From the NCBI RefSeq assembly GCF_027706745.1, contig NZ_JAQFWP010000014.1:1-64000 (forward strand): DNA of 64,000 nt. The letters run 5' to 3'. The notes beneath the pieces were generated by a model. It saw only the letters and a program-made list of their open reading frames with translations. It ran no database searches and had not been told where the DNA came from. The translations under genes and the position numbers were made by a program. How positions within the stretch are numbered: the stretch's first letter is position 1; each line of letters opens with the position of its first letter. This DNA is from Nocardiopsis suaedae (GTDB lineage Bacteria > Actinomycetota > Actinomycetes > Streptosporangiales > Streptosporangiaceae). Shown in pieces: positions 1-64,000 of the stretch.

Positions 1-2495
1 GTGTTCCGGGTGAGCTGTACCTGGCGGGGGCGCAGTTGGCGCGCGGGTACGCCGGGCGGCCGGACCTGTCGGCGGACCGGTTCGTGGCCTGCCCCTTCGG
101 GGACCCCGGCGAGCGCATGTACCGCACCGGCGACCTGGTGCGGCGCGGCCCCGGCGGCATCGAGTACCTGGGGCGCACCGACTTCCAGGTGAAGATCCGG
201 GGGCTGCGCATCGAGCTGGGCGAGATCGAGGCGGCGCTGGCCCGCCTGCCCGGGGTGGCCGCCGCGGCCGCGGCCGTACACGGCGGCGCCTCCGGGGCGC
301 CGCGCATCGCCGGGTACGCCGTCCCGCGCCCGGGGGCGGGGCCCGACCCGGAGGAGCTTCGTGCCGGGCTCCGGTCGGCTCTGCCGGAGTACATGGTGCC
401 TTCGCAGGTCATGGTCGTGGACGGGCTTCCGCTCAGCCCGAACGGCAAGCTGGACCGCACGGCGCTGCCCGCCCCGGAACCGCTCGGCACCGGAGCCGGG
501 GCCGGGAGGGCGCCCGCCGACGCGGCCGAAGAGGCGCTGTGCGCGCTGTTCACCGAGGTGCTGGGGCTGGAGTCGGTCGGCGCCGACGACGGCTTCTTCG
601 CGCTCGGCGGCGACAGCATCCAGGCCATCGCCCTGGTCGGCCGGGCACGGGGGCGCGGGATCGCGCTGACGCCCGCCGACGTGGTCACCGAGCAGACGCC
701 CGCCGGGCTCGCGGCGGTCGCCGGCCGGACCGTGCCCGACGGCGGCGCGGGGGACGGGGGCGCGGACGACACCGGCGAGGTGCCGTTCACACCGGTGATG
801 CACTGGATGCTGGAGCAGGGCGGGCCGTTCGCCCGGTTCAGCCAGTCGATGGTGCTGCACACCCCGCCGGAGGCCGACGCCGCCCGGATCGAGCGGACGC
901 TGCAGGCCGTCATCGACGCCCATCCGGTGCTGCGGGCGCGGGCGGTGGTCGGCGCCACGGCGGACGGGCACGCGGCCGAGGGCCCTGCGGGCGGCACCGT
1001 GGGGGCTCCTGACCGAGCCGGGGCCGATGGCGACCACGAGGTCCACGGCGAGGTCCACAGCACGGATCCCGCCTCTCCGGAGGCACGGCCATCGGCCTCC
1101 GACGCGGGTGCGCCCGATGGTGTCACGGACACGGGGGCCGAGAGCAGCACCTTCCGCACACGGACCCCCCGAGGCGGCTCCGATCCCGACACCGGTTCGG
1201 CCGAGGCCGTGGGGGGCCTTCCCCGCCTGGTGGTCGCCGCCCCGGAGGACGTCCGCGCCTCGGACCTCCTCCACCGCCGGGACGCGTCCGGCCTCGAGGG
1301 CGACGCCCTGGCCGCCGTCGCCGCCGAAGAGGCGCGTGGGGCGCAGTCCCGCCTCTCGCCCGGGGACGGGTCGGTGCTCAGGGCCGTGTGGCTGGACCGG
1401 GGCCCACGCCCGGGGCGCTTGGTGCTGGTCGTCCACCACCTGGCCGTGGACGGTGTCTCCTGGGGCGTCCTGCGCCGCGACCTCGCCGCCGCGTGGGCCG
1501 GCGCCGAGGAGAAGACCCCCGTGCTCCCCGCGCCCCCGGCGACCTTCGAGACGTGGGCCCACCGGATGGCGGCCGGTGCCGGGGCCCCCGAGCGCCACGC
1601 CGAGCTCGCCGACTGGCAGAGGATCACCGCACCCGTCGACATCCCCGAACCCGCACCGGACCCGAAGCGCGACACCGCCGCCACGGTGCGGCGGACGACG
1701 GTCCGGCTCGGCGCCGCCGACACCGGGGAGGTGCTGGGCGGACTCCCGGCGCTGTACAACGCGGGTCCGGACGACGCCCTGCTCACGGCGCTGGCCCTGG
1801 CCTTCGCCCGGTGGAGGGGCGACCGGGCGGGCGCCGCACCGCAGCCGCCGCTCCTGATCGACATGGAGCGGCACGGGCGCGACCCGGAGGACGCGGGCGG
1901 TCTGGACACGTCGGGGACCGTCGGCTGGTTCACCGCCGTACACCCGGTGCGCCTGGAGCCGGGCGTCGACCCGGAACGGGTGCGCGCGGGCGGGCCGGAG
2001 GCGGGCCAGGCGCTGAAGGCGGTGAAGGAGCAGCTGCGCTCGGTCCCGGGCAGCGGGGCGGGCTACGGCCTGCTGCGGTACCTGTCCGGGGACGGGGCGG
2101 CGCTCGCGGGAGGAGCGCGGCCGCAGGTGCTGTTCAACAACCTCGGGCGCATCGCACCCGCCCCGGAGGCCCAGGCGTGGGGGCCCGCGCCGGAGACCGG
2201 GGCGCTGCCGCCGGGTGCCGACCCGGACGCGCCCGTGCGGTACGCGTTCGAGGTGGTCGCCTCCACGCGCGGGGGCGACGGCGGCGCCGAGCTGACGGCG
2301 ACGTTCGCCTGGCCGGAGCACCTGTTCACCGAGGAAGAGGTGCGCGCACTGGCCGAGGAGTGGACGGCCCAGCTCACAGGGCTGGCGAACCACGCCCGAA
2401 CCCCGGACGCCGGTGGGGCGACCCCGTCCGACATGGCCTTCGAGGGCCTGGACCAGTCCGAGATCGACGCGTTCGAAGCGGAGTGGGACCTTTGA
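1..2495 (+). CDS. Nonribosomal peptide synthetase, C-terminal part (A-PCP-E)
   Basis: The frame is open at the left edge (reads from base 3), so the N-terminus lies outside the window. Visible order: the end of an adenylation domain with [25 protein letters not shown], the A8 motif [16 protein letters not shown] and the A10 motif NGKLDR (about nt 440-457); a carrier domain with [12 protein letters not shown] (Ser at about nt 615), the LGGDS form typical in front of epimerases; then an epimerization domain with [11 protein letters not shown] (about nt 1430) and a late FNNLGR motif. The module should therefore load an amino acid and hand it on as the D-isomer. The E domain has a roughly 85-residue Ala/Gly/Asp-rich insert at about nt 950-1215, just before its core. 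The next synthetase starts with a C domain, the expected acceptor. Substrate cannot be called because the specificity pocket is outside the window. Confidence 0.93.
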
Positions 2496-2754
2496 GCGGA
2501 ACCGAACCGGGGCGCCCGACCGGCCCGGCGGCGGTCCGCAGCGCGGGCGCCTGCTCCAGGGCGGCCGTCTCCAGGCGGGGTGACGCCTCCGGCGATCGGC
2601 TCCCGGCACCGGTGGCGATGGCGGTGTCGGGAGGCGTCGTGACCACGGCACCGGCGGGCGCGACAGTGCTGGAGGCACTGGCGGGTCCGACCGAAGCGGC
2701 GCCCCGGGGATCCGTCGCAGCGGTGGCCGACGAGCACCCGGCTTCTGGCCGAAG

Positions 2755-3040
2755 GTCGCGTCCGTTGGAGTGGTGTCTTTTCCATCGGACCAGGTCAGCG
2801 CGGTCGGCACGGCGCTTGGGGCAGGACCGGCCCGCCGTGAGCGCCCTGACCGGCGTCCCGCCGGTGCGCACACCTCCGCCCCGGGCCCCCGATGATCTCG
2901 GGGAAAACGACGCCGCAAGCGCGGTTTCAGCGTCGTTCCCCCCGAGATCAACGACGGGAGGGGCCGGGCCGACCGTGCCGGACTGGTCCAAGGGAAATGA
3001 ACACCACTCCAGCGGACACGACCGGCCTCCAGCGGTCCGC
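2755..3040. repeat. Dispersed palindromic repeat, copy A (compound inverted repeat)
   Basis: This element fills the 783-bp gap between the two synthetase genes, which has no convincing coding. Its core is an imperfect hairpin at 2893-2950: the left arm TGATCTCGGGGAAAACGACG pairs with a right arm ending CCCCGAGATCA. Outer arms also mirror each other: GTCCGTTGGAGTGGTGT near 2760 reads back as the complement of ACACCACTCCAGCGGAC near 3003-3019, and GGACCAGG...GCGGTCGGC near 2790 returns as its complement near 2968-2990. The reverse complement of the right half matches copy B (11979-12185) over about 130 bp with scattered substitutions. No transposase is present. It could be a MITE/REP-type element or a structured RNA. 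Confidence 0.7.
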
Positions 3041-3278
3041 CCCCTGCCGGAGATGGGGATCCCCGCCGGGCTGGTCCCGCCGCCAGCGCCCCGCACCCTT
3101 CGGAGACGGCGCGAGAGGGCGGGCTCACCCACCCGGGAGGACGAACGGGCGCGCCCCGCCCCCGGAATCCGGGCCGGGGCCGCCTGATGCGGCCTGTGGA
3201 CCCCCTCCCCCTCGCACCGAACTTCCGGTCCGCCCACGCGGACCCGGCACGACACACGCTTGAGAAAGGCGGACACGA

Positions 3279-10742
<7,464 letters not shown>

Positions 10743-10746
10743 GCAG

Positions 10747-10765
10747 TAAGGTTAGCCTCGCCTAT
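10747..10765 (+). promoter_or_regulatory. Iron box (IdeR/DmdR-type) before the receptor gene
   Basis: TAAGGTTAGCCTCGCCTAT matches the actinobacterial iron-box consensus TTAGGTTAGGCTAACCTAA at most positions. It lies 5 bp after the synthetase stop and about 40 bp before the ATG of the siderophore-binding lipoprotein. It therefore predicts a separate iron-repressed promoter for the receptor. Binding is inferred from motif and context. Confidence 0.75.
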
Positions 10766-10805
10766 CTAGGTGGACCCCACGACTTCGGAACGGAGCAGGA
10801 GAACC

Positions 10806-11792
10806 ATGGAGGGACGCGCCGCAACCGCACATCCCCTGACCCTGGCCAGGCGTCTGGCCACCGGTGCCGCCGCCGCGGTCCTCGCCCTGGCGACGGCCGC
10901 CTGCGCAAGCGGAACGGACGCGGCGGACGGCCCGAACACCGCCACCCGCGCCTTCGCCAGCGACCACACCGACGGCGAGGTGGAGATCCCCGAGTCCCCC
11001 GAGCGCATCGTCGCCATCGGCTGGGCGGTCCCCGCACTGATCTCGGTGGAGGAGGCCGAGCTGGTGGGCGTCTCCCGCGGCACCCAGGACACCAGCCTGA
11101 CCCCGGAGGAGCGGGAGAAGGCCGCGTCCCTGCCGTCGGTCGGCACCGACCTGGAGATCGACGTGGAGAAGGTCGCCGAGCTGGAGCCGGACCTGATCGT
11201 GTCCGGACTGGCCTCGGCGATGGACTTCGACTACTCCGAGCTGGAGCAGGTCGCCCCGGTCGCGGTCGCGGCCATGGACGCCCCGGTCCAGTGGAAGGAG
11301 ACCGGCCGGCGCATCGCCGACGCGGCGGGGGTGGCCGACGCCCACGCCGAGCTGATCGAGGAGTACGACGCCCGCGCGGAGGAGCTGTCCCGGACCTACG
11401 CCGACGAGCTGGAGGGGACGACCTTCGCGTCCGTCGCCGCCTGGGGCGACGGCACCTGGGTGCTGGAGCACCGCGAGGCGCACGGCCCGAACGTGCTCGC
11501 CGACGCGGGGCTGGAGTTCACTGAGGAGGCCGAGGACGGAGCCTTCAGCGAGAACCTGTCGCCGGAGGAGCTGGACCGGCTGAACGGCTACGACGCGGTC
11601 ATCGTGCGGGCCGAGGAGAACGGCGACCCGGAGGCCGAGGTCCAGAAGATCATGGACCAGGGGCCGTGGGACGAGACGACCCCGGCCGAGGAGGACCGCG
11701 TCTACCCGGTGCCGTACGTGGGCGCCATGAGCTACACGACGGGGCTGCTGGTCTTCGACGAGCTGGAGGAGCGGGTGCTCAAGCAGCTGTGA
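10806..11792 (+). CDS. Iron-siderophore ABC transporter substrate-binding lipoprotein
   Basis: A 328-residue FecB/FepB-type periplasmic-binding lipoprotein. The start ATG 10806 is preceded by GGAGCAGGAG; an in-frame ATG at 10770 lies next to the iron box and is less likely. The signal peptide runs about residues 1-36 (RR, hydrophobic AAAAVLALATA) and ends in a lipobox ATAAC, so the mature protein should be anchored by a lipidated cysteine. The body has the class III binding-protein pattern: SPERIVAIGWAVPALI near the start of lobe 1, LEPDLIVSG, a long linking helix, and VYPVPYVGAMSYTTGLLVFDEL at the end. No permease or ATPase partner is in the window, so the rest of the importer must be elsewhere. 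Its place directly after the synthetase and behind an iron box supports uptake of the ferric form of the locus product. Confidence 0.93.
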   Translation: MEGRAATAHPLTLARRLATGAAAAVLALATAACASGTDAADGPNTATRAFASDHTDGEVEIPESPERIVAIGWAVPALISVEEAELVGVSRGTQDTSLTPEEREKAASLPSVGTDLEIDVEKVAELEPDLIVSGLASAMDFDYSELEQVAPVAVAAMDAPVQWKETGRRIADAAGVADAHAELIEEYDARAEELSRTYADELEGTTFASVAAWGDGTWVLEHREAHGPNVLADAGLEFTEEAEDGAFSENLSPEELDRLNGYDAVIVRAEENGDPEAEVQKIMDQGPWDETTPAEEDRVYPVPYVGAMSYTTGLLVFDELEERVLKQL

Positions 11793-11978
11793 GCCGGGCC
11801 GCCGGCACCGGCGGGGAACTGCGTCGGTTCACCTCTGCCGGTGCCGGCCGGCCCTCGCCGGTCCCGCCCGGAACGCCCGCTCGGAGTGCTCGGGGTGGCC
11901 GCTCGGAACGGCGCCGCCGGACCCTGCGACCGGAGATGGAACCGGGAACGCCGCACCCAACAAGCCGCCTCAAGGGGG

Positions 11979-12260
11979 TGTCCGCTGGAGTGGTGGAGCT
12001 TTCGGCGACCGTGGCCGCCGGTCAAGGGCCGCATCCGTTGGAGCGGTGTCATTTCCCTCGGACCATGCCAGCGCGGTCGGCCCGGCGCCCTCCAATCGTT
12101 GATCTCGGGAGAAACGACGCTAAAACCTCGCTTGTAGCGTCCTTTTTCCCGAGATCATCGGGGATTCGGGCGGACGCGACCCGAGGGGAAGCGCGTCGGC
12201 TTCTCCGCCGCAGGACCGGAGGGACCCCGCTGCAAGGGTGGCGTCCCCTGGAGCGACGGA
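11979..12260. repeat. Dispersed palindromic repeat, copy B
   Basis: The 632-bp gap 11793-12424 contains no supported gene. The core hairpin is at 12100-12157: TGATCTCGGGAGAAACGACG pairs with a right arm ending CCCGAGATCA around a short AT-rich loop. The left flank (ATCCGTTGGAGCGGTGTCA near 12033, then GGACCATGCCAGCGCGGTCGG) is homologous to the reverse complement of the right flank of copy A. A further arm fragment, GTGTCCGCTGGAGTGGTGG, lies at about 11980, and a weaker one, GTCCCCTGGAGCGACGGAGCG, near 12243. Copy B is in the opposite orientation to copy A. Confidence 0.68.
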
Positions 12261-12424
12261 GCGGTCGGCCCCTCCGGTGGGCCCACAGCCCACCGGCTCC
12301 GCCGGACCGACCAAGGACCGGGACCGGTCCTTTTACCGCAGCCCGCCTCGCCCCCGCCCAGGGCGCCGGGGCGGGCGCACGTGCGCGGCGGACCGCCGCG
12401 CCTGACAACGGAGGTGACCTGACG

Positions 12425-13051
12425 GTGCCCGACAGCACCCGAGCCCCCTGGCGCTCACCGCGGGAGATCCCCGTGGGCCCCGACACCCTCGCCGCCGGGC
12501 CGCCGCCCGTCCCCGCGTCGGCCGGACCCTTCGCGCTGCGCGTCGCCCGCCCCGAGGGCGCGGACCTGGAAACGCTGCACACGTGGATGAACCGCCCGCA
12601 CGTGGAGCGCTTCTTCGAGCGGGCCTGGAGCAGGGAGCGCTGGGCCGAGGAGATCGCCGGGCAGTGCTCGGGGACCTTCTCCCGCCCCGTCCTGGTGTCC
12701 GAGGACGGCCGGGACGTCGCCTACATCGAGCTGTACCGCGCGGCCCGCGACGTGGTGGGGGAGTGCTACCGCTCCGAGCCGCACGACGTCGGCCTGCACA
12801 TCGCCATCGGGGAGCGGGAGGACACCGGGCGCGGTCTCGGTGCGCGTGTCTTCGCGGCGGTGGGGGCGGGGGTGTTCGCCGCCGACACCGACTGCCGGAG
12901 GATGCTCATCGAACCCGACGCCGCGAACACCGCGGCGCGCAAGGCCGCCGAACGGGCGGGCCTGCGCTTCGGGGGCGAGGTCGACCTTCCGCACAAGAAG
13001 GCGGCCCTGTTCTTCGCCGACCGACCCGAAGGGGACCATGGGGAGGAGTGA
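12425..13051 (+). CDS. GNAT-family siderophore N-acyltransferase (IucB/AlcB-like)
   Basis: A 208-residue acetyltransferase. Start GTG 12425 follows GGAGGTG at 12410. The sequence LRVARPEGADLETLHTWMNR, PHVERFFERAW, then VAYIELYRAARD, VGLHIAIGERE, GRGLGARVF and ANTAARKAAERAGLRF follows the IucB/AlcB/RimJ-like GNAT fold, with the acyl-CoA loop in the GRGLGARV region (about residue 138-145). Members acylate the N-hydroxylated amine of hydroxylysine, hydroxyornithine or a diamine to build a hydroxamate. Position between receptor and exporter supports this role, though the amine oxygenase it would need is not in the window. The first roughly 35 residues are Pro-rich and atypical, so an internal start is possible. 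Confidence 0.85.
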   Translation: MPDSTRAPWRSPREIPVGPDTLAAGPPPVPASAGPFALRVARPEGADLETLHTWMNRPHVERFFERAWSRERWAEEIAGQCSGTFSRPVLVSEDGRDVAYIELYRAARDVVGECYRSEPHDVGLHIAIGEREDTGRGLGARVFAAVGAGVFAADTDCRRMLIEPDAANTAARKAAERAGLRFGGEVDLPHKKAALFFADRPEGDHGEE

Positions 13052-13345
13052 AGGGAGCCGCGTGCTCCGTGCCCCGCTGAGCCCACGGTCGAAGGCCCGG
13101 CCGTCACGCCTGCCCCGGCACCGCCCCCGGCAGCGCCGCGACCGCCTCCGGGGACCGGTCGTGGGGAGCGCTCTGCGCGCCGACCTCCTCTCCGCAGGCA
13201 CGCCTCTCCCGGGCGGCCCCGCCCCCGGAGCCCTGGCCGAGAAGCACTCCGGGCACCGGCGGGAGGTCCGTCCGCGGCGGCGACGGACGGTCGCGCACGG
13301 CCGCACACCCCCTGCGCCGACCGGAGGCCGGGCCGGGGGCCGCCG

Positions 13346-14629
13346 GTGACCGCCTCTTCAATCGCGATGGACCTGAGCCCCCTGCGCACGCCCGGCGGGT
13401 TCCGGGTGCTCTTCGCGGTCCGCCTGGTCTCCCTGCTCGGCGGCGGGTACCGGATGGTGGCCCTTCCCCTGCAGGTGTACGCGCTGACCGGCTCCTCCGT
13501 GCTCGTCGCCAGCGTCAGCGTCGTCAACGGGCTCTCCAGCTTCACCGGGACGCTGGTCGGCGGCCCACTCGCCGACCGGGTCGACCGGCGCCGCCTGGTG
13601 CTGGCCGGAGCCGTCGCCGAGGCGGTCGTGGTCTCCCTCTTCGCCGCGAACACCGTGCTCCCCGGCGGCGCCCGGCTCGAACCGATCTACCTCGGGGCGG
13701 CGGTCAGCGGGTGCGTGGGCACGACCGGCCTGATCGCCCAGCAGTCCATGGTCCCGGCCCTCGTCGGGGCCGCCCGTCTCCCCGCCGCCGGTGCCCTGTT
13801 CGCGCTCACCGCGCAGGTCGGCGCGGTGGCCACGCCCGCGCTCGGCGGTCTGGTGGTGGCGGCGTTCGGGGTGGGCGCCGGGTTCGCGGGCACCGCGGTG
13901 ATCGCCCTCGTCGCGATCGCCGCCTCGCTGTTCCTGCCCCGTGCGCGTCCCGACCGGGGAGGGGGCCCCGGCGGCGGCATCGGCCGGGCCCTCGGCGGAG
14001 CCCTGTTCGCGGTGCGGGACCCGGTGGTGCGGCCGCTCATGGTCCTGGGCTTCTCCCAGGCCCTGCTGGCCATGCCCCTGGTGCTGATCCCCGAGTTCAC
14101 CGACACGGTGCTGGGCGCTGGGCCCCGCGAGGCGGGGCTGCTCTACGCGGCTCCGGCGGCAGGGGCCATCGCGGCCTCGCTCACCAGCGGGTGGACCGGG
14201 CGCGTCCCGCGGCCGGGGGCGGTCGTGTGCGCGGCGGTGGGGCTGTGCGGCGCGGCGGCGGCCTGCCTGGGGCTGAGCCGGTCGGTGCCCCTGGCGCTGA
14301 CGGCGCTGCTCCTCCTGGGGTGCGGCCAAGCGCTGGAGGAGATCCTGCGCTACGCCCTCGTCCAGTCCCGCACCCCCGACGAGCTGCGGGGGAGGGTGAG
14401 CGGCGTGTGGCTGGCCCAGGCCACGGTCGGCGGGTCGCTGGGCGTGTCGCTGATGGGGGCACTGGCGGGCCTGCTGGGCCCGGCCGCGGCCCTGGTGGCG
14501 GCGGGGTCGGTCTGCACGGCGGTGGTCGCGGCCACCGCCGTGGCGGAGCCGGGCCTGCGCGGCCTGAGGGAGGACGGCGGACGGCCGGGGGAGCACGATG
14601 GAAAGCCGTTCCCGGATTCCTCTGAGTAG
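13346..14629 (+). CDS. EntS-like MFS siderophore exporter (paralogue 1)
   Basis: A 427-residue MFS_3-type transporter with twelve predicted membrane segments. The pattern [45 protein letters not shown] (cytoplasmic loop between segments 2 and 3), EEILRYALVQSRTPDELRGRVSGVW follows enterobactin exporter EntS. Start GTG 13346 after GGAGG near 13323 is chosen; ATG 13367 is an alternative. The 294 bp before it (13052-13345) show no gene. The closest relative in the window is the exporter at 16606-17940, with the same motifs at the same spacing, so a duplication within the locus is likely. A rho-independent-type hairpin follows the stop. Confidence 0.88.
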   Translation: MTASSIAMDLSPLRTPGGFRVLFAVRLVSLLGGGYRMVALPLQVYALTGSSVLVASVSVVNGLSSFTGTLVGGPLADRVDRRRLVLAGAVAEAVVVSLFAANTVLPGGARLEPIYLGAAVSGCVGTTGLIAQQSMVPALVGAARLPAAGALFALTAQVGAVATPALGGLVVAAFGVGAGFAGTAVIALVAIAASLFLPRARPDRGGGPGGGIGRALGGALFAVRDPVVRPLMVLGFSQALLAMPLVLIPEFTDTVLGAGPREAGLLYAAPAAGAIAASLTSGWTGRVPRPGAVVCAAVGLCGAAAACLGLSRSVPLALTALLLLGCGQALEEILRYALVQSRTPDELRGRVSGVWLAQATVGGSLGVSLMGALAGLLGPAAALVAAGSVCTAVVAATAVAEPGLRGLREDGGRPGEHDGKPFPDSSE

Positions 14630-14648
14630 GCCGCGGAAAAAGGAATCC

Positions 14649-14682
14649 GGCGGGGTGGGAGAGCGCCCCGCCGAGCCTTTTT
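14649..14682. terminator. Bidirectional terminator between exporter and HxlR gene
   Basis: GGCGGGG (14649-14655) pairs with CCCCGCC (14666-14672), followed by a CTTTTT tract; an A-rich GGAAAAAGGAA stretch lies on the other side. It separates two convergent genes and should work for both strands. Confidence 0.7.
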
Positions 14683-15107
14683 CATATCCGAGACCCTCCC
14701 TGCGACCGGTCGTGGAGGCTCCGCGCCTCGTCGATCTCCTTTCGATTCTCCAGCGCCCAGTCCGTGATCGTGGAAAGCGGAAGGAGGAGTGATCTCCCAA
14801 GGTCGGTGAGCGCGTATTCCACCGTCGCCGGAACAGTGGGGTGGACGGTGCGCGAAACCAGTCCGTCCCTTTCCAGGCCGCGCAGTGTTCGGGTGAGCAT
14901 GCGCTGGCTGATCTCCTTGATGCTCCGGTGCAGTTCGTTGTAGCGGCGGGGGCCGCGCCCCAGTATCGCGACCACCAGGACGCTCCATTTGTCGCCGATT
15001 CTGCGGAGGACGTCGGTGGCCGGGCAGTCCTGGTGCTCGTCCTCGGTGATGGGAAGACCGAGGTCCGCCGAGAGCGCGGTGGGAACCCCGCCGTCGGTAG
15101 CGGACAT
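14682..15107 (-). CDS. HxlR-family winged-helix regulator
   Basis: A 141-residue HxlR protein. ATG 15107 is chosen over the adjacent TTG 15110 because AGGAGG (complement of 15115-15120) is then 7 nt upstream. The family signature is clear: DCPATDVLRRIGDKWSVLVV with the conserved Cys28 used as a redox/electrophile sensor in many members, then RRYNELHRSIKEISQRMLTRTLRGLERDGLVSR (recognition helix and wing) and VEYALTDLGRSLL. It is divergent from the SDR gene with 142 bp between the starts, the usual arrangement in which HxlR controls its neighbour. Direct control of siderophore genes is not indicated. Confidence 0.9.
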   Translation of the reverse strand: MSATDGGVPTALSADLGLPITEDEHQDCPATDVLRRIGDKWSVLVVAILGRGPRRYNELHRSIKEISQRMLTRTLRGLERDGLVSRTVHPTVPATVEYALTDLGRSLLLPLSTITDWALENRKEIDEARSLHDRSQGGSRI

Positions 15108-15249
15108 CAATGTGCCTCCTTCTCAGCGGCTTCGTCATGGAGGAATATGCACCAGTGGAAGGGGTGCGGGCAACGCCCGCCGGAGGCGCGCCCGCGTCCC
15201 CGGCGCATGCCCGTGCCTGAAAGCGAACCCCCTGAGGAGGCGGCGACCG

Positions 15250-16128
15250 ATGACGACCGTGGTGGTCCAAGGCGGAACGGACGGAATGGGCCGCGCGGCG
15301 GTCCTGGCCCGGCTCGGCAGGGGCGACACCGTCGTCGCGATCGGCAGCGCCCCGGAGAAGGGGCGGCGCCTGGCCGAGGAGGCCGCGGCGCTCGGGGCGG
15401 GGGACCGCCTCCGGTTCATCCGGGCCGACCTCTCCTCGATCGCGGAGAACGAGCGCGTGGTGGCCGAAGTGCGCGAGCGGTGCCCGGCCGTCGACGCGCT
15501 GGTGCTGTGCGCCAACCGGCAGCACCCGAGGCGAACGGTGACCGCCGACGGGCTGGAGGCGACCTTCGCGCTGTACTACCTCAGCCGCTACCTGCTCGGG
15601 CACGGCCTGCGGGCCGCGTTCGACGCCGCCCCGGCCCCGGTCGTGGTGAACATCGCCGGTGCGGGGCTCACCGCGGGCGCGGTCCGCTTCGACGACCTGA
15701 ACCTGGAGCGCGGGTACGGGCCGATCCGCGCCCAGCTCCAGGCGGGCCGGGCGAACGACCTGCTGGGGCGGTCGATGGCCGACGCGCCGAGCAGCAGGGC
15801 CCACGTCCTGCTCTACCACCCGGGGTTCACCCGGACGGCGGGCGGCCTGGCGGCGCTCCCGCGGCCGGTGCGGGCGGTGATCGCCGCGGCGGGGCGGGTC
15901 GCGGCCAGATCCCCGCAGGAGGCGGCCGCGCCCGTGGTCGCCGCCGTCGACGATCCGCCCGCGCGTTCGCTGACGGCGGTCGACCGGGGGAGGCCGGTCG
16001 ACCTGTCGCTGTCGACGTTCGACCCGGCGAAGGCGCGCAGGCTCGCCGAGGCCACGCGCGATCTGGTGCTGGCCCGCTATGGCCCGACCCCGCTGCTCCC
16101 GGAACCCCTCGCTCCGGGGGCCGGCTGA
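15250..16128 (+). CDS. Atypical short-chain dehydrogenase/reductase-like protein
   Basis: A 292-residue Rossmann protein. Start ATG 15250 has GAGGAGG 9 nt upstream. The nucleotide-binding loop reads [15 protein letters not shown] (a GGTxGMG form of TGxxxGxG), followed by [11 protein letters not shown] (Asp of the adenine pocket), [10 protein letters not shown] in place of NNAG, and LYHPGFTRT (PG motif). Where other SDRs have YxxSKxAN, this protein has QLQAGRAN, so the catalytic Tyr and Lys appear to be missing. It may bind a nucleotide without normal reductase chemistry. It is paired with the divergent HxlR gene and sits between the two siderophore exporters; a role in siderophore assembly is not evident. 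Confidence 0.82.
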
Positions 16129-16280
16129 CGCCGTCGGCGCCGCGTGTGCCGAGCAGGGGAGCGGGGGGCGGCTTCTTCGACCGATCGCCCGGCGGTCGGG
16201 GGCGTCGGTGCACCGGGTGCCGACCGTCGCCGTCCCGCGCTCCGCCGGGCGTCCCGCGGCGCAGGCCACACACAAAACTC

Positions 16281-16299
16281 TAAGGCAAGGCTTGCCTAA
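16281..16299 (+). promoter_or_regulatory. Iron box before the MbtH-exporter-SIP operon
   Basis: TAAGGCAAGGCTTGCCTAA is a near-perfect dyad and fits the IdeR/DmdR iron-box pattern well. It lies 80 bp before the MbtH ATG, so it should control mbtH, the second exporter and the SIP reductase as one iron-repressed unit. Confidence 0.82.
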
Positions 16300-16378
16300 A
16301 CAGTGGAAGTGCGGGAGGGTGGCCCGTGGGCGGGCACGCCCCGTGCACTGTGGACACCGAACCATCGAGGACCGGACC

Positions 16379-16609
16379 ATGACCAACCCCTTCGACGACC
16401 CCGAGGGCACCTTCCTGGTGCTCGTCAACGACGAGGACCAGTACTCCCTGTGGCCGGAGTTCGCCGAGGTCCCCGCGGGCTGGACCACCGTCTACGGGCC
16501 CGCCGACCGCACCTCCGCCCTCGAGCACATCGAGGCCAACTGGACCGACCTGCGGCCCCGCAGCCTGCGCGAGGCGATGGAAGGCGCCGGGGCCACCGGC
16601 GCGGCGTGA
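16379..16609 (+). CDS. MbtH-like protein
   Basis: A 76-residue MbtH-family protein, the usual length. It has [34 protein letters not shown] and [11 protein letters not shown], including the conserved NxExQxSLWP-type core and both structural Trp residues. Members bind adenylation domains of NRPSs and help their folding or activity. ATG 16379 has a weak GAGGA 8-13 nt upstream. Its stop overlaps the GTG start of the exporter (GTGA at 16606-16609), so translation is probably coupled. The upstream iron box ties it to the siderophore regulon. Confidence 0.96.
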
Positions 16610-17940
16610 GCGCGCGCGGCCCCCGGCTGCGCCGGGCAGTGGGCCGCGCGGCCATCGACCTCACCCCCCTCAAGGTCAGCCGCCCCTTCCGGAACGTCTT
16701 CGCCGCGCGCACCCTGTCCGTCTTCGGGCTGGGGTTCGCGCTCGTCGCGCTCCCCCTCCAGGTCTACGGCCTGACCGGGTCGTCGGCCATGGTGGCGCTG
16801 GTCAACGCCGTCAACGGGGTCTCCGTGCTCGGCGGCACGCTGGTCGCCGGCGTGCTGGCCGACCGCCGCCCCCGGCGCGGCCTCATCGTCACCGGCCGCC
16901 TCGCCGCGACGGTCGCCTTCACCGGACTGGCGCTGGGCGCCCTGTGGCTCGACGGCACGGCCGCCCTGGCGGCGATCGTGCTGTGCGCGGCCGTCAACGG
17001 CTTCCTGGGCACCTTCAGCCAGGTCGCGCTGCAGGCGGCGGTCCCCGGGCTGCTCCCGCGCGACCGGCTCCCCGCCGCCGGGGCGCTGCTGGCGCTCACC
17101 GGAAAGCTCGGCAGCGTCGTCGCCCCCGCCGCCGGGGGCGCGCTCATCGCGCTGCTGGGCTCCCCCCTCGTCTACGGCATCACGGCCGCCGCCTCCGCCG
17201 TGACGACCCTGATGGTGGCCCGCCTGCCCGCGATGGCGCCCGAGCCCGGCGCCGGCGCCGGGGCCGACGCCGCGCCCTCCCCGCTGGCCGCCATCGCCGA
17301 GGGCCTGCGCTTCGCGGTCCGCGACCGCGTCGTCGGGCCCATCCTGCTGCTCGGCTTCGTGCAGCTGCTGTTCGCCACCCCCTACGTGCTCATCCCCGAG
17401 CTCACCGACCGCGTGCTCGGCGGCGGGGAGCAGACGGCGGGGCTGCTCTACTCGGCCTCGGCCGCCGGCGCCGTCGCCGCCTCGCTGACCAGCGGGTGGA
17501 CCGCGCACCTGCGCCGCGCCGGGGCGGTGCTGCTGGCGGCGGTCGCCCTGTGCGGGGCGGCGGCCGCCGGGCTCGGCGCCTCCACCGCGCTCGCCGCGGC
17601 GGTGCTGGCCCTGGTCGCCCTGGGCTTCGCCGAGATCATCGAGGAGATCCTGCGCTTCGCCCTGCTGCAGTCGCACACCCCGGACGCGCTGCGGGGGCGG
17701 GTCAACAGCGTCTGGACCGCACAGAACACCGTCGGCGGGTCGCTGGGCGGGGTCGTGCTCGGCGCGCTCGCCGCCGCCGTCGGCCCCGGAGCCGCCGTGC
17801 TCGCGGGCGGCGCCGCCACCGCGGTGCTGACCGCCGCCATCGCCGGGGCCTTCCCCGGGCTGCGCCGGGCCCACCCGGCCGGAGCCGGGGTCCCGCCGCC
17901 CCGCACCCCACCCGAGCCAGAGAAGGAGAAGGCCGCATGA
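16606..17940 (+). CDS. EntS-like MFS siderophore exporter (paralogue 2)
   Basis: A 444-residue MFS_3 transporter with about twelve membrane segments. Its start GTG 16606 overlaps the MbtH stop, and its stop overlaps the next ATG (ATGA at 17937-17940), making a tight three-gene operon. [71 protein letters not shown] and [36 protein letters not shown] line up with the exporter at 13346-14629. The C-terminal tail is Pro/Glu/Lys-rich. By family it exports the finished siderophore. Two copies in one locus could export different forms or be a recent duplication. Confidence 0.9.
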
Positions 17941-18746
17941 CCGCCGCGCTCACCGAGCCCCGGCTGGAGTGGTACCCGCTGCAGCCGCGCACCCTCCGGG
18001 TCAGCGAGGTCGACCGGGTCACCCCGCGCATGATCCGCGTGGTGCTGACCGGCGAGGAGCTGGACGGGTTCCGCACGGACAACTTCGACGACCACGTGAA
18101 GGTGTTCCTGCCCGGGGAGGGCGAGCGCACGCCGCGCCTGCCCGACATGGACGAGCAGGGGCGGTGGAACATGCGCGCCCCCGGGCTGACGTACCGGGAC
18201 TACACGGTGCGGCGCTACGACCCGTCGGCGGCCGAGCTGGTGCTCGACTTCGTCGCCCACGAGCACGGGCCCGCCGGGCGCTGGGCCATGTCCGCCCGCC
18301 CCGGCGACGAGCTGGGGGTCCTCGGGCCGCGCGGCACCCTGCACATCGACCACGGCTACGACTACCACCTGCTGGGCGCCGACGAGACGGCGCTGCCCGC
18401 GGTGGCCCGCCGCCTGGAGGACCTGCCCCGGGACGCCCGCGTCTTCGCGTTCCTGGAGGTCTCCGACGCGCAGGAGGAGCGCTACCTCGACGCGCCGGAA
18501 CGGGCCCACATCACCTGGCTGCACCGGGACGGCGCGGCGCCGGGCGCCACCGACCTGCTCGACCGGGCCCTCGCGGACTTCACGCTGCCGGAGGGGACCG
18601 GCTTCGCCTGGTTCGGCGGCGAGGCGGACTCGCTCAAGCCGGTTCGGCGCCGGCTGAAGGAGATGGGGTTCGTGCGCAACTCCACGTCGGTGGTGGACGG
18701 GTACTGGCGCAAGGGCACGGCCAACCACGACCACCACGACGACTGA
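17937..18746 (+). CDS. Siderophore-interacting protein (SIP/ViuB-type ferric reductase)
   Basis: A 269-residue SIP-family FAD enzyme. It reads [22 protein letters not shown] (start of the FAD-binding barrel), RDYTVRRYD (the RxYxxR flavin motif, about residue 82), [50 protein letters not shown] (NAD(P) domain) and [18 protein letters not shown]. Members release iron in the cytosol by reducing the ferric siderophore. The gene is translationally coupled to exporter 2 and shares its iron box. The C-terminus ends in a His/Asp-rich tail (ANHDHHDD). A second reductase of a different family lies at 37653-38519. Confidence 0.95.
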
Positions 18747-18978
18747 GCCGGCCGGCGGGTGGGGTGGGGCGGGGCGGGGGAGCCCGTCCGCCCCCTCTCC
18801 CCGTCGACCGGTCGGTCCGGTCGGGGGTGCGTTCCCCTCCGGGGCCGTCCCCGCCGGCCGGGAACACCTGGGCGGACCCCCGCGTTCTCCGTGGTCGAGC
18901 GGGCACGCCATCATGGGAGCCGCACGGGACCTCTCCGAGGCCTGTAGACGGCGAGAACGCGAAACGAGGACCGAGAAC

Positions 18979-19401
18979 GTGCAGCGCACCCTCATCAACG
19001 GCAAGATCCACCGCGCCACGGTGACCCAGGCCGACCTGCACTACGTCGGGTCGATCACCATCGACGCCGACCTCCTGGAGGCGGCCGACCTCGTCGACGG
19101 CGAGCAGGTGCACGTGGTCGACATCGACAACGGCGAGCGGCTGGTGACCTACGCCATCACCGGCGAGCGCGGCAGCGGTGTGATCGGCATCAACGGCGCG
19201 GCGGCGCACCTGGTCAAGCCGGGGCACCTGGTGATCATCATGGGGTACGCCCAGGTGGACGAGGCCGAGTGCGGGCGGCACACGCCCAGCATCGTGCACG
19301 TCGACCGGCAGAACCGCATCATCGAGCTGGGGGAGGACCCGGCCGAGCCGGTTCCGGGCTCCGAGCAGATCTCCGGCAGGCAGGCCGCGGGCGTCCGCTG
19401 A
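18979..19401 (+). CDS. panD: Aspartate 1-decarboxylase (pyruvoyl)
   Basis: A 140-residue PanD. Start GTG 18979 gives the canonical [21 protein letters not shown], with GAGGA 8 nt upstream. The self-cleavage site is Gly24-Ser25 in HYVGSITID, where Ser25 becomes the pyruvoyl cofactor; [23 protein letters not shown] is also conserved. The enzyme makes beta-alanine for pantothenate and hence the phosphopantetheine arm of carrier proteins. panC and panB are not adjacent. Its place 230 bp after the siderophore operon may be chance or may reflect cofactor demand. The C-terminal extension after residue 120 ([17 protein letters not shown]) is common in actinobacteria. Confidence 0.96.
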
Positions 19402-19649
19402 CGGCAGGGCTCTGGTCCGGCCGTTGCCCGACAGGCCGGGCGGAGGCGGACTTCGCGGCGGTCCTTTCGGCGGCCCCGGGGAGCGACCGCCCACCCGGCG
19501 CATCTCGCCTGTATCCCGGCGGCGTCCGCTCCATTCGGGCGGGCGCCGCCGGGCGCCTGTGAACGCCGGTAGCGGAACCGGTCCCGACACCGGGAGCGCG
19601 CCCGGTGTCCAGAGGGGCGGGCCGTCCACTATCGGCCCTTTCGCCCGTC

Positions 19650-19934
19650 ATGCGTGCGGGTATGGCGTCCTCTGCGATGGAGGATGAGGACGAGGACCGC
19701 AGGCGTGTGGCCGCTCACATCGAGTGGCAGAAGCAGGGCGCGTGGGTCGTGGTGTGGGGCGCCTACACCCGCCGCTACTGGGCTTTCGCGCGCTGGCCCG
19801 TCCCGCCCGGGGGAGCGGTCGTGCACGCGACCGACCCCGAGGCCCTCTACGGGGAGATGCGCAAGACCGAGCGCGAGTACGACTTCCTGAGGTGGAGGTA
19901 CGGCGGAAGGCAGGCAGGGCGGCCCGCTCGGTGA
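19650..19934 (+). CDS. Small hypothetical protein
   Basis: Up to 94 residues, not recognised. ATGs at 19650, 19662 and 19677 are possible starts and none has a good ribosome-binding site. The N-terminus is acidic (MEDEDEDRRR), followed by HIEWQKQGAWVVVWGAYTRRYWAFARWPVP, rich in Trp and Tyr, and a charged end with EALYGEMRKTEREYDFLRWRYGG. The aromatic pattern with conserved-looking spacing argues that it is a real soluble protein. The gap upstream (19402-19649) holds nothing else I can support. Function unknown. Confidence 0.6.
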   Translation: MRAGMASSAMEDEDEDRRRVAAHIEWQKQGAWVVVWGAYTRRYWAFARWPVPPGGAVVHATDPEALYGEMRKTEREYDFLRWRYGGRQAGRPAR

Positions 19935-20447
19935 GGGCGCGGCACCAGGGGGCGTGGGCGGTCCCGGGGCGTTCAAGGTGGTGCTCCGACCACGTTCGCG
20001 CCTCTGAAGCGGCCCTTTCGCCACGCTCGGTGCCCCGGCTGCCGCACTGTTCCCGGACGGTTCGGTGTGCGGCCCTCCCACAGTGGATCGGTGACCGGGG
20101 TGCCTGCGGCGCCGTGGATGCTGTCCCGTCGTTCCGCCCTCGACGGCGTTCACGGGGTGGGTGGCCGTCGGGTGCTCGGGCGCCCCCGTGAGTGGAGCCT
20201 ATCCCGGTCGGCGCGGTCGTCGTGGTCTCGCGACGGACCATGCCCGCCTCCGAATCCGCATCTGGCGCCCCGCCCGCCTCGGCGGCCATGGGCTCTTGAA
20301 AGCCGCATCACGCCACCGGGCTCCGTCCGGGCCGCCTCTTCAGACAGTCACCCGCCCCGCATAGCATTGCCCCGGTCATCCGACGATGAGCGCGCGGGCC
20401 GACGGCGGCGGGCGCGCCCGGGAGAGGGGAGCGGCGGTGGACGGGCG
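19935..20447. other. Intergenic stretch without recognisable gene
   Basis: The 513 bp between the small hypothetical gene and the MFS transporter contain long open frames typical of very GC-rich DNA, but none with a credible start, ribosome-binding site or protein-like composition. I see no strong palindrome or repeat. The promoter of the transporter should lie near the end. Confidence 0.5.
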
Positions 20448-21737
20448 ATGACGACGGCCGAGGAGGCGACCGGCGGCGGGCGGCCCCTGGCCGGGAGTGG
20501 GCACGATCCCGCGCGGATCCAGCGCCGGGCCGTCGGCGTCCTGGTGACGATCCAGGTGATCGGCGGTCTCGGCGTCGGCGCGGCGCTGTCCGTGGGCGGC
20601 CTCATCGCCGAGGACCTCACCGGCTCGCAGAGCTGGGCGGGCATGGCCACCACCACCATCACCCTCGGAGCAGCGGTCTTCGCCCTCCCGCTCGCCGGAC
20701 TGGCGGCGCGCCGAGGGCGGCGCCCCGGCCTCGGCACCGGGTGGTTGATCGCGGCCGTGGGCGGCGGTGTCGCCATCGGGGGCACCCAGGCCGGGCTGTT
20801 CCCGGTCTTCCTGGCGGGCATGGCCCTGTACGGCGCCGGAACCGCCACCAACCTGCAGGCCCGGCACGCCGCCGCCGACCTCGCCGCCGACGCGACGCGC
20901 GGGCGCGACCTGTCGCTCGTCGTCTGGGCGACGACGGTGGGCGCGGTCGCGGGGCCCAACCTGACCGGCCCCGGGGCGGCGGTGGCCCGTCCGCTCGGCC
21001 TGGAGCCGCTGCTCGGGCCGCTGCTCTTCTCCAGCACGGCGTTCCTCCTCGCCGGTGCGCTGACGTTCGCGCTGCTGCGCCCCGACCCCCTGCTCGTGGC
21101 GCGCGAGGTCGGCGGGAACACGGCGGCGGGCGCGGGCAAGGAGCCGCCGCTGGAGTCGTTGCGCCTGATCGTCCGCACGCCGCGCGCGCTGCTCGCCCTC
21201 GTCGGAACGGTCGCCTCGCACACGGTGATGGTGGCGGTGATGACGATGACGCCCGTGCACATGTCCCACGGCGGGGCGGCGCTCACCGTGATCGGGGTGA
21301 CGATCAGCATGCACATCGCCGGGATGTACGCGCTGTCGCCGCTGGTGGGGTGGCTGTCGGACCGGATCGGCCGGGTCCCCACGCTGATCGCGGGGCAGGC
21401 GGTCCTGGTCGTGGCCGTGGTGGTGGCGGGCGCGTCCGACCACCGCGAGCCGGTGGTGATGGCAGGGCTGGTGCTGCTGGGACTGGGGTGGTCGTTGGGG
21501 CTGGTGGCCTCGTCGGCGATGCTCGCCGAGTCCCTGCCGGCCGAGCGGCGTCCGGGAGCCCAGGGGGTGACCGACCTGGCGATGAACCTGGGCGGGGCGA
21601 CGGCGGGAGCGATGTCGGGGGTGCTGCTGGCCGTGGTCGGGTTCGGCGGGTTGAACGCGTTCGCGGGGGTGTTCGTCCTTCCGGTGGTCGTGCTGGCGCT
21701 GTGGGCGCGGCGGAAGCAGCCGGTGCCCGCCTCCTGA
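20448..21737 (+). CDS. MFS transporter
   Basis: A 429-residue major facilitator with about twelve membrane segments. ATG 20448 is the first start that gives a normal N-terminus; GGAGAGGGGAG lies about 20 nt upstream. Signature parts are LAARRGRRPGLGTGW (loop 2-3), ALYGAGTATNLQARHAAADLA, HMSHGGAALTVIGVTISMHIAGMYALSPLVGWLSDRIGRVPTLI and SLPAERRPGAQGVTDLAMNLGGATAGAMSG. The central HMSHGG...SMHIAGMYALSP region resembles actinobacterial MFS proteins of unknown substrate. It stands alone, with no regulator next to it. Confidence 0.88.
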   Translation: MTTAEEATGGGRPLAGSGHDPARIQRRAVGVLVTIQVIGGLGVGAALSVGGLIAEDLTGSQSWAGMATTTITLGAAVFALPLAGLAARRGRRPGLGTGWLIAAVGGGVAIGGTQAGLFPVFLAGMALYGAGTATNLQARHAAADLAADATRGRDLSLVVWATTVGAVAGPNLTGPGAAVARPLGLEPLLGPLLFSSTAFLLAGALTFALLRPDPLLVAREVGGNTAAGAGKEPPLESLRLIVRTPRALLALVGTVASHTVMVAVMTMTPVHMSHGGAALTVIGVTISMHIAGMYALSPLVGWLSDRIGRVPTLIAGQAVLVVAVVVAGASDHREPVVMAGLVLLGLGWSLGLVASSAMLAESLPAERRPGAQGVTDLAMNLGGATAGAMSGVLLAVVGFGGLNAFAGVFVLPVVVLALWARRKQPVPAS

Positions 21738-21907
21738 CGCGTGGTGGGGCGTGCGCGGGGCTTTGCCGTTCCGGACCAGTTTGCCCAATACGCACAGTGA
21801 GTGGAGTTTGCCACTTCCGTCACTCCGGGTAGCACTTCTCGCGTCCGATGCGATGGCGGTCCGAGGGGAGCCGAGCCCCGGACCGCCCTGCGAGCGGGGG
21901 CGAGGCG

Positions 21908-23371
21908 ATGACGGAGAGGGATCCGGACGCGGGCGGGTACCCGCCCGAGGAGGGTGACGGGGCGAGCGGCCGGGGGTCGTGGCCCGACGACGCGGCGCCT
22001 CCGCACGAGGATGCGGGCGAGGCCGCGGGGTCGGATGGGACGGCCGAGGCGGATGAGCCTGTCGGGCCGGTCGGACCTGCTGGGACGGAAGGACCTGCCG
22101 GACGCGCTGTGGGCGGCGATCGAGGCGAGGACTACGGCGGCCACGAGGCGCCGGCCGGTGGTGCGTTCGATTCCCCTGACTCCTTCGGCCCTGCACCGGG
22201 GGCGCCGGAGCCCGCGCCCGAGGAGAGCGGACCCGCGCAGGCCCCCTCGCCGCCGCCTTCTCCAGGAACCCCTCCGGGTGGTGCCCATGGGGCCGGAGGG
22301 GCGGCCGACGGGCCGACCGGTGGTCCGCCGCCGGGGGAGCGCAGCGGGCCGAGGTTCGCCCCCGCTTACGGCGAGCCCGGCGCATACGGCCCGGAAGGAG
22401 GGGCCGTCAGCGGCGCGAATGCTCCAGGTGGCGGCGCCGACGGCCAGGGCGCGCCCGGCGGAGCAACCGGTCCTCCGGGGTATGGACCTCCGCCTTCCGC
22501 CGGTGAGCCGCCGGGACAACCGGGACAAGGGGGGTCGGGCCCTGGACCTGGGCCCGGCCCAGGACCCTACGGCGGGTACCCGACCGGGGGACAGGTGCCG
22601 CCGGGGCCCATGAACGCGGGGCCGCCGCCGGGCGGGGCTCCGCCCCCGGGAGGCGCGCCTCCCGGCGGGCCTCCGCAGGGAGGGCCGCCGCCGGGCGGGT
22701 GGGGAGGACCTCCGCCCGGCGCAGCGCCTCCAGGACAGGGGCCGCCTCCACCTGGTGGCGGTGTGCCTCCAGGGGGTGGATACCCGCCTCCGGGAGGCGG
22801 ATACGCGCCGTACCCGCCCCAGGGGCAGGGGAAGCAGACGCCGTGGGGGAAGATCATCGGCATCGGGTGCGCGGTGCTGGCGGTTCTGGCGATCCTGGTC
22901 GTGGTGGGCTGCTCGGTACTGGTGAACCGGTTGGCCGACGGCGGCGGCGTGTCGGGGGCGGACGGCGGTCCGGTTGGCATCGGCGAGCCCGCCACGTCGG
23001 GCGGGTTCGAGTTCACGGTGACGCGGGTCGAGGACGGTGTGGACACGTTCGGGGAGCCTCCGTTCTCGTCCGAGCCGGAGGGGCGGTACGTCGTGGTGTC
23101 GGTGGAGGCGCGGAACACCGGGAACGAGCCGGAGTACTTCGCATCGACCGATGCCCGGGTGATCGACACCGAGGGCAGGGAGTACTCGGCCGACGAGTCG
23201 GCGAGCGTGCTGGCGGAGGAGGGCGGCACCCTGTTCGAGGAGGTCAACCCGGGGAGCACGGCGGAGGGGAAGATCCCCTTCGACCTCCCGAGAGGCGCCG
23301 ACCCGGAGAAGGTGGAACTGAGCGGCTGGACCTCTTTCGAGGATCCGGCGGTGATCCTGATCGGCGATTAG
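21908..23371 (+). CDS. Pro/Gly-rich membrane protein with DUF4352-like extracellular domain
   Basis: A 487-residue protein. ATG 21908 (MTERDPDAGGYPPEEG) is chosen. The first roughly 310 residues are low-complexity, first acidic (Asp/Glu/Ala/Gly), then Pro/Gly-rich with many PPPGG and GGYPP repeats. One membrane segment follows (IIGIGCAVLAVLAILVVVGCSVLV, about 313-336). The C-terminal 150 residues (FEFTVTRVEDGVDTFG, GRYVVVSVEARNTGNEPEYFASTDARVIDTEGREYSAD, NPGSTAEGKIPFDLPRG, VILIGD) match the immunoglobulin-like DUF4352 pattern of secreted actinobacterial proteins. It should sit with the N-terminal tail inside and the domain outside. Function unknown. Its stop lies about 100 bp before the CRISPR array. 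Confidence 0.8.
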   Translation: MTERDPDAGGYPPEEGDGASGRGSWPDDAAPPHEDAGEAAGSDGTAEADEPVGPVGPAGTEGPAGRAVGGDRGEDYGGHEAPAGGAFDSPDSFGPAPGAPEPAPEESGPAQAPSPPPSPGTPPGGAHGAGGAADGPTGGPPPGERSGPRFAPAYGEPGAYGPEGGAVSGANAPGGGADGQGAPGGATGPPGYGPPPSAGEPPGQPGQGGSGPGPGPGPGPYGGYPTGGQVPPGPMNAGPPPGGAPPPGGAPPGGPPQGGPPPGGWGGPPPGAAPPGQGPPPPGGGVPPGGGYPPPGGGYAPYPPQGQGKQTPWGKIIGIGCAVLAVLAILVVVGCSVLVNRLADGGGVSGADGGPVGIGEPATSGGFEFTVTRVEDGVDTFGEPPFSSEPEGRYVVVSVEARNTGNEPEYFASTDARVIDTEGREYSADESASVLAEEGGTLFEEVNPGSTAEGKIPFDLPRGADPEKVELSGWTSFEDPAVILIGD

Positions 23372-23475
23372 CGGGAAGGCCGGGGCGGGGAGCAGGTAGG
23401 TTGCCGACGTGGGTCCGATGGTCGAAGTTGTTGAAAACAAGCGCTTGATCGGTGAATCGCCCCAGGTCAACGAGA
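23372..23475 (+). promoter_or_regulatory. CRISPR leader
   Basis: The 104 bp between the preceding stop and the first repeat include an AT-richer tract (GTTGTTGAAAACAAGCGCTT, about 23427-23446) next to the array. Its side is set by the repeat orientation (E. coli type I-E handle ATAAACCG corresponds to ATGGACCC here) and by the degenerate repeat at the far end. It should hold the array promoter and integration signals. Confidence 0.65.
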
Positions 23476-25154
23476 CTGCTCCCCGCGCACGCGGGGATGG
23501 ACCGAGTTCGCCGAGGCCGGCCGGACCGCCGCCGGGCTGCTCCCCGCGCACGCGGGGATGGACCCCTGCCGGCCGCCCGGGCCTGCTCCAGGGCGGTCTG
23601 CTCCCCGCGCACGCGGGGATGGACCCCAGACGAGCGCGCCCGGTGCCGACGGCGGCGGACTGCTCCCCGCGCACGCGGGGATGGACCCACGGCGACCTGG
23701 TCCCCGAGATGGACCCCATCGCTGCTCCCCGCGCACGCGGGGATGGACCCGTCGCCCGCAGCATCGAGGTCTACGTCAAGCGCTGCTCCCCGCGCACGCG
23801 GGGATGGACCCGGCGGGCTCTCCCCTGACGAGCTGGTCGCCGACTGCTCCCCGCGCACGCGGGGATGGACCCGGTGCGGTCATGGACCCCCTCCTGCCGC
23901 CGACCTGCTCCCCGCGCACGCGGGGATGGACCCGGGGACGGCTTGATCTGCCTGGACCTCGACCACTGCTCCCCGCGCACGCGGGGATGGACCTGCGGAT
24001 GCCGTTCTCCCGGTCGATGTAGGGCCCTGCTCCCCGCGCACGCGGGGATGGACCCCAAGGCCGGTCTTCTCCGCCACGCGTGCGCGGCTGCTCCCCGCGC
24101 ACGCGGGGATGGACCCGAAGATCGGTACCGCTAGTGCCGTTCTCAGTGCTGCTCCCCGCGCACGCGGGGATGGACCCATCTGCCGGGCGAACGGGGCGAG
24201 GGCGTCGGCCTGCTCCCCGCGCACGCGGGGATGGACCCTGCACCATGATCGACGCGATCTCGCTGCCCTCCTGCTCCCCGCGCACGCGGGGATGGACCCG
24301 TCGGCAGGGCGCCCTCCAGGTCGGCGGCGTCCTGCTCCCCGCGCACGCGGGGATGGACCCGGGACTGAGACCCCTCAGACCACCCCTGAGGGCTGCTCCC
24401 CGCGCACGCGGGGATGGACCCCATAGCTACCGGATGGCCAAGCTGCAGGCCGACTGCTCCCCGCGCACGCGGGGATGGACCTACGACCACACGATCGATG
24501 AGCAGATTGAGCAGCTGCTCCCCGCGCACGCGGGGATGGACCCGCCGCCGGGTCGTTGATCTTGCCGTCGTGGCGCTGCTCCCCGCGCACGCGGGGATGG
24601 ACCCAGCGCGGGCACGATCAGCGCGATCCAGGGGGTCTGCTCCCCGCGCACGCGGGGATGGACCCCGGATCGACCCGGCGCCGACATAGGCGGTGTTCTG
24701 CTCCCCGCGCACGCGGGGATGGACCCATCGGAGCCCCCACCCCGAGGAACACCCCGGTCTGCTCCCCGCGCACGCGGGGATGGACCCCTGTCCCGCCGAC
24801 GGGTGCGCCCGGCGATCAGCTGCTCCCCGCGCACGCGGGGATGGACCCCACCTGGCCTACCTCGACGTCGTCATCGGCGTCTGCTCCCCGCGCACGCGGG
24901 GATGGACCCCACTTCAGGGGGCTCACTGGGAGACCTCCTGCCTGCTCCCCGCGCACGCGGGGATGGACCCGAGGCACACCCGTGACCGAGAACGAATACT
25001 TCCTGCTCCCCGCGCACGCGGGGATGGACCCCCCTTCCACGGACACGCCTTCACGGCCTCTTCCTGCTCCCCGCGCACGCGGGGATGGACCCTGCGTGAG
25101 CTCAAGCTGTTCGAGGCTGGGCCCCCTGCTCTCCGCTTCTGCGGGGGAATCCGC
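23476..25154 (+). CRISPR. Type I-E CRISPR array, 27 repeats plus one degenerate
   Basis: A 28-29 nt repeat starting CTGCTCCCCGCGCACGCG and ending GGGATGGACC (then mostly C) recurs with a 61-nt period. Repeat starts are 23476, 23537, 23598, 23660, 23722, then every 61 nt to 25064. Two spacers (before 23660 and 23722) are 33 nt rather than 32. A decayed 28th repeat (CTGCTCTCCGCTTCTGCGGGG at 25126) marks the distal end, so the leader is on the left and the crRNA is read rightward. The internal CCCCGCG/CGCGGGG stem is the Cas6e-type hairpin of subtype I-E. Repeats are nearly identical through copy 27. No cas1-cas2, casABCDE or cas3 gene is in the window. The array reads open in several frames, but these are artefacts of the period. 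Confidence 0.98.
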
Positions 25155-25227
25155 CCCCGGGCCCACCGATTTGCGCTCGGTCCGGCTCCTATAGTCGAGG
25201 CTCGACGCTCTTGGAGAGGCGGCCTTG

Positions 25228-26205
25228 ATGGAGTCTGAGATCTCGGCGTTCTCGACCGACCAGCGCTATCGCTGGTTCGCTCACCATGAGGCCTGCGCCA
25301 CGTCTCCCACTTACTCCGTCCTCGCCGATGGCATCGCTGACGACCCGGACCTCCTCGCTCTCATCGAGCGGTTGCCCCTTCCCAAGCGGCAGCCCAACCT
25401 CCTGCTCGCCGCGGTGCGTCTCCACGGCGGGCCGATCGGCGACTACCCCGCCTTCCGCTCCTGGCTCCTCGACCACTGGGACCGGGTCGAGGCCACCATG
25501 CGCCGCCGCAGTACCCAGACCGACGAACCCGCCCGCTGCGCCGCGCTCCTCCCGATCCTCGCCGCCCTTCCTCAACCCCTCGCCCTGATCGAGGCCGGTG
25601 CCTCCGCCGGGCTCTGCCTGCACCCCGACCGCTACCGCTACAGCTACGACGCCGGCCCGCCCATCGGCGCCCCCGACGCCCGACCGCTTCTGGAGTGCGC
25701 GACCAGCGGGCCCGTCCCGATCCCCGATGGGCCGCCCCGGGTCGCCTGGCGTGCCGGGATCGACCTTAACCCCCTGGACCCCTCCGACCCCGACGACGTG
25801 CGCTGGCTGGAGTGCCTCGTCTGGCCCGGTCGGAACGACCGGCTGGAACGCCTCCGCGCGGCCTTGGAGACCGCCCGCAACCATCCTGCCCCGGTCATCC
25901 AGGGCGACCTGACGCAGGCGCTCGCGTCGCTCCTCCAGCAGGTTCCGGACGGCGCCACCCCTGTGGTCTTCCACAGTGCCGTGCTCCCTTATCCCGCCGA
26001 GGAGAAGCGCCGGGCATTCGTTGCGCTCGTGCAGGACACGCCGTGCCACTGGATCTCCAACGAGCCCCCCGGGACCCTCCCCGACGTCCGGCGCGCCCTT
26101 CCTTCGACGGCACCCTTCCAGACCGGTGACTTCGTCGTGGCCCTCGACGGGCGCCCCAAGGCCGTCGCCGCTCCGCACGGGCAGTATCTGAAGTGGGTGG
26201 ACTGA
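25228..26205 (+). CDS. DUF2332 family protein
   Basis: A 325-residue protein of the DUF2332 family. ATG 25228 has GGAGAGG about 8 nt upstream, and a TATAGT -10-like hexamer lies at 25190-25195. Features: FSTDQRYRWFAHHEACATSPTYSVLADGIADDPDLLALI, LPKRQPNLLLAAVRLHGG, TQTDEPARCAALLPILAAL, LIEAGASAGLCLHPDRYRYSY, RAGIDLNPLDPSDPDDVRWLECLVWPG and VVFHSAVLPYPAEEKRRAF, then HGQYLKW at the end. The ExGASAGL stretch resembles the glycine-rich SAM site of methyltransferases, and family members have been viewed as distant methyltransferase relatives, but no activity is established. It directly follows the CRISPR array; nothing suggests a Cas role. Confidence 0.85.
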   Translation: MESEISAFSTDQRYRWFAHHEACATSPTYSVLADGIADDPDLLALIERLPLPKRQPNLLLAAVRLHGGPIGDYPAFRSWLLDHWDRVEATMRRRSTQTDEPARCAALLPILAALPQPLALIEAGASAGLCLHPDRYRYSYDAGPPIGAPDARPLLECATSGPVPIPDGPPRVAWRAGIDLNPLDPSDPDDVRWLECLVWPGRNDRLERLRAALETARNHPAPVIQGDLTQALASLLQQVPDGATPVVFHSAVLPYPAEEKRRAFVALVQDTPCHWISNEPPGTLPDVRRALPSTAPFQTGDFVVALDGRPKAVAAPHGQYLKWVD

Positions 26206-26214
26206 GGCCCGGCG

Positions 26215-26233
26215 GCGGCCTCTAGGAGGCCGC
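26215..26233. terminator. Bidirectional terminator hairpin
   Basis: GCGGCCTC and GAGGCCGC form a perfect 8-bp stem with a TAG loop, in the 16-bp gap between two convergent genes. It overlaps the stop codon of the minus-strand regulator. No T-tract is present. Confidence 0.55.
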
Positions 26234-26812
26234 GCCCCCCTCCGCCGGGGCGGGCTGCAGGTGGACCGTCATCACCAGCTCGCACGTCCGACCACCCGCC
26301 CCCCGGTACCCGTGGGAGACGTCCCCGGCGAACGCGGCCGTCTGGCCCGCCTCCACGCCGTACTCGTCGCCGTCGACCACCAGCACCATCCGGCCCGAGG
26401 TCACGCTCACCGTCTCCACGACCCCCGCCTGGTGCGGGTGGCTGGGGTACTCCTCGCCCGGCTCCAGGCTCCAGCGCCACACCTCCGTCGGCGCCGGGCC
26501 CGAGGTCGTGAGCATGAGCCGGGCCCACCCGCCCCGCTCGCCCTCCCAGAGGGGCGCCACGCCCCCGGCGTCCACGATCCGCACGCTGTCCTCGGGCGGG
26601 CCGTCCAACAGGTTCGACACCGGGATGCCCAGCGTGTCCGCCAGCCGGACCAGGGTCGCGAGGTTGGGGTTGCCCTGCGCCTTCTCCAGGCCGACCAGGG
26701 CCCCCTTGCTCACCTGCGCGCGGCGGCCGAGCTCCTCCAGGGACAGCCCCGCGCGCAGCCGGGCCACCCGGACGTTGCGCGCCACCGTCCTCAGCGCCGC
26801 TTCCTCGGCCAT
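26222..26812 (-). CDS. XRE-type regulator with C-terminal cupin domain
   Basis: A 196-residue protein. ATG 26812 has GGAGGAGG (complement of 26821-26828) 8 nt upstream, better than the in-frame ATG at 26848. Residues about 8-65 form an HTH_3 domain (RNVRVARLRAGLSLEELGRRAQVSKGALVGLEKAQGNPNLATLVRLADTLGI). Residues about 110-185 form a small cupin (WRWSLEPGEEYPSHPHQAGVVETVSVTSGRMVLVVDGDEYGVEAGQTAAFAGDVSHGY) with possible metal-binding His residues. This architecture is typical of regulators of amino-acid, amine or sugar uptake genes. It is divergent from the B3/4-domain gene, which it probably controls together with itself. Confidence 0.9.
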   Translation of the reverse strand: MAEEAALRTVARNVRVARLRAGLSLEELGRRAQVSKGALVGLEKAQGNPNLATLVRLADTLGIPVSNLLDGPPEDSVRIVDAGGVAPLWEGERGGWARLMLTTSGPAPTEVWRWSLEPGEEYPSHPHQAGVVETVSVTSGRMVLVVDGDEYGVEAGQTAAFAGDVSHGYRGAGGRTCELVMTVHLQPAPAEGGAAS

Positions 26813-26873
26813 GCCGCCGCCCTCCTCCGCCCGTCCCGGACCGGTCATGGCGATGCGCTCTTCGGTCGTTCGG

Positions 26874-26918
26874 TTGACATGTGGCGGTCGATCCAATGTA
26901 CTTTGAAGTCGTTCCATT
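26874..26918 (+). promoter_or_regulatory. Sigma70-like promoter and possible operator of the B3/4 gene
   Basis: TTGACA at 26874-26879 and TGTACT at 26897-26902 are 17 bp apart. A broken inverted repeat CAATG ... CATTG (about 26894-26918) overlaps the -10 region and could be the operator of the divergent XRE regulator. The region is visibly more AT-rich than its surroundings. Confidence 0.5.
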
Positions 26919-26963
26919 GAATCCTACAGCTCCGCACCCCGGGTGCGGATCGGAGAACCGCCC

Positions 26964-27671
26964 ATGACCGCCTTCCGCCTGGCCCCGGGGGTCGCCCAGG
27001 CCTTCCCCGACACCCTCGTCGCCCTGGTCACCGCCGACGGCCTGCGGGGCCGTGAGCCCTGGCCCGCCGCCACCGCCGCCCTCGACGACCTGGAGCGGCG
27101 CGTCGCCGACGGCACCTGGACGCCCGCCGACGAGGCCGACCCGCGCATCGAGGCCTGGCACGCCGCCTACCGCGCGTTCGGCACCAACCCCCGCCGCCTC
27201 CGCCCCAGCGTCGACGCGCTCGGCCGCCGCCTGGCCAAGAAGGGGGTCCTCCCGCGCATCACTCCGGCCGTCGACGCCTACAACGCGGTCTCGGTCGCCC
27301 ACGGCCTGCCCGCGGGCGCCTTCGACCTGGACCGGGTCTCCGGCGGCGTCGCCATCCGCCACGCCGAGGGGACCGAGGCCTTCACCCCGCTCGGCGAGCC
27401 CGACACGGTGGAGGCCCCGCGCCCCGGGGAGATCGTCTACGCCGACGAGGCGGGCGTGCTCACCCGCCACTGGAACCACCGCGACGCCCACCGCACCCGC
27501 GTCACCGAGGACTCGGCGCGGGCGGTGTTCATCCTGGAGACCGTCCGCGGGGGACAGGACGGGGCCGAGGTCAAGAGCGCCGTGGCCGACCTCCGGGAGC
27601 TCCTCGCCCCGCACTGCGACCGGACCGGCGTGCACCGCCTCGACGCCGGGAACCCCGAGGCGGTCGTCTGA
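26964..27671 (+). CDS. B3/4 tRNA-binding-domain protein
   Basis: A 235-residue stand-alone B3/4 domain protein, related to the editing domain of the phenylalanyl-tRNA synthetase beta chain. ATG 26964 has GGAG 9 nt upstream. Motifs: YRAFGTNPRRLRPSVDALGRRLAKKGVLPRITPAVDAYNAVSVAHGLPAGAFDLDRVSGGVAIRHAEGTEAFTPLGE, EIVYADEAGVLTRHWNHRDAHRTRVTEDSARAVFILETV. Such proteins are thought to act in tRNA quality control or amino-acid metabolism, but the function is not settled. The divergent cupin-XRE gene is its usual companion in actinobacteria. Confidence 0.88.
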   Translation: MTAFRLAPGVAQAFPDTLVALVTADGLRGREPWPAATAALDDLERRVADGTWTPADEADPRIEAWHAAYRAFGTNPRRLRPSVDALGRRLAKKGVLPRITPAVDAYNAVSVAHGLPAGAFDLDRVSGGVAIRHAEGTEAFTPLGEPDTVEAPRPGEIVYADEAGVLTRHWNHRDAHRTRVTEDSARAVFILETVRGGQDGAEVKSAVADLRELLAPHCDRTGVHRLDAGNPEAVV

Positions 27672-27693
27672 CGGGCGTCGGCGGATCCGGTGG

Positions 27694-28485
27694 TCAGTCG
27701 GCCCCCGCGGCCTCCCCGCCCGGACCGCCGAACCACTCGTCCGACGCGTCGACGTTCGCCAGGACCTCCCTGACACGGTCCCGCTCCTCCCCGTCGAGGT
27801 CGATCCGCCGCAGTTCCACCTCCCACTCCGCGCGCCTCCCGTGCTCACCGAGCGCCACCGCCAGCTCGATCAGAGTCGCGTACACCAGCGCCCGGTCGAC
27901 GTCGGAGGCGCCCTCGGACCGCCTGCGCAGCGCCGAGACCAGCGACCTCATCGCCGCGCGGTCGTCGTTCTTGAACTCCCGCAGGATCCTCGCGTTGTCC
28001 AGGGCGCGCTGCAGCCCCTCCAGCTCCTTCGAGCCGCCGTACTCCAGCTCCTGCGGCTCGTCGCGCTGGATGAAGATCAGCGAATTGCCCGACGGGTCGA
28101 CGAGGGTGAACCGCGACGCCCCCGGCCGCAGCCGGGTGATGCGCGGGCACCCCTTCGCCAGGACCTTGCCGTAGGCCCCGCGCATCGCCCGGACGAACGC
28201 CGCGTGGTAGGGGGCCACCGCGTCCACCATCACCAGGCACCCGCCCGTGTCCTGGTTCTCCGGGGCGAAGACCTTCGGCGGGCCGAAGTAGTGGACGTCG
28301 ATGCCGCTCCAGGAGAAGGCCAGGTACAGGTAGGGCCTCCGCTGCCGGTAGGCGACCGTGAACCCGAGGGCCGTGTAGAACTCCTCGGTCTCCTCGGGGG
28401 CCGCGCACGGCAGTGTCGGGACCAGTTTCTCGTTCGGCCGGATGGCGTCGCTCCGCTCGGCCGCGCCGTCGGTGACCGTCTCCAT
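27694..28485 (-). CDS. VOC (glyoxalase/bleomycin-resistance) domain protein with helical C-terminal extension
   Basis: A 263-residue protein. ATG 28485 is preceded by AAGGAG 9 nt upstream. Residues about 18-135 form one VOC half-module: LVPTLPCAAPEETEEFYTALGFTVAYRQRRPYLYLAFSWSGIDVHYFG, DTGGCLVMVDAVAPYHAAFVRAMR, RFTLVDPSGNSLIFIQRD. The remaining 120 residues are charged and helical (LQRALDNARILREFKNDDRAAMRSLVSALRRR) and resemble a tetratricopeptide-like tail. Members of this subgroup are often annotated as bleomycin-resistance proteins; binding of such a drug is not shown here. It ends 22 bp from the convergent B3/4 gene. Confidence 0.82.
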   Translation of the reverse strand: METVTDGAAERSDAIRPNEKLVPTLPCAAPEETEEFYTALGFTVAYRQRRPYLYLAFSWSGIDVHYFGPPKVFAPENQDTGGCLVMVDAVAPYHAAFVRAMRGAYGKVLAKGCPRITRLRPGASRFTLVDPSGNSLIFIQRDEPQELEYGGSKELEGLQRALDNARILREFKNDDRAAMRSLVSALRRRSEGASDVDRALVYATLIELAVALGEHGRRAEWEVELRRIDLDGEERDRVREVLANVDASDEWFGGPGGEAAGAD

Positions 28486-28885
28486 TGCTTCGCTCCTTCG
28501 TCCTACGCCGGAATCGGGAGGCCGATTCTCCCGCCGGGGGAGGGGGAGGCGCCCATGGATTCTTCGGCGGGCCGATAGGGCACATAGAAGCCGGATCCAC
28601 AACAGAATCGGCGTCGTGTGAACGAATCGCGCACGCAGCCGTGCGCTGTGGCGGCGGACGGCCCGTCATCGGCCGCCCGGGCCGGATTCTGCGCGCCACG
28701 GCGACCGGCCGGGACCTAGGCCCTTACCCGCCGGGAACCACGGTGCTACCCGGCGGCGGTGGCGGCGGCCAGACTGATGGCGTCGCCGGACACGACCGCC
28801 GCTCCGGCCCCGGTGACCGTCTGGTCCCGCGGCGGAGCGCCGCCGTGCCGACGGCGGCCGCGGCGCGAGGGAGAGGACCAGGACC
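28486..28885. other. Divergent intergenic region before the stress-protein gene
   Basis: 400 bp between two divergent genes, without a credible gene of its own. It contains a locally AT-richer tract at about 28575-28630 and a DosR-like half-palindrome at 28711-28724, annotated separately. Confidence 0.5.
28711..28724 (+). promoter_or_regulatory. Weak DosR/DevR-box-like site
   Basis: GGGACCTAGGCCCT resembles the core of the mycobacterial DosR box (GGGACTWWAGTCCC) at 10 of 14 positions. It lies about 160 bp before the universal stress protein gene. Assignment rests on the devR/devS genes nearby. Confidence 0.3.
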
Positions 28886-29869
28886 ATGGGCATCACATCC
28901 GACGGGGGCGGCTCCGGCGCGGACCCTGCGGCCGAAGCCGGCCGGGGGGACGTCGTCGTGGGCATCGACGGCTCCGCCCCGGGGCAGGCGGCGCTGGAAT
29001 GGGCGGCCCGCGAGGCCGAGGAGCGGGGGACCGGCCTCCTCATCCTGCACGCCCTCAACATGCCCCTGGTGTCGGTGCCCTTCGGGCACCCGGTGCGGCT
29101 GACACCGACGCCCGAGACGGCCGAACGCGCCGGGCGCCTGCTGGACCAGGCGTCGGCCCACCTGCGGCGGCGGCACCCGGAGCTGAAAGCGCGCACGCAG
29201 GTCTCCTCCGCCGACGCCGTGCACGCCCTCCTCGCCGCGGCGCGCACGGCCGCCGTGGTGGCCGTGGGCTCGCGCGGCCTCGGCGGCCTCGGGTCGGTCT
29301 TCCTGGGGTCGGTGAGCATCCGGGTCAGCGCCCACGCCCCGTGCCCGGTGGCGGTCGTCCCCGGGCCGAAGGAGGGGGACGGCGCGGAGCGGACGGCCGG
29401 CCGGCGCGGCCGCGTGGTGGTGGGGGTCGACGGCTCCCGGGACGCCGACGCCGCACTCCGGTTCGCCCTGGAGGAGGCGGCCAGGGGCGGCGGGGAGGTC
29501 CTCGCGCTGCACGCGTGGCAGATCTCGGCCCCCATCGACGCCGGGGCACTGTCCGACCCCTCCTACGTGGTCGAGCACCGGTTCGCCGCCCACATCGCCG
29601 AGAAGCACGTCCAGGCCATGGTGGAGGAGGCGCGTACCGACACCACGGCCGACGTCCCGGCCCGAGCCGTCGCCGTCGAGGACAACCCTGTGCACGCACT
29701 GATCCGCGCGGGCTCCGGCGCCGACCTCCTCGTGGTCGGCTCCCGCGGGCGGGGCGGGTTCACGGGGCTGCTGCTGGGATCGGTCAGCCAAGGCGTGCTC
29801 CACCACGCCGACGTGCCGGTCGTGCTGGTGCGGAACCGGGCGCAGGGTGAGACGGCCGACGCGGGGTGA
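28886..29869 (+). CDS. Tandem universal stress protein
   Basis: A 327-residue protein of two UspA domains. Domain 1 (about 25-165): VVVGIDGSAPGQAALEWAAREA, LILHALNMPL, VVAVGSRGLGGLGSVFLGSVSIRVSAHAPCPVAVVPG. Domain 2 (about 178-318): VVVGVDGSRDADAALRFALEEA, LALHAWQ, LLVVGSRGRGGFTGLLLGSVSQGVLHHADVPVVLVRN. Both have the G-x2-G-x9-G-S/T pattern of ATP-binding USPs. In mycobacteria many such proteins belong to the DosR regulon, and this gene lies in a DevR/DevS island. GAGGACCAGGACC before ATG 28886 gives the ribosome-binding site. Confidence 0.95.
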   Translation: MGITSDGGGSGADPAAEAGRGDVVVGIDGSAPGQAALEWAAREAEERGTGLLILHALNMPLVSVPFGHPVRLTPTPETAERAGRLLDQASAHLRRRHPELKARTQVSSADAVHALLAAARTAAVVAVGSRGLGGLGSVFLGSVSIRVSAHAPCPVAVVPGPKEGDGAERTAGRRGRVVVGVDGSRDADAALRFALEEAARGGGEVLALHAWQISAPIDAGALSDPSYVVEHRFAAHIAEKHVQAMVEEARTDTTADVPARAVAVEDNPVHALIRAGSGADLLVVGSRGRGGFTGLLLGSVSQGVLHHADVPVVLVRNRAQGETADAG

Positions 29870-29906
29870 CCGGCCACCGCCGGGCGGCCGGTGTACGAAC
29901 TCCGGT

Positions 29907-29931
29907 GGAGGGGCGGAGCCACCGCCCCTCC
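29907..29931. terminator. Terminator hairpin between USP and kinase genes
   Basis: GGAGGGGCGG (29907-29916) and CCGCCCCTCC (29922-29931) form a perfect 10-bp stem with a 5-nt loop in the 114-bp gap between convergent genes. There is no T-tract, as is common in such GC-rich genomes. Confidence 0.6.
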
Positions 29932-29983
29932 GGACCGCCCGGGGGAGCACCGTCCCATGGCCGCCGGCCCCGGGACGGAACGG

Positions 29984-31771
<1,788 letters not shown>

Positions 31772-31893
31772 CTACCCCCGGCGGCGCCGGTCGTCCCGGA
31801 GGGAGAGGCGCGCGGCCCGCGCACGCCGACCGCCGGGGGCGCGGTCCCCGCACCTCCGGCGGTTCCCCGGACGGTCGTGTCCGGCGCGGGCCG

Positions 31894-32619
31894 CTACACC
31901 CGTCCCGGCATCGTGCTGTACGGCGGAAGCAGGTCATCGACCTCCCAGGTGAGCCGGTCGTCGACGGAGACGACCCCCTCGATCCGGTTGATCAGCCGGG
32001 TCAGCGCGTGCGCCGTGCTGCGGTAGCGGACCGACCCCGTCAGGGTGACGATCCCCTCCGAGACGGAGTGGGACAGGTCGGCCCCGCGGACCGCCCGGCT
32101 CAGGTGCCCGATCTCCTCCCCGACGGCGTCCGAGACGGACTTGTCGTCCTGGAGGAACACCCGGAGCAGGTCGCGGCGCCCGACGATGCCCACCAGCCGC
32201 CCGTCCTCGCCGACCACGGGGAGCCGTTTGACCCCGCGCAGCTCCATGGTGCGCGCGGCCTCCACGACGCTGGTATCCGGGGCGACCGTGATCGCCGGGC
32301 TCGTCATCAGCTCGGCCGCGGTCGTGGCCGCGGCCTTCTCGTCGGCCCGCTCGACCAGCACTCCGGCCCCGGTGAGCCGGGAGCGCAGCCGGGCCCGCAG
32401 CGGCGGCCGGTAGTCCCCGCCCTGCTCGGTCTGCTTGAACTCGGCCTTGTGCAGCAGGTCCTGCTCGGTGACCACTCCGACGACCGTGCCGTCGTTCTTG
32501 ACCACCGGGAGCGCGCTGGTGTTGCGCTCCAGCAGCGTCTCGACGATCTCCCGGTAGCCGGTCCCCTCGTTGACCGAGGCGGGCCCAGCCGTCATGACCT
32601 CGGCGATGGTCCGTGGCAT
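31894..32619 (-). CDS. CBS-CBS-BON protein (hypoxic-response-protein-like)
   Basis: A 241-residue protein. Two CBS motifs (AEVMTAGPASVNEGTGYREIVETLLERNTSALPVV, and AELMTSPAITVAPDTSVVEAARTMELRGVKRLPVV) are followed by a BON domain (LSHSVSEGIVTLTGSVRYRSTAHALTRLINRIEGVVSVDDRL). ATG 32619 has AGAGGAG upstream and is only 23 bp after the USP stop, so the two form an operon. CBS pairs often sense adenine nucleotides; BON domains bind membranes or other proteins. A second protein of the same layout is at 34768-35409. Regulation by the DevR-like protein is inferred. Confidence 0.9.
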   Translation of the reverse strand: MPRTIAEVMTAGPASVNEGTGYREIVETLLERNTSALPVVKNDGTVVGVVTEQDLLHKAEFKQTEQGGDYRPPLRARLRSRLTGAGVLVERADEKAAATTAAELMTSPAITVAPDTSVVEAARTMELRGVKRLPVVGEDGRLVGIVGRRDLLRVFLQDDKSVSDAVGEEIGHLSRAVRGADLSHSVSEGIVTLTGSVRYRSTAHALTRLINRIEGVVSVDDRLTWEVDDLLPPYSTMPGRV

Positions 32620-32642
32620 CGTCTTCTCCTCTCAGCGTGCGC

Positions 32643-33539
32643 TCAGTGCGTCTCGGCGGGGACGACCGCGACCGGGACGGAGGCGTGGGTCAGGGCCGAC
32701 TGGCTCACCGAGCCGAGCAGCATCCCGGTGAACCCGCCGCGCCCGCGGCTTCCGACGACCAGGAGGTCGGAGCCGGCCGACGCGTCGGCGAGGACCTGGG
32801 CCGGGTGGCCCGGGACCGCCGACTCCTCGACCTCGACCTGCGGGTGGTGCTCGCGCAGGCCCGCCAGCGACTCGGAGAGGAGCCGGCGCGCCTCCTGCGC
32901 GGCCTCCTCCAGCTCCGCCTGGTCGGACGCGTCGCGGACCGGTGCCTCCCAGCGGCCCATGAGCCGGTGGGAGAGCGGATCGTGCGCGATGACCGCCCGC
33001 AGCGCGGCCCCGCGCCGGGCCGCGGCGGCGAACGCCCAGGCCGCCGCCGTGCGCGCGGAGGCGGAGCCGTCGAGGCCGACGACGATCCGCCGCACCGGCG
33101 GTTTGGGATCGTGGTCGGGGACCACGACGACCGGGCAGCGTCCGGCGGCCGCCAGCTCCATACCGGTCGACCCCAGCAGGAGCGCACCGATGCGGGACTG
33201 CACACGGGAGCCGATGACGGCGAGCTCGGCCTCGGCGGACTCCATCATGAGCACCGGGGCGGCGTCGCCGACCTTGTAGACCGCGGCCGTCCGCAGGTCC
33301 GGAGCGCGCTCCGCGGCCCGCTGCACGGCCTCATCGACCACGCTCTGCGCCAGGCGCTCCGCCGAGAAGCCGGGGACGCTCAGGGGCACCCTGTGGTACA
33401 GCGGCCAGTCGAAGGCGTAGACGATGCGCAGGCTCCGGCCGCGCATGAGGGCCTCGTCGGCCGCCCAGTCCAATGCGCGCAGACTCGCCTCGGTTCCGTT
33501 GACCGCTGCGAGTACCGGCGCGTCCGGTTTCGTCGTCAT
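32643..33539 (-). CDS. Tandem universal stress protein
   Basis: A 298-residue protein of two UspA domains. Domain 1 (8-145): PVLAAVNGTEASLRALDWAADEALMRG, LAVIGSRVQSRIGALLLGSTGMELAAAGRCPVVVV. Domain 2 (155-295): IVVGLDGSASARTAAAWAFAAAARRG, LLVVGSRGRGGFTGMLLGSVSQSALTHASVPVAVVP. The second has the full ATP-binding pattern, while the first has SRVQSRIG in place of SRGxGG and may not bind ATP. First gene of an operon with the CBS-BON gene; a DosR-like box lies about 90 bp before its start. Confidence 0.95.
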   Translation of the reverse strand: MTTKPDAPVLAAVNGTEASLRALDWAADEALMRGRSLRIVYAFDWPLYHRVPLSVPGFSAERLAQSVVDEAVQRAAERAPDLRTAAVYKVGDAAPVLMMESAEAELAVIGSRVQSRIGALLLGSTGMELAAAGRCPVVVVPDHDPKPPVRRIVVGLDGSASARTAAAWAFAAAARRGAALRAVIAHDPLSHRLMGRWEAPVRDASDQAELEEAAQEARRLLSESLAGLREHHPQVEVEESAVPGHPAQVLADASAGSDLLVVGSRGRGGFTGMLLGSVSQSALTHASVPVAVVPAETH

Positions 33540-33626
33540 GGTCGCCCCACTCCCTCGACTGGACTCCTGAAACCGACGCTACGGTCGGCGGAGGCCGTTG
33601 GGCAGCGTCCAAGGGCAGGTGGCAGA

Positions 33627-33640
33627 GGGACCTTGGTCCG
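33627..33640 (-). promoter_or_regulatory. DosR/DevR-box-like operator
   Basis: GGGACCTTGGTCCG has a GGAC/GTCC dyad and agrees with the DosR core GGGACTWWAGTCCC at 11 of 14 positions. It lies in the 131-bp gap upstream of the minus-strand USP-CBS operon, about 88 bp from the start codon. Confidence 0.5.
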
Positions 33641-33670
33641 GCTCGCCGTACCCGGACGCCGCCATCGGCG

Positions 33671-34342
33671 TCAATAGGTCCCGCCGCCGGACTCCTCGGA
33701 CTTGAGGCGGGCGGCGTACACGGCGGCCTGGGTGCGGCGCTCCATCCCCAGCTTGGCCAGGATGTTGGTGACGTAGTTCTTCACGGTCTTCTCGGCGAGG
33801 AAGACGCGCTCGCCGATCTGCCGGTTGGTCAGCCCTTCGCCGATCAGCTCGAAGACGCGCCGCTCCTGGCCGGACAGCGCGGCCAGCGGGTCCTTGCGCT
33901 CGGCCTCCTCGCGCATGCGGCGCATGATCCGCGCCGTGCTGCGCGGGTCGAGGAGCGACCCGCCCGAGGCGACGGTGCGGACGGCCCCGACCAGGTCCGT
34001 GCCGTGGATCTGCTTGAGGACGTACCCGGAGGCGCCCGCCATCACGGACGCGTAGAGGGCCTCGTCGTCGGCGTAGGAGGTCAGCATGAGGCAGGCGAGC
34101 CCGGGCCGCCGCGAGCGCAGCTCACGGCAGACCTCCACCCCGCTGCCGTCCGGGAGCCGTACGTCGAGGAGCGCCACGTCGGGGTCGACGGCCGGGATCC
34201 TGGCGAGCGCGCCGGCCGCGTCGGCGGCCTCGCCCACCACCTCGATGTCGGGTTCGGAGGCGAACAGCGCCCCGACGCCGCGCCGGACGATGTCGTGGTC
34301 GTCGACAAGGAATACCGTGATCGTCCGCTGCTCCGCGGCCAT
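33671..34342 (-). CDS. devR: DevR/DosR-like NarL-family response regulator
   Basis: A 223-residue regulator. ATG 34342 is preceded by GAGGTGAGG. Receiver: VFLVDDHDIVRRGVGALF, PDVALLDVRLPDGSGVEVCREL (phospho-acceptor Asp60), LTSYADDEALYASVMAGASGYVLKQIHG. LuxR-type HTH: LSGQERRVFELIGEGLTNRQIGERVFLAEKTVKNYVTNILAKLGMERRTQAAVYAARLK. The DNA-binding half is nearly the same as that of mycobacterial DosR, including the FLAEKTVKNYV recognition helix, so it should read similar boxes. It is the likely partner of the DevS-like kinase and controls the surrounding USP and CBS genes by inference. Confidence 0.93.
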   Translation of the reverse strand: MAAEQRTITVFLVDDHDIVRRGVGALFASEPDIEVVGEAADAAGALARIPAVDPDVALLDVRLPDGSGVEVCRELRSRRPGLACLMLTSYADDEALYASVMAGASGYVLKQIHGTDLVGAVRTVASGGSLLDPRSTARIMRRMREEAERKDPLAALSGQERRVFELIGEGLTNRQIGERVFLAEKTVKNYVTNILAKLGMERRTQAAVYAARLKSEESGGGTY

Positions 34343-34767
34343 GGTGCCTCACCTCGCGTCCGGTCGTGCCCCACTCTGCGGTGCCGCACGCCCCGGGGCC
34401 GCCGCACCGGGGCCCGCCACGGGGGCGGGCGACCCCGGGGATCCGGTTCGGTCCGCCCCCGGTTCCAGGCTAACCCCCGGACGCGCCTCGGCACAGTGCC
34501 GTCCGGGCGGTGTGGGCCCCTCCGGGACCGTGCCCGGACGGGGACGGGACCTTCCTCCCGGCCGCCGGTGCCCTACGGCCGCGTTCTCGCCGCAGGGGGC
34601 GCGGCGGGAGGGACCTCCGGCACATGGCCCCCCAGGGGCCCAGGCGTGATGATCGGTGGTGGGGAGGGCGGTGGCCCCCACCGGCCCCCAGACCCGACCG
34701 GCCGCGGCCGCCGCCACCGGAGAGGCGCGGCGGGTGCTCCGCGAGGGGGGCACGTGAGGAGAGAACG
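34343..34767. other. Divergent intergenic region devR / CBS-BON
   Basis: 425 bp between two divergent genes, strongly GC-biased with G- and C-runs on alternate strands. I find no gene. Short GGGAC/GTCCC-like words occur around 34524-34550, but none is as good as the site at 33627. Confidence 0.5.
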
Positions 34768-35409
34768 ATGGCCGTCCGAGTACGCGACATGATGACGACG
34801 GACGTGGTGTGCGTCCAGCCGGGGGCGAGCATGAGGACGATCGCCCTCGTACTGGGCCGCTACGCGGTCTCGGGGGTGCCCGTCGTGGACGACGCCAAGC
34901 ACGTCCTCGGCGTGGTCTCCGAAGGGGACCTGCTGCACAAGCTGGCCGACGGGGACGGGAGGTCCGCCACGGCCGACCGCGCCAAGCGCTCGGCGGTCAC
35001 GGCGCAGAGGCTGATGACGGCGCCCGCCGTCACCGTCCGGGCCCGAGCGGAGATCGCCGAAGCGGCGCGCCTGATGCAGGAGCACCGGGTCAAGCGCCTT
35101 CCGGTCGTCTCGGATTCGGGGGAGCTGGAGGGCATCGTCAGCCGCGGCGACGTCGTGAAGGTCTACGCCCGTCCCGACTCGTGGGTCCTGAACCGGGTGG
35201 AGCGCCTGCTCATGCTCGACTTCGAACTGCCCCACGTCCGGGCGGAGGTGCGCGGCGGCATCGTCACACTGACCGGGAAGGTGCGCTTCCGCTCCAGCGC
35301 GGTGGCCGTCCGCCGGGCCGTGGGCGCCATCGAAGGGGTGCTGCACGTCGACGACCGCATCGAGTTCGACGCCGACGACCTGTCGCCGTTCGCCCTGCAC
35401 ACCGACTGA
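34768..35409 (+). CDS. CBS-CBS-BON protein (second copy)
   Basis: A 213-residue protein. ATG 34768 has GAGGAG at 34755-34760. CBS1: VRDMMTTDVVCVQPGASMRTIALVLGRYAVSGVPVVDDAKHVLGVVSEGDLLHK. CBS2: AQRLMTAPAVTVRARAEIAEAARLMQEHRVKRLPVVSDSGELEGIVSRGDVVKVY. BON: VRAEVRGGIVTLTGKVRFRSSAVAVRRAVGAIEGVLHVDDRI. It is a paralogue of the protein at 31894-32619 and divergent from devR, completing the island. Confidence 0.92.
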   Translation: MAVRVRDMMTTDVVCVQPGASMRTIALVLGRYAVSGVPVVDDAKHVLGVVSEGDLLHKLADGDGRSATADRAKRSAVTAQRLMTAPAVTVRARAEIAEAARLMQEHRVKRLPVVSDSGELEGIVSRGDVVKVYARPDSWVLNRVERLLMLDFELPHVRAEVRGGIVTLTGKVRFRSSAVAVRRAVGAIEGVLHVDDRIEFDADDLSPFALHTD

Positions 35410-35438
35410 CGGCGGCCGCCCGCCGCGGGGGCGGGCGG

Positions 35439-35472
35439 CGTGTGGGCCCGCGGCCGGATGCGGGCCCACACG
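35439..35472. terminator. Strong bidirectional terminator hairpin
   Basis: CGTGTGGGCCCGC (35439-35451) and GCGGGCCCACACG (35460-35472) form a perfect 13-bp stem with an 8-nt loop in the 70-bp gap between the convergent CBS-BON and xylanase genes. No T-tract. Confidence 0.72.
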
Positions 35473-35479
35473 CCGGTCG

Positions 35480-36586
35480 TCAGCCGGCCAGGGCCTGTTG
35501 CAGGCCGTAGTAGGCGGGCTTGGGCCGGTACTGCTCGTTGAAGGGGAGCGGGGCGCCGTAGCCCGGGAAGACGTCGGGCACCCAGGAGTACTGGTCGACG
35601 ATGCCCCACACGGTGACGCCGACGCAGCGGTCCACCGCGAGGCAGTTCTCCATGACCGCGCGGTAGTCCTGCCCCTGCTGCTGCAGCTCACCCTGGTCGG
35701 CGGGCATCTGGATGCGCACGTCCAGCTCGGTGACGGCCACGTCCAGGCCCAGGTCGGCGAACCGCTGCATGTTCTGCCGCATGTCGTGGGGCACCTGCCC
35801 GTTGATCAGGTGCGTCTGCATCCCGATCCCGTCGAGCGGGACGCCCTGCTCCAGCAGGGAGCGCGCCAGGTCGTAGTAGGCGTCGCTCTTGGGGTTGATC
35901 CCCTCGATGTTGTAGTCGTTCAGGTACAGCTTCGCGTTCGGGTCGGCCTGGTCGGCCATGCGCAGGGCGTCGGCGACGAAACCCTCGCCCAGCGTGTCGT
36001 AGAAGACCGACCCCCGCCAGGAGCCGTCCTCCAGGAAGATCTCGTTGGCCACGTCCCAGTAGGCGACCTGGCCCGCGTACCTCCCGGCGACGGTGCCGAT
36101 GTGCTCGCCCATCACGGTGCGCAGCTGATCGGGACTGAATCCGCCATCGGACACCCACGAGGGGAGCTGGCTGTGCCAGACGAGGGTGTGGCCGCGCACC
36201 GCCTGGCCGTCGGCTCGCGCGGAGGCCATGAAGGAATCGGCGTTGCCCCAGTTGAACTGCCCCCGCGACGGCTGGAGCGCGTCCCACTTCATGGCGTTCT
36301 CCGCTGTGGCGGCGTTGAACTCCGCGCCGGCGAGGCGCGCGAACTCGGGATCGCCGCTGAGGTGGTCGGCGCCGAGGGCCGCGCCGATCTCCACGCCCCG
36401 GGCCTCGGCCAGGTCCCGGAGCGTCCCCTGGGCCTGGGCGGGGGCCTGCGCCGTCACGGCCAGGGCCGCCGACAGCGCGATCGACAGCGCCGCAGCGGCG
36501 CCCGTCCGCCGACGGCGGAGGGCCGTGCGCGGTGCCCGGCGCGGCCCTCCGCGGTCCGTTGCCCGTCCGTTTCCTCTCGGTCTCAT
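35480..36586 (-). CDS. Secreted endo-1,4-beta-xylanase, GH10
   Basis: A 368-residue GH10 enzyme without a carbohydrate-binding module. ATG 36586 has GGAGGT 6 nt upstream. The N-terminus has many Arg (RTALRRRRTGAAAALSIALSAALAVTAQAPAQAQG), a signal peptide with cleavage near residue 53. The GH10 core shows FNAATAENAMKWDALQP, VRGHTLVWHSQLPSWV, WDVANEIF with acid/base Glu182, LYLNDYNIE, GIGMQTHL and VAVTELDVRI with nucleophile Glu287, then GVTVWGIVDQYSW. It cuts internal xylan bonds outside the cell. A perfect CelR-type operator lies 45 bp upstream, so expression is probably relieved by cello-oligosaccharides. Confidence 0.97.
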   Translation of the reverse strand: MRPRGNGRATDRGGPRRAPRTALRRRRTGAAAALSIALSAALAVTAQAPAQAQGTLRDLAEARGVEIGAALGADHLSGDPEFARLAGAEFNAATAENAMKWDALQPSRGQFNWGNADSFMASARADGQAVRGHTLVWHSQLPSWVSDGGFSPDQLRTVMGEHIGTVAGRYAGQVAYWDVANEIFLEDGSWRGSVFYDTLGEGFVADALRMADQADPNAKLYLNDYNIEGINPKSDAYYDLARSLLEQGVPLDGIGMQTHLINGQVPHDMRQNMQRFADLGLDVAVTELDVRIQMPADQGELQQQGQDYRAVMENCLAVDRCVGVTVWGIVDQYSWVPDVFPGYGAPLPFNEQYRPKPAYYGLQQALAG

Positions 36587-36630
36587 GCTCGCACCTCCGA
36601 GTGCGTCGCACTGCTGGTGATCAGGGGAAA

Positions 36631-36644
36631 TGGGAGCGCTCCCA
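36631..36644 (-). promoter_or_regulatory. CelR/CebR-type operator
   Basis: TGGGAGCGCTCCCA is a perfect 14-bp palindrome identical to the CelR operator described in Thermobifida fusca cellulase genes and to the CebR box of Streptomyces. It lies 45 bp before the xylanase ATG. The LacI-type regulator is not in the window. Confidence 0.9.
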
Positions 36645-36821
36645 GCTCTGCGTGGCGAACGTAGCACTCCATGTATCCGCATGAGAAGGAGGGAAGGCAG
36701 CGAAACAAACGAAACTCGTGGGAATCGGGGAAGGCACAGGAAGTGCGCCTTCCCGATGCACGGAAATGCGGGCGGGATAGCGGCCCCGGGAGGGAAGACG
36801 GGAGTTCCGCTGACCGGGGTC

Positions 36822-36935
36822 AGGGGCGGGGGCCGGGTTCCCGATCCATTCCCGGAGTCCGTCCCGGCGGTCGTCGTCGCACGTGAGCGGGCAGGTGGCG
36901 CGGAATCCGCGCTCCGGGTCGCGCTTGCACTCCAA
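36822..36935 (-). pseudogene. Remnant of an FhuF-type siderophore reductase C-terminus
   Basis: The minus strand reads CKRDPERGFRATCPLTC followed by DDDRRDGLREWIGNPAPAP. This aligns with the end of the intact reductase at 37653-38519 (KGDPEHGFCTTCPLKC, DNDRRDELQEWIRNPALAP) at about 25 of 38 residues. Three of the cluster cysteines (equivalents of Cys249, Cys250 and Cys262) are lost and the frame runs on past the natural end. No upstream part of the enzyme is recognisable. It looks like a decayed duplicate left beside the active gene. The rest of the 540-bp gap 36587-37129 holds the CelR operator and nothing else I can name. Confidence 0.75.
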
Positions 36936-37129
36936 TCGGTCGGCGGCGGTGCGGACGGCCCCGGCGGGTCGCCGCCGGGACCGTCCTTTGGGAGCCGCAT
37001 CGGGGGGAGGCGCGGTACACGGCCTCGCGCGGCCGTACACGGTGATCGGCGCACAGGAGGCGGGCCCCGCCCCGGCGCAGTGCCCGGGAACTGGCGGCCC
37101 CGGCCCGCCGCGGCTCCCGTCCCGCCGGG

Positions 37130-37429
37130 TCAGACGGTGTAGGCGGTCCAGCCCACGGTCTCGGTGGTGTGGACCCCGTCACCGGTCACGCCCGAGCCGT
37201 ACAGCTCGTTCATCCGGATGAGGAACCCGGTCTCGCTCACTTCGTGCAGCCGGACCCCCGGGGTGTGGGGCCCGTTGAAGGTCTGCACCGTCGTCTGCAC
37301 GATGACGTTGGACCCGGCAGGGAACGGGGCGGGGAAGTCGACCCGCGTGAAGGTGTGGGTCTGGCCGCCCTTCTTCTCGACGGGGTGCTCCGAGGTCAGT
37401 TCGACCTTGCCCGTCTGGATCATGCTCAT
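37130..37429 (-). CDS. Small beta-rich protein, possibly H-type-lectin-like
   Basis: A 99-residue protein. ATG 37429 has GAGG about 9 nt upstream. No signal peptide or membrane segment. The sequence reads SMIQTGKVELTSEHPVEKKGGQ, then VDFPAPFPAGSNVIVQTTVQTFNGPHTPGVRLHEVSETGFLIRMNEL and HTTETVGWTAYTV. The pattern of a beta-strand F-x-x-PFPxGxxVIVQ, a GVRLHEVSETGFLIR strand and a closing VGWTAYTV resembles H-type lectin domains, which are about this size. I am not certain of the family. It lies between the reductase remnant and the intact reductase. Confidence 0.6.
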   Translation of the reverse strand: MSMIQTGKVELTSEHPVEKKGGQTHTFTRVDFPAPFPAGSNVIVQTTVQTFNGPHTPGVRLHEVSETGFLIRMNELYGSGVTGDGVHTTETVGWTAYTV

Positions 37430-37652
37430 GGTGGTGCCTCGATTCCGATCGGGATCCGAAAGGCGCTCGACGACACGCGGAGTGGCGATCGTTCGGCGCC
37501 GTTCCCGAGGATCCCCCGGCGGCCGGCCCCGCCCTAGCTACGGAGTGCCCGACAACTCAGCGCATTGGTCCCGCACGGTGCGTGACCATCCGGGCGGTGG
37601 CGGACGCGAGGCCGGCGGGCCTAAGGGCCGGAGGGCAAGGCGGTGCGGCCGC

Positions 37653-38519
37653 TCACGGCGCCAGCGCCGGGTTCCGGATCCATTCCTGGAGTTCGTCCCG
37701 GCGGTCGTTGTCGCACTTGAGCGGGCAGGTGGTGCAGAACCCGTGCTCCGGGTCGCCCTTGTAGTCGAAGCAGCACGTCCCCCGCACCGCCCACGTGCCG
37801 CGGGGGTGGTCCTCCCGGAACGGGAAGAGCCGGGGCCGGGCCCGCGTCACCGCGCCCGCCTCGATCAGCGCGTCGCCCAGCGCGCACGCCAGCCGCCAGG
37901 CGTCCTCGGCGTCGCGCCCCAGGAACCGCGCCGGGTTGAGCATGTAGAAGTGCGCGGTGTCCAGCACCCACCCCCACAGCGTGCGCAGGCCCACCCGGGT
38001 GTGCGCGTGCAGGGCGTCGATGACGGGGGCGAAGGCGGCCACCATGTGCTCGGCGGCGGTCCGGACCAGCTCGTCCTCGTCGGCGCAGACCACCGCCGAG
38101 GGGTGGTCGGCCGCGGGGTCGTCGGCGAGCACGGCGGTGCGCACGCCGGTGAGGGTGGGGGTGCCGAAACCGCTCTCCGACCTCCAGGGGAACCACAGGC
38201 GGTCGGCGTCCGGCAGGGCGGCGCGGCGGGTCAGGTAGAGGCCGGCCGAGACCAGGAAGACCGGCTCGCGCAGGGTCGCGCGGAGGAAGTCGGTGACCGC
38301 GGGAAGCCGGTGGCCGCGCGCGCCCAGCGCGGTCAGGCGCTCGAACAGCACCGGGACCTCGCCGTCGGCGACCATCAGGTCGGTGCGGAACCACTGGTCG
38401 GCGGCAGGGTCGCCCGCCCCCGCGGTGATGCCGGGCGCGCGCAGGGCCGGCAGCGGGGAGAACTTCAGCGGCGTGCAGGCGTCGACCACTGCCTGCAGCG
38501 GGACCGGGACCTCGGGCAT
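37653..38519 (-). CDS. FhuF-type [2Fe-2S] ferric-siderophore reductase
   Basis: A 288-residue protein. ATG 38519 lies 84 bp from the iron box. The middle reads TRVGLRTLWGWVLDTAHFYMLNPARFLGRDAEDAWRLACALGDALIEAGAV. The C-terminus carries the cluster motif: Cys249-Cys250, then Cys262 and Cys265 (GTCCFDYKGDPEHGFCTTC), the CC-x11-C-x2-C pattern of FhuF, followed by PLKCDNDRRDELQEW. The family reduces ferric hydroxamate siderophores in the cytosol. This complements the flavin-type SIP of the NRPS locus and supports a hydroxamate-containing siderophore. A decayed copy of its end lies 700 bp downstream. Confidence 0.92.
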   Translation of the reverse strand: MPEVPVPLQAVVDACTPLKFSPLPALRAPGITAGAGDPAADQWFRTDLMVADGEVPVLFERLTALGARGHRLPAVTDFLRATLREPVFLVSAGLYLTRRAALPDADRLWFPWRSESGFGTPTLTGVRTAVLADDPAADHPSAVVCADEDELVRTAAEHMVAAFAPVIDALHAHTRVGLRTLWGWVLDTAHFYMLNPARFLGRDAEDAWRLACALGDALIEAGAVTRARPRLFPFREDHPRGTWAVRGTCCFDYKGDPEHGFCTTCPLKCDNDRRDELQEWIRNPALAP

Positions 38520-38602
38520 GCGCCGGACGACCTTCCTCGTAACGCCGGAGTGCGCGACGGGGCGGGCGCGATGGCCGCCTTCACGCGGACGGCCCGCCGT
38601 CT

Positions 38603-38621
38603 TTAGATGAGGCTACCCTAA
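38603..38621 (-). promoter_or_regulatory. Iron box before the FhuF-type reductase
   Basis: TTAGATGAGGCTACCCTAA matches TTAGGTTAGGCTAACCTAA at 16 of 19 positions and lies 84 bp before the reductase ATG. It places this gene in the same iron-dependent regulon as the NRPS locus. Confidence 0.8.
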
Positions 38622-38776
38622 TCAAATCTCCCGGGGCAAAGACGGGGCGCGCCCGGTGTGTCGGATCGCCTCGCGGCGCGGGCGGTGCGCGGGGGCGTGC
38701 GGGGTCCGGCGGCCCCTGTGGGGTGTCCGTTATGTCCTGTGAGGAATGCAACAAACCCCAAGAGAGTGGAAAGTCA

Positions 38777-38800
38777 GGAATGACACAGGGTGTACATTCC
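38777..38800 (+). promoter_or_regulatory. Palindrome upstream of the peptide transporter
   Basis: GGAATGACAC ... GTGTACATTCC forms an imperfect dyad, with a further GGAATG half-site at 38743. It lies in an AT-richer island (38735-38805) within the 503-bp gap between the reductase and transporter starts. It is a candidate operator; no regulator is assigned. Confidence 0.4.
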
Positions 38801-39022
38801 TTGACCAGGACGGACGTTCGTGACCCCGGACGTCCCCGGCGGGGCGGACCGACGCCCGCCGACCGGAAGACCCGATCGCCGCGCAGGGCGCCGCCCGGCC
38901 CGCCGCAACCCCGGCCCCCACGAGGGGCACGGGGCCACCTGTGCCGAGAGCCGGTCCGCCCGGCCGCGCCCGCGCGCCCCGACCCGGGAGCGCGCGGGCA
39001 CACGCGAACGACGGGAACACCG

Positions 39023-40492
39023 ATGCGGAACCACCCCAAAGGGTTGATCACCCTGGCCGGGACGGAGATGAACGAGCGCCTGTCCTTCTACGGCATGCGC
39101 GCCATCCTCGTCCTCTTCCTCGCGGCGGCGGTGAGCGAGGGAGGCATGGGCCTGGGAACGGGCACCGCCACCGCGGTCGTCGGCCTCTACCTGGCCATGA
39201 GCTACTTCACGGCGCTGCCCGGCGGGTGGATCGCCGACCGCCTGCTCGGCCAGCGCCGCACCGTGCTGGTCGGCGGCGTGGTCATCATGCTCGGCCACAT
39301 CAGCCTCGCGCTGGAGTTCGGATCGGCGTTCGTCTGGTTCGGCCTGGCGCTGGTGTGCGTCGGCACCGGACTGCTCAAGCCCAACATCTCCGCGATGGTC
39401 GGCGAGCTGTACAAGGATGCTCCCGACGCCCGCCGCGACGCCGGGTACTCGCTCTTCTACATGGGCATCAACATCGGCTCGGCCATCGGCCTGTTCCTGG
39501 TGGGCTACCTCGGCGAGCGGTTCGACTGGCACGTCGGCTTCGCCGTCGCCGCCGTCGGCATGGCCCTGGGCCTGCTGCAGTACGTGCTGGGCCAGAAGAA
39601 CCTCCAGGGCGCCGGGGACCGGCCCGGCAACCCCCTCACCGCCGGAGAGCGCGGCCGCCTGCTGCGCAACCTCGCCATCGCCGTCGCCGCGGTCGCGCTG
39701 GCCTTCGCCGCCGCCGCGCTGACCGGCACCCTCAGCGTCGACAACGTCACCTACGTGCTGACGGCCTTCTCGATCATCGTCCCCATCGGCTACTTCGTGT
39801 ACATGTTCGTCGTGCGCCGCGACGAGATCACCGACGAGGAGCGGCCCAAGCTCAAGGCGTTCGTGTGGCTGTTCATCGCCTCGGCCGTCTTCTGGATGAT
39901 CTTCGACCAGGCGGCCGGGCCGCTCACCCTGTTCGCCAAGGAGCACGTCGACCTGCACATCGGCTCCTTCGCCGTGCCCGCCGGGTCCACCCAGGCGGTC
40001 AACCCCGTGATGGTGATCGTGCTGGCCGGGGTGTTCGCCCTGGTCTGGAGCAAGCTGGGCGACCGGGTCAGCACCGGCATGAAGTTCGCCTTCGCCCTGG
40101 TGGTGTGCGGCTTCTCGTTCGTCGTGATGAGCTGGGCGACCGCCGCCACCGACGGCGGCACCGTCAAGGTGGGCCTGATGTGGCTGGTCGGCGTCTACCT
40201 GCTGCAGACCATCGCCGAGCTGTGCCTGTCCCCGGTGGGCCTGTCGATGACCTCCAAGCTCGCCCCGGAGGCGTTCAAGGCGCAGATGATGGGCCTGTTC
40301 TTCCTGTCCATCACCGCCGGGGACGCCGTCGGCGCCCAGGTCAGCCGCCTGCAGCCGGTGCTCGGCGGGAACTACTTCCTGCTGCTGGGCCTGCTGGCGG
40401 TGGTGTGCGGCATCGCCCTGTTCTTCTTCGTGGGCCGGCTGCGCGGGCTCATGGGGGAACACCGCCCCGCGCCCCAGGAGGCCGCGGCCTGA
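39023..40492 (+). CDS. POT/PTR-family proton-dependent oligopeptide transporter
   Basis: A 489-residue transporter with about 14 membrane segments. ATG 39023 gives the family start NHPKGLITLAGTEMNERLSFYGMRAILVLFL, which contains the proton-coupling ExxER-like motif and FYG. Other family parts are GGWIADRLLGQRRTVLVGG, KPNISAMVGELYKDAPDARRDAGYSLFYMGINIGSAIG (the PTR2 signature), and LSPVGLSMTSKLAPEAFKAQMMGLFFLS. It imports di- and tripeptides with protons. It is convergent with the JmjC gene across a terminator. A link to the peptide cassette is possible (retrieval of cut leader peptides) but unsupported. Confidence 0.95.
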   Translation: MRNHPKGLITLAGTEMNERLSFYGMRAILVLFLAAAVSEGGMGLGTGTATAVVGLYLAMSYFTALPGGWIADRLLGQRRTVLVGGVVIMLGHISLALEFGSAFVWFGLALVCVGTGLLKPNISAMVGELYKDAPDARRDAGYSLFYMGINIGSAIGLFLVGYLGERFDWHVGFAVAAVGMALGLLQYVLGQKNLQGAGDRPGNPLTAGERGRLLRNLAIAVAAVALAFAAAALTGTLSVDNVTYVLTAFSIIVPIGYFVYMFVVRRDEITDEERPKLKAFVWLFIASAVFWMIFDQAAGPLTLFAKEHVDLHIGSFAVPAGSTQAVNPVMVIVLAGVFALVWSKLGDRVSTGMKFAFALVVCGFSFVVMSWATAATDGGTVKVGLMWLVGVYLLQTIAELCLSPVGLSMTSKLAPEAFKAQMMGLFFLSITAGDAVGAQVSRLQPVLGGNYFLLLGLLAVVCGIALFFFVGRLRGLMGEHRPAPQEAAA

Positions 40493-40557
40493 GGGGCGGC
40501 CCTCGGAAGGACCGCCGCCGCCCGTCCTGACGGCGCCCGGACGCCGCACCCCGCCCA

Positions 40558-40592
40558 CCGGCCCCCGACCGCGCACCGCGGCCGGGGGCCGG
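40558..40592. terminator. Bidirectional terminator hairpin
   Basis: CCGGCCCCCG (40558-40567) and CGGGGGCCGG (40583-40592) pair over 10 bp in the 132-bp gap between the convergent transporter and JmjC genes. The loop (15 nt) contains a weaker internal GCG pairing. Confidence 0.68.
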
Positions 40593-40624
40593 AGGCGTCG
40601 GGACGGCCGGAGCGCCCCGTCCCG

Positions 40625-41812
40625 TCAGCGCAAGACCACCAGATGGTGCCGGACGAATGCGCGCAGCACCGCCGACACCGTGTCGAAGCCCGCCCCCGAC
40701 CGCTCGGCCAGCTCGCCCGCCGTCAGGCGGCGGTCGCGCGCCAGCACGTTCAGCACCGGTTCGGCCGCCGCCGGGAACCGGTAGCGCCGTCCCGACACCG
40801 TCACCGACGCCTTGCCGCCCTCCACTGCCACCGGCGGAGCGATCAGCGGCACGAACTCCACCACCGTGTCCTCTTCCGGGGCACGGCCGTCCTCCACCGC
40901 CCATCGCAGGGCGTAGGACTGGCGGCGCGGGAAGCGGGCGTCGCGCTCGGCGAGGAAGGCGTCCACCCCGTTCTCCTCGGCCAGCGCCGCCAGCACCCGC
41001 ACCAGCTCGTCGTGGCGCTTGCGGCGCTCGTCCAAAGAGGCGAAGCGCGGCAGGTCCCGGCGGAAGACCTCCTCGTCGTAGAGGCGCTCCACCAGCGACC
41101 GCGCCCAGTCCACCCCGGTGGCGCGGGTGAAGCCGAACGTCAGGTGCATGCTCACCCCGCCCGTCCCGGTGACCGTGTGCCACCACCCGCGCGGGACGTG
41201 CAGCACGTGCCCCGGCCGGAGCACGCCCTCCCACACCGTGCCCTCGGGCGGGGTGTGGGAGTGGTCGGAGTCGACCTTCATCGGGTGGGGGCGGCTGCCC
41301 GGCCCGTGCACCTGCCAGGCCTTCTCCCCGGCGACCTGCACGATGAAGGTGTCGTGGTCGTCCCAGTGGGTGGCGAAGCCGTGCGAGTCGCCCCAGATCA
41401 GGTACAGGTTCACCTGGGCGCGCTCGCGCACCAGGCGCATCAGGTCGTCGGCCGCCTCCCGGACCGGCGGGTGCAGCCGGTCGACGCTGTCCAGCACCAG
41501 GCTGGCCCCCTCGCGCAGCTCCCGGTAGAGCGCCTCGGGGCGCACCACCCGGGTGGACTCGCGGGAGACCTCCCCGGCCTCGGTGTAGCGCTCCACCGGC
41601 ACCGCCGAGCCGGTGCGGTGCAGGCGCAGCCGGGGCGGGGCCAGCGGGCGGGTGGCCAGGACCTCGTCGAGCGCGTCGAAGTCCAGCAGGCCGCGCACCG
41701 CGTCTTCGCCGACGTCGGCGAAGAGCACGTCCTCGGACAGGCGGCTGCGCAGGGCGTCCTCGCCGATCGCCGCGCGCACGGCTCCGGTGAACAGGGTGTG
41801 GGGCTGGGACAC
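40625..41812 (-). CDS. JmjC-type cupin Fe(II)/2-oxoglutarate oxygenase
   Basis: A 395-residue protein of the Cupin_4/JmjC group. GTG 41812 has GGAGG 11 nt upstream. The JmjC core is about residues 60-230, with the facial triad His149-x-Asp151 (GFATHWDDHDTFIVQVAGEKAWQVHGP) and His212 (GHVLHVPRGWWHTV). The C-terminal part ends in a winged-helix-like segment (LTAGELAERSGAGFDTVSAVLRAFVRHHLVVLR), the layout of ribosomal-oxygenase-type hydroxylases. Known relatives hydroxylate side chains in proteins (Arg, His, Asn or Asp). The gene is last in a minus-strand set after the peptidase and the 38-residue acidic peptide, which makes that peptide the obvious candidate substrate. No leader-binding (RRE) domain is visible. 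Confidence 0.88.
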   Translation of the reverse strand: MSQPHTLFTGAVRAAIGEDALRSRLSEDVLFADVGEDAVRGLLDFDALDEVLATRPLAPPRLRLHRTGSAVPVERYTEAGEVSRESTRVVRPEALYRELREGASLVLDSVDRLHPPVREAADDLMRLVRERAQVNLYLIWGDSHGFATHWDDHDTFIVQVAGEKAWQVHGPGSRPHPMKVDSDHSHTPPEGTVWEGVLRPGHVLHVPRGWWHTVTGTGGVSMHLTFGFTRATGVDWARSLVERLYDEEVFRRDLPRFASLDERRKRHDELVRVLAALAEENGVDAFLAERDARFPRRQSYALRWAVEDGRAPEEDTVVEFVPLIAPPVAVEGGKASVTVSGRRYRFPAAAEPVLNVLARDRRLTAGELAERSGAGFDTVSAVLRAFVRHHLVVLR

Positions 41813-41887
41813 GGTGGCGGTGACCTCCCGGGGAAGGGGCGGGGCCGCCGGGGGCCAGTGGCGAACCCCCGGCGGCGCTCTAGAGGG

Positions 41888-41924
41888 CGGTCACCCCGGC
41901 GGGGGCGCCGCCGCGCGGTGACCG
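41888..41924 (-). terminator. Hairpin between the small peptide gene and the oxygenase gene
   Basis: CGGTCACC (41888-41895) and GGTGACCG (41917-41924) form a perfect 8-bp stem with further G/C pairing inside the loop. It lies 30 bp after the peptide stop and 75 bp before the oxygenase start. Without a T-tract it may be a partial terminator or an RNA-stabilising stem. Confidence 0.5.
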
Positions 41925-41953
41925 GTGCATCGGACGGTCGGATTCGGTCGCGG

Positions 41954-42070
41954 TCAGATGAAGTCGGAGCTGCCGTCGGTGCCGTCGTTGTCGCCGCCGC
42001 CGGCGGTCAGGTCGCGCGAGGTGACCTCGTCGAGGTCCTCGACCTCGACCTCGAACTCCATGGGGTCCAT
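41954..42070 (-). CDS. 38-residue acidic peptide, candidate RiPP precursor
   Basis: ATG 42070 has AGGAG 5 nt upstream, a good ribosome-binding site. The product has 38 residues: an acidic N-terminal half with FEVEVEDLDE followed by VTSRDLTA, then a C-terminal tail GGGDNDGTDGSSDFI. It has 12 Asp/Glu and a single Arg. The leader-like half resembles acidic, amphipathic RiPP leaders, and the tail is composed almost only of Gly, Asp, Asn, Ser and Thr with a hydrophobic end. It sits between a prolyl oligopeptidase (51 bp upstream) and a JmjC oxygenase on the same strand. This context suggests a modified peptide, perhaps with hydroxylated Asp/Asn. No Cys is present, so lanthionine or disulfide formation is excluded. 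The function is inferred from context alone. Confidence 0.7.
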   Translation of the reverse strand: MDPMEFEVEVEDLDEVTSRDLTAGGGDNDGTDGSSDFI

Positions 42071-42121
42071 GTCTGCTCCTGTCCTTCCTCGTCGGGGTTC
42101 CCTGCCCGGTGGGGCAGAGCT

Positions 42122-44314
42122 TCAGCGCCCGCCCGGGCGCGGCCGCAGGCCGGTCCGCTCGGCGGCGAACGCGTGGGCGTCGGCGGCCAGGGCGACGGCC
42201 CGGGACACGGCGCGCTGGCCGTGGCCGACGTCGCGCTCGTAGCGCAGCAGGGCGGGCGCGCCGGCCCCCTGGAGGGCGGCGCACATCTTGCGGGGGTGGG
42301 CGGCGCCGGTGCGGGTGTCGGAGTGGAAACCGGTGAGCAGGACCGCCGGACGGCGGCCGCCCGCCCCGTCCAGCGCCAGGTGGTAGGGGGAGTACGAGAG
42401 CAGCGCGGCGAAGTCGTCCGGGTCGGCGGCGGTGCCGAACTCGCGGGTCCACATCCGGCCCAGGCCCATGCGCTCGAAGCGGGCCATGTCGGTCAGCGGC
42501 GCCGAGGAGATCACCGCCGCGCACAGGTCGGGCCGGAGCCCGGCGGCGGCGAGCACCAGCATGCCCCCGGCCGACCCGCCGGTCAGGCACAGCCGGGCAC
42601 GGTCGGCGTGGCCGCCCTCCACCAGCGCGTCGGCGGCGGCGACCAGGTCCTCCACGGCGCGGGGCTTGGCGCGTCCGGCACCGCGCCGGTGCCAGTCCCG
42701 GCCGCCGTCGCCGCCGCCGCGCACGTGCGCCACCGCGTACCGGCCCCCGGCGCGCAGCCAGGCCAGCACGGTGGCGCTGAAGCCGAACTGGCGGGGGCGG
42801 CCGAAACAGCCGTAGGCGTGCAGCAGCAGCGGGCCGTCCTCGTCGGGATCGGTGCCGGGCGCGGACAGCAGGGTGATGGGCACCCGGGTGCCGTCGGCGG
42901 AGCGGCAGCGCAGCACCCGGCGGCGGATGCGCGCGGTGGGGGCCGGGGGGCGCCCGCCGTCGGCGGCGGAGGGCCAGGGGCGCGGGCGCGCGGCGCCGGG
43001 GCCGAGCACCAGCACCCCCTGGGGCGTGGCGACGTCGGCGTAGCAGAAGTGGGCGGCGCCGTCTTGGCCCTGCTCCAGCCGGGTGACCATGCCCTCGCCG
43101 GGCAGGGTGACGGCGCGCAGGCGGCGGCCGTCGCGGGCGTCGTGCACGTCGAGGGAGCTGACACCCAGGCGGGTGCGGGTGACCAGGAGCTCGGGCCGGT
43201 CGGGGGTCCCGGCGGCGGTGAACCCGTCGAGGGGCGCGTCGGGGTCCTCGGGGACGACCTCGCGCCAGTGCGCGGGGGCGGCGGGGTCGGCGGCGCAGAC
43301 GCGGCGGCGCGGGGCGTCCAGGGTGGTGCGGAGGTAGAGGACGCCGTCGGGGCCCAGGTCGGCGGTGGTCTCGGCTTCCAAGCCCTCCTGGACCGGGACC
43401 CAGGCGGGGGCGTCGGGCGGGGAGGCGTGCAGGTCGGCGATCCACACGTCGTTGCGGTGGCCGGTGCCGTGGCTCTCGGTGGCCAGCAGCCAGCGGTCGC
43501 CGAGGACCCGCACCCCGGGCACGGTCCGCGGGCCGGTGCAGGCGCGCACCAGGGTGTCCGGGGCGCCTCCGGCGGGGGCGTTCCCGGTGGCGGTGTTCCC
43601 GGTGGCGGCCACGCGGTGCAGCCAGAGCCCGCGGCGGCCGTCGGCGCCGTCGCGGCGGGCGTAGAAGAAGGCGGGGCCGCCCGGGGCCGGGGGGAGCCAG
43701 GCGACGTGCGAGTAGCGGACGCCCGGGATGGGCGGCTCGACGGGGGAGCCGTCGATGGTGCGCAGGATGCGCAGTTCGCCGTGCTCGGTGCCGCCGGTCG
43801 AGGTCTGCACCGCGACGAGGGAGCCGTCGGGGGAGGGCTCCCAGGCGTCCAGGGTGGTGCGCCCGCTGGGGGCGGCGGCGACGGGGTCGAACACGGTCCG
43901 CTCGTTCCGGCCTGCGGCGCCGTCCTTGGCGTGCCTGCCCTTCCCCCGGCCGCCGGCGGCGCCGTCCCGGTGGGCGGCGCCTCCGAGGGAGGCGTCCCCG
44001 AAGGCGACGATGCGGGGGTGCTCGTCGCCGGGGGAGCGGCGGGTGGCGAAGGCGGTGCCGCCGCGCAGGAGCGGGGGCGACCACAGGTCGTGGTCGAGCA
44101 GGCGGGTGATGTCGGAGGCGAGGCGGTCGCGCATGGGCCAGGCGCGGGCGGCCTCGGTGAACTCGCGCTGCCGCGCGTCGAGCCAGCGCCGGGTGGCGGT
44201 GGACTCGCCGTCCTCCAGCCACCGGTAGGGGTCGGGGACGGTGCGCCCGTGGACGGTGTCGAGGACCGACGCGGTGGGTCCCTGAGGTGCGGTCCGGGCG
44301 AACGGAACGCTCAC
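42122..44314 (-). CDS. Prolyl oligopeptidase, S9A family
   Basis: A 730-residue peptidase, the usual S9A length. The beta-propeller is about residues 70-460 and the alpha/beta-hydrolase domain about 470-725. N-terminus: VHGRTVPDPYRWLEDGES. Catalytic triad by position: Ser582 in LTGGSAGGML, Asp666 in TGFHSDTRTG and His698 in DVGHGQ. GTG 44314 is used; no clear ribosome-binding site precedes it, so leaderless or alternative initiation is possible. An Ala/Gly-rich insert lies at about residues 120-145. No signal peptide, so it acts in the cytosol. Enzymes of this type remove RiPP leaders in some class III lanthipeptide systems. The neighbouring 38-residue peptide has only one Pro (residue 3), so a role in its processing is unproven. 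Confidence 0.93.
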   Translation of the reverse strand: MSVPFARTAPQGPTASVLDTVHGRTVPDPYRWLEDGESTATRRWLDARQREFTEAARAWPMRDRLASDITRLLDHDLWSPPLLRGGTAFATRRSPGDEHPRIVAFGDASLGGAAHRDGAAGGRGKGRHAKDGAAGRNERTVFDPVAAAPSGRTTLDAWEPSPDGSLVAVQTSTGGTEHGELRILRTIDGSPVEPPIPGVRYSHVAWLPPAPGGPAFFYARRDGADGRRGLWLHRVAATGNTATGNAPAGGAPDTLVRACTGPRTVPGVRVLGDRWLLATESHGTGHRNDVWIADLHASPPDAPAWVPVQEGLEAETTADLGPDGVLYLRTTLDAPRRRVCAADPAAPAHWREVVPEDPDAPLDGFTAAGTPDRPELLVTRTRLGVSSLDVHDARDGRRLRAVTLPGEGMVTRLEQGQDGAAHFCYADVATPQGVLVLGPGAARPRPWPSAADGGRPPAPTARIRRRVLRCRSADGTRVPITLLSAPGTDPDEDGPLLLHAYGCFGRPRQFGFSATVLAWLRAGGRYAVAHVRGGGDGGRDWHRRGAGRAKPRAVEDLVAAADALVEGGHADRARLCLTGGSAGGMLVLAAAGLRPDLCAAVISSAPLTDMARFERMGLGRMWTREFGTAADPDDFAALLSYSPYHLALDGAGGRRPAVLLTGFHSDTRTGAAHPRKMCAALQGAGAPALLRYERDVGHGQRAVSRAVALAADAHAFAAERTGLRPRPGGR

Positions 44315-44486
44315 CGGGCGGCGCGGGGTCGGCGGCGGGGGTTGTTCCGGTCGGGCACGTGGGCGTGTCGGCTGCGCACGATGACATCGTTCAAGCGCGC
44401 CGCGACGACGGTCAAGGGAGGAGTGACTGTCCGAAAGGCAAGCCAGATGTGCCGGTGAGGCGAGTTGTTCCCCCGGACCCGCCAGG

Positions 44487-45565
44487 TGACGGAGGTGGGG
44501 AGGGCGGTCGGCCCTTCCGGTGGCGCTGTCGGGTGCCGGGCGCGTGTGTGGTCGCCGGAGGGGGCGGCGACGGAATGAGCGGGGCGGTTCCCTGGGCCTG
44601 CTTGCCGTCCGGCGGGTTCCTCGCGGTCCGGGTGGTCGGACGGCTCGGCTGGTACCCCGCTCACGGGCCCTGGCCGGGCGGCGGGCCGCTGGGGTGCAGG
44701 GGGGAAGGGCGGCGACGACGGAGGTCGGCGGTCCTTCCGGTGGTGCTGTCGGGTGCGGGCGTGTGCGTGGTGACGGGAGGGGGCGGCGACGGAATGAGCG
44801 GGGCGGTTTCCCGGGCCTGCTTGCCGTCCGGCGGGTTCCTCGCGGTCCGGGTGGGCGGGCGGCTCGGCTGGTACCCCGCTCACGGGCCCTGGCCGGGGGC
44901 TGGCCGCCGGGGTGTGGGGTGGATGGCGGCGACGACATGGGAAGAGCGGGGCCGAGCGCTCCGGTCGGCCACCGGGCGTCTGCGCCACCCGCGCCGGGCC
45001 CTCTGCGTGTCTCGGCATGTGGGACCGATCGCCGAGTTACGCCTGGTGGCCGGTATCCGGACCTGAATACCGGCCACCAGGCGCATCTCGGCGAAGGGTC
45101 CCACATGCTGATACAGCCTCGTCCCGCCACGCGAGACGCCATGCCCCTGAAACCGGGCATATCGGATCCCTTCGCGCTCGTTGGCCGATCCAGCGCGGCG
45201 AACGAACCACCTGAAGGGCGATCGCGTGGTGCAACCACCACCCTCGTCGCCCCCGGACCGCGAGGGGCCCGCCGCCCGGCAAGCAGGGCCGGGGAAGCAC
45301 CCGGCTGTCGCCGTCGCCGCCCCCTCCGGTGACCACGCACACGCCGCACGGCCGACAGCGCCACCGTAAGGGCCGCCGACCTTCGTCGTCGCTGCCCTCT
45401 TCCCTGACACCCCGGTGGCCCGGCGCCCGGCCGGGGCCCTTGAGTGGGGCACCTGCCGAGCCGCCCGCCCGGACCGCGCGGGGTCCGCCGCCCGGCAAGC
45501 AGGAGCAGGGAATCGCCCAGCTGGTGCCGTCGCCGCCCTCCACCCCGCCATCCCGGGGTCCGTGT
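44487..45565. repeat. Large nested inverted repeat with two tandem units per arm
   Basis: The 1.26-kb gap between the peptidase and Lrp genes has no credible gene. The left arm has two direct repeats offset by 219 bp, unit 1 about 44487-44700 and unit 2 about 44716-44925. Both contain GGCGGCGACGGAATGAGCGG, GCCTGCTTGCCGTCCGGCGG and CGGCTCGGCTGGTACCCCGC. The right arm (about 45240-45565) carries two diverged reverse-complement copies, recognisable by GGACCGCGAGGGGCCCGCCG and GCCCGGCAAGCAGG, then GGACCGCGCGGGGTCCGCCG and GCCCGGCAAGCAGG. The axis is the long palindrome at 45015-45108. A piece of the right-arm unit recurs at about 48765-48815. No transposase is present. Confidence 0.8.
45015..45108. 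repeat. Long palindrome at the centre of the inverted repeat
   Basis: Two 42-bp arms, 45015-45056 and 45067-45108, are inverted copies differing at about 5 positions, around a 10-nt loop. Each arm carries GCATGTGGGACC at its outer end, TCGCCGAG in the middle and CGCCTGGTGGCCGGTAT at its inner end. As RNA or single-stranded DNA this would fold into a very stable hairpin. Confidence 0.85.
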
Positions 45566-45577
45566 GGGCCGGGCCGC

Positions 45578-46066
45578 CTACTCCGTCTCTGCCGACGCGT
45601 CGGGCGGCAGCAGGGGGCCGCCCTCCCATTCCTGGAAGACCAGCATCGTCTCCACGTTGTGGATCTCCGGGCGGGAGGTCAGCTCGTCGACGATCAGGCG
45701 CTGCAGGGTCGCCACGTCCGGGCAGGCCACCAGGACCAAGAAGTCCGACGCCCCCGCGATGTTGTACAGCGCCCGCGTCTCCGGCTGCGCCAGGATGTGC
45801 TCGGCCAGCGGCGCCAGCACGTCGCGGCTGTGCTGGGTGCGCAGGGTCAGGAACGCCTGGATCGGGCGCCCCAGGGCCTCCGGCGACACCTTCAGGCGGT
45901 AGCCCTCGATCACCCCCGACGCCCGCAGCCGGTTCACCCGGTCCAGGCACGTCGACGGCGCCACCCCCGCCTCCGCCGCCAGGTCGCGGTTGGTGATCCG
46001 TGCATTGTTCTGCAGGATGCGCAGAATCCGCAGATCCACCGAATCCAGATCGACTCGTCCAGTCAT
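45578..46066 (-). CDS. Lrp/AsnC-family regulator
   Basis: A 162-residue Lrp/AsnC protein. HTH: DSVDLRILRILQNNARITNRDLAAEAGVAPSTCLDRVNRLRASGVIEGY. RAM effector domain: AFLTLRTQHSRDVLAPLAEHILAQPETRALYNIAGASDFLVLVACPDVATLQRLIVDELTSRPEIHNVETMLVFQEW. It is divergent from a LysE/RhtB amino-acid exporter across 211 bp, a standard pairing in which the regulator senses the amino acid to be exported. A 27-bp palindrome lies in between. The N-terminus begins MTGRVDLDSVD. Confidence 0.95.
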   Translation of the reverse strand: MTGRVDLDSVDLRILRILQNNARITNRDLAAEAGVAPSTCLDRVNRLRASGVIEGYRLKVSPEALGRPIQAFLTLRTQHSRDVLAPLAEHILAQPETRALYNIAGASDFLVLVACPDVATLQRLIVDELTSRPEIHNVETMLVFQEWEGGPLLPPDASAETE

Positions 46067-46136
46067 GGGCCGAATATATCACGGCGATTTGGTGATGTTT
46101 TCGCAGATCATCCATAATTAGCGGGACATGTTCGTT

Positions 46137-46163
46137 GAACGACCGGCGTACGTCCGGTCGTTC
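46137..46163. promoter_or_regulatory. Palindromic operator between Lrp and LysE genes
   Basis: GAACGACCGG and CCGGTCGTTC are perfect 10-bp arms around CGTACGT. It lies 71 bp from the Lrp start and 115 bp from the LysE start, next to an AT-rich tract (46070-46130) that should hold the promoters. A likely Lrp-type or autoregulatory site. Confidence 0.6.
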
Positions 46164-46277
46164 CGCAATTCGTTCCGCCGTGCCGCGGTTCCCCCGGAGA
46201 GGTGAGGGGACGGGCGCCGACCGAGGGCCGCCCGGGGCGGGCGCGGCGGGTCCCGACGCGGACGAGGGGGTGCGCTC

Positions 46278-46925
46278 GTGCCGATCCCGGAGCACATGGG
46301 TGGGTTCATCGCGGCAGCGGTGCTGGTCACGGTCCTTCCCGGACCCGATTTCGTGCTCATCACCCGCAACACCGCCCGCGGCGGGCGGCGCGGCGGGCTG
46401 GCGACCGCCGCCGGGTCGGTCACCGGCATCGCCGCGTGGGCGCTGCTGGCCACCGCCGGCCTGTCGGTGCTGGTCGCCTCGCACCCGGCGGTGCTGCACG
46501 CGCTCCGCCTGGCCGGTGCCGCCTACCTCGTCTACCTCGGCGGCAGCACCATCCTCGCGCTGTGGCGCGCGCGCCGCGCCACCGACGGCGCCGCCGAGGC
46601 GGCCGCCCACCACGGCGGCGGCGCGGACCGTTCCGGAGCCCCCTACCTGCAGGGGCTGGTCAACAACCTGCTCAACCCCAAGCTGCCGGTCATGTTCGTG
46701 ACCGTGCTCCCGCAGTTCGTCTCGGCCCCCGAGGCGGCGGTCCAGCAGACGGCGCTGCTCGGCGCCGTGCTGGTGGCGATGGTCGTGGTCTGGTGGCTGG
46801 TCTACGTGCTGGGCATCAGCGCGCTGTCAGAGATCATGCGGCGCCGCCGCGTCCGGCAGGGCATCGACCTGGCCGGGGGTGTGGCCCTGACGGCCTTCGG
46901 GGTGGCCCTCGCCCTCGCCGCCTGA
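46278..46925 (+). CDS. LysE/RhtB-family amino-acid exporter
   Basis: A 215-residue membrane protein with six predicted segments. Family start: IPEHMGGFIAAAVLVTVLPGPDFVLITRNTARGGRRGGLATAAGSVTG, with the LPGPD motif; later GLVNNLLNPKLPVMFVTVLPQF. GTG 46278 has GAGGGGG upstream; ATG 46296 is an alternative. It exports amino acids or derivatives such as Lys, Thr or homoserine lactone, and the divergent Lrp gene suggests induction by the substrate. Its last 99 bp overlap the 3' end of the convergent phosphopantetheinyl transferase gene. Confidence 0.93.
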   Translation: MPIPEHMGGFIAAAVLVTVLPGPDFVLITRNTARGGRRGGLATAAGSVTGIAAWALLATAGLSVLVASHPAVLHALRLAGAAYLVYLGGSTILALWRARRATDGAAEAAAHHGGGADRSGAPYLQGLVNNLLNPKLPVMFVTVLPQFVSAPEAAVQQTALLGAVLVAMVVVWWLVYVLGISALSEIMRRRRVRQGIDLAGGVALTAFGVALALAA

Positions 46926-47666
46926 GGCGGCGGCCGCCAGCAGCGGGCCCGCGTCGCGCACGGCGACGGCGGGCTCGTCGGCGCTGAGCACGGCCAGCGC
47001 CGCGCGGTAGCGGGGGCCCGCGTCCAGGTCCACCAGGCGCACGCGCCCAAGGGGCGGGGCGCCGGGCGAGGCCCAAGACAGAACGCGGCCGGGTGCGGCG
47101 GGGGAGGACACCTCCACCGCGGCCAGGCCCGCGTAGATGCCCTCGCCGCTCGCCTTGAGCAGCGCCTCCTTGCGGGCCCAGTAGGTGAAGAAGCCCTCCG
47201 CCGCGCGGTCGGCGGGAAGCGCGGCGAGCGCCTCACGCTCGGCGGGGGCGAGCGCCATCTCGGCCAGCGAGGAGGTGTCGCGCCGCGGGGAGACCTCTTC
47301 GACGTCGACCCCGACCGGCACGCCCCGCGCCACGGCGAGCGCCACCCGGTCGCCCGAATGGCTGATGGACACCTCCAGCCCGGCGGCGGGCCCGGCGGGA
47401 ACGGGCTTGCCGTGCGGTTCGCGGTCGGCGCCGTCGCAGTTGCGGCAGTGCAGGTCGAACGCGACCGCGGCCGGGGCGCAGCCCGCCTCGCGCGCCACGG
47501 CCAGGCGGGCGAGGGCGTGGGCGACGATGTAGCGGTCGCGGTCGGCCTGGCGGCGGAACCGGGCGTGGCGCTCGCGCTCGCGCGCGTCGAGGAGCCGTTC
47601 GAGGGCGGGGTGGGCCAGGGCGGGCGTGGCCCACCATATGTCGCAGTGCACCCGTGCGTCGCTCAC
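46827..47666 (-). CDS. Sfp-type 4'-phosphopantetheinyl transferase
   Basis: A 279-residue Sfp-type PPTase. GTG 47666 (VSDARVHCDIWWATPALAHP) is the likely start. Motifs: RYIVAHALARLAVAREAG, DREPHGKPVPAG, LEVSISHSGDRVALAVARGVPVGVDVEEVSP (Mg-binding Asp/Glu) and FFTYWARKEALLKASGEGI (WxxKEAxxK). It moves the phosphopantetheine arm of CoA onto carrier domains and so activates NRPS proteins; it is the only PPTase in the window and could serve the siderophore synthetases. The domain seems complete by about residue 248. The last roughly 30 Gly/Glu-rich residues run into the end of the convergent LysE gene, as if an earlier stop had been lost. Confidence 0.93.
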   Translation of the reverse strand: MSDARVHCDIWWATPALAHPALERLLDARERERHARFRRQADRDRYIVAHALARLAVAREAGCAPAAVAFDLHCRNCDGADREPHGKPVPAGPAAGLEVSISHSGDRVALAVARGVPVGVDVEEVSPRRDTSSLAEMALAPAEREALAALPADRAAEGFFTYWARKEALLKASGEGIYAGLAAVEVSSPAAPGRVLSWASPGAPPLGRVRLVDLDAGPRYRAALAVLSADEPAVAVRDAGPLLAAAASGGEGEGHPEGRQGHTPGQVDALPDAAAPHDL

Positions 47667-47714
47667 CGTCCCATTGTGGCGGATCAGGGCGCGTTGGTGT
47701 CCGATCAATTTTCG

Positions 47715-47739
47715 TGTTCGTTGGATTGCGAAACGAACA
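47715..47739 (+). promoter_or_regulatory. Inverted repeat before the DeoR gene
   Basis: TGTTCGTT and AACGAACA are perfect 8-bp arms 9 bp apart, 22 bp before the DeoR start and in an AT-richer stretch. It is the likely autoregulatory operator. Confidence 0.6.
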
Positions 47740-47761
47740 TACTCAGTGTTTGAATGAGGCC

Positions 47762-48520
47762 ATGGACAGTGCGGAACGGGTGGATCTGGTGATCGCCCGG
47801 CTGAAGGAGGCCGGTGAGGTCGGCGTCGCCGAACTGGCGGAGGCCAGCGGCCACTCGGAGATGACGATCCGCCGCGACCTGGACCGGCTGGAGTCGCAGG
47901 GGGTGCTGCGCCGGGTGCGCGGCGGGGCGGTCAGCCTCGTCCCGCGCGGGCAGGAGCCGCCCTACGTGCTGCGCGAGCGCCAGGCGGTGGAGGCCAAGCA
48001 GCGCATCGCCGCCCGCGTGGCCGCGCTCGTGCCGACGGGCGCGGCCCTGGCCCTGGACAGCGGGACGACCGCGCTGGAGGTGGCCCGCGAACTCGCGGGA
48101 CGCCCGGTCACCGTCATGCCGCTGTCGCTGCAGGGGGCCGACGTGCTGGCGCGGTCGGCGGAGACGACGGTGCTGGTCGCCGGGGGCGAAGTGCGCCCGG
48201 GTGAGCTGAATCTGCACGGCCCCCTGGCCGAGGCGTCGCTGGCGGCGGTGCGCTTCGACGTGGCGGTGGTGGGGTGCTGCGGGCTGTCGGCGGGGGACGG
48301 CGTCACGGCGCACGACCTGCCGGACGTCGCGGTCAAGCGGGCGATGATGCGCTCGTCGCAGCGGACCGTCGCCGCGGCGGACTCGACGAAGATCGGCCTG
48401 GTCACGATGGGCTATGTGTGCCCGGTCGGGGAGATCGACACGCTGGTCACCGACGACGGCGCCCCGGAGGACGCACTGGCCGAGATCCGCGCGGCGGGCG
48501 TCGACGTGGTGACGGTGTAG
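47762..48520 (+). CDS. DeoR-family regulator
   Basis: A 252-residue regulator. ATG 47762 (MDSAERVDLVIARLKEAGEVGVAELAEASGHSEMTIRRDLDRLESQGVLRRVRGGAV) gives a normal DeoR HTH. The DeoRC sensor domain has ALDSGTTALEVARELAG, TVLVAGGEVRPGELNLHGPLAEASL, DVAVVGCCGLSAGDGVTAHDLPDVAVKRAMM and AAADSTKIG, the phospho-sugar-binding fold. The first gene downstream (after a 423-bp gap with a repeat) is an MFS transporter of the YbjJ type, which it may control together with itself. Confidence 0.93.
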   Translation: MDSAERVDLVIARLKEAGEVGVAELAEASGHSEMTIRRDLDRLESQGVLRRVRGGAVSLVPRGQEPPYVLRERQAVEAKQRIAARVAALVPTGAALALDSGTTALEVARELAGRPVTVMPLSLQGADVLARSAETTVLVAGGEVRPGELNLHGPLAEASLAAVRFDVAVVGCCGLSAGDGVTAHDLPDVAVKRAMMRSSQRTVAAADSTKIGLVTMGYVCPVGEIDTLVTDDGAPEDALAEIRAAGVDVVTV

Positions 48521-48639
48521 GGCCCCGGGAGGGGGCGGCGGGGTGTCGCGTGGAGAACGGCGACGAGGACTGGTCGGTGGTCCGTGCGGCGGCTCCGTCG
48601 CCCCCTCCCCGTTGACGCTTCTATGCCAAGCGGCCGATG

Positions 48640-48835
48640 AGAGCGCTTGGTGTTCTCGGGAGAACGGACCCTACCGGCGCGGTCGTGGCGTCGTTCTTCC
48701 CGGGATCAACGATGGGGCCTGTGCCGCCCGTCCGGGACACGCCCGCACGCCGCGTGGCCGACACCGTCGCCGCAGGGGCCGCCGGCCTTCGTCGTCGCTG
48801 CCCTCCACCTGGCATTCCGGGGCCTGGTGCCAGGC
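48640..48835. repeat. Dispersed palindromic repeat, copy C, fused to a fragment of the 44.5-45.6 kb repeat
   Basis: The core hairpin at 48651-48708 (TGTTCTCGGGAGAACGGA ... GCGTCGTTCTTCCCGGGATC) is in the same orientation as copy A and more diverged on its left arm. It is followed at about 48740-48815 by CGCCGCGTGGCCGACACCGT, then GGGGCCGCCGGCCTTCGTCG and TCGCTGCCCT, which match the right arm of the large inverted repeat near 45335-45400. Both repeat families thus meet here. The 423-bp gap 48521-48943 has no supported gene. Confidence 0.65.
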
Positions 48836-48943
48836 GGGCGGGGCGGAAGGCGTGGGCCCCGTCGCCGTCCGGTATCGACCGCCCGTACCCCCGGGCCCCG
48901 GTAGCGGGGCCGGCCCCGACGCCTTGACCGAAAAGGAGAGACC

Positions 48944-50257
48944 GTGCCCGAGACCGGTGTCGACAGAGCGGCCGCTTCCGGCGGCGCCGTGCCGCCCCCG
49001 TCCGCCGACGCGAGCCCCGACGCGGCCCCCGGCCGGAGCCTGCGCCGGGCCCGCGGGGCCGTCGTCGTCTACTTCTTCGTCGCCGGGGTGATCCTGGCGA
49101 CCTGGGCCTCACGGGTGCCCGACATCAAGGCCCAGGTCGGCATCGACGACGGCGCCCTGAGTGTGGGCCTGCTGGGCCTGGCCGTCGGCGCGCTCGCCGC
49201 CATGCAGGTCGCCGGGCGCGCCACCGACCGGTTCGGCAGCGCGGCCGTCACACTGCCCGCCGCCGTCTTCGGCTCCCTCGCCCTCGCCGCCCCCGCGCAC
49301 GCCCATTCCCTGCCCGCGCTGTTCGCCGCCCTCTTCGCCCTGGGCGCCGGGCACGGCCTGATCGACGTCCCCATGAACGTGCACGCCGCCCGGGTCGAGC
49401 GCGCCTACGGTCGTCCCATCATGGCCTCATTCCACGCGGCCTTCTCCATCGGCGGGTTCGTCGGCGCCGGGACCGGGGCGCTCAGCGCGCACATCGGCAT
49501 GAGCGCCACCGCCGCCTTCTGGACCGTGGCGGCGGTCTGCACCGTCGCCTCGTTCGCCGCCCGCCCGATGCTGCTGCCCGGCCGCGACAGCGAACCGGCC
49601 CGGAGCGGTGACGAGAAGAGCGGAGGCGGCGGTACCGCCCCCGCCGGACGGGCCCGCCCCCGGATCGCCCCCGTGGTGCTCCTCTTCGGCGTCGTCGCCT
49701 TCGCCTCGTTCGTCGCCGAAGGGGCGGCCACCGACTGGACCAGCGTCTACCTGCACGACACCGCCGGGGCCTCCGACGCCGTCGCCGCCGCCGGGTTCGC
49801 CGTGTTCTCCGCCGCCATGGCCGCCGGACGCCTCGTCGGAGACCGCCTGGCCGCCCGCTTCGGCCCGGTGGCCCTGGTGCGCTCCTGCGGCCTGCTCGCC
49901 GCCGGGGGCCTCGGCCTGGCCCTGGCCGTCCCGGTCCCGCCGGCCGCCCTGGCCGGGTTCGCCCTGATGGGGGCCGGGCTGTCCTGCGTCGTCCCGCAGG
50001 CCTTCTCGGCCGCGACCTCCTACGACCCCGCCCGCGCCGGGCGCAACCTCGGCATGGTCGCCGCCTTCGGGTACGTCGGCCTGCTCAGCGGTCCCGTCGC
50101 CATCGGCGCCATCGCCCACCTGACCGACCTGCGCGCCGCCCTGGCCGTGCCCGCGCTGCTCGCCCTGGTCGCGGTCGCCGCGGCGGGGGCCCTGCGCCCC
50201 CGCCGCCCCGCCCCGGCGGCGGGACCCGCCCCGCAGGCGGGGTCCGGCCAGGTGTAA
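48944..50257 (+). CDS. MFS transporter, YbjJ-like
   Basis: A 437-residue transporter with about twelve segments. GTG 48944 has AAGGAG 8 nt upstream. It starts with a disordered 30-residue Ala/Pro tail, then ARGAVVVYFFVAGVILATWASRVPDIKAQVGIDDGALSVGLLGLAVGALAAMQVAG, GHGLIDVPMNVHAARVERAYGRPIMASFHAAFSIGGFVGAGTGAL, EGAATDWTSVYLHDTAGAS and GPVAIGAIAHLTDLRAAL. This pattern matches the YbjJ-type MFS group with unknown, possibly sugar-like, substrates. DeoR regulators on both sides suggest sugar-phosphate control. Confidence 0.88.
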   Translation: MPETGVDRAAASGGAVPPPSADASPDAAPGRSLRRARGAVVVYFFVAGVILATWASRVPDIKAQVGIDDGALSVGLLGLAVGALAAMQVAGRATDRFGSAAVTLPAAVFGSLALAAPAHAHSLPALFAALFALGAGHGLIDVPMNVHAARVERAYGRPIMASFHAAFSIGGFVGAGTGALSAHIGMSATAAFWTVAAVCTVASFAARPMLLPGRDSEPARSGDEKSGGGGTAPAGRARPRIAPVVLLFGVVAFASFVAEGAATDWTSVYLHDTAGASDAVAAAGFAVFSAAMAAGRLVGDRLAARFGPVALVRSCGLLAAGGLGLALAVPVPPAALAGFALMGAGLSCVVPQAFSAATSYDPARAGRNLGMVAAFGYVGLLSGPVAIGAIAHLTDLRAALAVPALLALVAVAAAGALRPRRPAPAAGPAPQAGSGQV

Positions 50258-50354
50258 CCCGGCGGCGCAGCGGGAATCCGTCAGGTGACCGTCCGGCCCG
50301 GGCGCCCGCAGCCCCCGCGGGCCGTAGGCCGGACCAGCGCCCAAGGAGGCCACC

Positions 50355-50528
50355 GTGTCCCTGTCGGCCCTCTTCGGTCTCGGGTCCCTCGCCGTCCTGG
50401 CCGTGCTGACGCTCCTCTTCCTCGCCGCCCTGTTCGCCGCGGACGGTGCGGACGGCGGGGACGACGCCGCCGCCGACGAGGAGTCCGTCGACAATGCCCT
50501 GCACATGCACGGCGTGCACGGCTGCTGA
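50355..50528 (+). CDS. 57-residue single-pass membrane protein with His/Cys tail
   Basis: GTG 50355 has AAGGAGG at 50343 with good spacing. The product begins with a hydrophobic stretch (LFGLGSLAVLAVLTLLFLAALFAA, about residues 6-29), then an acidic linker (DGADGGDDAAADEESVD) and ends NALHMHGVHGC. It lies between the MFS and DeoR genes on the same strand, 63 bp before the latter. The terminal His-x-His-x2-His-x-Cys could bind a metal. It matches no family I know. The ribosome-binding site, clean membrane segment and codon usage make it a likely real gene. Confidence 0.65.
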   Translation: MSLSALFGLGSLAVLAVLTLLFLAALFAADGADGGDDAAADEESVDNALHMHGVHGC

Positions 50529-50591
50529 CCCGGGCGCCGCTATCCTCGGGGCCGCGGCCGCAGGGCGCGGCCCGGGGAGCGGAGCACTGAG

Positions 50592-51398
50592 ATGACCGAC
50601 GACGGCAGGACCACGTTCGCTGCGGCGCGCCGCGAGCGGATCATGGAGCTGGTGCGCGCCAACGGCAGCATGGCCCTGCGCGACATCGCCACCCAGGTGC
50701 GGGCCTCGGAGGTCACCGTGCGCCGGGACGTGCGCGCCCTGGAGGCCGAGGGACTGATCGACCGCCGCCGGGGCGGCGCCGCCCTGCCCGGACAGCTCGG
50801 CCACGACCAGAGCTACGCCCAGATGACCGGGCACAACGCCCCGCAGAAGCGCGCCATCGCCGCCGCGGCGGCCCGGCTCGTCGAGGACGATGACGCGATC
50901 GCCCTGGGCCCCGGCACCACCGCCGAGGCGCTCGCCCGCGAACTGGTCGGGCGGCGCAACCTCACCGTGGTGACCACCTCCCTGCCCGCCGCCGACGTGC
51001 TGGCCGGGGCGCCGGGCGTGGAGGTGGTCATGCCGGGCGGCACCCTGCGCTCGTCCATCCGGGCGCTGGTGGGCGCCGCCACCGAGCAGGCCCTGGCGGG
51101 GCTGCGGGTGCGGCGCGCCTTCGTCACCGGCAACGGGGTCACCGCCGACCGGGGGCTGAGCACGCCCAACCCGGCGGTGGCCGCCACCGACCGGGCGCTG
51201 GTCGCCGCCGCGCAGGAGGCGATCGTGCTCGCCGACAGCAGCAAGGTCGGCACCGACACCATGGTGCAGACGGTGCCGCCCGAGCAGATCGCCCACCTGG
51301 TCACCGACAACCGGGCCGACCCCGAGGTGCTGATGACGCTGGAGGACGCCGGCACCCTGGTGCACGTGGCGGTCCTCGACACCGACCGGGGCGAATGA
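50592..51398 (+). CDS. DeoR-family regulator (second)
   Basis: A 268-residue regulator. ATG 50592 follows [68 protein letters not shown]. Sensor domain: [113 protein letters not shown]. It resembles GntR/DeoR-type regulators of sugar use, with the same layout as the regulator at 47762. Probably in one transcription unit with the small membrane protein. Confidence 0.93.
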
Positions 51399-51501
51399 GC
51401 CCGGGATCGGCCCTCATGGCGGGCCGGGGCGCAGAACGGTAAGAATGGGGCCCGGCGGGGCGGTCCGGTCCCCGCGCCCCGACAGCCCAGGAGGCCGACC
51501 C

Positions 51502-52275
51502 ATGCCGACCCCCGCACCCCTGCCCGAGCCGTGGGCCGCGTCGAAGGTGACCGTCGTCGTCCCCACCTACGACGAGGCCGACAACCTGCCGGTGCTGGTG
51601 AACGCGCTGCTCGGACTGGACCTCCCGGGCCTTCGGGTGCTGGTCGTCGACGACGGCTCGCCCGACGGGACGGGCGAGATCGCCGAAAAGCTCGCCGCCG
51701 ACGCCGGGGGCAGGGTCGGCGTGCTGCACCGGACCGCCAAGGACGGCCTCGGGCGCGCCTACGTGGCGGGGATGGCCCGCGCCCTGGAGGAGGGCGCCGA
51801 GTACGTCGTGCAGATGGACGCCGACCTGAGCCACCCGCCGCGGTACGTGCCGCAGCTTCTGGGCACGGCGCTGGCGACGGGCGCGGGCGTGGTGATCGGC
51901 AGCCGCTATGTGGCCGGGGGGAGCCTCTCGGAGGAGTGGAACCTGCGCCGCAGGGTGCTGAGCGGGTGGGCGAACGCCTACGTCAAGGCGATCCTGGCGC
52001 TCCCGGTGCGGGACGTGACGGCGGGGTTCAAGATCTGGACCGCCGAGGCCCTGCGCGCGCTGGACCTGGAGACCATCGGGAGCGCGGGGTACAGCTTCCA
52101 GGTGGAGATGCACTTCCGGGCCTACCGGAGGGGGCAGAAGATGCTGGAGATCCCGATCCACTTCGAGGACCGGCAGGAGGGCGACAGCAAGATGGACCTG
52201 GCGGTCCAGGTGGAGTCCGCCCTGCGCCCGTTCCGCCTCCGCCGCGACGAGCGGGGGCACCGCCGCTCCCGCTGA
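51502..52275 (+). CDS. Polyprenol monophosphomannose synthase-like glycosyltransferase (GT2)
   Basis: A 257-residue GT2 enzyme with no membrane segment. ATG 51502 has AGGAGG upstream. Motifs: [80 protein letters not shown] (DxD), [50 protein letters not shown], and [34 protein letters not shown]. This is the DPM1/Ppm1 catalytic domain that joins mannose from GDP-mannose to polyprenyl phosphate. It stands without the Ppm2-like acyltransferase (Lnt) partner that is fused or adjacent in mycobacteria. Confidence 0.93.
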
Positions 52276-52448
52276 CCCGACCGGCCCCGGCCGGGACCCG
52301 TTCCGGGGCGGGCGCGGCCCGGGGCCGGTGCCGTACGGGCCGTCAGGCCGCGCGGCCGACGAGGGCGTCGCGCATGCGGTCGGTCGTCCCCATGCCCGGA
52401 TCGGGGAGGCGGTCGGCGGGCGGGGTGTCCGGGGCCGCCGGGCGCCGG

Positions 52449-53174
52449 TCAGCGGTCGGCCGCGCGCGAGCGCAGCACCGTGTCGCAGATCAGCCCGGCC
52501 AGGCGTTCGGCCTGGTCGCGTGTGTGCGGGACGGGGGCCTCGCGGGCTCCCCGGCGGACCGGGCCCACGGCGAACAGGCGGCGCTCCGCCCGCCCCCGCG
52601 GGCCGAGCAGGGCGCCGCGCGGGCAGGTGGCCAGCCCCTCGGACGGGTCGTCCCCGGTCGCCACGGGCGGTGTGCGCACCCGCGGGTCGCCCGTGGCGAC
52701 CACCAGGGCCCACGCGGCGACCGGGGCCGGTCCGCCCGTCTCCACGCGCACCCGGCCGGCCTCGGCGCGGGCGCCCGCCACCCGGGCGGGGCGGACCTCC
52801 AGCGACGCGAACGGGGCCGCCCACGCCGCCGTCGCCGTCAGCGTGTCCTCCAGGTAGTCCCCGTAGACGCGGCGCGGCAGGAACGTGGCGGGGGTGCACC
52901 GCACCCCGCTCAGCCGGGCCCATTCCAGCAGGTGGGCCGGGCGGTCGGGGAACGCCGACAGCAGCCGCGCGGGCACCGGGAGCCGGTCGGAGGTGTGCAG
53001 GTCCGAGCCGCGCCCGCAGCGCCCCGCGTCGTCGAGCACGACCACCCGGTACTCCAGGCGCAGCCAGGTGGTGGCGCGCAGCAGGGCGATGGCGGCCAGC
53101 GCGGTGCTCGGGCCGCCCCCGGCGAAGGCGACCAGCGGTTCCGCACCGCCGCCGGGCGCCGCGGATCCGTCCAT
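52449..53174 (-). CDS. Short FAD/NAD(P)-binding protein (YdhS/HpyO-like), probably truncated
   Basis: A 241-residue protein. ATG 53174 starts MDGSAAPGGGAEPLVAFAGGGPSTALAAIALLRATTW, a dinucleotide-binding GGGPS loop. Then HTSDRLPVPARLLSAFPDRPAHLLEWARLSGV and TFLPRRVYGDYLEDTL correspond to the N-terminal part of FAD-NAD(P)-binding family proteins, WALVVATGDP to the central sheet, and RRLFAVGPVRRG to the end. Full-length relatives have roughly 450-600 residues, so a large internal part is missing. It may be a shortened functional form or a decaying gene. Neighbours give no hint of substrate. Confidence 0.65.
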   Translation of the reverse strand: MDGSAAPGGGAEPLVAFAGGGPSTALAAIALLRATTWLRLEYRVVVLDDAGRCGRGSDLHTSDRLPVPARLLSAFPDRPAHLLEWARLSGVRCTPATFLPRRVYGDYLEDTLTATAAWAAPFASLEVRPARVAGARAEAGRVRVETGGPAPVAAWALVVATGDPRVRTPPVATGDDPSEGLATCPRGALLGPRGRAERRLFAVGPVRRGAREAPVPHTRDQAERLAGLICDTVLRSRAADR

Positions 53175-53278
53175 GCCGGGAGTCTAGACCTCTGGGCCGA
53201 CCCGGCGAACCCCGCGCGCCGGGCACCGTGCCGTGCCGTTCCGGGGCGCACGCTGTGGCCCCCGTCGCCGGTCGTCGG

Positions 53279-53482
53279 TCAGGAGACGGGCCGGAACCCG
53301 CCGATGAGGGTGATCCGGTTCCCGTCGGGGTCGGTGACCGCCGACAGGCGCACCCCCTTGTCCACCTCCTGGACGTCCTCGGGCGACAAACCCCGCTCCC
53401 TGAGAGCCGCCACGTGGGCGGGCAGGTCGTCGGCCGCCAGGTTCACCAGCGCCGTGCCCGCCCGGTCCGGGTCCCGCCACAC
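53279..53482 (-). pseudogene. C-terminal half of a VOC/glyoxalase domain protein
   Basis: A 67-residue reading frame. WRDPDRAGTALVNLAADDLPAHVAALRERGLSPEDVQEVDKGVRLSAVTDPDGNRITLIGGF is the second half of a VOC module, ending in the typical TDPDGNRITL. The frame can be extended upstream by TGWVQV, which still matches the fold, but the N-terminal half with its first metal ligand is absent. There is no ribosome-binding site. It is most simply a gene remnant. Confidence 0.6.
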
Positions 53483-53602
53483 CTGAACCCACCCGGTGTC
53501 GGCGGCCCGCCACGGTGAGGCCGCCCGGCCCGAAAGGGCGCCGCCGGCGGCGCGGCGTGAGGAGGCCGCCGCGGTGGACGCGTCACCGCCCGTCGCTGCC
53601 GC

Positions 53603-55108
53603 TCACTCCCGCCGACTGGGCCCCTCGCCGGGTTCCGCGGCCGTCTCCCGTGGCTCCATCGGCGGGCCGCTCACCCCGCAGAACAGGCCCTTGTGCTGCT
53701 CCACGCGCTGCGGCCGCTCCCGCAGTAGGACGAACGCGAGCGCGCCCCCGCCCACGCTCACCGCCGCCACGATCAGCATCGCCGCCGCGAAGCCGCCCTC
53801 GATCCCGGCCGCGCCGCTCACACCCGCCGCCGCCGGGACCGCCGCGACACCGATCAGCTGTGCCGCCCGCGCCACCGTGTTGTTCACCCCTGAAGCCACC
53901 CCCGCGTGCCGCTCCGGGGCCGACGACAGCGCCGTCGCCGTCAGCGGTGCCACCGCCGCCGACAACCCCAGCCCGACCACGAGCACCCCCGGCAGCACCC
54001 CGGCCACGTACCCCGCCTCGGGCGTCAGCCGGGACAGCAGCAGCATGCCGACCCCCACCAGCAGCGGGCCCGCCGTCATCTGCGCGCGCGGGCCGATCCG
54101 CTCGGCCAAGCGGCCCGACCGCCCCGACAGCAGCAGCATCAGCACCGTGATCGGCAGGGACGCCGCCCCCGCCTCCAGCGCCGTGTACCCCGCCGCCTCC
54201 TGCAGATACAGCACCAGCAGGAACAGCAGCGGGCCCAGCGCCCCGTACATCAGCACCGTCACCAGGTTCGCCGCGGTGAACCGCGCCGACCGGAAGACCC
54301 CCAGCGGCAGCATCGGGGACGCGCTGCGCGCCTCCACCGCGGCGAACGCCGCCAGCGCCGCCACGCCCACGGCCCCGCTCACCACCACCGCCGCCGGCGG
54401 GACCGCCCCCGCCCCGGCTTCGATCAGCGCGTAGGTGATCCCCGCCAGGGCCAGCACCGCCAGCAGCGCCCCCGCGTAGTCCATCCGCGCGGGCGCCCCC
54501 GCGTCCCGCGACTCGGGCAGGTGGCGCCGGGCGATCAGCAGCACCGCCGCCGCCAGCGGCAGGTTGATGAGGAAGATCAGCCGCCAGGAGCCGATGTCCA
54601 CCAGCCACCCGCCCAGGAACGGCCCGACCGCCGCCGCCACCCCGGTCAGCCCCGACCAGGCGCCGACCGCCTGGGCCCGGTCCTCCTTGCGGAACCCCGA
54701 CTGCAGCACCGCCAGGCTCCCCGGGGTGAGCAGCGCGCCGCCCACCCCCTGCAGCACCCGCCCGGCCACCAGCAGCTCCAGCGTCGGTGCGGCCGTGCAC
54801 AGCGCCGACGCCAGGGCGAACCACGCCACCCCCAGGGAGAACATCCGCACCCGGCCGAACCGGTCCGCCAGCGAGCCGCCCAGCAGGATCAGCGCCGACA
54901 GGGTGACCATGTAGCCGTTGGCGATCCACTGCAGCCCGGCCACCCCGGTACCCAGGTCGTCCTGGATGACCGGGAGGGCGACGTTGACGACCGTGGAGTC
55001 GAGGAAGGCCATCCCCGACCCGAGCACGGTGGCGGCCAGCGTCCACCGCGCCGCGGGCGTCCCCCACGCGATGCCGCCGTCCCGGTCCCGGTCGCTCCCC
55101 GCGTCCAC
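53603..55108 (-). CDS. DHA2-family (EmrB/QacA-type) MFS drug exporter
   Basis: A 501-residue transporter with 14 segments. GTG 55108 has GAGGAGG upstream. Motifs: ATVLGSGMAFLDSTVVNVALPVIQDDLGTGVAGLQWIANGYMVTLSALILLGGSLADRFGRVRMF (motif D1 and motif A), GRVLQGVGGALLTPGSLAVLQ (motif C-like), GAWSGLTGVAAAVGPFLGGWLVDIGSWRLIFLINLPLA, and LPITVLMLLLSGRSGRLAERIGPR. The C-terminal tail (EQHKGLFCGVSGPPMEPRE) is extra. Such pumps expel lipophilic cations and antibiotics. No TetR/MarR partner is adjacent. Confidence 0.93.
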   Translation of the reverse strand: MDAGSDRDRDGGIAWGTPAARWTLAATVLGSGMAFLDSTVVNVALPVIQDDLGTGVAGLQWIANGYMVTLSALILLGGSLADRFGRVRMFSLGVAWFALASALCTAAPTLELLVAGRVLQGVGGALLTPGSLAVLQSGFRKEDRAQAVGAWSGLTGVAAAVGPFLGGWLVDIGSWRLIFLINLPLAAAVLLIARRHLPESRDAGAPARMDYAGALLAVLALAGITYALIEAGAGAVPPAAVVVSGAVGVAALAAFAAVEARSASPMLPLGVFRSARFTAANLVTVLMYGALGPLLFLLVLYLQEAAGYTALEAGAASLPITVLMLLLSGRSGRLAERIGPRAQMTAGPLLVGVGMLLLSRLTPEAGYVAGVLPGVLVVGLGLSAAVAPLTATALSSAPERHAGVASGVNNTVARAAQLIGVAAVPAAAGVSGAAGIEGGFAAAMLIVAAVSVGGGALAFVLLRERPQRVEQHKGLFCGVSGPPMEPRETAAEPGEGPSRRE

Positions 55109-55529
55109 ACGGCCTCCTCTCCCCGGCGCGCCTGTCCTCCGCGCCCCGCGGACCCCTCGACGGCGGCCGGGCGCCACACTACGCCGGAGGGCCCCGCCCG
55201 ATGCGCGCACCGCGCCGGAGGCCGCACTCCCACCCTCCTGGCCGGTGGAGTGCCCGGTGGTCGGCGTCGGCGAGGCGGAATCGGCGCGCCGCTGTTCTGC
55301 CCACCGCCAGGATTCCGCCAGACCGTACACAAGAATCGGACAGATATGCACTTTGGGCTCAAGGGCCGCTGAAACCTTATTTGAACCTCGAGTTGGCGGG
55401 CGAGAAAAGGCGCCGGTCCGGCCACGCGATCCGGATTCCTCGGGGTAGGTTCAAGTCGTCGGAAGCAGCGATCTCACCGGCAGGATCACAAGGCGGGCCA
55501 ACGCCGCCCGGAGGAAAGAGGTCGGTTTC
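55109..55529. other. Divergent intergenic region with AT-richer tract
   Basis: 421 bp between the drug exporter and the 55530 gene. The second half (about 55320-55450) is clearly more AT-rich than the genome and contains GAACCTCGAG and GGTTCAAG words in opposite senses. I see no gene. Confidence 0.5.
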
Positions 55530-56111
55530 ATGAATGAATCCTCAGACGGCAAGGGTTCTTCCAGGGCGGCGAAGTGGGGCTGCATAGGGGTCGTGGGGGC
55601 GGCCGCGATCGGTGGTGCCTTCACCGTCGTGGCGGCGGTGGCCCCTGGACTTCTGGGGGCGGATCCGTCCGTGTCCGAGGACGCCCCCTCAGGGCCCTCC
55701 GAGTCCGGTGGTGAGGGCGATCCGAACGTGACGGCGGTGTCGCCGGTGACTGGGGTGTGGTCCGGGAAATACCGTTGCGAGGAGCTTCTCGGGATGGAGC
55801 TGGAGATCGCCCCGGACCCTGATTCGGGCGAGGACGCCGTGGCGGCGACATTCACCTTCTTCCCTGTGGATGGCAATGCGGGAAATCCGCTGGGAACATT
55901 CGCCATGCAGGGCAGCTACCGCGACGGAAACCTGGCCCTCGACCGGGATTATTGGATCGTTGAGAACCCCTCCTATGTGATGCTCGATCTCACCGGAGAG
56001 CACCCGGACGGTGACCAGGACCGGCTGGAAGGCGAGGTCAAAGCCTCTTCCAGATGCCAGAGCTTCAGCATTGAGAAGATCGCTGACGAAGCACAGCCGC
56101 CTGAGGTGTAG
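55530..56111 (+). CDS. Membrane-anchored hypothetical protein
   Basis: A 193-residue protein, not recognised. ATG 55530 has GGAGGAAAGAGG upstream. A single N-terminal membrane segment (WGCIGVVGAAAIGGAFTVVAAVAPGLLG, about 16-43) is followed by a Ser/Glu/Pro linker and a beta-rich domain: VTGVWSGKYRCEELLGMELEIAPD, AVAATFTFFPVDGNAGNPLGTFAMQGSYRDGNLALDRDYWIVENPSYVMLDLTGEH, EGEVKASSRCQSFSIEKI. The GxWxGxYxC opening and two Cys (near 80 and 176) suggest a lipocalin-like or calycin-like secreted barrel with a disulfide. Codon usage is less GC-biased than its neighbours, which may point to transfer. Confidence 0.72.
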   Translation: MNESSDGKGSSRAAKWGCIGVVGAAAIGGAFTVVAAVAPGLLGADPSVSEDAPSGPSESGGEGDPNVTAVSPVTGVWSGKYRCEELLGMELEIAPDPDSGEDAVAATFTFFPVDGNAGNPLGTFAMQGSYRDGNLALDRDYWIVENPSYVMLDLTGEHPDGDQDRLEGEVKASSRCQSFSIEKIADEAQPPEV

Positions 56112-56306
56112 TGGTCGGCGCCGTGCTGCGCCGGATGAAGGCGGTCCGACAGAGAGACCCTCGGATCAGGGACCAGGAACGCTCGCGCGGCTCTCGGCGC
56201 GGGCGCGCTGACTCCGGCACGCCTCGCATGGGGCCGGAACGCACGAAACGGGGGCGGGGCGGGCCCTTTCCGGCCGCGTCCCGCCCCCGCAGGGGTGCGG
56301 TATCCG

Positions 56307-58841
56307 TCACTCGCTCGCGAGCGCCCCCGTGATCGACTGGCCGGCCGCCTTGCGGCCCGGCAGCACCGACGCCAGCAGGCCCGCGGCCACCGCGACGCCG
56401 ATGAACACCGCGATCTGCGCGACCGGCAGGGTGAACACCATGCTCGGCATGGCCGACGTCCCGGCCGCCCAGCCGAACACGACGCCCAGCAGGATGCCCA
56501 CGCCCGCCCCGATCAGGCACAGCACCACGGCCTCGATGCTCAGCATCCGCCGCAGCTGCCCCCGGGCGAGCCCGAGCGCCCGCAGCATCGCCGACTCGCG
56601 GGTGCGCTCCAGCACCGACAGCGCCATCGTGTTCGCGATGCCGAACACGGCGATGATGATCGCCAGGCCCAGCATGGCCGCGATGGCCAGGAAGGCGATG
56701 TTGAGCACGTCGTCGAACTGCGCCTTCATCTCGGCCATCGAGCTGACGCCCACCGTGGGGGCGTCGGCGACCGCGTCGTACACCGCGTCGCGCACCTGCT
56801 GCGCCGAGGCGCCTTCGGCCCCGTTCACCAGGATCTCGGAGGACCCCTCGATGCTCGGGAACGCCTTCTCGAAGTCCTCGGGGGCCAGGGTCGCGCCCCA
56901 CAGGGTCCCGCCGTCCTCCAGGACCGCGGCGATCTCGTACTCCTTCACCCCGTCCTCGGTGGCCACCGGGAGCATGTCCCCGGCCTCGCGGTCGCCCGCG
57001 TACCCCTCCGACACGGCCACCTTGCCCGGGCCCATGCCGGACAGCGCCCCGGAGACGGCGTCGTTCTTGAGGTCCCCGCCGAGCGTGCCGCCGATGTAGG
57101 TGCTGACGGGCAGGTCGCCCGTGGCCTCGTCGCCGCCGGTGTAGGTCTGCCGCTGCTCGATGACGGTGCCGGTCGCGTCGGACTCCTCCAGCGCGTCCAC
57201 CGACTCCTGCGGCACGACCGCGTCCGGCTCGTCCATGGGCGCGCTGACCAGGTAGTCGGCCGGGAACTGCTCGGCCAGCATCTCGTCCATCGTGGTCTTG
57301 AGCGAGGCGTTGACCACCGCGTAGCCGGTGATCAGCGTCGCCCCCACGGTCAGGGCGATCATCGCCGTCGCCGCCCGCTTCGGGCTGCGCCGCGAGTTGT
57401 CGGCGGCCAGCATGCTCGCCACCCCGACGCGCCGCATGACCGGCGAGACGGCCGCCACGACCGCGCGTACCAGCAGCGGCGACAGGACCACCACGCCGAC
57501 GAAGCAGATCAGCCCCGCCACCGTCGTCAGGATCATGCCGGTCGCGCCTACACCGACGTTGGTGGCAACGAACACGATGCCGCCCGAGATGAGGAACAGC
57601 ACGGCGCCGATCGTGATGCGCACCCAGCCGATGCCCTTCTCCAGGCCCTGCGCGGTGGCGCTGGTGCGCAGCGCCGCCAACGGCGGGACGCGGGTGGCGC
57701 GCCAGGCCGGAAGCAGCGCCGCGCCCAGCGCCATCACGGTGCCCACGGTCATCCCGACGACGACCGGCAGGACGCCCACGACCAGCGGCTGGGAGGTGTC
57801 GGCGCCCAGCGCCTCGCCCCCGAAGGCGAACCCGGCCCAGCCGGCCGCCACGCCCGCGGCGATGCCCAGCGCGGAGGCGATCAGCCCGACCACCAGCGCC
57901 TCGGTGAGCACGCTGCGGAACACCTGCCCGCGCGCCGAGCCCACGCACCGCAGCAGCGCCATCTCCCGCTGGCGCTGGGCCACCAGGATCGCGAAGGTGT
58001 TGTAGATGACGATCGCGGCCACGAAGACCGAGATCAGCGCGAACAGCATCAGGCCGACGGTGAGCACCTGCGTGTCGGCGCCCGCGTTCTTCGCGAGCTG
58101 CTCGCCGTAGGCGGTGCCGGTCTCCACGTCGGCGCCCGGCCCGACCGCGTCCTCCACGGCGCCGACCACCTCGGCGTCGGTGACGCCTTCGGCCGCGGCC
58201 GCGTCGATCTCCGAGTACCCCTCGGCCCCGGTCATCGCACGGGCGGTGTCCTCATCGAAGGCGACGACCCCGCGGTAGGCCAGTTCGCCGTCGACGCCGA
58301 AGTCGACCAGGCCGCTGACGGTGAACTCGTGCCGGTCGCCCTCGGAGTCGAGCACGGTGACGGTGTCCCCGACCCCGTACCCCGTGGCGTCGGCGCTGGT
58401 GGTGGCCAGGGCGACTTCGCCGGAACCGTCGGGCAGGGCCCCTTCCGTCGGCTGGAACCGGGTGCCGTCCCCCAGGCTCATGCCGATCGTGGGCATGGCC
58501 CCCACGGACCGGCCGTCCTTGTCGAGCAGGGGGGCGTCCCCGCGGGTCATACCGCCGGCCGCGGCCACCTCGGGCAGGTCGCGGACCTTCTCCAGCGCGC
58601 CGGCGGGCAGCGAGGGCAGGGGCGCCTCCGGGTCGGCGGGGGCGCCCTCGTCGGCCTCCGGGACGGCGACGGCGGCGAAGTCGTCGGCCGACCCCATCAT
58701 CTTGGTGCTGAACCCGGCCTTCAGGGTGTCGCTGAAGACCAGCGTGCCGGAGACGAACATGACGCCCAGGGCGATCGCCAGGGCGGTGGTGACCAGCCGC
58801 GCCTTGTGCATGCGCAGCCCGGCCAGGGTGGTGCGCAGCAT
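56307..58841 (-). CDS. FtsX-type ABC transporter permease (MacB family)
   Basis: An 844-residue permease with two FtsX/MacB_PCD units. One N-terminal segment (RLVTTALAIALGVMFVSGTLVF), a large extracytoplasmic domain (about 50-250), three segments with FAILVAQRQREMALLRCVGSARGQVFRSVLTEALVVGLIASALGI, then linking segments, a second extracytoplasmic domain (about 500-690) and a second unit NTMALSVLERTRESAMLRALGLARGQLRRMLSIEAVVLCLIGAGVGILLG. The start ATG shares one base with the ATPase stop (TGATG at 58839-58843), so the two are translationally coupled. Such exporters move lipids, peptides or antibiotics, or act in envelope stress. A two-component system is divergent from the pair. Confidence 0.94.
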   Translation of the reverse strand: MLRTTLAGLRMHKARLVTTALAIALGVMFVSGTLVFSDTLKAGFSTKMMGSADDFAAVAVPEADEGAPADPEAPLPSLPAGALEKVRDLPEVAAAGGMTRGDAPLLDKDGRSVGAMPTIGMSLGDGTRFQPTEGALPDGSGEVALATTSADATGYGVGDTVTVLDSEGDRHEFTVSGLVDFGVDGELAYRGVVAFDEDTARAMTGAEGYSEIDAAAAEGVTDAEVVGAVEDAVGPGADVETGTAYGEQLAKNAGADTQVLTVGLMLFALISVFVAAIVIYNTFAILVAQRQREMALLRCVGSARGQVFRSVLTEALVVGLIASALGIAAGVAAGWAGFAFGGEALGADTSQPLVVGVLPVVVGMTVGTVMALGAALLPAWRATRVPPLAALRTSATAQGLEKGIGWVRITIGAVLFLISGGIVFVATNVGVGATGMILTTVAGLICFVGVVVLSPLLVRAVVAAVSPVMRRVGVASMLAADNSRRSPKRAATAMIALTVGATLITGYAVVNASLKTTMDEMLAEQFPADYLVSAPMDEPDAVVPQESVDALEESDATGTVIEQRQTYTGGDEATGDLPVSTYIGGTLGGDLKNDAVSGALSGMGPGKVAVSEGYAGDREAGDMLPVATEDGVKEYEIAAVLEDGGTLWGATLAPEDFEKAFPSIEGSSEILVNGAEGASAQQVRDAVYDAVADAPTVGVSSMAEMKAQFDDVLNIAFLAIAAMLGLAIIIAVFGIANTMALSVLERTRESAMLRALGLARGQLRRMLSIEAVVLCLIGAGVGILLGVVFGWAAGTSAMPSMVFTLPVAQIAVFIGVAVAAGLLASVLPGRKAAGQSITGALASE

Positions 58842-59611
58842 CAGGACTCCAGCTTCAGCAGTCGGTCCGAGACGGTCTCGGCGGTGGGCGCGTGCACCTC
58901 GTCCACCAGGCGCCCGTCGCGCAGGAAGATCACCCGGTCGGCGTAGGAGGCGGCCACCGGGTCGTGGGTGACCATCACGACGGTCTGGCCCATGTCCCGG
59001 GCCGAGTCGCGCAGGAACGACAGCACCCCGGCGCCCGAGCGCGAGTCGAGGTTGCCGGTGGGCTCGTCGGCGTAGACCACCTCCGGGGCGCCGAGCAGGG
59101 CCCGGGCCACCGCCACGCGCTGCTGCTGGCCGCCGGAGAGCTTGGAGGGCAGGTGGTCCAGCCGGTCGCGCAGGCCGACCACGTCGATCAGCCGCTCGAA
59201 GCGCTCCCGGTCCACCTTGCGCTTGGCGATCTGCGCCGGGAGCAGGATGTTCTGCTCGGCGGTGAGCATCGGCAGCAGGTTGAACGACTGGAAGATGAAG
59301 CCGATGCGGTCCCGGCGCAGCTGGGTGAGCTGCCGGTCGTTGAGGCGGGTGATGTCGGTGCGCCCCAGGTGAACGGTGCCCGAGCTGGCGGTGTCCAGCC
59401 CGGCCAGGCAGTGCATCAGGGTGGACTTGCCCGAGCCCGACGGGCCCATGATGGCGGTGAAGTGCCCGCGGGCGAACTCGACGCTGACCCCGTCGAGCGC
59501 CCGCACGGCCGAGTCGCCCGCCCCGTACACCTTGGAGAGGCTCCGTGCGATCACCACGGGGGGCGCCTGTGTGCTGTGGTCGGGTGCGGCCACCGCTGCG
59601 GTCTGGCTCAC
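58841..59611 (-). CDS. ABC transporter ATPase (MacB/LolD type)
   Basis: A 256-residue ATPase. Walker A GPSGSGKST (about 56-64), Q-loop FIFQSFNLLPMLTAEQN, signature LSGGQQQRVAVARALL, Walker B EVVYADEPTGNLDSRSG and H-loop VTHDP. The NLDSRSG and FNLLPMLT stretches are typical of the MacB/LolD/FtsE group that works with FtsX-type permeases. ATG 59611 lies 403 bp from the divergent sensor kinase gene; two related short repeats in that gap are candidate response-regulator sites. Confidence 0.97.
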   Translation of the reverse strand: MSQTAAVAAPDHSTQAPPVVIARSLSKVYGAGDSAVRALDGVSVEFARGHFTAIMGPSGSGKSTLMHCLAGLDTASSGTVHLGRTDITRLNDRQLTQLRRDRIGFIFQSFNLLPMLTAEQNILLPAQIAKRKVDRERFERLIDVVGLRDRLDHLPSKLSGGQQQRVAVARALLGAPEVVYADEPTGNLDSRSGAGVLSFLRDSARDMGQTVVMVTHDPVAASYADRVIFLRDGRLVDEVHAPTAETVSDRLLKLES

Positions 59612-59840
59612 GTCTCGTTGCTCCTGCTGTCGAATGCCGTCGATGGGCTGGTGGGGCCGGACCGGCCCGGGAGGGGCGGCCCGGAGGATTCCGGCGGTGT
59701 CCGACGGGTTCGCGGTCCGGACACCGACCCTGTGAACGCTATGGCTCCGGGCGCCCCTCGGGCCTCGGCCGCGAAGCCGATATCCGTCATGGCCGAAAGG
59801 AGGGGGTGCGCCGCGGTCCGGCGCCTTGGGCGGTGCCCGG

Positions 59841-59950
59841 GCACCGACTTTCGTCGGTACGGCGCGGCGGACCCCGGGGGCCGGGCGGTCTCCAAGCGCC
59901 GCGCGGCCCCCGCGTGAGCAGGCCGCGCGCCCGGCACCGACCTTCGTCGC
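59841..59950. promoter_or_regulatory. Two GCACCGACYTTCGTCG sites in the divergent promoter region
   Basis: GCACCGACTTTCGTCGGT at 59841-59858 contains the dyad ACCGAC-TTTC-GTCGGT, and GCACCGACCTTCGTCGC at 59934-59950 repeats it with one arm decayed. They lie 93 bp apart between the ABC exporter and the kinase gene. They are plausible binding sites for the NarL-type regulator encoded next door. The rest of the 403-bp gap 59612-60014 shows no gene. Confidence 0.45.
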
Positions 59951-60001
59951 CCCGCCCGCGAACCGCCGCTCACCAGGCCGGATCAGGGGTGCGGCGCCGC
60001 C

Positions 60002-60007
60002 TAGACT
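60002..60007 (+). promoter_or_regulatory. -10 element implying a leaderless kinase mRNA
   Basis: TAGACT fits the actinobacterial TANNNT -10 pattern and ends 7 bp before the kinase GTG at 60015. Transcription would then start at or near the start codon. There is no ribosome-binding site, which fits leaderless translation. Confidence 0.5.
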
Positions 60008-60014
60008 CCGGTGT

Positions 60015-61373
60015 GTGTTCTACGGGGAAGGCGAAGAGCGACGGCTCAGGGCCGCTTTCGGCGACGGGCCGGTCCGGCTGTGGAAGTGGTGGTGGGACCG
60101 CCGCCACCGGATCGCCGACTGGATCGTGGCGGTGTGCGCCTTCCCGTGGACGGCGCTGTTCAACCTGGCGCCCGGATGGGGCCTGCTCAGCGCCGGGGTG
60201 GTTCCCTTTCAGGCCGGGGGCGCGCCCGCCCTGCTCCAGGTGGCCGTGCTCGGATTCCTGACCCTGGCGCTGCCCGCCGCGGTCTCCCTCGCCCTCCTGG
60301 TGCGCCGGTCCCGCCCGAACTGGCTGATGGGCCTGGCCCTGGTGCTCCTGCTGTTCCTCGGCAACCCCGTGCCCGGCATGCTCGGCCTGTACTCCTACGC
60401 CTCCTGGTTCACCGACCGGCGCCGGCTCGCCCTGTGGAGCGCGCTGGTGGTGACGGCCGGCGCCGGCGCCTCGCTGGTGACGGACAGCCGCATCCTGGTG
60501 ACCTTCTTCTTCCTCATGTGGGGCATCGCCCTGCCGCTGACCCTGGGGCTGTGGGTGGGCACCCGCCGCCAGCTCATCGGCAACCTGCGCGAGCGGGCCG
60601 AGCGCCTGGAGCGCGAGCAGTACCTGATGGCCGACCGGGCGATCAACGCCGAGCGCACCCGCATCGCCCGGGAGATGCACGACGTGGTGGCGCACCGGGT
60701 CAGCATGATGGTCCTGCAGGCGGGCGGGCTGGAGGTGAACGCCCCCGATGACCGCACGGCCGAGGTGGCGGGGCTGATCCGCACCACCGGCCGCGAGGCG
60801 CTGGGCGAGCTGCGGGAGATCCTCGGGGTGCTGCGCGACTCGGCCGACGGGTCGGGCGGGGGCGCGGCCCCCACCGCCCCCCAGCCGGTCCTGTCCGACC
60901 TGTCCCGGCTGGTGGGGGAGTGGCGCACCGCCGGGATGGACGTGGTGTGGAGCAGCGGCGGGCGGCCGCGCCCGCTGCCCGCCCAGGCGGAGCGGACCGC
61001 CTACCGGGTGGTGCAGGAGGCGCTGACCAACGCCGGGCGGCACGCGCCGGGGGCGCGGGTGCAGGTCAGGGTCGACTACGGGGAGGGCGACCTGGAGGTG
61101 GCGGTCGCCAACGAGCCGCCTCCGCCGCGCACCGGCGGCGCCCCGGAGCCGCCGATGGGCGGCGGTTACGGGCTGGCGGGCCTGCACGAGCGGGTGGTGC
61201 TGGCCGAGGGCGTGCTCACCGCGGGCCCCTTCCCGGACGGCGGATGGCAGGTGCGGGCGGTGCTGCCGCTGCCGCACGGCGACGTCCCGCCCGGCGGAGA
61301 GGAACCGGGCCAGGGGCCGCCGGACCAGGGCGTCGGCCCCTCCGGCGGCCCTCCGCCGGGCCCGGCCCGCTGA
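60015..61373 (+). CDS. Membrane sensor histidine kinase, HisKA_3 (DesK/NarX-like)
   Basis: A 452-residue kinase. GTG 60015 is preceded by a -10-like TAGACT instead of a ribosome-binding site. Four or five membrane segments fill about residues 34-182 (WIVAVCAFPWTALFNLA, LLQVAVLGFLTLALPAAVSLALLV, WLMGLALVLLLFLGN, ILVTFFFLMWGIALPLTLGLWVG), followed by a coiled linker, the dimerization helix ERTRIAREMHDVVAHRVSMMVLQAGG with His222 and an ATPase domain with VVQEALTNAGRHAPGARV and GYGLAGLHERVVLAEG. The C-terminal 40 residues are Pro/Gly-rich. Its partner is the regulator 224 bp downstream. The system probably responds to envelope stress or drugs and controls the divergent ABC exporter. Confidence 0.93.
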   Translation: MFYGEGEERRLRAAFGDGPVRLWKWWWDRRHRIADWIVAVCAFPWTALFNLAPGWGLLSAGVVPFQAGGAPALLQVAVLGFLTLALPAAVSLALLVRRSRPNWLMGLALVLLLFLGNPVPGMLGLYSYASWFTDRRRLALWSALVVTAGAGASLVTDSRILVTFFFLMWGIALPLTLGLWVGTRRQLIGNLRERAERLEREQYLMADRAINAERTRIAREMHDVVAHRVSMMVLQAGGLEVNAPDDRTAEVAGLIRTTGREALGELREILGVLRDSADGSGGGAAPTAPQPVLSDLSRLVGEWRTAGMDVVWSSGGRPRPLPAQAERTAYRVVQEALTNAGRHAPGARVQVRVDYGEGDLEVAVANEPPPPRTGGAPEPPMGGGYGLAGLHERVVLAEGVLTAGPFPDGGWQVRAVLPLPHGDVPPGGEEPGQGPPDQGVGPSGGPPPGPAR

Positions 61374-61597
61374 ACCGCCCTGACCTGTTGTCGATCGGGG
61401 GAATCCGGACCGGCGGGGGCGCCGAGGACCCGGGGCGCCCGGCCGAGGCGGCCAGGGCGCGTGGGCCCACGGCACACGGCCCACGCGCGTGCACGGGTCC
61501 GTCCCGGCCCCCGTGATGCGCTAGCGTCGCGCGTGGCAGGGGGAGCGCGCCGGGGCGCGGTGCCCGGGTGTGCAGGCGGTGACGGGGAAGGCGGCCG

Positions 61598-62245
61598 ATG
61601 ATCCGCACGGTTCTGGTCGACGACGAGCAGCTGGTCCGCTCGGGACTGAAGATGATCCTGGAAGCGGCCGACGACATCGAGGTCGTCGGCGAGGCCTCGG
61701 ACGGCGCCGAGGCGGTCAAGGTCGCCCGCGAGACCGCCCCCGACGTCATGCTCCTGGACATCCGCATGCCCGGTACGGACGGGCTCACCGCCGCCGCCGA
61801 GCTGGCGACGCTGCCCACCCCGCCCCGCGTGGTGCTGCTGACCACCTTCGACCTCGACGAGTACGTGCACCAGGCGCTGCGCGCCGGGGCCGTCGGGTTC
61901 CTGCTCAAGGACACCCCGCCCCGGGACCTCATCGGGGCGGTGCGCACCGTGCACGAGGGCAACGCGATGCTCGCGCCCAGCGTGACCAAGCGGATGCTGG
62001 AGCGCTTCGCCGCCCCCGCGGCGCCCGCCTCCACCGAGGCCGAGCGGCGCCTGGCGGTGCTCAGCGACCGGGAGAAGCAGGTGCTGGTGGCCGTCGCCCG
62101 GGGCATGTCCAACGCCGAGGCCGGCAGGGAGCTGGGCATGCGCGAGGCGACGGTCAAGGCGCACGTGAGCCGCATCCTGGCCAAGATGGAGATGACCAAC
62201 CGGGTGCAGGCGGCCATCCTGGCGCACGACGCCGGGTGGGTCTGA
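61598..62245 (+). CDS. NarL/LuxR-family response regulator
   Basis: A 215-residue regulator. ATG 61598 follows GGGGAAGG. Receiver: IRTVLVDDEQLVRSGLKMILEAADDIEVVGEASDG, PDVMLLDIRMPGTDG (phospho-acceptor Asp54), VVLLTTFDLDEYVHQALRAGAVGFLLKDTPPRDLIGAV. HTH: LSDREKQVLVAVARGMSNAEAGRELGMREATVKAHVSRILAKMEMTNRVQAAILAHDAGWV. Cognate partner of the kinase just upstream. The 224-bp gap between them contains no gene and may hold a second promoter. Confidence 0.95.
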   Translation: MIRTVLVDDEQLVRSGLKMILEAADDIEVVGEASDGAEAVKVARETAPDVMLLDIRMPGTDGLTAAAELATLPTPPRVVLLTTFDLDEYVHQALRAGAVGFLLKDTPPRDLIGAVRTVHEGNAMLAPSVTKRMLERFAAPAAPASTEAERRLAVLSDREKQVLVAVARGMSNAEAGRELGMREATVKAHVSRILAKMEMTNRVQAAILAHDAGWV

Positions 62246-62281
62246 CCGGCCCCTCCGCCCCTCGTCGCCCCTTCCCCTCCG

Positions 62282-63670
62282 TCACTCCGGCCGGGCGTGT
62301 GCGCCCCGGCGCGGGCCCGGGGCGGCCGCCGAGGCCAGCGCCGAGACCGCGGCCTCCAACGGGCCCCGCCCGACCAGCCACCGCCACAGGAACGCGCCGA
62401 TGAGCGAGGCGACGGAGAACACCTCGGCCATGTGCTCGTCGACCGCCCCGGCCAGCCCGACGAAGTGGTCGGGGAACCACGCCTGCCAGGCCATGGCGAG
62501 CGCGTGCACGGCGTACACGGTGAGCGCCATCGCGCCCGCGGCGGTGAACGGCGCCAGCAGCCGCGGCAGGCGCTCGGCGGCCCACAGGCACCCGGCCAGG
62601 ACGCACATGGCCACGCCCACGCCCCCGGCCGCTTCGACGGTGGTTGAGGTGTGGGGCATGCTGGTGAGCAGCCACCGGGCGTCGTCGGTGGGGATGGAGC
62701 CGATGACCTCCTCCCGCGGGCCGACGGCGCCGTAGAGGCCGTAGTTGTACCAGGCGTGCCAGGACACGCGGTAGGCGACGGCGGCCAGGAGGGCCCCGCC
62801 CAGCGCCAGCCGCAGGCGCACCACCCGCGAGCGCAGGTCGAGGCGGCCCACCGCGAGCCCGGCCAGCACCGCGCCCAGGCAGGCGAGGGCGGGGTAGTAG
62901 CCGTAGACGCCCAGCTCCAGCAGGCCTTGGCCGAAGAACAGGTGGGCGGGGTCCCGGCCGTTCCAGGCGTCGGTGAAGGCGGCCATGGCGCCGCCGGTGT
63001 CGTTGGACCGGCGCAGCAGGAACAGCAGCTGCGGCCCGGCGGCCAGGGCGGCCGCGGCGGCGGTGGCGGCCCAGCGGGCGGGCAGCCGCAGGAACGGGAC
63101 GGCCAGCAGGAAGTACAGGCCGTAGTAGGTGATGATGACCGTCAGGTTGGAGCCGCTGACGGTGATGACCGCGTGCAGGAGCCAGCCGATCACCAGCAGG
63201 GCGGCGCCGCGCACGGCCACCCGGGCGGCGGCGGTGCGGGCGCGTCGGCCCCGGTGCGGCCGGGGGCCGCCGGACACCAGCGCGAGGGAGACCCCGGCCA
63301 GGAAGGCGAACAGGAGGGTGGAGCGGCCCCAGGCGTAGGTGAAGATGATCGCGGTGATCGGCCGGTCCGGGTCCAGGAACGGGACGCCGAAGTGGATGGC
63401 GAACATGCCCGCGATGGCGAGGTAGCGGGCGAGGTCGACACCGGCCAGCCGCCCGGAGGGCGGGGGATGGGGAGGCTCCTCGTCGGGCGGGGCCGCATCG
63501 GCGGCGGCCGGACCGCCCGGCGGTTCCGGCCCTGGGCCCCGGCCCCGCCCGGGGGCCGGGACGCGGACGGCACCGGTGGGCACGCCGACGGCCCGGACGG
63601 GCGGCCCGTCCGGTACCGGCGGCGAGGAGAGCAGGTTCGTCGCAGGCTGAGCGGGGTGAGGCTGCTTCAT
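62282..63670 (-). CDS. DUF418-type polytopic membrane protein
   Basis: A 462-residue membrane protein with about ten segments. ATG 63670 has GAGGA upstream. The first roughly 75 residues are a disordered Pro/Ala/Gly tail. The membrane part starts GRLAGVDLARYLAIAGMFAIHFGVPF, as in the DUF1624/acyltransferase-like N-terminus (R-x-x-G-x-D-x-A-R), then TYAWGRSTLLFAFLAGVSLALVSGG, ALLVIGWLLHAVI, and ends with the DUF418 module GAMALTVYAVHALAMAWQAW. Relatives are annotated as heparan-alpha-glucosaminide-N-acetyltransferase-like, but substrates are unknown. Convergent with the response regulator. Confidence 0.85.
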   Translation of the reverse strand: MKQPHPAQPATNLLSSPPVPDGPPVRAVGVPTGAVRVPAPGRGRGPGPEPPGGPAAADAAPPDEEPPHPPPSGRLAGVDLARYLAIAGMFAIHFGVPFLDPDRPITAIIFTYAWGRSTLLFAFLAGVSLALVSGGPRPHRGRRARTAAARVAVRGAALLVIGWLLHAVITVSGSNLTVIITYYGLYFLLAVPFLRLPARWAATAAAAALAAGPQLLFLLRRSNDTGGAMAAFTDAWNGRDPAHLFFGQGLLELGVYGYYPALACLGAVLAGLAVGRLDLRSRVVRLRLALGGALLAAVAYRVSWHAWYNYGLYGAVGPREEVIGSIPTDDARWLLTSMPHTSTTVEAAGGVGVAMCVLAGCLWAAERLPRLLAPFTAAGAMALTVYAVHALAMAWQAWFPDHFVGLAGAVDEHMAEVFSVASLIGAFLWRWLVGRGPLEAAVSALASAAAPGPRRGAHARPE

Positions 63671-63904
63671 GGTCCTCGTAGGTGCGGGGCGAGGGAGACG
63701 TGTGTGGGGATGTCTCCCTGAGCGTTCAGTACTAGCACCATGCGGCCCCGTGCTCCACCCGCCCTGCTGAGCGCCTGTGGATCGCTCGCCGACCGCCCTT
63801 AGGCCTCCCCGCGGTCCGGGAGGCAGGGGACGCCGGTGGGCCCGGCCGTGTGCGGCCGGTCGGCGCCGTGGGCGGGCAAGTGCGCGCTTGCTAACGTGGT
63901 CGGC

Positions 63905-64000
63905 ATGCCGAATGACACGCCCGAGATGCGGGTGTCGCACGCGGAGCGCGACCGCGTCGTGGAGGCCCTCCAGGCCGCCGCGGCCGCCGGCCGGCTCGGC
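63905..64000 (+). CDS. DUF1707 protein, N-terminal part
   Basis: The gene begins with ATG 63905 and runs off the right edge after 32 codons. The sequence MPNDTPEMRVSHAERDRVVE, then ALQAAAAAGRLG, is the start of a DUF1707 domain, a short helical unit found at the N-terminus of many actinobacterial membrane proteins. The R-V-S-x-A-E-R-D-x-V-V-E-x-L pattern is diagnostic. What follows cannot be seen. Confidence 0.85.
   Translation, partial: MPNDTPEMRVSHAERDRVVEALQAAAAAGRLG

Follow-up and report, generated by a model that had tools for sequence, protein, structure and literature searches.

A three-gene cassette of Nocardiopsis suaedae, found within the 64,000-nucleotide stretch of contig NZ_JAQFWP010000014.1 analysed here (the window), probably constitutes a minimal RiPP pathway, at a rough probability of 75%, in which a JmjC-type oxygenase acts on a 38-residue peptide whose leader is removed by an S9A peptidase. 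As in other RiPP systems, a short ribosomal precursor gene, a strictly linked gene for a modifying enzyme, and a conserved leader followed by a diverging core are all found. A preliminary description of this DNA had placed a peptidase, a short ORF and a JmjC enzyme in a row on the minus strand, and both the coordinates and the Pfam domains agree with this arrangement (Table 1). The same description envisaged a RiPP-type cassette with a hydroxylated, released tail; gene linkage, clade-specific tails and a near-invariant Asp now speak for part of it, while hydroxylation and release are proposed steps.

Table 1. Features of the cassette, with positions in the window
Feature	Positions	Strand	Basis
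Precursor peptide gene, 38 aa, MDPMEFEVEVEDLDEVTSRDLTAGGGDNDGTDGSSDFI	41954..42070	-	Present in 67/297 family genomes; pN/pS 0.16
Ribosome-binding site of peptide gene, AGGAG	42076..42080	-	Read from sequence
Leader, residues 1-23; E11 and R19 common to paralog peptides	42002..42070	-	52/55 and 55/55 rows, partly built in by the search pattern
Proposed core GGGDNDGTDGSSDFI, residues 24-38	41957..42001	-	Suggested by conservation
Asp27 codon, candidate modification site	41990..41992	-	Asp in 54/55 aligned peptides
GC-rich hairpin, peptide stop to oxygenase start	41844..41876	-	Folding of spacers
JmjC_2 (PF08007) Fe(II)/2OG oxygenase, ROX-like; H149/D151/H212, K164	40625..41812	-	Pfam, alignments, predicted fold
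Oxygenase C-terminal winged helix, about residues 317-395, bbb-aaa; candidate leader-binding (RRE-like) domain	40628..40864	-	Predicted structure
S9A prolyl-oligopeptidase-type peptidase; S581/D666/H698; aromatic F504 and W622 kept	42122..44314	-	Pfam, alignment

The short ORF had been called well-started, and it is indeed preceded by AGGAG at a spacing of 5 bases from its ATG; 12 relatives match it far above chance (E 5.4e-19 to 3.3e-10), and its pN/pS of 0.16 derives from 40 distinct coding sequences. A family-wide profile search of 297 sampled same-family genomes found the peptide in 67, each at an E-value of 1.7e-20 or better, with the next match at 8.2e-4. Exactly the same 67 genomes carry the orthologous JmjC gene, so that the loss of the ORF from relatives keeping peptidase and oxygenase, named beforehand as grounds for rejecting the idea, was seen in none of them. 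In 66 of these genomes the peptide and oxygenase genes share contig and strand, with 83-443 bases between them; in the 67th they are on two different contigs. The co-occurrence of all three genes, suggested earlier as a check, holds as well: among 42 named relatives, the peptidase is directly upstream of the peptide in every one, and the oxygenase is downstream in 41, the 42nd locus being cut by a contig end. The spacer between peptide and oxygenase folds into a stem of 8-19 pairs in all 41 cases (the window and 40 loci), with z below -2 in 27 of 41 and -0.6 for the window's own hairpin; this GC-rich element is possibly a partial terminator or processing signal.

Related JmjC enzymes from other actinobacterial families, 31-42% identical to that of the window, are preceded by different short peptides that have the same leader but other, mostly Asp-rich, tails. 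Their loci mostly adjoin an aldo/keto reductase gene in place of the peptidase, and no S9A peptidase was found in 20 such stretches with flanks of about 4 kb. A short ORF matching the leader pattern occurs upstream of 29 of 33 paralog oxygenases (one match, at L160, out of frame) and of 30 of 33 by eye, against 1, 0 and 0 of 33 in three sets of control stretches and 0 of 18 for more distant JmjC genes. The pattern, written after the peptides were seen, requires the leader Arg, not Asp, so for the 29 paralog rows the Arg19 count (55/55) follows to some extent from the search itself, as in part does the Glu11 count (52/55). For L160, a fitting peptide from another frame was used in the 55-row alignment; L157, which the pattern missed although its peptide fits by eye, is left out of the 55 rows and counted in the tree and tail-type tallies. 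No upstream peptide was found at L156, L143 and L145.

In the JmjC tree, built by a quick method with a midpoint root and with long branches for L143, L145, L134 and L156, a branch of support 100 has peptides with 45 of 47 proteins on one side and 0 of 19 on the other, with 3 label changes. L143 and L156 sit on the peptide side yet have no upstream peptide. Clade A has a support of 93, and the branch uniting clade B and the peptidase-type enzymes one of 90. Tail type follows enzyme clade. The tail [KR][SGT]DxND occurs in 16/16 clade-A peptides, 0/13 of clade B and 0/26 of the peptidase type, and DxDG(S/T)D in 26/26 of the peptidase type, 6/13 of clade B and 0/16 of clade A. That related oxygenases come with their own peptides sharing one leader makes the 38-residue peptide, judged from sequence, very probably the substrate of the window's oxygenase.

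The claim of an acidic leader with a separate tail fared well in that the leader is common to the paralog peptides and the tails differ between subfamilies; the boundary itself would fall after Ala23. The leader is thus conserved and the core diverges between subfamilies, and inside the peptidase-type family both are nearly fixed across genera, a pattern also compatible with any conserved small protein. The sole exception to an Asp equivalent to Asp27 is the peptide of L134, and Ser, Thr and Phe are conserved in the tail as well. Pro3 is present in 40 of 43 compared peptides, of which that of L042 has no Pro at all; the peptides of L028 and L029, seen in another comparison, also lack Pro. The peptidase-type peptides compared contain no Cys, and hence no Cys/Ser ring-forming core of the class III lanthipeptide kind.

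The oxygenase matches JmjC_2 at 1.2e-23, and the iron motif read from it earlier, His149-x-Asp151 with His212, is invariant in alignments of 11 and of 55 sequences. A structure model from the 55-sequence alignment (pLDDT 93.6) replaced an earlier one from 11 sequences (pLDDT 46.5), from which a fold search also puts NO66 first. The predicted fold is of the ribosomal-oxygenase (ROX) type, with a JmjC core, a helical part, a C-terminal winged helix and HxD...H. The winged helix, which resembles that of ROX enzymes, consists in the model of strands 327-330, 333-338 and 341-346 followed by helices 347-358, 364-371 and 375-387, a protein residue number being the model residue number plus 1. This bbb-aaa order is that of RiPP leader-binding domains as defined in an excerpt of PMC12710340. 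The preliminary description saw no cyclase, RRE or exporter. It holds insofar as no known RRE (e.g. PqqD, PF05402) is among the 25 of 40 Pfam families listed for the 55 members or among the listed fold matches, and no dedicated exporter was recognised in a non-systematic look at the cassette neighbours; the winged helix, however, is an RRE-like candidate.

The peptidase has propeller and hydrolase domains (Peptidase_S9_N, 6.6e-40; Peptidase_S9, 2.5e-38) and a Ser-Asp-His triad, of which Asp666 and His698 had been assigned correctly and the serine is residue 581 rather than 582. Its residues were read against the numbering of porcine prolyl oligopeptidase and the Glu pair of oligopeptidase B. 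The prolyl-type aromatics are kept, Phe504 in 41 of 42 and Trp622 in 41 of 41 relatives, although the peptide contains no more than a single Pro, and in some relatives it lacks Pro altogether. A cut at the invariant Arg19 was considered and dropped, given these aromatics and no oligopeptidase-B-like Glu pair being seen; the best NCBIfam match is oligopeptidase B, far below cut-off. Arg19 is also common to peptides of loci without a peptidase and is thus more likely part of leader recognition.

We propose that the 38-mer carries an acidic leader of beta-strand character (FEVEVEDL...VTSR), which would dock on the winged helix of the ROX-type oxygenase, so that the bound tail may be threaded into the active site with its Fe(II) and 2-oxoglutarate and there be oxidised. 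The oxidation would most probably be hydroxylation of Asp, with Asp27, kept in nearly all related peptides, as the first candidate. The S9A peptidase would then cut off the leader, with the invariant Ala23 as a possible last residue of the cleaved part (TA/GG), to yield an Asp/Ser-rich, Cys-free peptide of about 15 residues. Because the tail hardly varies over the whole group, a conserved role as signal, ligand or cofactor is more probable for this product than that of a diversifying antibiotic.

Within the same cassette, the oxidation could instead be ring closure, desaturation, or hydroxylation of Ser, Thr or Phe. The conserved Ser, Thr and Phe would suit such chemistry, as would BipG, whose target in the part of PMC12707348 available is Orn, not Asp; we nonetheless give it only about the weight of a minor possibility, since the tail residue kept in 54/55 rows over subfamilies is Asp and, Phe37 aside, few residues of the tail are usual partners in cross-links. 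An unmodified small protein that regulates or inhibits the peptidase or the oxygenase would be near-invariant over genera just as this peptide is, and strict linkage alone is no proof of a substrate relation. Such a role is unlikely, in that paralog loci lacking the peptidase (0/20 stretches) still have leader-bearing peptides, with tails changing along with the enzyme clade.

Hydroxy-Asp residues could also make the product a ribosomal siderophore, 3-hydroxy-Asp being a known siderophore ligand and a gene for an FhuF-like reductase lying downstream in 37 of 42 loci within the stretches covered. In all 37 loci with that gene, however, an iron-box-like site (<=4 mismatches) stands before it and after the oxygenase, and within the stretches covered none was found upstream of any of the three cassette genes; 167 loci scanned with a strict pattern gave no match. 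Since the iron-box-like site goes with the FhuF-like gene, the siderophore was downgraded to quite improbable. The alternative raised at the outset, that the enzyme is a ribosomal oxygenase acting on a ribosomal protein with the peptide as a passenger, is disfavoured most strongly and is very improbable, given the co-occurrence in 67/67 genomes and the confinement of peptides to one side of the JmjC tree; distant, peptide-less JmjC_2 genes (0/18) are better candidates for a ribosomal role.

If the minimal RiPP pathway is correct, a ribosome-modifying oxygenase fold has been turned into a one-enzyme RiPP maturase with a winged helix as leader binder, and one peptide, one oxygenase and one peptidase would form a very small, well-delimited system for testing. 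That 67 sampled genomes keep a near-unchanging peptide speaks for a physiological role, and the openly licensed literature searched assigns it none and holds no paper on a peptidase-peptide-JmjC cassette that we could find. More tentatively, and at somewhat less than even odds, the ROX-type JmjC clade with its built-in leader-binding winged helix may define a RiPP class of its own that modifies dedicated, mostly Asp-rich peptides. In several other actinobacterial families an aldo/keto reductase would carry out the last step; in the Nocardiopsis group this would fall to a prolyl-oligopeptidase-type enzyme, and the one almost invariant peptide made there would be a conserved signal with a physiological role, a ligand for metal or the precursor of a cofactor, not an antibiotic.

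The whole predicted fold of the window oxygenase, from JmjC core through helices and winged helix to HxD...H, is like that of the ROX enzymes NO66, MINA53 and YcfD. The substrates of these are ribosomal proteins, and we know of no dedicated short peptide gene beside them. FlaP, likewise an S9 enzyme of the prolyl-oligopeptidase type, belongs to a RiPP cluster, although in the available part of its description it cuts a modified lanthipeptide after Pro(-12), whereas the window peptide is Cys-free and some of its orthologs contain no Pro. PesHI, in an excerpt of PMC13060819, beta-hydroxylates Asp of a RiPP precursor, as proposed for the window oxygenase, but PesHI is an MNIO and PesO an alphaKG-HExxH enzyme acting on Pro, families other than JmjC. 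Also comparable are BipG, BpmG and PbsQ of biphenomycin-type RiPPs (excerpts of PMC12707348 and PMC12257519), JmjC or cupin-like hydroxylases that also act on a residue of a ribosomal precursor; BipG is a JmjC enzyme hydroxylating Orn (PMC12707348). These represent one step among several (MNIO, B12-rSAM, arginase) with Orn as target, whereas the oxygenase is the sole modifying enzyme seen in the window and the proposed core has no Arg/Orn. As fusions of an RRE to JmjC and one RiPP hydroxylase of the JmjC type are already published, the cassette is a further variant of a described type. The excerpt of PMC12710340 on RRE-like domains fused to PF08007 JmjC treats fish and algal proteins, naming there no precursor, peptidase or such clade, and says that bacterial homologs occur in RiPP-like contexts; the window oxygenase likewise joins JmjC_2 to a predicted bbb-aaa winged helix.

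Three minus-strand genes, for an S9A peptidase, a short acidic peptide and a JmjC oxygenase, lie where the preliminary description had placed them, and the translation of its well-started 38-residue ORF likewise agrees. Its peptidase triad (Ser582, Asp666 and His698) stands for Asp and His, while the serine is residue 581, one lower. The peptide matched no family in Pfam or NCBIfam. By gene-architecture criteria the cassette belongs with RiPP pathways, and we put the probability of a RiPP-type relation, with the peptide as substrate of the oxygenase, at roughly 75%.

Features of the cassette and its downstream neighbourhood
Feature	Position	Strand	Remarks
S9A peptidase	42122-44314	minus	Pfam Peptidase_S9_N + Peptidase_S9
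38-aa peptide ORF	41954-42070	minus	ATG start; AGGAG 5 bases ahead
JmjC oxygenase	40625-41812	minus	Pfam JmjC_2 (PF08007)
POT-type peptide transporter gene	38723-40492	plus	between oxygenase and FhuF-like gene
Iron-box-like palindrome TTAGATGAGGCTACCCTAA	38603-38621		between 37653-38519 (minus) and 38723-40492 (plus); 5' of FhuF-like reductase gene

Conservation argues that the peptide is real. A search of 60 genomes, with matches at 0.15 and worse taken as noise, found it in 13, the window's own included (E-values 7.7e-20 to 3.3e-10), and the order peptidase-peptide-oxygenase is preserved in all 12 others. Among 297 same-family genomes, a profile search returned the peptide in 67 at 1.7e-20 or better, followed by a gap up to 8.2e-4. 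The orthologous oxygenase also occurs in 67 (5.6e-138 or better), the next-best matches being a contig-start fragment in genome G270 (8.9e-95) and then paralogs from 1.4e-77. The two sets of 67 are identical. In 66 of the 67, both matches share contig and strand at a spacing of 83 to 443 bases; in G073 they are split over two contigs. An alignment-based scan of named genomes yielded at least 42 loci from records under the names Nocardiopsis, Streptomonospora, Thermobifida, Marinactinospora, Murinocardiopsis, Marinitenerispora and Allosalinactinospora, and from a single record each of Glycomyces fuscus, Nocardiopsaceae bacterium and MAG Actinomycetes bacterium. The Glycomyces record (L065) holds a Nocardiopsis-type cassette, perhaps a problem of record naming. 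The peptidase lies 5' of the peptide in 42 of 42 listed named loci, and the oxygenase 3' in 41, the last (L070) being at a contig end. Peptidase matches are piecewise in L034, L040, L050, L071 and L074; in L034, L040, L071 and L074 the pieces are in shifted frames, through draft sequencing errors or decay. Over 28 aligned codons in 40 distinct coding sequences, the peptide's pN/pS is 0.16. VTSRDxTA and the C-terminal SSDFI occur in 43 of 43 peptides (42 listed loci and the window's).

Paralogous JmjC proteins, 31-42% identical to the window's oxygenase over the matched part, were sampled in 33 stretches, whose flanks were about 4 kb in 20 and 1.5 kb in 13. Different short ORFs lie 5' of their genes, such as ...DLVVAVENLADVQDRYDAEHSDSDGSDG in L159 and ...GLVVAVERIVAARGRATQPSDGGSTGKSDLNDN in L127. 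A leader pattern, composed after inspection of these peptides, matches 5' ORFs in 29 of 33 stretches, versus 1 of 33 for the upstream reverse strand and none of 33 for either downstream strand. One match (L160) is out of frame, with a fitting ORF in another frame; adding L157, which fits by eye, gives 30 of 33. None of 18 distant JmjC_2 genes, picked among weaker matches, has a leader-type upstream ORF. Partner genes differ between the locus types: an aldo/keto reductase match occurs in 28 of the 33 stretches with a paralog (partial in L135 and L162, about 3.6 kb off the oxygenase gene in L141) versus 0 of the 54 of peptidase type, some of these being from the same genome, and the S9A peptidase is in none of the 20 paralog stretches with about 4 kb flanks. 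This second locus type (L127-L146, L155-L167), from other actinobacterial families, comprises a short leader peptide, JmjC oxygenase and aldo/keto reductase, often with a kinase-like protein, and has the appearance of a RiPP cluster family.

A JmjC tree of 66 proteins (the window's, 14 of 41 named peptidase-type oxygenases, 33 paralogs and 18 distant) has a branch of support 100 that splits it into 47 and 19, with a peptide beside 45 of 47 versus none of 19; three changes explain its presence and absence. Tail type tracks enzyme clade. The tail [KR][SGT]DxND is found in all 16 peptides of paralog clade A, but in neither the 13 of clade B nor the 26 distinct ones of peptidase type; DxDG(S/T)D is found in every one of those 26, in 6 of the 13 clade-B peptides and in no clade-A peptide. 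Aligning 29 paralog and 26 peptidase-type peptides (55 in all, L157 left out) shows a shared leader Arg (55/55) and Glu (52/55), both partly built in by the paralog-picking pattern. The tail Asp equivalent to Asp27 of the window, no part of that pattern, is present in 54 of 55. Asp hydroxylation is our best guess at the reaction, held at slightly under even odds.

The structures nearest the peptidase are bacterial prolyl endopeptidases (2bkl, 1.8e-77). At the positions we take to be porcine Phe476, Trp595, Asn555 and Tyr599, its relatives have Phe (41/42), Trp (41/41), Ala (41/42) and Phe (41/41), a set that would suit Pro or Ala ahead of the cut. Since Pro3 is variable (40 of 43 peptides), Pro is absent from the peptides of L042, L028 and L029, and Ala23 is invariant in 40 of 40 coding sequences, we weakly guess at a cut after Ala23. 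Upstream of the peptidase gene, at about 44400-45550, ORFs with repeated stretches (PGPVSGVPAEP...) suggest a GC-rich DNA repeat.

Partial terminators are often located 3' of RiPP precursor genes, and a GC-rich hairpin that resembles them separates peptide and oxygenase in all 41 spacers that were folded, a set that leaves out one of greater length (longest stem 8-19 pairs; z below -2 in 27 of 41, -0.6 in the window). An iron-box-like site precedes the FhuF-like gene, which lies downstream of the cassette, in 37 of 37 named loci holding that gene, and none precedes the cassette within the locus stretches examined; the cassette is therefore not visibly iron-regulated. Nor is the POT-type transporter consistently linked, as it is in the stretch of 6 of 12 relatives but only 3 of 42 named loci, which have shorter flanks.

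In the literature searched, we found no description of a one-oxygenase cassette with its own clade of peptides, or of the second locus type. The JmjC-RiPP kind is already known, because the JmjC enzyme BipG acts in a RiPP pathway by Orn hydroxylation (PMC12707348) and RRE-JmjC fusions are mentioned (PMC12710340).
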